DNA from: Synergistaceae bacterium
Lineage (GTDB): Bacteria; Synergistota; Synergistia; Synergistales; Aminobacteriaceae
NCBI GenBank assembly: GCA_031272145.1
Contig: JAISUL010000013.1
Coordinates: 1-41,180, forward strand
Length of the DNA: 41,180 nt
Direction: 5' to 3'
The notes beneath the pieces are model-generated. The model searched no databases. It saw nothing but the letters and a program-made list of their open reading frames with translations, and had not been told where the DNA came from. This document shows, one piece after another, positions 1 through 41,180 of the stretch. A program made the translations under genes and the position numbers. Positions within the stretch are counted from its first letter, which is position 1, and each line of letters begins with the position of its first letter.

Positions 1-426
1 GACGACATACTGCTCAGCAGCCTGAGGCCTGGCCTGGACGCTGACAGGCTGCAAAGGGTGCTCGATGTGTCTGAAGCCGAGGGCGGCAGCATGGATTACC
101 TGATGACCGTAGCGGAGGCCAATCCTGAGGCAATGGAGGAGATTATTATGCGCAAAGCAACGATGAGGAACAGCGTGCTGTACGATATCGTCAGTCGGAG
201 TCCGCTGGGTGAGGATTTGGTGAAGAAGGGCATAGCCGAGGGCGAGGCCAAGGGCATAGCCAAGGGGCAGGCCGAGGGCAAGGCTGAAGGCAAGGCCGAG
301 GGCGTCTTGGAGACCACGCTCCGTTTCGCGCGCTCTCTCGCTCAGCAGGGCGTCTCGTTCGACATCATCAAGAACAGCACCGGCTTCACCGAAGCCGAGC
401 TCGCCAAGCTGGGCATAGTCAGGTGA
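1..426 (+). CDS. Rpn-family (PD-(D/E)XK nuclease/putative transposase) protein, C-terminal part
   Basis: The frame is open from the first base of the window, so the 5' end lies outside it; the in-window part is 141 codons. The visible portion looks like the tail of Rpn/YhgA-like proteins. It has a helical segment (LLSSLRPGLDADRL, then MDYLMTVAEANPEAMEEII), a run of Gly-containing tetrapeptides (GIAEGEAKGIAKGQAEG, roughly positions 226-303, 12-base units), and a short helical end (FARSLAQQGVSFDIIKNSTGF). The nuclease core, normally N-terminal, is not in the window. Its stop codon overlaps a possible GTG start of the urocanase gene. Family placement rests on the tail pattern only, which also occurs in the Rpn gene at the other end of the window. 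Activity cannot be judged. Confidence 0.6.
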   Translation, partial: DDILLSSLRPGLDADRLQRVLDVSEAEGGSMDYLMTVAEANPEAMEEIIMRKATMRNSVLYDIVSRSPLGEDLVKKGIAEGEAKGIAKGQAEGKAEGKAEGVLETTLRFARSLAQQGVSFDIIKNSTGFTEAELAKLGIVR

Positions 427-431
427 CTGTC

Positions 432-2444
432 ATGACCAACATTGAGCTTGACTTCCCGGACGGGCTTCCGCGACCGCCGGCGTTCGCACAAGGAGTAACG
501 TACAGCCGCGCCCCTAACAGGGGGTACACGCTTTCCGCGCCCGCGACCGCTCTGGCGCTGAAAAACGCGCTCCGCTACATACCTGAGCGCTTCCACCGCG
601 AGATGGCGCCGGAGTTCCTCGACGAGCTCCGCTCAAGAGGGCGCATATACGGCTACCGCTTCAGGCCGGAGGGCCGGATATGCGGACGGCCTATAGACGA
701 GTACAAGGGGCTCTGCGTCGAGGGGCGAGCGTTTCAGGTGATGATAGACAACAACCTCGACTTCGACGTGGCGCTGTACCCGTATGAACTCGTGACCTAC
801 GGCGAGACAGGACAGGTCTGCCAAAACTGGATGCAGTACCTGCTCATAAAAAAGTACCTCGAGGTGCTGACGCGCGACCAGACGCTCGTGGTCGAGTCAG
901 GGCACCCGCTCGGGCTTTTCCGCTCTCGCCCCGATGCGCCCCGCGTTATCATAACAAACGCGCTGATGGTCGGCATGTTCGACAACCAGGAGGAGTGGCA
1001 CAGGGCGATGCAGCTTGGCGTCGCGAACTACGGCCAGATGACGGCGGGCGGCTGGATGTACATAGGCCCTCAGGGCATAGTACACGGCACGTTCAACACG
1101 CTGCTTAACGCCGGCCGGCTGCGCTTCAGCGGTAGCAGCAAAGGAAGCGCAGAAAACCCGCTAAATGGCCGGCTCTTCGTCACGTCCGGCCTGGGCGGGA
1201 TGAGCGGCGCTCAGCCAAAGGCCGCCGACATAGCGGGCTGCCAGTCGATAACGGCGGAGGTCGACGCCTCGCGGATAGAGATGCGCCGCAGTCAGGGCTG
1301 GGTTCAGGAGGTCGCGTCAACACCCCAAGCCGCGTTCGACCGCGCAGCCGAACTCATCGCCTCAGGCACTGTGCGCTCGATCGCCTTTCACGGGAACATC
1401 GTTGACCTCCTTGATTACGCCGTCCGCAACGGGATAGCGATCGACGTCCTCTCCGACCAGACGAGCTGCCACGCACCGTACAGCGGCGGCTACTGCCCGG
1501 CGGGAATAACGTTCGAGGAGCGCACGCGCCTGCTCAAGGACGACTCCGCCGCGTTCCGCGCAATGGTGGATAAAACCCTGTCGCGGCACTTCGACCTGAT
1601 AAAGGCGCTGGTCGAAAGAGGGACCTACTTCTTCGACTACGGGAACTCCTTCATGCGCGCCGTGTTTGACGCTGGCCGCACTGACATAGCCAAGAACGGC
1701 GACACGCACGAAGGCTTCATATTCCCCAGTTACGTTGAGGACATAATGGGGCCTATGCTGTTTGACTACGGCTACGGCCCGTTCCGCTGGTGCTGCCTGT
1801 CGCGCGACCCCGATGACCTGCGCCGCACCGACAAAGCGGCGATGGAGTGCATAGACCCGACGCGGCGCTTTCAGGACGGAGACAACTGGGCGTGGATACG
1901 CGACGCCGAGAAGAACGCGCTTGTCGTTGGCACCCAGTGCCGCATACTCTACCAGGACGCCGATGGGCGCGTGAAGATAGCCCTGAAGTTCAACGAGATG
2001 GTCAGAAATGGCGAGATAGGCCCAGTAATGCTTGGCCGCGACCACCACGACGTGTCCGGCACCGACTCGCCCTACCGAGAGACGTCAAACATAAAGGACG
2101 GAAGCAACGTCATGGCCGATATGGCGACGCAGTGCTTCGCAGGCAACGCCGCGCGCGGCATGAGCCTAGTTGCGCTTCACAACGGCGGCGGCGTCGGGAT
2201 AGGCAAGGCGATAAACGGCGGCTTCGGGTTGGTTTTGGACGGCTCGTACAGAGTTGACGAGGTTATCCGAAGCGCTATGAGCTGGGACGTCATGGGCGGC
2301 GTGGCGAGGCGGGCGTGGGCGCGGAACGAGGCCGCCATAGAGGTCTCGAAGGAGTTCAACGCCAGGCGCGGAGGCGAGCACATCACGATGCCGTACGTGG
2401 CGGACGACGAGTATCTGATGAGTCTGGTAGGCGGAGTAAAGTAG
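432..2444 (+). CDS. hutU: Urocanate hydratase (urocanase)
   Basis: It converts urocanate to 4-imidazolone-5-propionate, the second step of histidine breakdown, in the cytoplasm with tightly bound NAD+. The ATG at 432 gives 670 residues; a GTG at 423, overlapping the upstream stop, would add three. Family hallmarks are clear: YGQMTAGGWMYIGPQGIVHG at about residues 200-219, the glycine-rich SGLGGMSGAQPKAA at about 252-265, and the block FPSYVEDIMGP followed by FDYGYGPFRW at about 431-453. The length is that of the long urocanase form (about 670) rather than the roughly 550-residue proteobacterial form. No hutH, hutI or hutG lies in the window, so the rest of the pathway must be elsewhere or upstream. 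The Shine-Dalgarno signal is weak, and the overlap with the Rpn gene suggests translational coupling. A strong hairpin terminator follows. Confidence 0.95.
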   Translation: MTNIELDFPDGLPRPPAFAQGVTYSRAPNRGYTLSAPATALALKNALRYIPERFHREMAPEFLDELRSRGRIYGYRFRPEGRICGRPIDEYKGLCVEGRAFQVMIDNNLDFDVALYPYELVTYGETGQVCQNWMQYLLIKKYLEVLTRDQTLVVESGHPLGLFRSRPDAPRVIITNALMVGMFDNQEEWHRAMQLGVANYGQMTAGGWMYIGPQGIVHGTFNTLLNAGRLRFSGSSKGSAENPLNGRLFVTSGLGGMSGAQPKAADIAGCQSITAEVDASRIEMRRSQGWVQEVASTPQAAFDRAAELIASGTVRSIAFHGNIVDLLDYAVRNGIAIDVLSDQTSCHAPYSGGYCPAGITFEERTRLLKDDSAAFRAMVDKTLSRHFDLIKALVERGTYFFDYGNSFMRAVFDAGRTDIAKNGDTHEGFIFPSYVEDIMGPMLFDYGYGPFRWCCLSRDPDDLRRTDKAAMECIDPTRRFQDGDNWAWIRDAEKNALVVGTQCRILYQDADGRVKIALKFNEMVRNGEIGPVMLGRDHHDVSGTDSPYRETSNIKDGSNVMADMATQCFAGNAARGMSLVALHNGGGVGIGKAINGGFGLVLDGSYRVDEVIRSAMSWDVMGGVARRAWARNEAAIEVSKEFNARRGGEHITMPYVADDEYLMSLVGGVK

Positions 2445-2460
2445 ATAATACTCCAAGTGT

Positions 2461-2506
2461 AAAAGCCGTGGGGCGGCCTTGTGGCATCAGGCCCCCCACG
2501 GCTTTT
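2461..2506. terminator. Bidirectional hairpin terminator between hutU and ankyrin gene A
   Basis: AAAAGCCGTGGGGCGGCC (2461-2478) pairs with GGCCCCCCACGGCTTTT (2490-2506) around a loop of about 11 bases. T-runs lie on the 3' side in both orientations. It sits between two convergent genes and can end both. Confidence 0.8.
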
Positions 2507-2529
2507 GATTACTACTCCGATATGCTCTT

Positions 2530-3504
2530 CTAGCGGTTCACGGCCACTACCAGCTCGTCCATGGCGGGAGTGCCCCGCAAGGCCTTGTTCTGGGCGGCAT
2601 AGAAGAGGACGCTCTCGCCTTTGCAGTCCCGTGCTTTGGGGTCGGCCCCGGCGTTGAGCAGGAAGGTTATCACCTCAGGGTTTTCGTTGGACATAGCGGC
2701 GCACATCAGGGCTGTCCAGCCGATATTGCTCCCAGCGTTGACGTCGGCCCCTGCGTTGATCAGGGCGGAGATCACCTCAAGGTTGGTGTTGCATACGGCG
2801 GCGCCCATCAAAACCGTCGAAGTGTACTTGTTCCTGGCGTTGACGTCGGCCCCGGCTTGAATCAGGATGGAGACCGCCTCAGGGTTGCGGTTGAAAGTGG
2901 CGGCGTACATCAGGACTGTCTTGTCGTCGTCGTTCCTCGCGTTAAGGTCGGCTCCGGCGTTGATCAGGGCGGAGATCACCTCAGGGTTGCGGTTGGAACT
3001 GGCGGCGTGCATCAAGGCCGTCTCGCCGTATTTGCTCTTAGCGTTGACGTCGGCCCCGGCTTGAACCAGAACGGAGATCACCTCAGGGTTGCGGTTGTCC
3101 TTGGCGGCGGACGCCAAGGGCGTCCAGCCGTACTTGTCCTCAGCGTTGACGTCCGCCCCGGCCTTGAGCAGGACGGAGATCACCTCAGGGTTGCTGTTGA
3201 ACCTGGCGGCGTCCACCAAGGCTGTCGCACCGTCGTCGCCCCTAGCTTCGAGGTCTGCCCCGGCATCGATCAGGGCGGAGCTAACCTTAGGGTCGCCGTT
3301 GAAGCCGGCTGCCCACATCAACGCTGTCATGCCGCGCCTGCCCCTCGCGTTGACGTCGGCCCCGGCATCGATAGCCGCTTTAACATCCTCGAGGGTGCCG
3401 CTGGAGGAGAACGTCCAAAGCTTATTATTATCGTAGCTGGCCGCTGCTGCCCCAAAAAAACCCATACAAATCCCCCCTAAAAACAACCTACGCAAACTCA
3501 GCAT
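2530..3504 (-). CDS. Exported ankyrin-repeat protein A
   Basis: 324 residues starting at ATG 3504, which has GGGAG 8 bases upstream; a GTG at 3513 would add three residues. An N-terminal hydrophobic stretch (MLSLRRLFLGGICMGFFGAA) looks like a Sec signal peptide, so the repeats would act outside the cytoplasm. Eight ankyrin units follow, each ending in a GADVNA-type turn. Units are 34 residues (NPEVISVLLKAGADVNA..DGxTALMxAA), one longer than the usual 33. A C-terminal cap (NKALRGTPAMDELVVAVNR) is shared with proteins B and C. Ankyrin arrays bind proteins; no catalytic domain is visible. It is the last gene of the minus-strand block. The partner is unknown. Confidence 0.85.
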   Translation of the reverse strand: MLSLRRLFLGGICMGFFGAAAASYDNNKLWTFSSSGTLEDVKAAIDAGADVNARGRRGMTALMWAAGFNGDPKVSSALIDAGADLEARGDDGATALVDAARFNSNPEVISVLLKAGADVNAEDKYGWTPLASAAKDNRNPEVISVLVQAGADVNAKSKYGETALMHAASSNRNPEVISALINAGADLNARNDDDKTVLMYAATFNRNPEAVSILIQAGADVNARNKYTSTVLMGAAVCNTNLEVISALINAGADVNAGSNIGWTALMCAAMSNENPEVITFLLNAGADPKARDCKGESVLFYAAQNKALRGTPAMDELVVAVNR

Positions 3505-3680
3505 GCTAACCACTCCCGTACGCGGGCATGTGGCGTTTGCGGACTACTTCGGCAGACCACCCACCCCTCATTTCGTATTCTAACACACCGAGTATGAAAA
3601 AATCAATATGATCCCCTGAGTCAGGACGCTTCCCCTAATCCTACCCCGTGGCGTCCGTGGACTGCGTTCAGCTGCGCCAG
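3505..3680. other. Intergenic leader of ankyrin gene A with a repeated segment
   Basis: This spacer lies 5' of gene A on the minus strand. Bases 3643-3665 (CCCCGTGGCGTCCGTGGACT) repeat with few changes at about 4825-4852 and 7306-7325, each time upstream of an ankyrin gene. The repeat is therefore a remnant of the unit that was duplicated. No clear promoter is visible. Confidence 0.5.
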
Positions 3681-4772
3681 CTAGCGGTTCACGGCCTCTA
3701 TCAGCTCGTCCAGGACGGGGGTGTCTATCAACGCCTTGTTTTGTGCTGCGTAAGACAGGACGTCCTCGCTGCCGTAGTCCCGCGCCTTGGGGTCGGAACC
3801 GGCCTTGAGCAGGGCGGAGATCACCTCAGGGCTGCTGTTTTGCATTGCGGCGAACATCAAGGCTGTCACGCCGTCCTTGTCCTTCGCGTTTACGTCGGCA
3901 CCGGCTTTAATCAAGACGGAGAACACCTCAGGGTTGCCGTTGGACTGGGCGGCGAGCATCAAGGCCGTCCGGTCGTTATGGTTCTTTGCGTTTACGTCGG
4001 CACCAGCCTTAAGCAAGATGGAGATCACCTCAGGGTTGCCGTTGAACTTGGCGGCGTGCATCAATGCCGTCCAGTCGTCCTTGCCCTTCGCGTTGAGGTC
4101 GGCACCGGCCTTAATCAAGGCGGAGATCACCTTAGGCTTGCTGTTGAAGTGAGCGGCGAACAGCAAGGCCGTCGCACCGTCATCGAGCTTCGCGTTGACG
4201 TCGGCGCCGGCTTTCAGCAAGGCGGAGATCACCTCAGGGCTGTTGTTGTTCAAGGCGGCGAACAGCAAGGCCGTAGCGCCGGCCATCTCGCCGCCCTCGA
4301 TCTTAGCGCTGACGTCGGCCCCGGCCTCAATCAAGACGGATAGCACCTTGGGGTTGCGGTTGCTCATGGCGGCGTCCATCAAGGCCGTCCAGCCGTCCTT
4401 GTCCTTCGCGCTGACGTCTGCCCCGGCCTCAATCAAGGCGGAGAGCACATCAGGGCTGCCGCTGTACCTAGCGGCGATCATCAAGGCCGTCCGTCCGGCC
4501 CTGCTCTTCGCGTTGACGTCGGCCCCGGCCTTGACGAGGACGGAGATCACCTCAGGGTTGCGGTTGCTCATGGCGGCGTCCATTAAGGCCGTCCGTCCGT
4601 CCTTGTCCTTCGCGTTGACGTCGGCCCCGGCCTCGATGGCCGCCCTGACGTCCTCCGGGGCGCCCGCAGCGCACAGCTTCAAAAACGCCTCATTGTCGTA
4701 GGCACCCAGCGCCGCCGTCCCAAAGAGCACCGCGCAAATCCCCGCCAAAGCCACCCTGCGCAAACTCGCCAT
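3681..4772 (-). CDS. Exported ankyrin-repeat protein B
   Basis: 363 residues with a signal-peptide-like start (MASLRRVALAGICAVLFGTA). Nine ankyrin units of mostly 34 residues follow; the fourth is extended by a short GGEMAG insert. The cap ends in DELIEAVNR. Neighbouring repeats are nearly identical at the DNA level and spaced exactly 102 bases apart, for example the GCGTTTACGTCGGCACC motif at 3886 and again at 3988. This indicates recent expansion by unequal exchange. It is most likely a periplasmic or secreted protein-binding scaffold. A fossil of the DUF262 gene lies just upstream. The Shine-Dalgarno signal (GGATGGG) is weak. Confidence 0.85.
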   Translation of the reverse strand: MASLRRVALAGICAVLFGTAALGAYDNEAFLKLCAAGAPEDVRAAIEAGADVNAKDKDGRTALMDAAMSNRNPEVISVLVKAGADVNAKSRAGRTALMIAARYSGSPDVLSALIEAGADVSAKDKDGWTALMDAAMSNRNPKVLSVLIEAGADVSAKIEGGEMAGATALLFAALNNNSPEVISALLKAGADVNAKLDDGATALLFAAHFNSKPKVISALIKAGADLNAKGKDDWTALMHAAKFNGNPEVISILLKAGADVNAKNHNDRTALMLAAQSNGNPEVFSVLIKAGADVNAKDKDGVTALMFAAMQNSSPEVISALLKAGSDPKARDYGSEDVLSYAAQNKALIDTPVLDELIEAVNR

Positions 4773-4788
4773 ACTAACCCATCCTACT

Positions 4789-4931
4789 ATATTCGGGAAA
4801 GGCGTTCATCGCACCCTCCCCGTGCCTGCGGCGTCCGCGGACTGCGTTCCCTTGCGCCGGCACGCCAGCCTCGCCCCTGAGGAACCTCGTCAGCAGGCGT
4901 ATGAACTCCCGGCCGCGCGCGTCGACGTCGG
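4789..4931 (-). pseudogene. Fossil 3' end of the DUF262/DUF1524 gene plus its downstream leader
   Basis: Bases 4789-4931 match 7270-7413, the 3' end of the DUF262/DUF1524 gene together with the spacer leading to ankyrin gene D. Read on the minus strand from 4931, the copy encodes ADVDARGREFIRLLTRFLRG. The intact gene has ADIDARDRKFIRLLTKFFKG at its C-terminus. The original stop codon is mutated and the remaining roughly 550 codons are missing; the fossil abuts the stop of ankyrin gene C. It shows that a DUF262-plus-ankyrin unit was once present twice and that one nuclease copy was deleted. The similarity was aligned by eye. Confidence 0.8.
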
Positions 4932-5930
4932 CTAGCGATTTACGGCCTTTATCAACTGGGCCAGGGTGGGGGTGCCCTTCAAGGCCTTGTTCTTGGTTGC
5001 GTAGGAAAGGACGCCGTCACCGTCGTAGTCCCGCGCCTTGGGGTCGGCGCCGGCATTGAGCAGGATGGGGATCACCTCAGGGTTGCTGTTGTGCTCGGCG
5101 GCAAGCATCAGGGCCGTCGCGCCGGTCTTACGCTTAGCGTTTACGTCGGCACCAGCGTCAATCAAGGCGGATAGCACCGCAGGGCTGCTGTTGTACTGGG
5201 CGGCGCATATCAGGGCAGTCATGCCACTTGTGCTCTTAATGCCCACGTCAGCCCCAAAGTTAATCAAGACGGACAGCACCTTAACGCTGCTGTTGTTCAT
5301 GGCGGCGTACATCAAGGCCGTCCAGCCGTCTTTGTCTTTCTCGTTGACGTCGGCGCCGGAGTCAATCAAAACTGACAGCACCTCAGGGCTGCTGCTGCCC
5401 GAGGCGGCGTGCATCAAAGCCGTCGCGCTGTTCTTCTTGTCCTTCGCTCCGAGGTCGGCGCCGGAGTCAATCAAAACTGACAGCGCCTCAGGGTTGCCGT
5501 TGTACCTGGCGGCGCACATCAGGGCCGTCCATCTGTCATTGTCCCTAGCGTTGACGTCGGCGCCGGAGTCAATCAAGACGGATAGCGCCTTCGGGTTGCT
5601 GTTGCCACAGGCGGCGAGCATCAAGGCGGACATGCCGTCCTGCTTGGTGGCGTTGGGGTCTGCGCCGGCTTTAATCAGGACTGACAGCACCTCAGGGTTG
5701 CCGTTGTACCTGGCGGCGAGCATCAGGCCTGTCCAGTCCTCTTCGTCTTTAGCGTTGACGTCTGCCCCGGCCTCAATGGCTGCTCTGACGTCCCTTGGGG
5801 TGCCGCTGGAGCACGCCCTCCAAAACGCCTCTTCCGCTGAGGCGGCGAGTGCTGCCGTCCCTCGGCAGACCCCTGTGGACAAGAACACCGCGCAAATCCC
5901 CGCCCAAAACACCCCGCGCAAACTCAACAT
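4932..5930 (-). CDS. Exported ankyrin-repeat protein C
   Basis: 332 residues. The start is ATG 5930, chosen because AGGAGG stands 7 bases upstream and a signal peptide (MLSLRGVFWAGICAVFLSTG) begins there. The frame stays open further upstream to 6182, but that part has no family features. Eight ankyrin units follow, several with DSGADVN turns; one unit carries an extra residue (KDKKNSAT). The C-terminal cap (NKALKGTPTLAQLIKAVNR) matches A and B. It is an extracytoplasmic protein-binding repeat protein of unknown target. Its last codon is joined directly to the DUF262 fossil, so this end of the gene is itself a recombination joint. Confidence 0.85.
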   Translation of the reverse strand: MLSLRGVFWAGICAVFLSTGVCRGTAALAASAEEAFWRACSSGTPRDVRAAIEAGADVNAKDEEDWTGLMLAARYNGNPEVLSVLIKAGADPNATKQDGMSALMLAACGNSNPKALSVLIDSGADVNARDNDRWTALMCAARYNGNPEALSVLIDSGADLGAKDKKNSATALMHAASGSSSPEVLSVLIDSGADVNEKDKDGWTALMYAAMNNSSVKVLSVLINFGADVGIKSTSGMTALICAAQYNSSPAVLSALIDAGADVNAKRKTGATALMLAAEHNSNPEVIPILLNAGADPKARDYDGDGVLSYATKNKALKGTPTLAQLIKAVNR

Positions 5931-6298
5931 GCCAGTTCCTCCTTCTCCGTGGGCGCGCACTTCCGCCCCGCTACCCGAACGGAGGCAGGACGCATACAAC
6001 GCTGTCCCGCCGCCCTTATCCGCTTGAGCCAAGCGTTCAGTCGCTCCATGGGGGCAGCGCCTCGGCCCCGTGTTGGATTGACGTTGGAGATGATACACCC
6101 GCTCCGCACAAAGTACCAGACTCTGGGTCGAATTTTCGGCGTTCTTTTTCGGGCTGCCCTGGCGGCGCGGGGCTGGTGCCATTCCGTGGGGGCATGCGCA
6201 AGGGATAAGAGAAAAGCCGTGAGGAGCTCCACGGCTTTTGAGTGCTACGCCGTTTCGCCCCTCTTCGTGCGACGAATCGGACGAAACACGATCGAAAT
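5931..6298. other. Intergenic region upstream of ankyrin gene C
   Basis: This 368-base spacer lies between the end of gene D and the start of gene C (both minus strand). It holds the terminator at 6212-6239 and the Shine-Dalgarno sequence of gene C. Frames that cross it have no recognisable protein features. Unlike the leaders of A, B and D it lacks the GTGGCGTCCGTGGACT-type repeat. No convincing promoter was found by eye. Confidence 0.5.
6212..6239 (-). terminator. Hairpin terminator after ankyrin gene D
   Basis: AAAAGCCGTG (6212-6221) pairs with CACGGCTTTT (6230-6239) around an 8-base loop. A T-run closes the stem on the minus strand, downstream of gene D. The stem resembles that of the terminator after hutU. 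Confidence 0.75.
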
Positions 6299-7255
6299 TT
6301 ACTCGACCTGCTGATCGGCCATTTTGAAGACCGGGGCGCCCATCAAGATCGTATCCGTAAAAAAGACCGTGACTTTGACCTCCTCACCGGCGTCAAGGCC
6401 GATCGACCAATCACGGTAGGGCTCCGGCACGGTTATGCTCACGTTCTCAGACGACACGCCGCTAGAACGCTTAAGCACCAGCGTGATATGTCCGCCGATC
6501 TCGTTGATGCTCTCGACTACGCCAACGATGTTGATATTCCCGGCCTTCTTGAAGTCGTTCCTAAACCTAGGCGTGTTCTGCTTAAGCCGGTCGAGTATCT
6601 GGTCGACCGTGAAAGTCTTCGGGGCCTTGGCAAGAGCGGCCTCGTATATCTTTGTTAGCTCACCGATGAATGGCGTGCCTTTGAGCGTCTTATTGTATTT
6701 GGCAATATCAAGGATAGTACTGCCATCATTGGTCTTGCTCAAGACATTTGCGCCAGCCTCCAGAAGCACTTCAGTCTTACCTTTTGCATTGACCTTAGAC
6801 TCTGCAGCGTGCAGCAAGACTGTCCAGCCCTCATCGTCCTTCGCGTTGACGTCCGCCCCGGCCTTGACGAGGACGGAGATCACCTCAGGGTTGCTGTTGA
6901 AGAGGGCGGCACACGCCAAGGCAGTCGCGCCGTTCTTGGCCTTCGCGTTGACGTCTGCACCAGCCTCAATCAGGACGGTTAACACCTCGGGGTTGTTGCC
7001 CTCGGCAGCGTAAATCAAGGCTGTCACGCCATCCTTGTCCTTCGCGTTGACGTCGGCACCCGCCGCAATAGCCGCCCTGACGTCCTCGGAAGTACCCGTA
7101 ACGCACAACTTCAGAAACGCCTCAGCCTTGGAGACGATGGAGGCGGTCTTAGTCTTAGTCTTAGAAGCCGCCAGTGCCGGAGCCGAGAGCCCCCAAGCCG
7201 TCCCCAAGAACGCCACGCAAATCGCCGCCAAAAACAACCTGCGCAAAATCGACAT
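6299..7255 (-). CDS. Exported ankyrin protein D with C-terminal OB-fold-like domain
   Basis: 318 residues; ATG 7255 has AAGGAGG 7 bases upstream. The order is signal peptide (ILRRLFLAAICVAFLGTA), a Lys/Thr-rich linker, about four ankyrin units (the fourth degenerate, VLLEAGANVLSKTNDG), the cap NKTLKGTPFIGELTKIYE, then a domain from about residue 213 to the end. The last part (TVDQILDRLKQNTPRF, VVESINEIGGHITLVL, GEEVKVTVFF) resembles small OB-fold domains of the tRNA_anti-like kind, which usually sit in exported proteins. That assignment is from pattern only. Its 5' leader and the end of the upstream DUF262 gene form the unit duplicated at 4789-4931. Confidence 0.8.
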   Translation of the reverse strand: MSILRRLFLAAICVAFLGTAWGLSAPALAASKTKTKTASIVSKAEAFLKLCVTGTSEDVRAAIAAGADVNAKDKDGVTALIYAAEGNNPEVLTVLIEAGADVNAKAKNGATALACAALFNSNPEVISVLVKAGADVNAKDDEGWTVLLHAAESKVNAKGKTEVLLEAGANVLSKTNDGSTILDIAKYNKTLKGTPFIGELTKIYEAALAKAPKTFTVDQILDRLKQNTPRFRNDFKKAGNINIVGVVESINEIGGHITLVLKRSSGVSSENVSITVPEPYRDWSIGLDAGEEVKVTVFFTDTILMGAPVFKMADQQVE

Positions 7256-7332
7256 GCTAATTCCTCCTTAATATTTTGGGAAGGCGCTCATCGCGTCTTC
7301 CCCGGCCCGTGGCATCCGTGGACTACGTCCCC

Positions 7333-9072
7333 CTATGCCGGTATGCTCTCCTCGCCCTTGAAGAACTTCGTCAGCAGGCGTATGAACTTCCGGTCGCGCG
7401 CGTCGATGTCCGCCTTGAGCCAGTTGCCCTCGTCGTCGGTCTTCTGCTTGGACAAGTCAAGAACGTCGGCTATCGCGGAGTCTTTGTATTTCTTTTGCTT
7501 CTCCGCGAAAAAGCCGTTGCCAGCCTGGATGTTCAGCGGCTTCTCGATAAGCACCTTGTTTCCGAAAAGCTCCAGCGAGGCCTCAGCATTTTCATGGCTC
7601 CAGCCTTTGTAGTTGGCCGACTTCCACTTCTTAGGAAGGATGTGCTCGATCGTGGACGGCGGGAGCAAAGTCTTCTGCTTCTTGTTGAGATACGCATGGA
7701 GAAGCAGGAATATCTTGTCTAGCTTCGAGCTAGGCTTACTGCACTCGCTAAGCATTTCATCCTTAGGAATGTGGTTAGTAATATCTAGAGTGCCACTGTT
7801 CCATACCTCGACACACAGTTTTACTACCTCGCCTCTAAGACCGACGCCGCGTTTTTCGACGTATGCCCAACACATGAAAGCCAGCAGCTTCTCCAAAAAG
7901 AAGCAAAACTGTCCATCGGAACTGGTGCGCATATGCTTTATGAAAAATACGCTCACCACAAGTCTCCATAGGTAGTTAGGGTAGAAAGAAAAGCAGTGGA
8001 GATATTTCCGTGCACGGAGCGAAATAGAGTAGCCCTCATCTTTGTCAGGAGAGCTGCCATCGTAAACGTGTCGCCAGAAGTTGGCGAGCGCCGTAATGTC
8101 GTCCATCAGGCTAGGTGCTTTCAGGTTTGCGCATTTATCGGACGTGTAAAATTTACGCAAACCAAGAACAGTGCTATCCATGATGCCTTTGCTAGCACGA
8201 AGAACGTGCATGTAGTAGTGGAATACGTCGTCTATAGTAAAATCTTTGAGGTAGAACGACACTGATCTACACGTATCGGAGAGCTGCTCCCATGCATCAT
8301 TGAAAGCCTCGCGCTGTTCGATTGTTTCTTTCCTCAGAAAGCCGTATATACGCGCTCTGAAGATGTCAGAATCAGCTAGTGGCCTTCCTCGATCGTTTAG
8401 CGTGTGAAAAATGGTAAACGCCGTATCTTCTGACCCGCATATGACAGGTAGAACAACGCATTGGTTCAAAATAGCATCGCAAATATCATCCCAGCGGAAT
8501 GAAGCCTTCACAAGTTCGTCGCAACGCTTTCGGAAATGGAGGTAGTTCCTCGAGTAGTTGTCCTGAGCTTTGCTGTCTGCCTCGCCGGTGCACAGTATGT
8601 TAGCGAGTATCTCTTGTTGCTTATCCGACACGGCCTTTGAGACGATACGTGCCTTGCTCCGGTCGGAGACTGCCCCCGATCTCCGATCAACACCCCAAAT
8701 ACAGGACGCTATATCCTGTTTCAGTTTCGCAACAGCTGTAAGGTTATCGCTCATCTCTTCCAGCTTCTTGTAAAACATCCGAAGCATGAGAAAAAACGAC
8801 GTAATCCTCTGCTGGCCGTCAACAATCTTCCAGACATTGCCGCCGGCTTTGCTGACTACGATCGTGCCGAGAAAATGCTCTTGCTCGGTTTCATCTTCGT
8901 CCTTTGTGTCGCTGCCTCTACTGAGCTCGACTATGTCGTCCCAAAGAGCATCGCACTCTTCGTATTCCCAAGCGTATTCACGTTGGTAATCCGGAATGAC
9001 GAAACGGTAAGTCTTCAAGATGTCGCCCACGGTTCCTTTGCGCACATCAAGACTTGCATCTGCCAAATTCAT
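7333..9072 (-). CDS. GmrSD-like protein: DUF262 plus DUF1524 (HNH-type) domains
   Basis: 579 residues. The N-terminal DUF262 domain shows IPDYQREYAW at 26-35 and IVDGQQR at 83-89, the ParB-like nucleotide-binding motifs of this family. The C-terminal DUF1524 domain shows IEHILPKKW at about 475-483, GNKVLIEKPLN near 504, and a FFAEKQKKYKDS segment, the HNH-nuclease layout of GmrSD. GmrSD-type enzymes are NTP-dependent nucleases that cut modified (glucosylated hydroxymethylcytosine) phage DNA, but many DUF262/DUF1524 proteins have unknown targets. It lies 15 bases after the HsdR-N-like gene and probably shares its transcript. The coding sequence is visibly poorer in G+C than its neighbours, which suggests transfer. 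The role in defence is inference. Confidence 0.85.
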   Translation of the reverse strand: MNLADASLDVRKGTVGDILKTYRFVIPDYQREYAWEYEECDALWDDIVELSRGSDTKDEDETEQEHFLGTIVVSKAGGNVWKIVDGQQRITSFFLMLRMFYKKLEEMSDNLTAVAKLKQDIASCIWGVDRRSGAVSDRSKARIVSKAVSDKQQEILANILCTGEADSKAQDNYSRNYLHFRKRCDELVKASFRWDDICDAILNQCVVLPVICGSEDTAFTIFHTLNDRGRPLADSDIFRARIYGFLRKETIEQREAFNDAWEQLSDTCRSVSFYLKDFTIDDVFHYYMHVLRASKGIMDSTVLGLRKFYTSDKCANLKAPSLMDDITALANFWRHVYDGSSPDKDEGYSISLRARKYLHCFSFYPNYLWRLVVSVFFIKHMRTSSDGQFCFFLEKLLAFMCWAYVEKRGVGLRGEVVKLCVEVWNSGTLDITNHIPKDEMLSECSKPSSKLDKIFLLLHAYLNKKQKTLLPPSTIEHILPKKWKSANYKGWSHENAEASLELFGNKVLIEKPLNIQAGNGFFAEKQKKYKDSAIADVLDLSKQKTDDEGNWLKADIDARDRKFIRLLTKFFKGEESIPA

Positions 9073-9087
9073 AGCTACAACACCTTC

Positions 9088-10263
9088 CTACTCCTCAGGC
9101 GACGGCTCGGACGAACCACGGCTGCCCTTGCCCGAATAGTTGCCCTTGAGATAGCTCTCAGCCGCAGCGATGAACTTATCGGCGAATCCGTAAATATCGC
9201 TCAGTTCACCGATGGGGTGTCTAACCCAATTCCCGCCAGTCCCGCTGGTCTCAAATGCCCACAGGACTTTTTTGGCCGAGTTCTTAAAGTAGAATCGGCA
9301 CAGCGGCTTCCGCTGGTTGCCATCAAAGAAGACGTTGCGATAGCCTGTGGTGTCCCTAGTGACAACACGCTTAACGTCAACCGTCTTGCACAGGATGGCC
9401 CGAACGATGTTGTGGCCATCGATGTCATCCTGCGTAATGTCGACTTTGTCCTTGTCGTCCACGGCCTCTTGCGCCTTCTCAGGCGGCGCTGCGTCGCTTG
9501 CCAAGGCCTCCTGCTCCTCCTGTTTCTCCTTCGCCGCGTCCAAGAGGTCGTTGGCGCGGTCGCTGATGAACTGCGAAAACGACTTCTTGACGATCCCCTT
9601 GAACTTGACCCGAATATTCACGGTAAACCTGCTGCCTGGCTCACGAACTTGCCGAGTCATAAACTCAACAAATTCATCCGTCGGGTCTTGAAGCTGAGCA
9701 CCCAGATAATCTTTCATGACGCCGGTGTACTTCAACTCCTCGGCAGTAGAAAGAATCTCGTCTATGTTGAACGCCGTCTTAGCGAACTTCTTTAGCTCCT
9801 TGGCCACTAGGTCGCTGACGTTGTCGATGCTGAACTTCAAAAATGGCCGCCGGTCCATAATGTTTTGCTGGTCGAGGGCCGTGTAAAAACGATACTCGTA
9901 GCCGTTAGTAAGGATACCGACAATAGTTCCATCGGCAGCGGCACGCTGTGAGGATACAGCGGAAAAATACCGCAAAAGCTGGTCCTGTTTGTCCTCATTC
10001 AGCGGTTCGCCAGACCACTTAGCCTCTATAAGCATGATAGGCTTGCCATCCTTCATGATGGCGTAGTCTACCTTCTCGCCCTTCTTGGTGCCCACATCCG
10101 CCGTGAATTCCGGCACCACCTCAGACGGGTCGGAACAGTCATACCCAAGCGCCTCAATAAATGGCCTGATCAGCGCGTTTTTCGTTGCCGCTTCCGTCTG
10201 AATATTGCTCTTGAGCCTGCTGTACTTCGTTGCAATGCTCTTAATAGCATCGACGAGCTCCAT
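9088..10263 (-). CDS. HsdR N-terminal-like PD-(D/E)XK restriction-type protein
   Basis: 391 residues from ATG 10263, which has AGGAGGT 6 bases upstream; the open frame continues to 10320 but without a ribosome site. Residues 20-130 resemble the nuclease domain of type I restriction R subunits. E24 lies in the helix IQTEAATKNALIRPFIEALGYD, D66 in KVDYAIM, and E80-x-K82 in IMLIEAKW, giving a complete D-ExK site. A coiled, charged middle section follows (KEKQEEQEALASD). The C-terminal part (VLWAFETSGTGGNWVRHPIGEL) is a domain I cannot name. There is no helicase motor and no methylase or specificity subunit nearby, so this is not a standard type I system. It is co-directional with the DUF262/DUF1524 gene 15 bases downstream. 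Confidence 0.8.
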   Translation of the reverse strand: MELVDAIKSIATKYSRLKSNIQTEAATKNALIRPFIEALGYDCSDPSEVVPEFTADVGTKKGEKVDYAIMKDGKPIMLIEAKWSGEPLNEDKQDQLLRYFSAVSSQRAAADGTIVGILTNGYEYRFYTALDQQNIMDRRPFLKFSIDNVSDLVAKELKKFAKTAFNIDEILSTAEELKYTGVMKDYLGAQLQDPTDEFVEFMTRQVREPGSRFTVNIRVKFKGIVKKSFSQFISDRANDLLDAAKEKQEEQEALASDAAPPEKAQEAVDDKDKVDITQDDIDGHNIVRAILCKTVDVKRVVTRDTTGYRNVFFDGNQRKPLCRFYFKNSAKKVLWAFETSGTGGNWVRHPIGELSDIYGFADKFIAAAESYLKGNYSGKGSRGSSEPSPEE

Positions 10264-10274
10264 AACCACACCTC

Positions 10275-10314
10275 CTATAAAAAAGACCATGCCGGGGAGC
10301 TCGCCGCTCCCCGG
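10275..10314 (-). terminator. Hairpin with T-run between ankyrin gene E and the HsdR-N-like gene
   Basis: CCGGGGAGC (10292-10300) and GCTCCCCGG (10306-10314) form a 9-bp stem with a 5-base loop. On the minus strand it is followed after 11 bases by a run of T (10280-10275). The run is a little far for a classical terminator; it may be a partial terminator that lowers expression of the nuclease genes relative to gene E. Confidence 0.5.
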
Positions 10315-10319
10315 ACTCA

Positions 10320-11471
10320 CTACGCCCGCTCCGAAGCCGCTGCCCGCAGCACAGCGATGACGGACGTGTCCTTCAATGCCTCGTTCTTAGTGGCGTAGAA
10401 CAGGGCGTCGTGCCCGTCGTTGTCCTTGGCGCTGGCGTCGGCCCCGGCGTTGAGCAAGGCGGAAATCACCCTCGTGACCTCTTCAAGGTAGCAATCAGGA
10501 CTAACGCGGCGGATGTGAGTGGCGTCTATAGGCGGCATCCTGTCGCCCTCGCCATCGGCCTCGGCGTCAAGCTCCGCTACGGTGGGGCTGCTGTCGTTGA
10601 GCGCGACGTGCATCAAAGGCGTCCTGCCGCTGCTGTCCTTCGCGTTGACGTCGGCCCCGGCGTTGATCAGGGCGGAGATAATCTTGACCGTGACGCCGAA
10701 AGCCCCGACGTCTTCGGACACGTAATACTCGTAGTCGCCGACTTCGCAGAAGTTGCTGTCATGGTACCGCTCGGTATCCGCGGCGTGCATCAAGGGCGTC
10801 AAGCCGGCCCATGAGGAAAAGAGGTCGTCGCTTGCCCTCGCGTTGACGTCGGCTCCGACCTTGAGCATGGCCGAAATGACCTCAGGGTTGCTGGCGTATT
10901 TGGCAGCCCCCATCAAGGCCGTTTCGCCGTACACGCTTTTCGTGTTGACGTCGGCCCCCGCCTTGAGCAGGATGGAGATCACCTCGAAGTGGTTTGCGAC
11001 CTCCCATGCGGCGCACATCAAGGGCGTCCAGCCGTAAATGTTCTTAGCGTTGACGTCGGCCCCGCCTTTGAGCAGGGCGGAGACAACCTCAGGGTCGCTA
11101 AATTCGGCATATCCGAACGGAGCATCCGGATCGAAAGGATCGCAGGCGTGCATCAAAGGCGTATTGCCCTCCTCGTCCCTCGCGTCGACCTCTGCTCCGG
11201 CCCCGAGCAAGACGTGGATCACGCCAGAAGTGTTGGCGTACGTCAGGGGCGTCCTGCCGGTGTTATCCTTCGCGTTGACGTCCGCCCCGGCTTTGAGCAG
11301 GGCGGAGACAACCTCAGGGTCGCCGCTGTCCCTGACGGCGTACATCAACGGCGTTAGGCCATCCTCGTCCTTCGCGTTGACGTCGACCCCGGCGTCTATG
11401 GCCTTCCGAACCTCCTTAGGCGTCCCGCGTTGGCAGAGCGCTATGAAGTCCTCGGACAACGACTTGTTCAT
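10320..11471 (-). CDS. Cytoplasmic ankyrin-repeat protein E
   Basis: 383 residues without a signal peptide (starts MNKSLSEDFIALCQRGTPKEV), unlike A-D. It has about eight ankyrin units with several long inserts between helices (for example CDPFDPDAPFGYAEFSDPEV and a 40-residue acidic insert before the last units). The cap NEALKDTSVIAVLRAAASE corresponds to that of A-D. As the first gene of the block and the only predicted cytoplasmic ankyrin protein, it is the one best placed to contact the two nuclease-type proteins encoded just downstream; that is inference. A -10 box lies about 59 bases upstream of the start. Confidence 0.85.
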   Translation of the reverse strand: MNKSLSEDFIALCQRGTPKEVRKAIDAGVDVNAKDEDGLTPLMYAVRDSGDPEVVSALLKAGADVNAKDNTGRTPLTYANTSGVIHVLLGAGAEVDARDEEGNTPLMHACDPFDPDAPFGYAEFSDPEVVSALLKGGADVNAKNIYGWTPLMCAAWEVANHFEVISILLKAGADVNTKSVYGETALMGAAKYASNPEVISAMLKVGADVNARASDDLFSSWAGLTPLMHAADTERYHDSNFCEVGDYEYYVSEDVGAFGVTVKIISALINAGADVNAKDSSGRTPLMHVALNDSSPTVAELDAEADGEGDRMPPIDATHIRRVSPDCYLEEVTRVISALLNAGADASAKDNDGHDALFYATKNEALKDTSVIAVLRAAASERA

Positions 11472-11529
11472 ACGTCAAAACCCCCGTTCTGTGGGATGGC
11501 CGAGGCTTTGCAGATGATCCACAAGGTCT

Positions 11530-11535
11530 ATTATA
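11530..11535 (-). promoter_or_regulatory. Candidate -10 box for the ankyrin/nuclease block
   Basis: TATAAT on the minus strand, inside the left inverted repeat, about 59 bases from the ATG of ankyrin gene E. No good -35 hexamer stands at the usual distance (GCCCTA at 17 bases), so an activator or another sigma factor may be involved. Confidence 0.45.
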
Positions 11536-11540
11536 AGACA

Positions 11541-11774
11541 TGCCCTATTCCCTAGGGCCAGACCCGAACTTTAGAGAATCGAAGTGACGGGATTTGTATG
11601 ACACCGCCGGGAGCCCTAAAATCGCGGACATCGATTTTTACCCCTACCCACCCCAGGAGTAGGGGAGGGGTCCCGGCCCGCGCCGTTGGGACAGCTCGGA
11701 AAAGAAAGCTAGAAACTCGACGGAAGGGGTTGCGTTTTTTACGGATCGGGTGTACACTCCTCGAAGTCAGTAAA
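11541..11774. other. Non-coding stretch between the inverted repeats
   Basis: No gene is recognisable. A G/C-rich hairpin (CCCCTAC 11641-11647 with GTAGGGG 11659-11665) is not followed by T on either strand, so it is not an obvious terminator. An 87-codon open frame (11598-11861) lacks a ribosome site and any family pattern. Confidence 0.4.
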
Positions 11775-11803
11775 TTGGGGTGGCCGGGACGGTGTCTTAT
11801 AAT
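11775..11803 (+). promoter_or_regulatory. Candidate sigma-70 promoter reading rightward
   Basis: TTGGGG (11775-11780), a 17-base spacer and TATAAT (11798-11803). No plus-strand gene follows; the next 180 bases hold the structured-RNA candidate and a terminator. Confidence 0.55.
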
Positions 11804-11809
11804 AGACCT

Positions 11810-11978
11810 TCTGAATCATCGTCGAAGTTCGAGCAACGGCAAGGACTTAGGGGCTGTTTAGCGCTGTAGACGCCCTATTCATGGGCTTCAATGCCCCGTA
11901 TCGCGAGCGTAGGGGCAGGGCGAAGAGCCGAGCAAACGACCATTGCGGCGCTGGCCGAGAGTGGCCGGCGCCTTTGAT
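11810..11978 (+). ncRNA. Candidate structured small RNA (rod-like, possibly 6S-like)
   Basis: A promoter (11775-11803) and a terminator (11947-11975) bracket about 170 bases without coding features. The transcript can fold into one long interrupted rod. GCAAGG (11839-11844) pairs with CC(A)TTGC (11940-11946), GTTT(A)GC (11856-11862) with GCAAAC (11932-11937), CGCCCT (11871-11876) with AGGGCG (11917-11922), and GCCCC (11893-11897) with GGGGC (11912-11916). An 8-by-9 base internal loop sits in the middle. Length and shape recall 6S RNA, but I see no decisive conserved sequence. It could instead be another regulatory RNA or a chance fold. Confidence 0.35.
11947..11975 (+). terminator. Hairpin terminator
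   Basis: GGCGCTGGCC (11947-11956) pairs with GGCCGGCGCC (11963-11972), ten pairs including one G-T, loop GAGAGT, then TTTGATT. It would end the RNA candidate. On the opposite strand it lies downstream of ribBA but without a T-run. Confidence 0.65.
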
Positions 11979-12001
11979 TATGGGCATGGCCCGCACTGGC
12001 T

Positions 12002-13216
12002 CTACCTCAGCAGGTGGCCCATGCGCTTCTCCTTAGTCCTCATGTAGCCCTCGTTGTACTCGTTGGGCTCCATCACTATCGGAACCCGCTCGATTATGTG
12101 TATGCCGTAGCCCTCCAGACCTATGACCTTCTGCGGGTTGTTCGTCAGCAGCCTGATGCGCCTGAGGCCCAAGTCCATGAGTATCTGAGCCCCGACGCCG
12201 TAGTCCCTCAGGTCAGGGGCGTAGCCCAGGGCGAGGTTCGCGTCCACCGTGTCCATGCCCTCCTCCTGAAGCTTGTACGCCCTCAGCTTGTCAACTATGC
12301 CTATGCCGCGGCCCTCCTGCCTCATGTAGAGCAGCACCCCTGCCCCCTCGCGGTCGATCATCCTCATGGCCGAGTGAAGTTGCGCGCCGCAGTCGCATCG
12401 AAGCGAGCCGAACACGTCCCCAGTTAGGCATTCGCTGTGGACTCTCACAAGGACTCCGTCTATTCCGTTCACATCCCCTTTGACTAGGGCAAGGTGAATC
12501 CGCTCTCCGTCGTCCAACTCGCTTCGGTAGGCGTGGACGCGGAAGCTGCCGTACTCGGTCGGGAGGTTCACCGCCACGATCTCCTCGACCAGCTTCTCGC
12601 GGGCGACTCGCCAGGCTATGAGGTCTTTCACCGTGAGCAGCTTCATCCCGTACTTCTCGGCTATGGCGGCCAGCTCCGGGAGGCGGGCCATAGTGCCGTC
12701 GTCGTTCATCACCTCGCATATGACGCCGGCGCTCGGCAGTCCGGCCAGGCGCGCCAGGTCAACGGCGGCCTCGGTGTGGCCTGCGCGCTTCAGCACGCCG
12801 CCGCGCCGCGCCTCTAGGGGGAATATATGGCCAGGGCGGAAAAAATCGTCCGGCTTTGAGTCGGGTTCGGCCAAAAGACGCGCGGACTTCGCCCTGTCCT
12901 CCGCCGATATGCCGGTCGTCACGCCCTCCTTGGCGTCCACCGAGACCAGAAACGCCGTGCCGTGCCGATCCGTTCCCTGCTGGGTCATTGGGTGGAGCGC
13001 TAGCCTCCTGGCTATGTCGCCGGCGATGGGCGCGCATATCAGGCCGCGCGCTTGACGAGCCATGAAGTTTATCTTGTCGGCCGTCGCGTGAACCGCCGCT
13101 ATGACCATGTCGCCCTCGTTCTCCCTCGCCTCGTCGTCCACGACTAGAACGATGCGGCCCTCCCTTATGTCCTCAACGGCCTCCTCGACCGTGGCGAAGT
13201 TAGTATCCAAGTTCAC
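12002..13216 (-). CDS. ribBA: RibBA: 3,4-dihydroxy-2-butanone-4-phosphate synthase / GTP cyclohydrolase II
   Basis: A bifunctional entry enzyme of riboflavin synthesis. The N-terminal half (about 1-205) makes the four-carbon unit from ribulose 5-phosphate; its site is seen in DDEARENEGD (28-37) and RAGHTEA (144-150). The C-terminal half (about 206-404) opens GTP. Its zinc cysteines C263, C274 and C276 lie in SECLTGDVFGSLRCDCG, and RQEGRG (299-304) and the RLLTNNPQK loop are intact. Length 404 is typical. Its start overlaps the end of ribE by 17 bases, so it is the last gene of ribD-ribE-ribBA. No ribH follows. Confidence 0.96.
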   Translation of the reverse strand: MNLDTNFATVEEAVEDIREGRIVLVVDDEARENEGDMVIAAVHATADKINFMARQARGLICAPIAGDIARRLALHPMTQQGTDRHGTAFLVSVDAKEGVTTGISAEDRAKSARLLAEPDSKPDDFFRPGHIFPLEARRGGVLKRAGHTEAAVDLARLAGLPSAGVICEVMNDDGTMARLPELAAIAEKYGMKLLTVKDLIAWRVAREKLVEEIVAVNLPTEYGSFRVHAYRSELDDGERIHLALVKGDVNGIDGVLVRVHSECLTGDVFGSLRCDCGAQLHSAMRMIDREGAGVLLYMRQEGRGIGIVDKLRAYKLQEEGMDTVDANLALGYAPDLRDYGVGAQILMDLGLRRIRLLTNNPQKVIGLEGYGIHIIERVPIVMEPNEYNEGYMRTKEKRMGHLLR

Positions 13217-13844
13217 GCAGCTCCTCCATAGTTAGGTTATTTTGCCTCGCAATCATGCGCTCTACATATCGGCCTATCACGTCTGTCTCCAGGTTGACGC
13301 GGTCGCCGCGCCGAAGCCGGCCTAGCGTGCAGCGTTCGAGCGTGGCAGGTATAAGCCCGACCGAGAACGCGGCATTTGAGGCATCGATGACGGTTAGGCT
13401 CACCCCGTCCAGCGCGACGGAGCCCTTGGGCACGATGAGGCGCGCAGCGTCGCGTGTGGTTCGGAAGTGCGCCACAGCCGTCCTCCCTGAGCGCGACATG
13501 TGCTCCAGGTACGCCGCCCCGTCCACGTGGCCCTGCACGATGTGCCCGTCGAAGCGCCCGTCGGCCCTCATGGCCCGCTCCAGGTTCACCTGCTCTCCGG
13601 CGGCGAAGGGGCGGGTTCGCTCGGCGGTCTCAGGCATCATCTCGACCTCGAACAGCAAACCTGCCGGCAGCCCGGTGACTGTGAGGCACACCCCGCTCAC
13701 CGCGACGGACTGGCCAAGCGCAAGGGGAACTGGTTCCCCAAGCGAGCCGGCGAAGCTGGGGCACTCGATGGACAGCAGGTAGACGTCGCTTGTTTTCTGT
13801 ACGCGCTTCACTACCCCTACTGCCTCTATCAATCCTGTGAACAC
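13200..13844 (-). CDS. ribE: Riboflavin synthase, alpha chain
   Basis: 214 residues. It dismutates two 6,7-dimethyl-8-ribityllumazine molecules into riboflavin and a pyrimidine. The hallmark start MFTGLIEAVG is present, and two lumazine-binding repeats can be followed. The first contains SVAVSGVCLTVTG; the second contains GSVALDGVSLTVID. GHIVQGHVDG joins them. It overlaps ribD upstream (16 bases) and ribBA downstream (17 bases), so the three genes are translated as one tight unit. Confidence 0.95.
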   Translation of the reverse strand: MFTGLIEAVGVVKRVQKTSDVYLLSIECPSFAGSLGEPVPLALGQSVAVSGVCLTVTGLPAGLLFEVEMMPETAERTRPFAAGEQVNLERAMRADGRFDGHIVQGHVDGAAYLEHMSRSGRTAVAHFRTTRDAARLIVPKGSVALDGVSLTVIDASNAAFSVGLIPATLERCTLGRLRRGDRVNLETDVIGRYVERMIARQNNLTMEELRELGY

Positions 13845-14836
13845 CAGTCAAACGTCCCTTCAATGAGAAAATCTTCTCCGATTCTTCGGCAGCGAGTGTT
13901 TCGGAGGCGCACTGCGCTCCCCATGCTATCAATAACTACTCCGTCGGCGAACGACGGGCCGCTGCCCATAACTGACGCCGCGCGGAACAGCGCCAGCGAG
14001 TCGCATAACTTGGCCTCGATGAACGAGGACAGCACTTTTGCCCCGCCCTCGACAAGAACAGACCGTATCCCGCGATCATTCAGATCGCTGAGCACCGACG
14101 TTAACTCGCCGCCCATTATCAGGCATGGCCGCACTGCCGCGTCGGGCGGGATCGAGTTATGCGCGTCCAGCACGACCCGTATGGGGGATTCGCCTGGTGC
14201 GTCCCTGACCGTCAGCTTTGGGTTGTCGGCCAAGACCGTCCCTGCTCCGACCAGCACGGCGTCGTGCTCGGCCCTCATGAGCTGCGCCGCCGTTCTCGCG
14301 GAGGCGCCGGTTATCCACTTGCTGGCCCCGTTCGGCAGCGCCAGTTTGCCGTCGAGGCCCGCCGCGGCCTTCAGTGTCACCCATGGCCTCCCTAGGGTCT
14401 GGCTTTTGATGAAGCCGCGGTTGATCCACCTGCACTCCGCTTCTAGGCAGGGGATCGACACCTCCACTCCGGCGTCCTGCAGGATCTTGACGCCCCTGCC
14501 GGAGACGCGCGGGTCTGGGTCTAGGCAGCCGGCTACTACGCGCCTTATGCCGGCCTCGGCGAGGCGCGGGGCGCAGGGGGGCGTCAGGCCGTAGTGGGAG
14601 CAGGGCTCAAGCGTAACGTAGGCCGTCGCGCCGCGAAGGTCGTCCTCTGGCGCATTGCCGATGGCCTCGACCTCGGCGTGAGGGCAGCCCCGCGCCTTGT
14701 GCCAGCCCTCGCCGACCACCGTGCCGTCCTTCACGATCACGCAGCCGACCCGCGGGTTGGGGGACGTGCGCCCCCTCCAGGCCAGAGAGAGGGCGCGGTG
14801 CATGTAATATTCATCTATTAATAATGTCCGCGTCAT
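13829..14836 (-). CDS. ribD: RibD: diaminohydroxyphosphoribosylaminopyrimidine deaminase / reductase
   Basis: 335 residues, ATG 14836 with GGAG-type site upstream. The N-terminal deaminase domain has the zinc site H53-A-E55 (CPHAEVEA) and C79/C88 (PCSHYGLTPPC). The C-terminal reductase domain (about 145-335) has the LKAAAGLDGKLAL and VGAGTVLADNPKLTVRD motifs and a LVEGGAKVLSSF nucleotide site. It carries out steps two and three from the GTP branch. It is the first gene of the rib unit. Only 87 bases separate it from the divergent rapZ-like gene, which is too short for an FMN riboswitch. Confidence 0.95.
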   Translation of the reverse strand: MTRTLLIDEYYMHRALSLAWRGRTSPNPRVGCVIVKDGTVVGEGWHKARGCPHAEVEAIGNAPEDDLRGATAYVTLEPCSHYGLTPPCAPRLAEAGIRRVVAGCLDPDPRVSGRGVKILQDAGVEVSIPCLEAECRWINRGFIKSQTLGRPWVTLKAAAGLDGKLALPNGASKWITGASARTAAQLMRAEHDAVLVGAGTVLADNPKLTVRDAPGESPIRVVLDAHNSIPPDAAVRPCLIMGGELTSVLSDLNDRGIRSVLVEGGAKVLSSFIEAKLCDSLALFRAASVMGSGPSFADGVVIDSMGSAVRLRNTRCRRIGEDFLIEGTFDWCSQD

Positions 14837-14880
14837 GTTTCATCTCCGCCTCCGCCATGAATTCTACACCAGAAACAAAG

Positions 14881-14886
14881 TATAAT
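14881..14886 (+). promoter_or_regulatory. -10 box for the rapZ-C/yvcK/whiA operon
   Basis: TATAAT at 14881-14886; the region 17 bases upstream (TGAATT) is a poor -35. A small hairpin (GGGGC/GCCCC, 14893-14907) and GGAGG (14911-14915) follow before the ATG at 14924. Confidence 0.5.
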
Positions 14887-14923
14887 CCCTCGGGGCCTAA
14901 TGCCCCAACGGAGGTATTGACGC

Positions 14924-15310
14924 ATGAGCGCGCTGCTTCTATCGTCCTTCGGATTTAAGTACGGGGTGCCTGAGGACGCCAACTACGTCATCGACGTTCG
15001 GTTTCTTCCGAACCCCTTTTACGTCGCCGAGCTTAAAGACCTTTCCGGCCTCGACGAACCTGTCAGGAGCTACATTGAGGCCTTCGACGAGACCGAGGAG
15101 TTCTTCGCCGCCTGCGCAGCGTTCCTCGACCTCGTCGTGCGCCGTTACTCCAAGGGGACGACCGTCCCTGGCAGGCCGCGGCTCCACATCGCGATCGGGT
15201 GCACGGGCGGGCGGCACAGGTCTGTGGCCGTGGTCGAGCGGCTCGCCGAGCGCTACAGGGACGCGCCGGGCGGGGTCGAGGTCGTGCACAGGGATATGTG
15301 GCGCCGATGA
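14924..15310 (+). CDS. Stand-alone RapZ C-terminal domain protein
   Basis: 128 residues matching only the C-terminal half of RapZ/YvcJ. Visible features are SFGFKYGVPEDA (8-19), DVRFLPNPFYV (24-34), the GLDEPVRSYI block (42-51) and GCTGGRHRS (92-100). In full-length RapZ this half binds amino-sugar phosphate and small RNA, while the N-terminal half is a P-loop NTPase; here that half is absent. The short start is real: a -10 box and GGAGG lie directly upstream. The stop overlaps the yvcK start (ATGA), matching the yvcJ-yvcK-whiA order of Firmicutes. It probably senses a metabolite or RNA in envelope precursor control. Confidence 0.85.
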   Translation: MSALLLSSFGFKYGVPEDANYVIDVRFLPNPFYVAELKDLSGLDEPVRSYIEAFDETEEFFAACAAFLDLVVRRYSKGTTVPGRPRLHIAIGCTGGRHRSVAVVERLAERYRDAPGGVEVVHRDMWRR

Positions 15311-16419
15311 GCGGGGGGATGGCTCTCGGGCTGATCATCGGGATGTTCACGGCGTTCTTTTTGTCCGCCGTCTTCGGAGTCTGGAGGCGCGGGCCGCTCA
15401 GGCTGGGCGTGGCTGGCTCCCGCGACCCGTTCAGGAACGCGTCCGCCATGCGGCTTTCCGGCGGGCCGTCGATAGTCGCGGTGGGGGGAGGGACGGGGCT
15501 TTCGACCATCCTCCGCGGCCTGAAGCGCTTCACGCGGAACATAACGGCGGTTGTCGCGGTCACAGACGAGGGCGGGAGCTCCGGAAGGCTCCGCACCGAG
15601 TGGGGCGTCCTGCCGCCTGGCGACGTCAGGAACTGTATCGTGGCCCTCGCCGAGAACGACAACGCCCTGAGGCGCCTTCTGGACTTCCGCTTCGACAGAG
15701 GCGAGCTGGCAGGGCACAGCTTGGGGAACCTGCTGCTCCTCGCCGTGTCCGAGATGTGCGGGGACTTCAGCGTCGCGGTCGAGCAGATGAACCACCTCCT
15801 GGCCATAAGGGGGAAGGTGCTTCCCGTGACGACCGAGGCCATCACCCTTGCCGGCGTCCTCGAAAACGGCGCGAAGGTCAGGGGGGAGCTCGGCATCTCG
15901 GCCAACGGGCGCTCGCTCAAGGGCATATGGATAGAGCCTAAGGGAGCCAAGCCGCTCCCCGACGTGCTGAAGGCCGTCGACGAGGCCGAGCTCATCGTGC
16001 TGGGGCCTGGCAGCCTGCTCACGAGCGTCCTGCCGAACCTGCTGCTGCCGGAGTTCGCCAAAAAGCTCCGCGAGGCGCGCGCCCCCAAGGTCTACGTGTG
16101 CAACCTCATGACCCAGCCAGGCGAAACCGACGGGATGGACGTCGCGCGGCACGTCGAGTGGGTGGCCGCGGCCCTCGGTTCGGCGCCGGACTACGTCGCG
16201 GTCAACACCGAATCCCTGCCCGAGGCCCTCGCAGCGCGCTACCTCATGGACGGCGCCGTGCCGCTCTACCTCGACGGGAAGGGCAGGCTCAGGATAGAGA
16301 GGATGGGCTGCAAGATACTGGAGCTCCCGATGGCAGGGACGGACGCGAACCTCCTGAGGCACGACCCGTCGCGCCTAGCCGAGCGCCTAGTTCGGCTATG
16401 CCGGGAACTAGGGGGCTAA
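15307..16419 (+). CDS. yvcK: YvcK/CofD-like gluconeogenesis factor with N-terminal membrane segment
   Basis: 370 residues, ATG 15307 overlapping the previous stop. Residues 6-26 are a hydrophobic segment (ALGLIIGMFTAFFLSAVFGV) followed by Arg-rich sequence, so the protein is likely membrane-tethered with the domain inside. The YvcK domain starts at about 54: VAVGGGTGLST (57-67) and TDEGGSSGRLR (86-96) are the UDP-sugar-binding loops, followed by PPGDVRNC and GHSLGNLLL. YvcK binds UDP-GlcNAc and helps route carbon to peptidoglycan during growth on gluconeogenic substrates. The neighbours RapZ-C and WhiA fit this role. Most YvcK proteins I know lack or vary in the N-terminal anchor. Confidence 0.92.
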   Translation: MSGGMALGLIIGMFTAFFLSAVFGVWRRGPLRLGVAGSRDPFRNASAMRLSGGPSIVAVGGGTGLSTILRGLKRFTRNITAVVAVTDEGGSSGRLRTEWGVLPPGDVRNCIVALAENDNALRRLLDFRFDRGELAGHSLGNLLLLAVSEMCGDFSVAVEQMNHLLAIRGKVLPVTTEAITLAGVLENGAKVRGELGISANGRSLKGIWIEPKGAKPLPDVLKAVDEAELIVLGPGSLLTSVLPNLLLPEFAKKLREARAPKVYVCNLMTQPGETDGMDVARHVEWVAAALGSAPDYVAVNTESLPEALAARYLMDGAVPLYLDGKGRLRIERMGCKILELPMAGTDANLLRHDPSRLAERLVRLCRELGG

Positions 16420-16429
16420 TAGGCTACTC

Positions 16430-17293
16430 ATGAGTTCTCTAGCCGCCGCGATGTGGGACGAGTGGTCGGCTTTGCCCATAGAGAGCGAGCGAGCCGCCTC
16501 GTTCGAGATCGCCGGAGTTCTGTCGTGCGCCCCCGTCCGAGAGAGGGACGGAGCAGCTCTGGTTGGGGGCTCGCGGCTCTTCGTGGTCAGGCGCCTTTCG
16601 AGGCTGTGGCGGGCGTCACGAATAGATTCGGGAAACCAGCTGAATTTTCACGTACCGGCGTCAGACGGCCGCGTCAGCGTATCCGTCCCCCCAGACTTGC
16701 GCGAAGAGCTCGGCGGTTATCCGGTGAACTGGGACTGGCTCAGGGGAGCGTGGGGCGTCACGGGATCGCTATACGTCCCAAAGGCCGGGTACTGCGCCGC
16801 GATGCGGATCAGGCGTACAGCGCCTCGCGTGGCGGCTTTTCTTGACATGTCCGCAATCCGGTACGGGAGCAGGCCGGCCAGGAGCGGCGACGCCACTGAG
16901 ATACTGATACGCGACCAGCAGGACATCGTGACGTTCCTGAACGGAATGGGCCTGGCGTCGTCGGCCCTGATGCTCGAGGACAGAGCGGTCATACGGGTGG
17001 CGCGCGCCCAGGCCAACAGGGCTAGAAACTGTGACACGGCGAACATAGGCAAGTCAGTAGAAGCAGCGCAGGCCCAGACGGATTTGGCCGAGCGGCTCCG
17101 CGACGCCGGATTGCTGCCGTCGCTCCCGGCAAAGCTTAGGGAGCTGGCCGCGCTTCGGCTGGAGCGCCCCTCCGCCACCCTCTCGGAGCTTGGCCGCCTG
17201 CTCTCGCCCCCGGTCACAAAGGGAACGGTAAACTATAGATGGAAGAGTATTAAGAACTGGGCACAGCGGCAGGGTCAGCCGGCCCCGAGTTGA
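16430..17293 (+). CDS. whiA: WhiA-family DNA-binding regulator
   Basis: 287 residues. The C-terminal HTH domain is unmistakable: NCDTANIGKSVEAA (about 199-212), LPAKLRELAALRLE, ATLSELGRLLSPPVTKGTVNYR. The N-terminal part corresponds to the LAGLIDADG-like domain (GAWGVTGSLYVPKAGYCAAM) and is divergent; in WhiA it no longer cuts DNA. WhiA controls division and chromosome organisation genes in Gram-positives; its function in diderms is less known. It follows yvcK by 10 bases in the conserved order. The 3' end overlaps the convergent rluD-type gene by 44 bases, so the tails of both proteins are encoded by the same DNA. Confidence 0.9.
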   Translation: MSSLAAAMWDEWSALPIESERAASFEIAGVLSCAPVRERDGAALVGGSRLFVVRRLSRLWRASRIDSGNQLNFHVPASDGRVSVSVPPDLREELGGYPVNWDWLRGAWGVTGSLYVPKAGYCAAMRIRRTAPRVAAFLDMSAIRYGSRPARSGDATEILIRDQQDIVTFLNGMGLASSALMLEDRAVIRVARAQANRARNCDTANIGKSVEAAQAQTDLAERLRDAGLLPSLPAKLRELAALRLERPSATLSELGRLLSPPVTKGTVNYRWKSIKNWAQRQGQPAPS

Positions 17294-18179
17294 TTCGCCT
17301 CAGGATGGCCGACAGCTCCTCCGGCAGCGGGCACACGCAGCGCACCGCCTCTCCGGTCGCCGGGTGGACGAACGACAGGCGCCACGAGTGAAGGAAGACG
17401 CGCGGCGAAGGTGCCCCCCCGTACAGGGTGTCGCCGACGATCGGGTGCCCCGCCGCCGCCATGTGCACGCGTATCTGGTGCGTCCGGCCGGTGAGCAGGC
17501 CGCATGCCACGAGGGACGCGCCGGCCTTCTCCCATAGGACGCGGTAAGCCGTCGCGGCGTCGCGTCCGTCGTCTGAGACGGCCATCTTCAGGCGGTTGGT
17601 TGGATGCCTGCCGATAGGCCCCTCAAGAACCCCTGTCACATTTGAGAACCTCCCGCTGACGAGTGCGAGGTATTTTTTCTCGATCCGCCTGTCGCGGAAG
17701 TCACGCTGGAGCGCCTCCAGAACCTCCTGCCTCCGCGCGACGATCATCAGCCCCGACGTGCCGGCGTCCAGCCTGTGGACGATGCCTGGCCTCGCGACGT
17801 TGTTGAACGGCCCCATGTCCGGGTAGCGGAACAGCAGCCCGTGCACCAGCGTGCCGCGCCAGTGCCCCGGCGACGGGTGAACCACCAGGCCGGCCGGCTT
17901 GTTCACGACGAGCAGGAAGTCGTCCTCGTAGACGACGTCGAACGGCACGTCCTCGGGCTCGAGCTCCAGCGCCTCGACGGGCGGCATGAGAACGGAGAAG
18001 ACGTCCCCAGGCCCGACCGCCCGCGACGGCTTCAGTGCGGGGACGACTGTTCCCGTGCCGCGCGCCCAGGACACGTTCCCCTCGTCGATCAGCCTCCGCG
18101 CGAACGAGCGGGTCACGCCGAGCTTCTCCGCGAGCAGGACGTCGGCGCGGCCAACGGAGTCAAACGCGACGTCGATCAA
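17250..18179 (-). CDS. rluD: RluA/RluD-family pseudouridine synthase
   Basis: 309 residues, TTG start 18179. It isomerises specific uridines of large-subunit rRNA (the exact target cannot be read from sequence). An S4 RNA-binding domain comes first (about 1-65, RADVLLAEKLGVTRSFARRL). The catalytic domain contains VVNKPAGLVVHPSPGH, the active-site block HRLDAGTSGLM with the catalytic Asp, and GRTHQIRVHM. The start lies 6 bases after the DUF268 stop, so translation is probably coupled to that gene, whose reading frame near its end depends on a dinucleotide tract. The tail overlaps whiA. Confidence 0.92.
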   Translation of the reverse strand: MIDVAFDSVGRADVLLAEKLGVTRSFARRLIDEGNVSWARGTGTVVPALKPSRAVGPGDVFSVLMPPVEALELEPEDVPFDVVYEDDFLLVVNKPAGLVVHPSPGHWRGTLVHGLLFRYPDMGPFNNVARPGIVHRLDAGTSGLMIVARRQEVLEALQRDFRDRRIEKKYLALVSGRFSNVTGVLEGPIGRHPTNRLKMAVSDDGRDAATAYRVLWEKAGASLVACGLLTGRTHQIRVHMAAAGHPIVGDTLYGGAPSPRVFLHSWRLSFVHPATGEAVRCVCPLPEELSAILRRINSGPADPAAVPSS

Positions 18180-18185
18180 AGGCCA

Positions 18186-19154
<969 letters not shown>

Positions 19155-19340
19155 TTCAAATCGGAATCTCCTTTTGGTCTATTGGAGTCATGACCCCGCA
19201 GGGGATTATATCCAAAGCGGGCTTTCTACTGTATACTCATCTCGCCGGCGCTTCTCCGGGGTCAGAGAGGGGGCAGGTGTTCCCTAGGCCCCGACTCGGG
19301 TTTGTTTTTTATTCGGGCCGGCTGGGAAGTGAAGGACTGC
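19155..19340. other. Divergent intergenic region before ftsE
   Basis: Between DUF268 (minus) and ftsE (plus). TATACT at 19232-19237 may be a -10 box for ftsE, with no good -35. CCCG-ACT-CGGG followed by TTTGTTTTTT (about 19293-19312) looks like a weak leader terminator just upstream of the ftsE Shine-Dalgarno AAGGA (19332-19336). An attenuator is possible but unproven. Confidence 0.35.
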
Positions 19341-20027
19341 ATGAAGATAAAATTTTCCGGCGTCAGGAAGGTCTTCAAGCCCGACATCGTGGCGCTGAAC
19401 AACATAAACCTCTTTATAGAAAAAGGGGAGTTCGTCTACATCATAGGGACGACCGGGTCGGGCAAGTCGACGCTGCTCCGCATGATAACGCGCGAGGCCC
19501 TCCCCACGAAGGGCGTCGTCTACGTCGGCGACGTGAACCTCCGTCGCATGAGGCCGGGCGACATCCCATACTATCGGAGGGACGTCGGGCTCGTGGCTCA
19601 GGACTTCAAGCTCATCCAGCACCTCACGGTCTTCGAGAACGTCTGCTTCGTCATGGAGGCCATGTCCATACCGCCCAAGATGGCGGAGTACAGGGCGTCT
19701 AGGGTCATCGAGCAGGTCGGGCTGTCGCGCAGGGTGAACATGAGGCCGCCGCAGCTCTCCGGCGGCGAGCAGCAGCGCCTGGCGATAGCCCGCGCCCTCG
19801 CGAACTCGCCGTCGCTCCTCATAGCCGACGAGCCGACAGGCAACCTCGACGTGCGCACCTCCGACGACATAATGAAGCTCCTGATGGGAGTCAACGCGGC
19901 TGGAGTCACGGTCGTCATGTCCACCCACAACCAGCACATCGTGGACACATACCGCCGCCGCGTCATAGAGCTCGAGGCGGGCGTCATAGTGCGGGACGAG
20001 TTCGAGGGTTCCTATGACAGCCTTTAG
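19341..20027 (+). CDS. ftsE: Cell-division ATP-binding protein FtsE
   Basis: 228 residues from ATG 19341, which has AAGGA 5 bases before it; the frame is open further up but without a site. ABC ATPase motifs are complete: Walker A GTTGSGKST (36-44), Q-loop LVAQDF, signature LSGGEQQRLAIARAL, Walker B LLIADEPTG, and the His switch STHNQH. FtsE pairs with FtsX; ATP hydrolysis in the cytoplasm drives a periplasmic peptidoglycan hydrolase at the septum. It overlaps ftsX by 14 bases and heads the ftsE-ftsX-M23 operon. Confidence 0.95.
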   Translation: MKIKFSGVRKVFKPDIVALNNINLFIEKGEFVYIIGTTGSGKSTLLRMITREALPTKGVVYVGDVNLRRMRPGDIPYYRRDVGLVAQDFKLIQHLTVFENVCFVMEAMSIPPKMAEYRASRVIEQVGLSRRVNMRPPQLSGGEQQRLAIARALANSPSLLIADEPTGNLDVRTSDDIMKLLMGVNAAGVTVVMSTHNQHIVDTYRRRVIELEAGVIVRDEFEGSYDSL

Positions 20028-20898
20028 ATACATTCTCCGCGACACCGGCCGGCTGCTCATGCGGCACTGGGTGCTCGGCGCCTTGACGCTCGTGACCGCC
20101 GCCGTGATGATGTGGATACTCGGCCTGACCACGCTGTTCTCGCTGAACATCCAGAACATGCTCCGAAGGCTGGAGAACGAGCTGATGGTTCAGGTCTACG
20201 TGAAGGCGGACGGCAACGCGGAGCAGGTCGCGGCGGCGGTAAGGAAGATTCCCTCCGTGGCCTCGATGCAGCTCATATCGCCGGAGGACGCCCTGTCGAA
20301 GCTCCAGCTGCGCATGGGCAGCCAGGCCCGCGTGCTCGACATCGTGGGCGAGAACCCGCTCCCATGGAGCGTGGAGGTGCGAGTGAAAAACGCCGCGTCG
20401 GTGCCGGGCCTCGTGCGCGACCTCATGGCCATGAGCGAGGTGGACGACGTGGTGTACTCCGGCCTGGCGGTCGAGCGCGTCTCCACTCTGTCGCGCGTCG
20501 CGTTCAAGACGGCCTTCGCGATGTTCATATTATCTATAATGATCACCTCCCTCGTGCTGTACAACACGATCCACATCTCGCTCTACTCGCGGCGCGAGGA
20601 GATCGGGATAATGTTCCTGATAGGGGCGACGCGGGGCTACATATCGACGCCGTTCGTCCTGGAGGGGACGGCGCTCGCCTTCCTGGGCTCGGTCATAGCC
20701 ACAGTCGGGATAATGTCGGCGTACTTCCCCGGCATCCGCCTTTTGCAGAACAGCCTGCCCTTCCTTAACTTCGTCGGGGACGCGGTCGTGCTGAGGCAGT
20801 TCAGCCTGCTGCTCGTTGGCTTCGGCGCGACGCTTGGCTGGATATGCAGCTACATAGCAGTCGTGCGCTTCATGCGGGCCGCGATGAAGCCGCTATGA
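20014..20898 (+). CDS. ftsX: Cell-division membrane protein FtsX
   Basis: 294 residues. There is one membrane segment near the N-terminus (about 18-45, HWVLGALTLVTAAVMMWILG). A periplasmic loop follows (about 46-165, with VQVYVKADG and SPEDALSKLQLRMG). Three C-terminal segments come last (FAMFILSIMITSLVLY, AFLGSVIATVGIMSAYF, FSLLLVGFGATLGWI). This is the standard FtsX layout, and SRREEIGIMFLIGATRGYI is the family coupling motif facing FtsE. It transmits ATPase motion to the hydrolase activator encoded next. The stop overlaps the next start as ATGA. Confidence 0.95.
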   Translation: MTAFRYILRDTGRLLMRHWVLGALTLVTAAVMMWILGLTTLFSLNIQNMLRRLENELMVQVYVKADGNAEQVAAAVRKIPSVASMQLISPEDALSKLQLRMGSQARVLDIVGENPLPWSVEVRVKNAASVPGLVRDLMAMSEVDDVVYSGLAVERVSTLSRVAFKTAFAMFILSIMITSLVLYNTIHISLYSRREEIGIMFLIGATRGYISTPFVLEGTALAFLGSVIATVGIMSAYFPGIRLLQNSLPFLNFVGDAVVLRQFSLLLVGFGATLGWICSYIAVVRFMRAAMKPL

Positions 20899-22115
20899 GA
20901 TCAGCCCTTGCGGGGGCACTGTTCGCGCTGGCGGCGTTTTTGCTCTGCCTGTTTTGCCTACCCTGCCTACCCTGTCGACCTTGCTCGGCCGCTATGGCCT
21001 ACGAGCCAGACTACGACTTCCAGATCGCCGAGGAGGAGCGCCATCGGATGGAGCTCGACCTCAAGCTGAACGAGTACCGCAAGAACATTCAGCGCATGAA
21101 GCTCAAGGAGAACGACGTGCTCAGCCGCCTTGACCGCTACCGCCAGGACGCGGAGAAGACGCGGCGGGACATCGCGGTTTTGGAGCTTCAGGCCGCGAAG
21201 CTCAAGAGCTCCATCGCCAAGCTGAACGAGGAGATGAAGACCTCCGAGCGCATGCTGGCGGAGCTCAAACTCAGCTTGGCCAGGCGCATGGTCGACATTT
21301 ACAAGTACGGACTGCCCTCGGAGCTCTCGATAATTCTGTCCGCCGAAAGCATGCACGACGCCGTCAACTCCGTGTACCTTCTGAGCAGGCTCTCGGAGCA
21401 CGACAAGGAACTGGTTGCGCAGCTCAGGAACAGGCAGATGGAGATAGCCCTCTCCAAAAAGACGCTGGAAGACCACAGCGAGAGGCTGGACCAGCAGTCT
21501 AAGGCCCTCATGCGCGAGCGGGACAAGTACAACGCCACCATCAAGGAGACGAACAAGTTTTTGGATGACCTGAGGCGCGAGAAAGCCAAGGCCGAGCAGG
21601 TGGCCAAGGAGATGGAGGCGGCTCAGAAGGCCGTCGGCGAGACCATCGTGACGTTGAAGCGCCGCAGGACGGAGGATGGCACGAAGGGCAGCGACTACCT
21701 GGCGGATAGGATCGCCAGGGGGCGCGGGTCGATGTTCGACTGGCCGATCCGAGGCCAGATCAGCAGCCCGTTCGGCACGAGGGTGCACCCCGTGTTCCGC
21801 ACGAAGTCCTTCCACTCCGGAATCGACATATCGGCGACGAAGGGAACGCCCGTGAAGGCGGCTGCGACTGGCGAGGTGCTGTTCGTCGGGTGGATGCGAG
21901 GCTACGGCCAGGTGGTCATACTCGACCACAGGCGCGACTACTCCACGGTCTACGCCCACATGTCGTCGACGACCGTGAAGGAGGGCACGGTGGTAAAGGC
22001 CGGAGCCACGATCGGCGCGGTAGGCAACACCGGAACAACCACCGGCTACCACCTGCACTTCGAGGTCAGAGTAGGCAGCGAGGCAAAGAACCCGTTGGAT
22101 TACCTGAAGAAATAG
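20895..22115 (+). CDS. Periplasmic M23 (LytM) peptidase with coiled coil, EnvC-like
   Basis: 406 residues, ATG 20895 overlapping the ftsX stop. It has a signal peptide rich in Cys and Leu (about 1-33), a long coiled coil (about 45-260, as in EnvC), and a C-terminal LytM domain. The zinc and catalytic residues are all present: H307 and D311 (FHSGID), H355 (VYAHM), H386-L-H388 (YHLHFEV). E. coli EnvC has lost these and only activates amidases, so this protein may itself cut peptidoglycan cross-links under FtsEX control. The operon position makes the FtsEX partnership very likely. Confidence 0.9.
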   Translation: MRSALAGALFALAAFLLCLFCLPCLPCRPCSAAMAYEPDYDFQIAEEERHRMELDLKLNEYRKNIQRMKLKENDVLSRLDRYRQDAEKTRRDIAVLELQAAKLKSSIAKLNEEMKTSERMLAELKLSLARRMVDIYKYGLPSELSIILSAESMHDAVNSVYLLSRLSEHDKELVAQLRNRQMEIALSKKTLEDHSERLDQQSKALMRERDKYNATIKETNKFLDDLRREKAKAEQVAKEMEAAQKAVGETIVTLKRRRTEDGTKGSDYLADRIARGRGSMFDWPIRGQISSPFGTRVHPVFRTKSFHSGIDISATKGTPVKAAATGEVLFVGWMRGYGQVVILDHRRDYSTVYAHMSSTTVKEGTVVKAGATIGAVGNTGTTTGYHLHFEVRVGSEAKNPLDYLKK

Positions 22116-22116
22116 C

Positions 22117-22145
22117 TTGACAAGCGTGTTGGGATGAGGCATAAT
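22117..22145 (+). promoter_or_regulatory. Strong sigma-70 promoter reading rightward, antisense to a small peptide gene
   Basis: TTGACA (22117-22122), 17-base spacer, CATAAT (22140-22145), two bases after the M23 stop codon. No plus-strand gene follows; the transcript would cross the minus-strand peptide gene at 22178-22273. Confidence 0.65.
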
Positions 22146-22177
22146 CATTTTTAGGGACTTACGTCCTTTCGGAAGTT

Positions 22178-22273
22178 TTAGAACGCTTTGAAGAGCCGAA
22201 TCAGTTCGGCGCAGATTAGCGCTAGCTTAGCAAAGGCTAGCGCTAATTTCGCAAGTTTCACGATTCTCTCCAT
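22178..22273 (-). CDS. Putative 31-residue cationic amphipathic peptide
   Basis: A short frame from ATG 22273 to TAA at 22178. The peptide begins MERIVKLAKLALAF and ends ELIRLFKAF. Six Lys/Arg against two Glu are spaced every three to four residues among Leu, Ala, Ile and Phe, giving an amphipathic helix. A G-rich ribosome site (GGGGGTGG, ending 5 bases before the ATG) lies upstream, and the same G-run can pair in a hairpin that would hide it. A minus-strand promoter and an opposing promoter flank it. The arrangement resembles type I toxin-antitoxin loci, but no known toxin family is recognised. A perfect 12-bp inverted repeat (22215-22226 with 22236-22247) lies inside the frame. It is unannotated by length criteria; coding status is inference. 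Confidence 0.5.
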   Translation of the reverse strand: MERIVKLAKLALAFAKLALICAELIRLFKAF

Positions 22274-22280
22274 GCTTCCA

Positions 22281-22294
22281 CCCCCTTTCGGGGG
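22281..22294 (-). promoter_or_regulatory. Hairpin hiding the peptide gene's ribosome site
   Basis: On the minus strand CCCCC-GAAA-GGGGG places the G-run of the ribosome site in a five-pair G/C stem with a stable GAAA loop, 7 bases before the ATG. Confidence 0.5.
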
Positions 22295-22334
22295 GCCATG
22301 TGCCCCGGACAGTCTCACCCTGACGAAGTACAAG

Positions 22335-22353
22335 CTCAGGGGCCTCTCCTGAG
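22335..22353. other. Hairpin in the peptide gene leader
   Basis: CTCAGG (22335-22340) pairs with CCTGAG (22348-22353). No T-run follows on either strand, so it is more likely a leader structure than a terminator. Confidence 0.35.
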
Positions 22354-22357
22354 GTGA

Positions 22358-22386
22358 ATTATATCACGGCATGGAGTGGTTCAGAA
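22358..22386 (-). promoter_or_regulatory. Candidate promoter for the small peptide gene
   Basis: Minus strand: TTCTGA (22386-22381), 17-base spacer, TATAAT (22363-22358). It overlaps the stop codon of the prepilin peptidase gene and would give a leader of about 75 bases. Confidence 0.5.
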
Positions 22387-23187
22387 CGGCCAGTCCGTTC
22401 TGAAGGGCTTGCCTATGTACATGTTTCCCATGAAGGCCAAAATTCTGGGGCCCCACAGCAGGGTCAGGAGGCCGCCTAGGGCTAGGTAGGGCACTAGGGG
22501 GATTGCGTCGTGGCGGCCCCACTTCACCTTGCCGCGCAGCATCAGCCACACGGCGGCGACCGCTCCGCACATCAGGCCAAGGTAGAAGGATATGAGGGCC
22601 ATCTTCCAGCCCAGCAGCGCCCCTACTCCGGCCATCAAGAACGCGTCCCCCCAGCCCATGCCGCCGCGGCTGGCCAGGATGATCACGGCCACTACGCCCC
22701 AGCCAGCCGCTGCTCCGATGAGCCCGTCGAGCAGAGCCCACCACCCGCCGAACGCCCGGGCGATCAGTCCGGCGGCGGCCATCACCGCGGCGAACGAGTC
22801 GAACACGTACCCGGTCTCGAAGTCGGTCAGGGAGTTCAGGAAAAGCCCGAAGGCCGCGATCATCGAGAGAAGGTACGCCCAGCCTATCCCCCAGCGCCAC
22901 GCCAGAACCCCGGCCATGACCGCGCCGGTAAGCTCGACCGCGAGATAGCGCAGGGAAAAGGCAGCCCCGCACCCCCGGCACTTACCCCTCAGGACGACCC
23001 ACGAAACGACTGGAACCAGCTCGAACAATGTGAGGACGCGCCCGCAGTTTTCGCAGACCGACCTCTCTGCTCCCCACCATGGGCGGCCTATGACGCTCCG
23101 ATGGGCTACGACGTTCAGGAAAGAGCCGAGGCACGCGCCCAGCATGGCCGAGAAGGCGACGTGAAGGGCGCGGGACGCTGCGTCCAT
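22381..23187 (-). CDS. pilD: Type IV prepilin peptidase (A24 family)
   Basis: 268 residues, polytopic inner-membrane aspartic protease that cuts and usually N-methylates type IV pilin-like precursors. The N-terminal zinc-type loop has CENCGR and CRGCG, the two CxxC pairs of the methylase-linked domain. The aspartates sit in NSLTDFETGYVFD and GMGWGDAFLMAG. The usual GxGDxK lysine is replaced by Phe. About eight hydrophobic segments follow. Its ATG overlaps the stop of the YvyF-like gene by one base. A likely substrate is the pilin-like protein at 32124-32621. Confidence 0.92.
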   Translation of the reverse strand: MDAASRALHVAFSAMLGACLGSFLNVVAHRSVIGRPWWGAERSVCENCGRVLTLFELVPVVSWVVLRGKCRGCGAAFSLRYLAVELTGAVMAGVLAWRWGIGWAYLLSMIAAFGLFLNSLTDFETGYVFDSFAAVMAAAGLIARAFGGWWALLDGLIGAAAGWGVVAVIILASRGGMGWGDAFLMAGVGALLGWKMALISFYLGLMCGAVAAVWLMLRGKVKWGRHDAIPLVPYLALGGLLTLLWGPRILAFMGNMYIGKPFRTDWPF

Positions 23188-23579
23188 TATCTCTTGCCCG
23201 ACTCACCGTAGCGCTGCTGGCCGTAGGAGCGCGCCGCGTTCTTCGCCGCGTCCCGCTGGGCGCTCGACTCCTTCATTTTGTTCAAAGACCTCTCGAGGTC
23301 CTTGATGAGGTTCTCCTTCTCCGGGGTCTTGAGGAGCTTGGCGCTCAGGCCGGCGTCGCGCTCCATGTACCCCATGTCCACCAGGGCCTGAATGTACTTC
23401 GGCTCCTCGTTCATCGCCTCGGCCAGGTCCTCGATGTTCATAACGAGCTTGGGATTGTCGCGAAGGACGTCCCTGGCCCTCATGTAGAGGCCGTCGAGCT
23501 TTGTGAAACATTCGGGGCAGACCTTGGCGCCCGCGGACGTAAATATCTTGCCGCACAGCTTGCACGTTACAATGGCCAC
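23187..23579 (-). CDS. YvyF-like zinc-ribbon/HTH protein (flagellar-operon type)
   Basis: 130 residues, GTG start 23579 with AGGGGGAA 6 bases upstream. Four cysteines (C6, C9, C21, C24; CKLCG and CPECF) form a zinc ribbon. Residues about 45-70 (NIEDLAEAMNEEPKYIQALVDMGYME) look like a MerR-type helix-turn-helix. The tail is charged and helical. This layout matches the YvyF family, found in Firmicutes flagellar operons, whose function is unclear. Here the neighbour is a prepilin peptidase, not flagellar genes, so a role in surface appendage regulation is possible. Transcribed from a promoter divergent from glpX. Confidence 0.65.
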   Translation of the reverse strand: MAIVTCKLCGKIFTSAGAKVCPECFTKLDGLYMRARDVLRDNPKLVMNIEDLAEAMNEEPKYIQALVDMGYMERDAGLSAKLLKTPEKENLIKDLERSLNKMKESSAQRDAAKNAARSYGQQRYGESGKR

Positions 23580-23630
23580 AGCGATTCCCCCTCATTGAGT
23601 TTGATTGGCGACCGATCTGGTCACGCCCCC

Positions 23631-23659
23631 ATTATACATTAAAAACGACTGCCGCTCAC
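23631..23659 (-). promoter_or_regulatory. Promoter of the YvyF-like/pilD genes
   Basis: Minus strand: GTGAGC (23659-23654), 17-base spacer, perfect TATAAT (23636-23631), about 52 bases upstream of the GTG start. Confidence 0.5.
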
Positions 23660-23669
23660 CTCCGCCGTC

Positions 23670-23698
23670 TTGTTTAACCCCCTTCCAAGGGATACAAT
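23670..23698 (+). promoter_or_regulatory. Promoter of glpX
   Basis: TTGTTT (23670-23675), 17-base spacer, TACAAT (23693-23698), 46 bases upstream of the chosen ATG. Confidence 0.65.
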
Positions 23699-23744
23699 AG
23701 CCTGACTTAACCACATTCCAACACGGGAAAAGGAGATGTTAGAA

Positions 23745-24758
23745 ATGTCGCTTTTCGCGTCGGATAAGAACCTGGCTCTGGAGCTCGTCAGGGGCACCGA
23801 GGCGGCGGTCATGGCTTCGGGGCGCTGGATGGGGCGCAACAACAAGAACGAGGTCGACCGAGCCGCGGTCGAGGCCATGCGCTTCATGCTCAACAGCGTC
23901 AACATGAACGGCGTGGTGGTCATAGGCGAGGGCGAGAAGGACGAGGCCCCGATGCTCTTCAACGGCGAGAAGCTGGGCACGGGCGAGGGGCCGGAGATAG
24001 ACATAGCCGTTGACCCCATAGACGGCACGCGCTCGATGGCCCTTGGGCGTGGCGGAGCCATAAGCGTCGTCGCAGCCGCCGACCGAGGCAGCATGTTCGG
24101 CCCCGACAAGCTCTTCTACATGGAGAAGATCGTGACGGGCCCGGACGCGGCGGACTTCATAGACATCGAGGCGCCCATACACGTCAACGTCAGGCGCGTG
24201 GCAAAGGCCAGGGGCAAGGCGGTCGAGGACGTCACAGTCGTGCTGCTAGACCGCCCGCGCAACGACTACATCAAGGAGGAGCTCGTCCGAATCGGGGCGC
24301 GCATCTCCCTCATCACGGACGGAGACATAGCCGGCTCGCTCATGACGTGCTGGATGGGCGGATCGGCAGACCTGCTGCTCGGCTCGGGCGGGTCGCCTGA
24401 GGCGGTCATCAGCGCCTGCGCCATAAAGTGCCTCGGAGGCGGCATGCAGTGCAAGCCGTACTTCCGCAACCAGGAGGACGAGGACAACGCCAAGGCCCGC
24501 GGCATCGACAAGCACACGGTCTTCACGATGGATGACCTCGTTAAGAGCGACAACGTCTTCTTCGCCGCGACCGGGGCTTCGGACGGGGCTCTGCTCAAGG
24601 GCGTGGCATACATGGGCAACAGCATCCACACGTGGTCGCTGTGCATGAGGAGCAAGAGCGGCACGGCGCGCTACATCGAGGCGGTGCACTCGCCCAAGAA
24701 GCTTGCCCAGCTCGGCAGCACGATAGTCTACAGCACCGCCGACGCCCAGAGGCAGTGA
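23745..24758 (+). CDS. glpX: Class II fructose-1,6-bisphosphatase
   Basis: 337 residues. ATG 23745 is preferred because AGGAG (23731-23735) stands 9 bases upstream; the ATG at 23736 would touch it. The protein removes the 1-phosphate of fructose 1,6-bisphosphate, the committed step of gluconeogenesis. Metal and phosphate residues are in GEGEKDEAPM (61-70) and VDPIDGTR (89-96), followed by the GSGGSPEAVISACAIKCLGG block. It has its own promoter, and its stop overlaps the GTG start of the tRNA-editing gene. Together with YvcK in this window it fits growth on non-sugar carbon. Confidence 0.95.
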   Translation: MSLFASDKNLALELVRGTEAAVMASGRWMGRNNKNEVDRAAVEAMRFMLNSVNMNGVVVIGEGEKDEAPMLFNGEKLGTGEGPEIDIAVDPIDGTRSMALGRGGAISVVAAADRGSMFGPDKLFYMEKIVTGPDAADFIDIEAPIHVNVRRVAKARGKAVEDVTVVLLDRPRNDYIKEELVRIGARISLITDGDIAGSLMTCWMGGSADLLLGSGGSPEAVISACAIKCLGGGMQCKPYFRNQEDEDNAKARGIDKHTVFTMDDLVKSDNVFFAATGASDGALLKGVAYMGNSIHTWSLCMRSKSGTARYIEAVHSPKKLAQLGSTIVYSTADAQRQ

Positions 24759-25705
24759 GATTGGGCGCGGGGCAGGAGAAAAAAGAAAAGGGCGAAGCAG
24801 CGTCCGTCCTCGCGCGGATGCACACGGGGCAGCACATATTCTCGCGCTTTCAGGAGAGCGAGAACGTCGGCCTTGAGACGGTCAAGATCAACCTTGGCGC
24901 GGAGGAGAGCGCGGTCTACGTCCGCTTCGGCGGCGAGATAACATGGGACTCGCTCTTCTCCGCCGAGGACGGCACTCTTTCGGTCATCCGGGCCGACGTC
25001 CCAGTCGAGGCCGCCACGGTGCCCAAGGCCGAGGCCATGAATATGTCCGGCCTCAAGGCCAAGTGGGACCGCATAAAGAGCGACTCCATCCGCGTCGTCA
25101 GCATAGGCGGCGCGGCCACCGCATGCTCTGGGGAGCACGTCGGGCGCACCGGCGAGATAGGGACGTTCCTCGTGACAGGCTTCAACGGCTCGCCGCCCAA
25201 CTGGGAGGTGCGCTTCACCGTTCACGAGGCGCGGAGGGTCGAGTGCGCCAGGGCCGCCCTGCGCGCCGCTCGCCTGATGGGGTGCGAGGCGTCTAAGCTA
25301 GCCTCCGTCTTCGACCGCATGAGGGCCGACGGCGCCGCGCTGAGCCACACGCTGGACAGAGCCGCCCGGTACGTCTCGATCCCATGGGATGAGGCTAGCG
25401 CCGGGGGGCGGACGGTGTATTACGCCGTGCTGCCGGGGCTTCCCAAGGAGCTCGTGTCAGCCCATGCGAGGAGCCAGATCGCGGCGCACGCGGACTCGTT
25501 CTGCCTGGCTCTGATGCCGGCGCCGGACGCGTCCCAGTTCCTGCTGCTTCGCGGGGCGGACGTGCCGGTTGACCTCTCGGGCTTCCTCAAGAAATCCCCG
25601 GCGCTCTTGGCGCGGGGCGGCGGCAGACCGGACTGGCTGAACGGCGTGACGGAGCAGAGCTCCGTCGCAGTCTGGCTGGAGGCCTTGGGCAGGGCTGCCC
25701 CGTGA
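24755..25705 (+). CDS. Alanyl-tRNA editing protein (AlaX-like)
   Basis: 316 residues from GTG 24755, which overlaps the glpX stop as GTGA; TTG 24761 or ATG 24818 are possible but would shorten it. It carries the tRNA-SAD editing domain of AlaRS as a free protein. The zinc ligands are H23 and H27 (HTGQHIFS), C124 and H128 (CSGEHVGRTGEIG). Such proteins clear Ser or Gly mischarged on tRNA-Ala. The second motif reads CSGEHV where AlaRS has CGGTHV. The C-terminal 150 residues are long for a minimal AlaX and lack motifs I can name. Its 3' end contains the tig promoter. Confidence 0.85.
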   Translation: MRLGAGQEKKEKGEAASVLARMHTGQHIFSRFQESENVGLETVKINLGAEESAVYVRFGGEITWDSLFSAEDGTLSVIRADVPVEAATVPKAEAMNMSGLKAKWDRIKSDSIRVVSIGGAATACSGEHVGRTGEIGTFLVTGFNGSPPNWEVRFTVHEARRVECARAALRAARLMGCEASKLASVFDRMRADGAALSHTLDRAARYVSIPWDEASAGGRTVYYAVLPGLPKELVSAHARSQIAAHADSFCLALMPAPDASQFLLLRGADVPVDLSGFLKKSPALLARGGGRPDWLNGVTEQSSVAVWLEALGRAAP

Positions 25706-25711
25706 TATAAT
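25685..25711 (+). promoter_or_regulatory. Extended -10 promoter of tig-clpP-clpX-lon
   Basis: TG-A-TATAAT (25703-25711) is an extended -10 element overlapping the preceding stop codon; TTGGGC (25685-25690) lies 15 bases upstream. It lies 40 bases before the tig start. Confidence 0.6.
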
Positions 25712-25751
25712 CGCCTTTTCGAGTTAAGCACCACTAAGGAGCATTCGACTT

Positions 25752-27107
25752 ATGAGAACAGAGCTGTTGCAGCAGGAGGCAACCAAGGCCGTCATCAAGG
25801 CGGAGTTCGACGCGGAGGAGTTCGCCGCGGCTATGGGCGTCTCGCTCAAAAAACTGGCCGCGAGCGTCTCCGTACCCGGCTTCCGCAAGGGGCACGTCCC
25901 GATCGGAGTGCTGGAGATGCGCCTATCCAAGGAGGCCATTTACGAGGAGGCCATCGACGCGCTTATTCCCAAGCTCATCGAGGACGTGACGGCCGAGTAC
26001 GACCTAGTGCCGGTGGACAAGCCGGATATAAAGCTAGTCCATGTCGGCAAGGGCGAGCCCCTCGTAGTCGAGCTGACATTCGAGGTGCTGCCGGAGATCG
26101 AGCTGCCCAACCTTGAGGAAATAGAGCTCGAGCGCAAGCGCGTGGAGGTGACCGAGGATATGGTCACCTCGGCCATCGCGCACGCGCTGAATAGGATGGG
26201 CAAGACCGCGCCGGTTGACAGGCCAGTCGGGGAGGGCGACGTGGTCAAGGTGCAGCACACGGCGCGCTACTCCGACGACGGGGAGCTTATATCGCAGGGC
26301 GGCACGGAGCTTAACATGCTCGATACGCGCCCGGAGGTCAGGGCGGTGCTCCTCGGCAAAAACGTTGGCGACGAGTGCGTGGCCGAGTTCCGCGTATCTG
26401 GCCGCGAGAACGCCGAGGACAGGCCGGTTCGCTACGAGGCGAAGGTCGAGGGGGTCAGCGAGTGGACTTACCCTGAGAAGGACGCCGAGTTTTTCAAGAA
26501 CATCACCGGGGGCGAGGCGGACTCCGAGGAGGCGGCGCGCGGCTTTCTCAGGAAGCACATCGCGTCTTGGCTGGAGGGCAAACGCGACGAGGCGCTCCGC
26601 GACCGCGCCGTCGCCGCGCTGGTCGAGAGGGTCACGGACGTGCCCGAGAAGATGCTGGCCAGCGAGATCGAGCGGTACAAGGACGTCGACGCCAAGAGGG
26701 CGCGTGAGCGCTACAACATGGACATGGACGCCTTCCTGAACGCGGCGGGCATGTCGCGCGAGGCATACGAGAGGGTGGCCTACGACAGCGCCGTCGCCGC
26801 GGTGCGCAAGACTATAGCGCTTGACGCCCTGGCCAAGGAGCTTGGAGTTGAGCTCGAGCGCGAGGACATCGAGAACGAGATAGTCCGAGAGTCCGCCGCG
26901 TACGGCGTGCTGCCCGACCAGCTCCTCGCCGTGTACCGCAAGAGCAACGCGTTCGAGAGCCTCGCGGCCAACACGCGCGTGGGCAAGGCCATCAGCATGC
27001 TCATGGAGAAGGTCAGGATCAAGGACGTCGATGAGGTCTTTGTCGAAGCGGTCGACGCGGTCAACAGGGCCGGCGGGGCCGATGGGGAAGGCGGGTGGCA
27101 AGGCTAA
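25752..27107 (+). CDS. tig: Trigger factor
   Basis: 451 residues; AAGGAG lies 10 bases upstream of ATG 25752. It is a ribosome-bound chaperone with peptidyl-prolyl isomerase activity. The ribosome-binding tail shows [17 protein letters not shown] (about 38-54). The FKBP-type domain lies at about 150-240 ([28 protein letters not shown]). A long helical C-terminal chaperone domain follows ([19 protein letters not shown] onward). Length is slightly above the usual 430. Its TAA overlaps the clpP ATG, in the tig-clpP-clpX-lon order common in bacteria. Confidence 0.96.
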
Positions 27108-27694
27108 TGTCATACTTCAGCGTGCCATACGTAATAGAGCAGACGGGACGCGGCGAAAGGGCCTACGATATATACAGCCGTCTGCTGAAGGACAGGATCG
27201 TGTTTTTGGGGACTGAGATAGAGGACGACGTGGCCAACCTCGTGGTGGCCCAGCTGCTCTTTCTCGAAAGCGAGGACCCTGAGAAGGACATACACGTCTA
27301 CATCAACAGCCCCGGCGGCAGCGTGACCGCGGGCCTCGCCATATACGACACCATGAGGTACATCAAGAGCCCGGTTTCGACGATATGCGTCGGCCTCGCG
27401 GCGAGCATGGCGGCGGTGCTTCTGGCCGGAGGGGAGAAGGGCAAGCGAACCGCCCTTCCGAACTCCGAGATAATGATCCACCAGCCCATAGGTGGCACGC
27501 GCGGCCCGGCGAGCGACATCGAGATACACGCCCGCAACATCCTCCGCACCCGCGACAGGATAAACGGCATCCTCGCCCGCCACACCGGACAGGACATAGG
27601 CAAGATCGCCGTGGACACCGACAGGGACAACTTTATGAGCGCGGAAGAGGCACTTGCCTACGGCATCATCGACAAGGTGATAGAGGAAAGGTAG
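27107..27694 (+). CDS. clpP: ATP-dependent Clp protease proteolytic subunit
   Basis: 195 residues from ATG 27107, overlapping the tig stop (TAATG); a GTG at 27095 would add four. The serine protease triad is S100 (GLAASMAA), H125 (IMIHQPIGG) and D174 ([13 protein letters not shown]). [18 protein letters not shown] forms the oxyanion region. It assembles as a tetradecamer barrel and degrades substrates fed by ClpX, encoded next. No propeptide is apparent. Confidence 0.97.
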
Positions 27695-27708
27695 AGGGGC
27701 AGACGACC

Positions 27709-29061
27709 TTGAGCAAAAAAAACGACGATGGCGTTTGCTGCTCTTTTTGCGGGAAAAGCCAATCTGAGGTTCAGTCGATCATAACGGCGGCCAGCGGCGT
27801 CGCTATATGCGACGAGTGCGCCGCCATATGCAACATCATACTGTCGGAGGCCAACGTCAAGGACTTCACCCAGCGCGTTGCCATCCAGCAGCCGCAGCCG
27901 CAGGTGACTGCGGAGCCTGACGCGGCGGCCCTGGCCCAGAAAGCCAAGGACGACGCGCGGAACCTGGCCGCGATCACCCCGAAGGAGCTCACGGCCTTCC
28001 TCGACCAGTACGTCATAGGGCAGGACAAGGCCAAGAGGTCGGTCTCAGTCGCGGTCTACAACCACTACCAGAGGGTCAGGCACAACATAGGCGCGGACGA
28101 CCCGGACGTGGAGCTCCAGAAGAGCAACGTGCTGCTGATAGGCCCGACCGGGTCGGGGAAGACGCTCATCGCTCAGACCCTTGCGCGCAAGCTGGGAGTC
28201 CCCTTCTCGATAGCCGACGCGACGACCTTGACCGAGGCCGGCTACGTCGGCGAGGACGTGGAGAACATCCTCGTGCGCCTGCTTCAGGCCGCGGACTACG
28301 ACCTCCGTGCGGCGGAGCGCGGCATAATATACCTGGACGAGATAGACAAGATAGCCCGCAAGTCCGAGTCGACGTCGATAACGCGCGACGTTTCGGGCGA
28401 GGGGGTTCAGCAGGCCCTGCTCAAGATTCTGGAGGGCACCATAGCAAACATACCCCCGAAGGGCGGGCGCAAGCACCCTCAGCAGGACTTCCTGCAGATG
28501 GACACGTCTAACATCCTCTTCATATGCGGCGGCTCGTTCGAGGGGATCGAGGAGATAGTCGCGCGCCGCGAGAGCAAGAGAACCATAGGCTTCGGCGGCG
28601 AGCCGCTCGGCAAGGACGCGGCGAAGCGCTACGAGATAGTCAGCAAGGTGCAGCCCGAGGACCTGATGGCGTTCGGCTTCATACCGGAGCTTACCGGAAG
28701 GCTTCCCGTGCTCGTTGCCCTTGAGGAGCTCGACGAGGACGCATGCGTGAGGATCCTTCAAGAGCCGCGCAACTCCCTCATAAAGCAGTACCGCAAGATA
28801 CTCTCCCTCGAAAACGTGGACCTCAGCTTCACGCCGGAGGCGGTGCGCCGCATAGCCGCGCTCGCCGTCAAGAAGAAGACCGGCGCCAGAGGCCTGCGCG
28901 CGATCATGGAGAACCTGATGCTCGACGTGATGTACGCCCTGCCGTCGAGTGCGCGCAAGCCGCCGCGGGTCGAGGTCACGGCGGACTACGTGGACAAGGG
29001 CATCCCCGTGGACTCGCTTTTCAGTTCTGGACATAGAACCAAAAAGAAGGAGGTCGCGTAG
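27709..29061 (+). CDS. clpX: ClpX unfoldase, ATP-binding subunit of ClpXP
   Basis: 450 residues from TTG 27709 (MSKKNDDG), with AGGGG about 9 bases upstream; no in-frame ATG lies nearby. The N-terminal C4 zinc domain uses C11, C14, C34 and C37. The AAA+ module has Walker A GPTGSGKT, Walker [11 protein letters not shown], pore loop GYVGED and a sensor-type [13 protein letters not shown] segment. The ClpP-binding loop (IGF-type, TIGFGGEP) is present. It selects and unfolds substrates for ClpP. It lies 14 bases after clpP and 2 bases before lon. Confidence 0.97.
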
Positions 29062-29063
29062 CC

Positions 29064-31468
<2,405 letters not shown>

Positions 31469-31472
<4 letters not shown>

Positions 31473-32107
31473 GCACGTGGCACGCTGAGGTCGAGGCGAC
31501 AGTATTTAAGCCCTCGCAGATGCCAGGCGTCAGGGATGACGCCCCGGAGGTCGTCTTCGCAGGCCGGTCGAACGTCGGCAAGTCAACGCTGATAAACGCC
31601 CTGATAGGCAGGCGGCTGGCACACGTCAGCGAGCACGCTGGGAAGACCAGGAGCGTGAACTTCTACATGGTCAAAATAGGGGCTGGAGCGGGGGCAGTGA
31701 AGACAGTATTCCGGCTCGTCGACCTTCCGGGCTACGGCTACGCCGAGCGGAGCAAGGCAGAGCGCCGGGCCTGGGCTGACTTGACCAAGGCGTACTTCGA
31801 GAGTAGAGCAACGGCCACAACCGCTCCATTGATCTGCCATCTCGTGGACTTTCGGCACGGGCTGCTCGCCAACGACCGTCTCCTGCAGGAGCATTTGAAG
31901 GGCTTCGGGCTGCCGATTATGGTGGTGTTCACGAAGGCGGACAAGGTGTCTAGGGGGGCTAGGGCCGGGATGCTCGCTAAGTACGCGGCGGACGGGTTTA
32001 CGTCCGTTGACGCTCCTCTGGCCGTGTCGGGCGTTCTGCGCGGCGGGGCGGAGGAGTTAAGGGAGTTCATAGAGCGGACAGTCGCCCCTTTCCCGTCCTC
32101 CGCCTAG
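31469..32107 (+). CDS. engB: Ribosome-biogenesis GTPase EngB (YihA/YsxC)
   Basis: 212 residues, GTG 31469 overlapping the lon stop. GTPase motifs: G1 GRSNVGKST (32-40), G2 around GKTRSVNFY, G3 DLPGYG, G4 TKADK. It assists 50S subunit assembly. The lon-engB adjacency is common in bacteria. The 3' end faces the pilin gene with 16 bases between them and no visible terminator. Confidence 0.94.
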
Positions 32108-32123
32108 GCCTACATTGGCAGCC

Positions 32124-32621
32124 TTATTTAGCCTTGAGCCAAACGGCCGTCGCGCCGCTGGTGAACTGCGCCCCTGCTTTCTCGGCCTTCAATCCCATAT
32201 CGGCCGTTTTGTCGGCCAGCTTGGCCTTGACCTCGTCGGTCAGCTTGTCGCCGCTGTATCCTACCCACCACGACTTGTCCGTGGCTGCCTCGAAGTGGTA
32301 GCCGTTAGCCTCCGTCACCTTGTCGCTGGCCGCTATGTACGGCGCCAGGTTCGCGATCGCGTTGCCCGTTCCCAAGTCGGACGAGCTCATGTGGTCTGTG
32401 TAGTACGCAACGGACGCGGTCTGAAGCGCGCGCAGGTCGCCTAGGATTGCCGTTGCCGCAGCGGTCGACGTGGTTGGGCCGACGGCGATGACCATCATGG
32501 TGGCCAGAACTCCGATAATCACTATGACTATCAAAAGCTCGATGAGCGTGAAGCCCCGGGTAGGCGCGAGGCCACGAATGAGCGCGAGGCTCCTGATGAG
32601 CCTCCTGTGGAATTTACGCAT
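32124..32621 (-). CDS. Type IV pilin-like (prepilin) protein
   Basis: 165 residues, ATG 32621 with AAGGGGGGAA upstream. The leader is 23 residues, basic and long, and contains a near-repeat (LIRSLALIRGL). It ends at the PilD cleavage site G|FTLIELLIVIVIIGVLA, with the key Glu at mature position 5. The mature protein has a hydrophobic helix and a roughly 110-residue head (AILGDLRALQTASVAYYTDH, GYHFEAATDKSWWVGYSG). It could be a major pilin or a type II secretion pseudopilin; no assembly ATPase lies nearby. The prepilin peptidase gene is 9 kb away. Confidence 0.88.
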   Translation of the reverse strand: MRKFHRRLIRSLALIRGLAPTRGFTLIELLIVIVIIGVLATMMVIAVGPTTSTAAATAILGDLRALQTASVAYYTDHMSSSDLGTGNAIANLAPYIAASDKVTEANGYHFEAATDKSWWVGYSGDKLTDEVKAKLADKTADMGLKAEKAGAQFTSGATAVWLKAK

Positions 32622-32670
32622 GGCTTTCCCCCCTTATGGATCAAGTATAGCACGAGAGGGCGTCTCAATA

Positions 32671-32676
32671 TATAAT
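32671..32676 (+). promoter_or_regulatory. -10 box for ybaB-recR and following genes
   Basis: TATAAT at 32671-32676, 43 bases before the ybaB start; no clear -35 at the expected distance. GGAGG lies at 32703-32707. Confidence 0.45.
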
Positions 32677-32719
32677 CGATGCCGTTGGAAAAATTTCCCA
32701 CTGGAGGTCTCCTTATTAA

Positions 32720-33043
32720 ATGAAGATGAACGACATGCTGAAGCAGGCGCAGCAGATGCAGAGCCAGATGCTGCGCGTTCAGGAAAGCCTCGGCGACGAG
32801 CGGGTCGAAGGGGCGGCGGGCGGCGGGATGGTCAAGACCGTCTTTGACGGACGGGGCGACCTGCTGGAGGTCAAGATAGACCCGGCGGCAATAGACCCGA
32901 ACGACGCCGAGATGCTGGAAGACCTGGTCACGGCCGCGGTCAACGACGGCCTCCGCAAAAGCCGCGCCCTAGCCGAGTCGAAGATGGGCGCTGTGACAAG
33001 CGCGCTGGGGGCGCTTGGCTCCTCGCTAGGGCTGAGCGTCTGA
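32720..33043 (+). CDS. ybaB: YbaB/EbfC-family nucleoid-associated protein
   Basis: 107 residues. A small DNA-binding dimer, usual neighbour of recR. Family pattern: MKMNDMLKQAQQMQSQMLRVQ at the start, VEGAAGGGMVKTVFDGRGDLLEVKIDP in the middle (read in two parts: strands and turn), and a helical end with EMLEDLVTAAVNDGL. It precedes recR by one base, as in many genomes where the pair is linked to replication restart. A second ATG at codon 3 is possible. Confidence 0.92.
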   Translation: MKMNDMLKQAQQMQSQMLRVQESLGDERVEGAAGGGMVKTVFDGRGDLLEVKIDPAAIDPNDAEMLEDLVTAAVNDGLRKSRALAESKMGAVTSALGALGSSLGLSV

Positions 33044-33044
33044 C

Positions 33045-33674
33045 GTGGCCGGAGCGGTTCCCCCGGACAAAAGCGCGTCGCCCATCGAGCGCCTCATAGC
33101 GCTGTTCGGCAGATTTCCCGGCGTCGGAGGCAAGAGCGCGCGCCGCATGGTCTTCCACCTGCTCAGGCAGGACGAGGACTTCCTGCGCTCGCTTGGCGGG
33201 GCCATAGCCGGGCTGAAGGACGGTCTGTTCACGTGCGGTACGTGCGGCAACGTGTCGGAGTCCGACCCATGCCCGATATGCCGCGACGCCCTGCGCGACC
33301 GGACCACTCTGTGCGTCGTAGAGAACATAGACGACCTCGTCTCGTTCGAGCAGGCCGGAGTATATAACGGCCTCTACCACGTGCTGGGGGGGAGGGTGTC
33401 GCCACTGGACGGGCAGGAGCTCAGCGCCGAGAACGTGGACTTCTTCCTTCGCCACCTGGAAAGCTCCGGCGCGTCCGAGGTCATCGTGGCCACGAACCCG
33501 CGCATGGAGGGCGACCTAACCTACTTCACCCTGCTGGAGATTCTTGGCGGCCGATCCGACATCAAGGTGTCGCGCCTGGCCTTCGGCCTGCCGGTGGGCG
33601 GATCGATCGAGTTCGCCGACCGCATGACGCTCCACACAGCACTAGAGTCCCGAATCAGCGCGAGGAGAGAGTAA
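33045..33674 (+). CDS. recR: Recombination mediator RecR
   Basis: 209 residues, GTG start. It works with RecF/RecO to load RecA at gaps. An N-terminal helix-hairpin-helix (RFPGVGGKSARRMVFHL) is followed by a C4 zinc finger (C64, C67, C76, C79; CGTCG and CPICR). The Toprim domain comes next (TLCVVENIDDLVSFE, GGRVSPLDG). Length is typical. The operon continues with ispDF 2 bases later. Confidence 0.95.
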   Translation: MAGAVPPDKSASPIERLIALFGRFPGVGGKSARRMVFHLLRQDEDFLRSLGGAIAGLKDGLFTCGTCGNVSESDPCPICRDALRDRTTLCVVENIDDLVSFEQAGVYNGLYHVLGGRVSPLDGQELSAENVDFFLRHLESSGASEVIVATNPRMEGDLTYFTLLEILGGRSDIKVSRLAFGLPVGGSIEFADRMTLHTALESRISARRE

Positions 33675-33676
33675 AA

Positions 33677-34834
33677 ATGACGCGGTCTCCGTGCTCTTTC
33701 TCATTTGTGATAGTGGCGGGTGGAGCGGGGCGAAGGATCGGGCAGCCGAAGCAGTTCATGCCCCTTGGCCGAGTGAATGCCCCCATGTGGCGGTGGAGCG
33801 CCGATACAGCCGCCTCGGTGCAAGAGGTCGGGGAGATCGTGCTGGTCGTGCCGCGCGGAGTTGGCGTTGGTGTTAATGACGTGTCTTTTAATACCCCGTT
33901 CTTGATCGCTGAGGGCGGGGAGACCCGCTCCGACTCGGTGCGAAACGGGCTGGAGGCGGCGCGGCTCGACTTCGTTATGGTGCACGACGCCGCGCGTCCG
34001 TTCGTCAGCGCGGCCCTCATCCGCTCCCTGATCGAAAACACGGACGCTGACGCCGGCGCCCTGCCGGTCTTGCCCGTCTCCGACGCGCTGAAAAGCATAG
34101 CGGACAACGCTATAAGCGCCGTGCCTAGGGAGGGGATTTACACCACTCAGACGCCTCAGTCGTTTCCGCGCGCAGGGCTCATCGAGGTGCTGAACGCCAG
34201 AAGGGGCGCGTCGTTTTTCGACGAGGCCGAGGCGTGGCTCGCGGATGGACGCCCCCTTCGCCACGTCGCCGGCGAGAGGCTGAACTTCAAGGTCACATGG
34301 CCGGAGGACGTCGCTCTGGCGTCCCTCGTGGCAAACGAGCGAAGCGAACAATGCGAGATTCGCACCGGCATAGGCTACGACGTACACAGGCTGACGCCGG
34401 AGCGGCGTCTGGTGCTCGGAGGAGTACAGATCGAATCCCCGCTCGGCCTGCTGGGGCACTCGGACGCGGACGTCCTTGCCCACGCGGTCGCTGACGCAGT
34501 GCTTGGCGCAGCGGGCCTGCCCGACATAGGAGTTCTTTTTCCCGCGTCGGACGAGCGCTATCGGGGTGCCGACAGCATGGGGCTTCTGGCGCGCGCCGTG
34601 GCTATGGCTCAGGGCGAGGGCTGGGAGGTCGCTTGGGTCGACGCAGTGGTCGAGGCCCAGGTGCCGCGGCTCGCCCCGCACATACCGGCCATCATAGAGA
34701 GGTTTGCCTCTGTCTTGGGGGACGGGCGATTCAACGTGAGAGCGAAGTCCGCCGAGATGACTGATGACCCAGGCATGGGCAGGTCGATGACGTGCCGCGC
34801 CGTCGCGACGCTGCGCAGGGGCGGGCAGGCATGA
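33677..34834 (+). CDS. ispDF: Bifunctional IspD/IspF
   Basis: 385 residues fusing two steps of the MEP isoprenoid pathway. Residues about 8-222 are IspD (CDP-ME synthesis): IVAGGAGRRIGQPKQF (12-27), VHDAARPFV and TQTPQSF. Residues about 228-385 are IspF (cyclodiphosphate formation): GYDVHRL with metal ligands D235 and H237, LLGHSDADVLAHAVADAVLGA, and TAxxRS-like ADSMGLL. IspE, the step between, is absent from the window. IspD-IspF fusions are known in several phyla and may channel or co-localise the enzymes. The stop overlaps gltX (ATGA). Confidence 0.94.
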   Translation: MTRSPCSFSFVIVAGGAGRRIGQPKQFMPLGRVNAPMWRWSADTAASVQEVGEIVLVVPRGVGVGVNDVSFNTPFLIAEGGETRSDSVRNGLEAARLDFVMVHDAARPFVSAALIRSLIENTDADAGALPVLPVSDALKSIADNAISAVPREGIYTTQTPQSFPRAGLIEVLNARRGASFFDEAEAWLADGRPLRHVAGERLNFKVTWPEDVALASLVANERSEQCEIRTGIGYDVHRLTPERRLVLGGVQIESPLGLLGHSDADVLAHAVADAVLGAAGLPDIGVLFPASDERYRGADSMGLLARAVAMAQGEGWEVAWVDAVVEAQVPRLAPHIPAIIERFASVLGDGRFNVRAKSAEMTDDPGMGRSMTCRAVATLRRGGQA

Positions 34835-36228
34835 TCCGCGTGCGCTTCGCCCCGTCCCCCACCGGCTCGCTGCACATCGGCGGCGCAAGAACCGCGCTGT
34901 TCAACTTCCTGTTCGCGCGCGCCCATGCGGGGAAGTTTATCCTGAGGATAGACGACACGGACGCCGATCGGTCAAACCCGGACTTCGAGGCCGGATTGAT
35001 AACCGACCTGCACGGCATCGGAATAGACTGGGACGAAGGCCCGTACCGCCAAAGCGAGAGGGCGGAGATATATGATCGCGCGCTGAGGCTCCTCGTCGAA
35101 AAGGGAGCAGCGTACAAATGCTTCTGCTCCGAGGAGCGGTTGGCAAGGCTTAGGGCTGAGCAGCTGGCGCGAGGCGAGCCCCCGCGCTACGACGGCCTGT
35201 GCCGAAACAGCGCGAATATTGCAGATACTACTGGGGGCACTACCCCGTGTCTTCGGTTTGCCATGCCGAGCAGCGGGGTGATACAGTTCCGCGACGGGGT
35301 GAAGGGCGAGATGTCGTTCGACGCGGCCCTGATCGGGGACTTCGTGATCGAGCGGGCGGACGGCACTCCGACATACATGTTCGCGTCGGTCGTGGACGAC
35401 CACGAGATGGGCATAACCCACGTGATACGCGGCGACGAGCACCTGCCCAACACGGCGCGCCAGATCGCCGTCGCCGAGGGCCTTGGCTGGGAGCCGCCCG
35501 TGTATATGCACATCCCGATGATAATGTCGGCGCCAGGCCAGAAGCTCAGCAAGCGCACCGGCTCCCCCTCCGTGCGCAGCTACCTTAACAGGGGGATCAT
35601 GCCTGAGGCCATCGCTGCGTATTTATCAACTCTAAGCTGGAGCCCGAGCGTCAAGATCGAGCAGTTGATGTGCGGGGACGTGGGGTTGTTTATAGATCAC
35701 CTGGCCGAGGTCTTCGCCCGCTCGGTTGACGCCATTTCGTCCTCCCCTCCGCTGCACGACGAGGCGCGGTTGATGTACTGGCAGAAGGAGGCCATGAAGC
35801 ATCAGGACAGGCATGCCGTATTACTTGAGCTTGTCGGGGCAGAGCCGCGCTTCGGCGCGTTTGACCCTGCTGCGATGGAGCGGATCATAGGGGAGCTCCT
35901 GCCTGAGCACTGCACTCTGCCGCTCTTGGCCGACGCCCTGTCGCCTCTGCTGATCCGTCCGCAGGGCGCAGCGGAGGTTCCCTGGGCGGAGGACTTGGAG
36001 TCGGTGCTGCGCTCGATAAATCCGTGGGACGAGACGGAGATAGACGCGCGGCTTCGGGCGTTCATGAAGGAGCGCGGGATGAAGGGGCGGGAGTTCTTTC
36101 ACCCTCTGAGGCTGCTGTTGACCGGGCGTGAAAGCGGAGCGCCGCTGCCGCTGCTGGTCTGCATCCTAGGGCGCGATGAGACTGCGGCTAGAGTAACAAA
36201 GCAACAAAATAACAGAGGTACGAAATGA
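34831..36228 (+). CDS. gltX: Glutamyl-tRNA synthetase
   Basis: 465 residues, ATG 34831 overlapping the previous stop. It is a class I synthetase: the HIGH motif is HIGG (15-18), within FAPSPTGSLHIGGARTA; the KMSKS loop is KLSKRTG near residue 236. The zinc-type insert shows CFCSEERLARLRAEQ with nearby Cys. The anticodon-binding helical domain is at the C-terminus. Whether it charges tRNA-Glu only or also tRNA-Gln cannot be read here. Its stop overlaps the start of a small acidic protein gene. Confidence 0.94.
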   Translation: MIRVRFAPSPTGSLHIGGARTALFNFLFARAHAGKFILRIDDTDADRSNPDFEAGLITDLHGIGIDWDEGPYRQSERAEIYDRALRLLVEKGAAYKCFCSEERLARLRAEQLARGEPPRYDGLCRNSANIADTTGGTTPCLRFAMPSSGVIQFRDGVKGEMSFDAALIGDFVIERADGTPTYMFASVVDDHEMGITHVIRGDEHLPNTARQIAVAEGLGWEPPVYMHIPMIMSAPGQKLSKRTGSPSVRSYLNRGIMPEAIAAYLSTLSWSPSVKIEQLMCGDVGLFIDHLAEVFARSVDAISSSPPLHDEARLMYWQKEAMKHQDRHAVLLELVGAEPRFGAFDPAAMERIIGELLPEHCTLPLLADALSPLLIRPQGAAEVPWAEDLESVLRSINPWDETEIDARLRAFMKERGMKGREFFHPLRLLLTGRESGAPLPLLVCILGRDETAARVTKQQNNRGTK

Positions 36229-36410
36229 CCGGTGATCTTTACACGAGAAATAAGCTGTTCGACTCGGTATGCCTGAGCGGAGTGGTGAACCTGTCCGACT
36301 TCGAGAGCGCCGTCTACGCCGCCGAAACGATGGAGATTTCCATGTTCGACGACTACGACACGGCTATCGAGGAGGGCTGGGCCGAGTTCATCATAGATTT
36401 CTGCGAGTAG
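36225..36410 (+). CDS. Small, strongly acidic protein of unknown function
   Basis: 61 residues, ATG 36225 overlapping the gltX stop as ATGA, which supports translation. Fourteen Asp/Glu stand against two basic residues (R8, K10), so the net charge is about -12. The acidic residues are spread along predicted helices (SDFESAVYAAETMEI, FDDYDTAIEEGWAEF). There is no signal peptide and no known family. Small proteins with this charge can mimic DNA or bind basic partners. The next gene, 22 bases on, is a DNA methyltransferase, so an interaction is conceivable but unproven. Confidence 0.65.
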   Translation: MTGDLYTRNKLFDSVCLSGVVNLSDFESAVYAAETMEISMFDDYDTAIEEGWAEFIIDFCE

Positions 36411-36432
36411 CCGGGCTGAGCTGAGCAAAGCG

Positions 36433-37302
36433 ATGAACTTCCCTGACGACTTCGTCAACAAGATCGTCTGCGGGGACTGCTTGTCCGTGATGAGGGAGAT
36501 GCCAGGCGAGTGCTTGGACTTGGTCGTGACCTCGCCGCCCTACAACCTGAAGAACTCGACGGGCAACGGCATGAAGGACCCCAGGGGCGGGAAGTGGAAG
36601 AACGCCGCGCTGGTCAACGGGTACAGCGGTCACGACGACAACATGCCTCATGACGAGTACGTCCAGTGGCAGCGCGGCTGCCTGTTCGAGATGCTCAGGC
36701 TCGTCAAAAACGACGGCGCCGTTTTCTACAACCACAAGTGGCGCGTTCAGGCCGGATTATTGCAGGACAGGCACGACATCGTCTCCGGCTTCCCCGTGCG
36801 GCAGATCATTATTTGGCGGAGGAAAGGCGGGATAAACTTCAACCCTGGCTATTTTCTGCCGACCTACGAGGTCATATACCTCATCGCCAAGCCGGACTTC
36901 AGGCTGGCGCCAAAGGCAAACGCCTACGGCGACGTGTGGGAGTTCACGCAGGAGATGAACAACATTCACCCCGCCCCCTTCCCCGTGGCGCTGATTGGGC
37001 GAATCATATCGTCGACGTCTGCGCAGCTTGTCCTCGACCCGTTCGCCGGCAGCGGGACGACCGCGGTGGCAGCGAAGATGCTGGGGCGAAGCTACATCGG
37101 GATAGAGCTGTCGGAGGAGTACTGCAGGCTTGCAGATGAGCGGCTTGAGCAGCAAAGAACGGGGGAGCCCGATAAGGAGGGCTCCCCGCTGTTTTCTTAC
37201 ACCCTCATGCCCAGCGCCGACGGCACGAACGTGATCAGCCACGGGCAGAACGTGATCAGCAGAAGGCACATGACTCCGGCCACTATGAACGGCCAGACCT
37301 GA
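36433..37302 (+). CDS. Orphan beta-class DNA methyltransferase (N6-adenine or N4-cytosine)
   Basis: 289 residues. Catalytic motif IV TSPPYN (33-38) precedes the SAM motif I DPFAGSGTT (202-210), the beta-class order. The TSPPYN form occurs in both N4-cytosine and N6-adenine enzymes. IGIELSEEYCRLADERL follows motif I, as usual. The target domain (about 45-180) contains NPGYFLPTYEVIYLIAKP. No cognate restriction endonuclease gene is adjacent. The last 46 residues are odd: they begin at a terminator hairpin (codons about 243-252) and then run antisense to the dctM end, which suggests that an earlier stop was lost. ATG 36433 has a weak ribosome site. Confidence 0.85.
   Translation: MNFPDDFVNKIVCGDCLSVMREMPGECLDLVVTSPPYNLKNSTGNGMKDPRGGKWKNAALVNGYSGHDDNMPHDEYVQWQRGCLFEMLRLVKNDGAVFYNHKWRVQAGLLQDRHDIVSGFPVRQIIIWRRKGGINFNPGYFLPTYEVIYLIAKPDFRLAPKANAYGDVWEFTQEMNNIHPAPFPVALIGRIISSTSAQLVLDPFAGSGTTAVAAKMLGRSYIGIELSEEYCRLADERLEQQRTGEPDKEGSPLFSYTLMPSADGTNVISHGQNVISRRHMTPATMNGQT
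37162..37187. terminator. Hairpin between methyltransferase and dctM
   Basis: GGGGAGCCC (37162-37170) pairs with GGGCTCCCC (37179-37187), loop of 8, followed on the plus strand by GCTGTTTTCTT. It lies inside the methyltransferase frame and just past the dctM stop, so it can serve both directions. Confidence 0.65.
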
Positions 37303-38480
37303 AACACTATCTCCTTCATCGACAGGCCGGTGATGTTGCATGCCACGAACAGGTTCGACCCGACCGGCGGCGTGACCTGGCCTATGGCGAAGTTCGCCGT
37401 CGCTATGACGCCGAACGCCACGAGCGAGTAGTTCATCGACCTCACCACCGGAAGCAGGATCGGCATAAGAAGGTAGAACCCCGACGCCGAGTCCATGAAC
37501 ATCCCGGCCAGCAGGAAGATCAGGGTTATCACCAGCAGCATTACATTTCCGTTCGTCGTGAGGGTCAGCAGGGCGTTCGTGATCGCCTCCGCTATGCCGG
37601 ACGTCGTGAGTATCCACGCGAAGACCCCCGCGCAGCCCATGATGTACATGATGAGCGACGACGTGACCGCCGACTTGACCAGTATGTTCCATAGGTGGCG
37701 GGGCTTTATCTCGCGGTAGACGCACATGCCGACGAACAGCCCGTAGATGACCGCCACCCCCGCCGACTCGGTCGGGGTGAAGACGCCGCCGTATATTCCC
37801 CCGAGCACTATGACCGGCATCATCATCGACCAAGAGGCCTCTTTGAAGGTCGCCAGCCTCTCGCGCCAGCCCCTCTTTTCCTGAAGCACCACGGAGGAGC
37901 CCTTCAGGCGGATTAATGCCGTCGCTGCGTAGAACAGGCCGAATAGCAGGCCCGGCACTATTCCGGCCATGAACATGCTCCCCACCGAGACCTCCGCCAG
38001 CATGGCGTAGACTATGTACGGGATGCTCGGTGGTATGATCATGCCGATCTCGCCCGAGGCCGACACGATGGCCGTGGCGAAGGCCTTTCCGTAGCCCTTC
38101 TGCGTCATCGCCGGGATCATCACCGTCCCGACCGCGGCGACGGTCGCAGGGGCGGAGCCCGATATGGCCGCGACGAAGCACATCACGATCACCGTGACCA
38201 CGGCGAGCCCGCCCCGCCTGTGCCCGACGCAGGCGTCCGCGAAGCCTATCAAGCGCCTCGATATGCCGGCCTGATCCATGACCACGCCCGCTATGATGAA
38301 AAACGGGATGGCCAGCAGGGTGTACTTCGCCAAGGCCGCGTAGAAGATCGTCGGGAACGCCGATATTTTGTAGCCCAGATGAGTCATGCACGCGAGGGCG
38401 GAGAGCCCCATCGACGCCGCGACCGGCACGCGCAGCAGCATGAGGCCGAAAAACGTCCCGAACAGCACGATGGACGTCAT
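37197..38480 (-). CDS. dctM: TRAP transporter large permease, DctM type
   Basis: 427 residues, ATG 38480 overlapping the dctQ stop (ATGA). It has about 12 hydrophobic segments. Family motifs include LLAIPFFIIAGVVMDQAG, SGSAPATVAAVGTVMIP, GEIGMIIPPSIPYIVYA and FAIGQVTPPVGSNLFV. It forms the ion-driven channel that takes substrate from the periplasmic binding protein DctP. The 3' end overlaps the convergent methyltransferase frame by 106 bases. Confidence 0.95.
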   Translation of the reverse strand: MTSIVLFGTFFGLMLLRVPVAASMGLSALACMTHLGYKISAFPTIFYAALAKYTLLAIPFFIIAGVVMDQAGISRRLIGFADACVGHRRGGLAVVTVIVMCFVAAISGSAPATVAAVGTVMIPAMTQKGYGKAFATAIVSASGEIGMIIPPSIPYIVYAMLAEVSVGSMFMAGIVPGLLFGLFYAATALIRLKGSSVVLQEKRGWRERLATFKEASWSMMMPVIVLGGIYGGVFTPTESAGVAVIYGLFVGMCVYREIKPRHLWNILVKSAVTSSLIMYIMGCAGVFAWILTTSGIAEAITNALLTLTTNGNVMLLVITLIFLLAGMFMDSASGFYLLMPILLPVVRSMNYSLVAFGVIATANFAIGQVTPPVGSNLFVACNITGLSMKEIVFQVWPFIVAGVMCLLLITFCPWLITFVPSALGMRV

Positions 38481-38989
38481 TGAGCACGAGCCTCTTTCGC
38501 CGGAGCAGATGCCAGAGCTGCCAGCTCGTTCCACGCGGACTTGGCCACGCTCACGGCGGCGAGGACGCCCCCCACGGGCAGGGCGCAGCCGACCACCGCC
38601 ATCGGGAGCCTCATGCCCGGCATTATCTGGCCGAAGCGCATCTGGTTCAGCACCATGCCTACGCCGGTCTTCACGAGCAGGCACATCAGCAGAGCCGACG
38701 CGCCGGCTGCGAAGACAGCCACCGCCGGAACCAGCCGCCTAGGCAGGACCTCCATTATGATAGTCCACGCGGTGTGGGTGCCGCGCCGATAGCCGTAGGA
38801 TATGCCGAACATGCTGACCCATATAAACAGAAGAAGCTCGAGCTCCTCCGTGTAGGAAAACGGCGTCTGCGGCAGCAGGTAGCGGCACAGGACGTTCAGG
38901 AAGTTGAGCAGCACCATGAACCCGAGTCCGGCAGCCATTACGCTCTCCTCCAAAACGTCGAACGCCCGCCAGAATCCGCCGCCGCCCAT
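38477..38989 (-). CDS. dctQ: TRAP transporter small permease, DctQ type
   Basis: 170 residues with four hydrophobic segments (MAAGLGFMVLLNFLNVLCRY, LLLFIWVSMFGISYGYRRG, LVPAVAVFAAGASALLMCLL, LPMAVVGCALPVGGVLAAV). FSYTEELELLLFIWVSMFG is the family pattern. It pairs with DctM. ATG 38989 has AGGGGAA just upstream, 1 base after dctP. Confidence 0.92.
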   Translation of the reverse strand: MGGGGFWRAFDVLEESVMAAGLGFMVLLNFLNVLCRYLLPQTPFSYTEELELLLFIWVSMFGISYGYRRGTHTAWTIIMEVLPRRLVPAVAVFAAGASALLMCLLVKTGVGMVLNQMRFGQIMPGMRLPMAVVGCALPVGGVLAAVSVAKSAWNELAALASAPAKEARAQ

Positions 38990-38990
38990 C

Positions 38991-40001
38991 TCAGTTCCCC
39001 TGCTTGTAGCCGAACTTCTCGAACAGGTCTTTGAACTCCGCGTAGTTGTCGTCGTAGACGGGCTTGACCGCCTTCTTGAACGCGGCGACCTCGTCGGGGG
39101 TCAGAGCCTCGACCACGTCCATCTTGTACTCGGGCAGGCGCCTCTTGAGCTCCTTCTCCTTCTCGCGCGTGACCACGACCTGGTAGCTCATGGCCTCGTC
39201 CGCGGCGCTTTGGAACACGGCCTTCTCCTCGTCGCTGAGAGACTCCCAGAGCTCGCGGCTGACCGACAAGAAGATCGGGTCGTAGGAGTAGTTCCAGAGC
39301 GAGATGTACTTGGTGACCTCCAGAGTGTTCTGGGTGAAGAGCAGGTCGAGCGTGTTCTCGCACGCGTCGATGGTGCCCTGCTGGAGGGAGGTGTAGACCT
39401 CGGACTGGTTCATGGTGATGGGGTCGGCGCCGATGTACTTCAGGAGCGCGACGTGGACGCTGCTCCCCGGCACGCGCATCTTGAGCCCCTTCATGTCCGT
39501 CGGCAGCCGGATGGGGTTGCGGTTGTTCACGACCTGCCTGTAGCCGTTCTCCCCGATCGCCAGGCAGACCACGCCGGCGTCGTTCAGAACCTGCTTCAGG
39601 GCAGCTCCGCCCTCGCCCTTCATGTACTTGTCCACGTCATCGTAGGTCGGCAGCAGCCAAGGGAAGCAGGGGACGATGCTCTTCTTCGCGACGGCTGACC
39701 ACACGAGCGCGTCGTGAAGGTGGACGTCGGTGACGCCGGTCTGAAGGAGCTCGATGCCAGCGACCTGGTTCCCGCCGGAGAGCTGGTCGCTGGGCGAGAT
39801 GACGAAGTCGAACTTGTCCCCCAGCTTCTCACTGACGAGCACGACGAACTTCTCCGCGCCCAGCTGCCATGTGCTGGTGGCAGGGCTGGCCGAGCTGAAC
39901 TTGAGCACACGAGGAGCCGCCTGAGCCGGGAGTGAGCCCAAGACCAACGCGGCGCAGACAAGCAGACAGCAGAGCGAAACGAAACCTTTTTTCATAACCA
40001 T
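38991..40001 (-). CDS. dctP: TRAP transporter solute-binding protein, DctP type
   Basis: 336 residues from ATG 40001 (AGGAGG 4 bases upstream); ATG 39995, 10 bases from the site, is equally possible. A signal peptide (about 1-28, VSLCCLLVCAALVLGSLPAQA) sends it to the periplasm. DctP family features: FSSASPATSTWQLGAEKF, GQVVNN-like GENGYRQVVNNRNPI, LKMRVPGSS with the carboxylate-binding Arg, and QGTIDACEN. The substrate is probably a carboxylic acid, but it cannot be named. It is the first gene of dctP-dctQ-dctM. Confidence 0.95.
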   Translation of the reverse strand: MVMKKGFVSLCCLLVCAALVLGSLPAQAAPRVLKFSSASPATSTWQLGAEKFVVLVSEKLGDKFDFVISPSDQLSGGNQVAGIELLQTGVTDVHLHDALVWSAVAKKSIVPCFPWLLPTYDDVDKYMKGEGGAALKQVLNDAGVVCLAIGENGYRQVVNNRNPIRLPTDMKGLKMRVPGSSVHVALLKYIGADPITMNQSEVYTSLQQGTIDACENTLDLLFTQNTLEVTKYISLWNYSYDPIFLSVSRELWESLSDEEKAVFQSAADEAMSYQVVVTREKEKELKRRLPEYKMDVVEALTPDEVAAFKKAVKPVYDDNYAEFKDLFEKFGYKQGN

Positions 40002-40039
40002 AGAACCTCCTGAAAAAGTGTTCAGAAAACCTTCGGGAG

Positions 40040-40068
40040 AATATAGCACAGCTTTTGGGAAATAAGAA
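40040..40068 (-). promoter_or_regulatory. Candidate promoter of the dctPQM operon
   Basis: Minus strand: TTCTTA (40068-40063), 17-base spacer, TATATT (40045-40040), about 39 bases from the dctP start. A small hairpin, CTGAA/TTCAG, sits directly in front of AGGAGG. Confidence 0.5.
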
Positions 40069-40139
40069 GGGGGGACGGGGTGAAAATATCGATTTTTATG
40101 AACGTCTGCGCCGCGGGCCGGAGCGGGCTTGACAAAGCG

Positions 40140-40187
40140 AGCGGCGCTGGGGTTGTCCTCTTGGGTGGCCAGCTCCCCTGCGCCGCT
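40140..40187. terminator. Large G/C hairpin downstream of the Rpn remnant
   Basis: AGCGGCGC-T-GGGG (40140-40152) pairs with CCCC-T-GCGCCGCT (40175-40187), loop of 22; TTGTTT follows on the plus strand. On the minus strand it lies downstream of the Rpn stop but has only weak T content after it. Confidence 0.5.
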
Positions 40188-40249
40188 TTGTTTGCTGCTC
40201 TAGCTGCGGACGAGTTTGCGCCCGCCGTCAGGCGAGCCCCAAGAACTCG

Positions 40250-40897
40250 CTAAAGATTCGCCAGCGACTCGACCTCGCTGCGCGGCAGCGTAGTGCACTC
40301 GGCCACGCTGTCGATGGAGAAGCCCTTGCGGAGCATGTTGCGAGCGACCTCTACATACCCCTCAGAACGGCCCTGAGCTATGCCCTGGGTCATACCCTGA
40401 GCTATGCCCTGAGCCATACCCTGGGCCATACCCTTCGCCATGCCCTTCTCCGTGTAAACTTCCTCGAATATCGACACGTACACCTGTTTCTCCTCCTTCC
40501 CGACGGCCTCGGTCAGCTCCTCCACGTAGTCGGCCAGCTGCCGCCTGTAGCCCTGGTCACTCAGCTGCATCTGGTAGTCCAGGGCCAAAAGTATCATACG
40601 CTTGTCCTCGGGCGCCCACTTCCGCTGCGCCCATAGCCTGGAGAGCTCCTTGAGATAACGGAACTTCATCCCCTGGTCGTTCCCGCTCTTCTTGGCGCAT
40701 TTCAGGGCGTAGAGCACCAGGCCTATGCGGTTGTCGTTCGCCAGGAGCACCTCGTCCGGCAAGTCCAGGATCGGCACGGTCAGATATTCGTAGAACGACG
40801 TCACCCCAAACTGCTGCGAGAGGTAGTACTTCTTCTCGCCCTCGGGCCTGTCGTCGATTAGGGCGACTATGCCAATCGGCTCGATCCGTTCCGTCAA
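40250..40897 (-). pseudogene. Rpn-family protein gene lacking its 5' part
   Basis: The remaining 215 codons start, by convention, at a TTG (40897) with no ribosome site. The text begins at IGIVALIDDRPEGEKKYY, which in Rpn/YhgA-like nucleases follows roughly 100 residues carrying the PD-(D/E)XK core. That core is absent. Helical segments (FRYLKELSRLWAQRKWAPED, MQLSDQGYRRQLADYVEEL) and a tetrapeptide run (GMAQGMAQGIAQG, about 40370-40450, 12-base units) follow. The IS200/IS605-type end lies 13 bases upstream, so insertion probably removed the 5' part. A very short alternative protein cannot be excluded. Confidence 0.7.
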
Positions 40898-40909
40898 ACT
40901 TACTCAAAC

Positions 40910-40937
40910 CTGCCTAAATCTATCTAAATCTAGGCAG
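40910..40937. mobile_element. Likely right-end hairpin of an IS200/IS605-type element
   Basis: CTGCCTA (40910-40916) pairs with TAGGCAG (40931-40937), with further imperfect pairing inside. It overlaps the tnpB stop codon, where IS605-family elements carry the subterminal hairpin recognised by their Y1 transposase. Confidence 0.55.
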
Positions 40938-41180
40938 CGTTGACGTTGACTTCCTGCTTCATCGAGGGCACTACTACACCTAACTCTCCACAGGCTGACA
41001 CCGTGGAACTCACGGCGTGTTGCTTCAAATTTATAGCCGCATTTACATCGCAGTCATGCTTCGCCCCGCACTGGGGGCAAGTCCACTGCCTCACGCTCAC
41101 CGGCATCTCGGCCATCTTGTATCCACAACTCGAACAGGTCTTCGAGCTTGGGAAATTGACCTTCGCCTCGTGCAACCTGC
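40930..41180 (-). CDS. tnpB: TnpB (IS200/IS605 OrfB) C-terminal part
   Basis: The frame is open to the right edge, so only the last 83 or so codons are present. They hold the zinc ribbon of TnpB: SSKTCSSCG, then WTCPQCGAKHDCDVNAAINL. In the last RuvC motif the usual DRDxNAA reads DCDVNAA; the catalytic Asp of that motif is retained. TnpB is an RNA-guided nuclease that helps IS605 elements persist. The guide RNA normally comes from the right end overlapping the gene's 3' end, here about 40900-40960. Activity cannot be judged without the rest of the gene. Confidence 0.88.
   Translation of the reverse strand, partial: RLHEAKVNFPSSKTCSSCGYKMAEMPVSVRQWTCPQCGAKHDCDVNAAINLKQHAVSSTVSACGELGVVVPSMKQEVNVNAA

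Follow-up and report, generated by a model that had tools for sequence, protein, structure and literature searches.

A probable family of type I toxin-antitoxin-like loci, chromosomal and multicopy, in Synergistales

The locus and its features

The unit described here is flanked by an M23 peptidase gene (20844-22115, plus strand) and a prepilin peptidase gene (22381-23187, minus strand), which are 265 bp apart. Both genes lie in the window, that is, the whole 41,180-nucleotide stretch of contig JAISUL010000013.1, from a Synergistaceae bacterium, that was analysed. An initial annotation of this DNA had proposed a minus-strand frame for a small peptide, with a structured leader and a facing antisense promoter. 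The 31-codon frame is present at 22273-22178 with a strong Shine-Dalgarno sequence (SD). The sense promoter TTCTGA-17-TATAAT was located as claimed and additionally has an extended -10, and both the C5-GAAA-G5 hairpin that hides the SD (22294-22281) and the plus-strand TTGACA-17-CATAAT (22117-22145), the best match in the window, were confirmed. The individual features are as follows, with the basis for each in brackets.

22273-22178, minus strand: peptide ORF, 31 aa, MERIVKLAKLALAFAKLALICAELIRLFKAF, with a strong SD (family alignment and dN/dS)
22358-22366, minus strand: sense promoter, extended -10 TGATATAAT (family logo TnTGnTATAAT without a -35)
22363-22358, minus strand: sense -10 TATAAT, 17 nt after TTCTGA and also part of the extended -10 TGnTATAAT
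near 22351, minus strand: predicted mRNA start (placed from the sense promoter)
22343-22349, minus strand: GGAGAGG near the mRNA 5' end; its counterpart in relatives pairs with the 3' terminator-hairpin loop (family covariation)
22318-22341, minus strand: 5' leader hairpin CCCTGA...TCAGGG, helix 2 of the family structure (sequence and fold)
22292-22306, minus strand: alternative hairpin GGGGC-ACATG-GCCCC, which competes for the C-run and would free the SD (fold)
22281-22294, minus strand: SD-sequestering hairpin CCCCC-GAAA-GGGGG (100% of cells paired in relatives)
22215-22247, minus strand: covarying hairpin within the ORF; read on the plus strand, the predicted intrinsic terminator of the antisense RNA
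22195-22210, minus strand: second ORF hairpin GCCGAACTGATTCGGC, partly conserved (helix 6, 71.7% of cells paired)
22155-22166, minus strand: remnant of the conserved 3' domain, GGACGTAAGTCC, family consensus GGGCGTAAGTCC...GGCAGCCC; partner strand absent in the window copy (alignment)
22132-22140, minus strand: possible re-formed 3' partner GCCTCATCC of 5' GGAGAGGC, with one bulge (MFE fold)
22115-22125, minus strand: remnant of the sense terminator hairpin, GCTTGTCAAGC, loop lost (sequence compared with relatives)
22117-22145, plus strand: antisense promoter TTGACA-17-CATAAT (matches 11 of 12)
near 22152, plus strand: predicted antisense RNA start (placed from the TTGACA-17-CATAAT site)

Within the 41-kb window, the minus strand has no other TGnTATAAT than that of the sense promoter, and neither strand has a promoter match of at least 11 of 12 besides TTGACA-17-CATAAT. 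The 5' half and the ORF of the window copy are intact and the 3' half is degenerate. Its GGGC...GCCC domain is without the partner strand, the terminator loop bearing CCTCTCC is gone, the antisense T-tail is weak, and the family's extended -10 antisense promoter is missing, with the TTGACA/CATAAT site in its place. The bulged duplex that may form between the 5' end and 22140-22132 has a predicted energy of -12.9 kcal/mol, but it is neither unique nor the best-scoring site in the region. The argument made below at the level of the family is independent of the window copy, which is a 3'-degenerate member.

Distribution of the family and its reading frame

Of 83 genomes from the host's family, 46 gave matches to a covariance model of the unit (R1; 120 positions, built from 20 copies), and these cover 14 of 20 genera. 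The matches listed number more than 150, with up to 14 in a single genome, many of them in tandem arrays with a spacing of about 300-360 nt. Further copies occur in the host genome itself, two of them as a tandem pair on contig 37, and recurrence there and in dozens of relatives places the arrangement noticed in the window above chance. Named carriers include several Synergistaceae MAGs and the oral bacterium Fretibacterium fastidiosum, whose complete genome (NC_021038) has two good copies, at about 1,873,581-1,873,700 on the minus strand and 1,182,363-1,182,482 on the plus strand. In a phylum-wide sample, R1 gave weak matches in only one family beyond that of the host. No DNA match to the element was found in phage and plasmid collections. 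The neighbouring genes that were scanned are mostly ordinary, unrelated chromosomal genes and differ between copies; PADLOC returned nothing on eight neighbours.

The tandem arrays L085, L086, L087 and L099 contain 2-6 units, each unit with its own divergent promoters, and a PTS EIIC gene adjoins the L086 array as well as the L102 and L116 copies. A MAG labelled Bacillota has a near-consensus copy (L047:54-173) on one contig of 3.8 kb, which probably reflects misbinning and not transfer. Decayed copies (L083, L110, L040 and L029:2585-2676), with loss of the start hairpin, a frameshift or a deletion, show turnover of the family. Other candidates were discarded: pattern matches in two viral contigs (L051, L052) correspond to an unrelated 69-aa ORF behind a similar SD, a match on contig 107 of the host genome falls inside an M23-like gene and is not the element, and the common plan was absent on inspection from the weak matches L126, L127 and L129.

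An intact ORF of 24-37 codons with a strong SD was observed in 74 of 91 model matches, a set that includes a few antisense echoes or chance matches. The family peptides are 27-37 residues long with the consensus MERIxKLVxALAxLxRAIAELIRLFKA, and their larger internal insertions are whole 7-residue (heptad) blocks, as expected of a helix. The dN/dS ratio was 0.28-0.41 over identity bands from 50 to 100%, values that may understate the protein-level constraint because RNA structure also constrains synonymous sites. Judged by these substitution ratios, the reading frame is under protein-level purifying selection. The initial annotation had named relatives keeping the RNA hairpins only, and not the frame, as one finding that would count against its proposal, but the frame is kept.

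The peptide of the window had been described as cationic and amphipathic. The first term stood, with a charge of +4; the second is less well borne out, as the helical hydrophobic moment of the full-length peptide does not exceed that of shuffles (z = -1.1; 0.41 in the best 18-residue stretch). Across the family, the helical hydrophobic moment has a mean z of 2.1, with 47 of 72 peptides above 2, and mean hydrophobicity is modest. Because of this modest hydrophobicity, and because the full-length moment in the window is not above shuffles, action on the membrane is a guess. Searches of Pfam, NCBIfam and PHROGs with the peptides returned sub-threshold matches only, and Rfam gave no match at or near the gathering score.

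Short amphipathic sequences with the family's mean z of 2.1 would also suit phenol-soluble-modulin-like or signalling peptides. The product could then be a non-toxic small protein under the same RNA control, such as a benign membrane or stress regulator, a secreted signal or an antimicrobial peptide. We consider this unlikely. No leader peptide, processing gene or export gene was found among the scanned neighbours. Type I toxins, moreover, are usually marked by just such features: multicopy units, decayed and tandem ones among them, silencing in several layers, and an antisense RNA dedicated to the gene.

Structure of the mRNA and the opposing antisense RNA gene

A hand-specified structure was tested on 23 full-length copies. 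The proportion of cells paired was 89.1%, compared with at most 48.4% when the partners were slid, 27 pairs had double-sided changes, and none of 500 shuffles was as good. Most striking among the pairings, the terminator hairpin at the 3' end carries in its loop a segment (CCTCTCC) complementary to the mRNA 5' end (GGAGAGG in most copies), and the two segments change together, as in GGACAGG/CCTGTCC, GGCGAGG/CCTCGCC, CGGTGG/CCACCG, GGGGAT/ATCCCC and others. For 33 distinct loops the mean matched run was 6.06, versus 4.13 in permuted pairs, and this value was reached in 0 of 20,000 permutations. The C-run of the SD hairpin also pairs with an upstream G-run in 22 of the 23 aligned copies, and the leader therefore looks bistable. 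Structure and covariation together point to an mRNA whose folding sequesters the SD and locks the transcript, with silencing as the predicted consequence. In columns 238-287 of alignment A4, strong conservation also marks the asymmetric internal loop (GUAAGU / CA) of the 3' domain GGGCGUAAGUCC...GGCAGCCC.

Dispersed and tandem copies are also what a small mobile (MITE-like) repeat would leave, and the -10 boxes together with GGAGAGG/CCTCTCC do form an inverted pair at the ends. Under this explanation, or that of a structured non-coding RNA, the unit would have outwardly complementary ends and the ORF would be incidental. The purifying selection on the frame and the insertion of whole 7-residue blocks argue against it, as does the lack of a transposase among the scanned neighbours. 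Since the ends vary yet match each other within a copy, and one of the two matching segments forms the loop of a hairpin, RNA pairing is indicated rather than terminal repeats. The mobile-element reading was set aside on the finding that the ends differ between copies with self-complementarity kept, and we regard this whole class of explanation as very improbable. A leader peptide or cis-regulatory uORF controlling the next gene is less credible still. It would share the short ORF and an SD under hairpin control, but the unit has its own terminator, and the neighbours vary and may be convergent, as is the M23 peptidase gene on the opposite strand in the window.

Signals for an RNA on the other strand are likewise conserved. 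ATTATA (TATAAT on the other strand) is located just past the terminator in 60 of 69 copies, compared with 6 of 62 control regions. When the antisense strand was aligned on this motif, a TnTGnTATAAT extended -10 logo was obtained as in the sense promoter, again without a -35. A T-rich tail, with T at 5 or more of 8 positions, adjoins the best-covarying hairpin of the ORF on its antisense side in 39 of 72 copies and on its sense side in 1 of 72. Isoleucine is encoded by ATA at 118 of 149 positions before this hairpin versus 19 of 119 after it, a comparison that serves as an internal control for codon usage; the Fisher P of about 3e-26 is nominal because related copies were counted as independent. 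An independent terminator scan found the ORF-hairpin site in two copies. The hairpin with its antisense-side tail is best read as the terminator of the antisense RNA, and the simplest reading of the sequence is that the antisense RNA would terminate within the very peptide gene that it opposes. In the 36 copies for which all signals were located automatically, its median predicted length is 172 nt. The conserved promoter and terminator signals thus indicate an overlapping antisense RNA gene throughout the family, in agreement with the antisense RNA that had been proposed to run across the gene in the window.

Proposed mechanism and relation to known type I systems

Based upon the self-folding mRNA, the helical peptide and the opposing small-RNA signals, the locus is probably one of the many chromosomal copies that make up a type I toxin-antitoxin-like family of Synergistales. 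The type I-like reading first put forward for the window is in this way supported and is strongly suggested by the anatomy, from which we infer transcription, processing, membrane action, toxicity and neutralisation. A short mRNA of ~245-285 nt would be transcribed from the extended -10 promoter and would be translationally silent at birth, with its SD held in the C5-GAAA-G5 hairpin, rivalled by the upstream GGGG/CCCC hairpin, and with its 5' end paired to the loop of its own terminator hairpin. The probable target of the 27-37 aa helical peptide is the membrane of the cell that makes it. A convergent antisense RNA of ~170 nt would start just past the terminator and end at the hairpin in the first half of the ORF, and it would span the 3' UTR and most of the ORF, not the SD. 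Given this coverage, the most likely route of silencing would be a kissing-loop contact at the loop of the terminator, formation of a duplex and its cleavage by RNase III, on the model of RatA/txpA. Peptide synthesis would become possible if the antisense RNA were lost or if trimming at the 3' end disrupted the 5'-3' pairing. Against this scheme, the C5-GAAA-G5 hairpin would persist after 3' trimming.

The family was compared with the known type I systems. AapA/IsoA of Helicobacter and related Epsilonproteobacteria is multicopy and chromosomal, and encodes a small peptide on an mRNA with its SD in short hairpins and a 5'-3' interaction in the full-length form, opposed by a cis antisense RNA (PMC6733600). 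The Synergistales family resembles it in its multicopy chromosomal small-peptide gene, its SD hairpin, its 5'-3' mRNA lock and its predicted cis antisense RNA, and a long-distance 5'-3' interaction of the AapA kind is supported at the level of the family. It differs in that the long-distance partner of the 5' end is the terminator loop, which makes a pseudoknot, in that the predicted antisense terminator is inside the ORF, and in its phylum; no relation to the AapA peptide was detected, as judged by Pfam, NCBIfam and PHROGs profiles rather than by an AapA sequence. Convergent promoters, an antisense start 3' of the toxin gene and contact at the terminator region are shared with Fst and RNA I-RNA II (par of pAD1). 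In par of pAD1, the two RNAs share a terminator and their overlap stays outside the coding region (PMC4147584), whereas in Synergistales the predicted overlap takes in most of the ORF, where a separate terminator is predicted for the antisense RNA. The peptides are unlike Fst and Ldr, with no match to those profiles in Pfam or NCBIfam.

In TxpA/RatA and BsrG/SR4 of Bacillus subtilis, the antisense RNA overlaps the 3' part of the mRNA, not the SD, and silencing is of the RNase III type (PMC4147584). With their 3'-overlapping antisense RNAs that spare the SD, these systems are the nearest mechanistic model, although no sequence relation of TxpA or BsrG to the Synergistales peptides was detected. 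Their toxins are longer and transmembrane, and terminator-loop long-distance pairing of the Synergistales kind is not known from them. The toxins of TisB/IstR-1 and DinQ/AgrB are similar in length and helical character, but the Synergistales peptides scored 12.7-13.8 bits with the TisB and DinQ profiles against cut-offs of 25-38 (E 0.04-0.18) and are not members. For TisB, the antitoxin targets a standby site within the 5' leader (PMC4147584).

Two further groups of peptides were observed. Four loci of the host genome (L136, G000:C17; L137, G000:C49; L138, G000:C16; L139, G000:C33, minus strand) form a further subfamily of less charged, nearly uncharged peptides (e.g. MMKEVTRFIFACAELIWAVADFIRTLKS) that share the leader of the main family, with a 5' GAGGGGCAGG-type segment and a matching 3' end. 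A second class, from another Synergistales family (L123, L124, L140-L142, L146, L147, L150 and L155), has peptides of 36-40 aa (e.g. MGEKVKSQLIIWLTLSVLLGALARLLEALADILRLLM) and the plan of the main family, with an SD hairpin, a 5' CGGAGAG or CGGAAGGG matched in a 3' hairpin, and ATTATA downstream. In this class the hairpin at the start of the ORF is preceded by A-rich codons (MAKNEKG, MKKEKS), which are T-tracts on the antisense strand; the putative antisense terminator was read by eye and not counted. With rather less assurance than for the family itself, we favour a large, new Synergistota type I superfamily in which the coding sequence of the toxin would also serve as intrinsic terminator for the antitoxin RNA opposing it. 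The U-tract would dictate codons (in the second class, apparently a Lys/Asn/Glu-rich N-terminus), and a pseudoknot joining the 5' end to the terminator loop would lock the mRNA.

The family is apparently undescribed. Before the cyanobacterial case reported in a 2025 paper, type I systems were described in Proteobacteria, Firmicutes and Tenericutes only (PMC12390103). No type I system in Synergistota was found in the open-access literature, where small-protein surveys may list such peptides without function; a structured-RNA paper that mentions Synergistetes refers only to an earlier choice of genomes. If the present interpretation is true, type I systems would extend to Synergistota, where dozens of genomes and over 150 loci are available from the outset, and the two copies in the complete Fretibacterium fastidiosum genome make the family directly testable. 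A sequence that encodes a peptide on one strand and an antisense terminator on the opposite one, with selection measurable on each, would be a clean natural case of dual demand. The terminator loops, which diverge between loci and stay matched within them, would provide a natural set for studying how near-identical RNA-controlled loci coexist without cross-talk.
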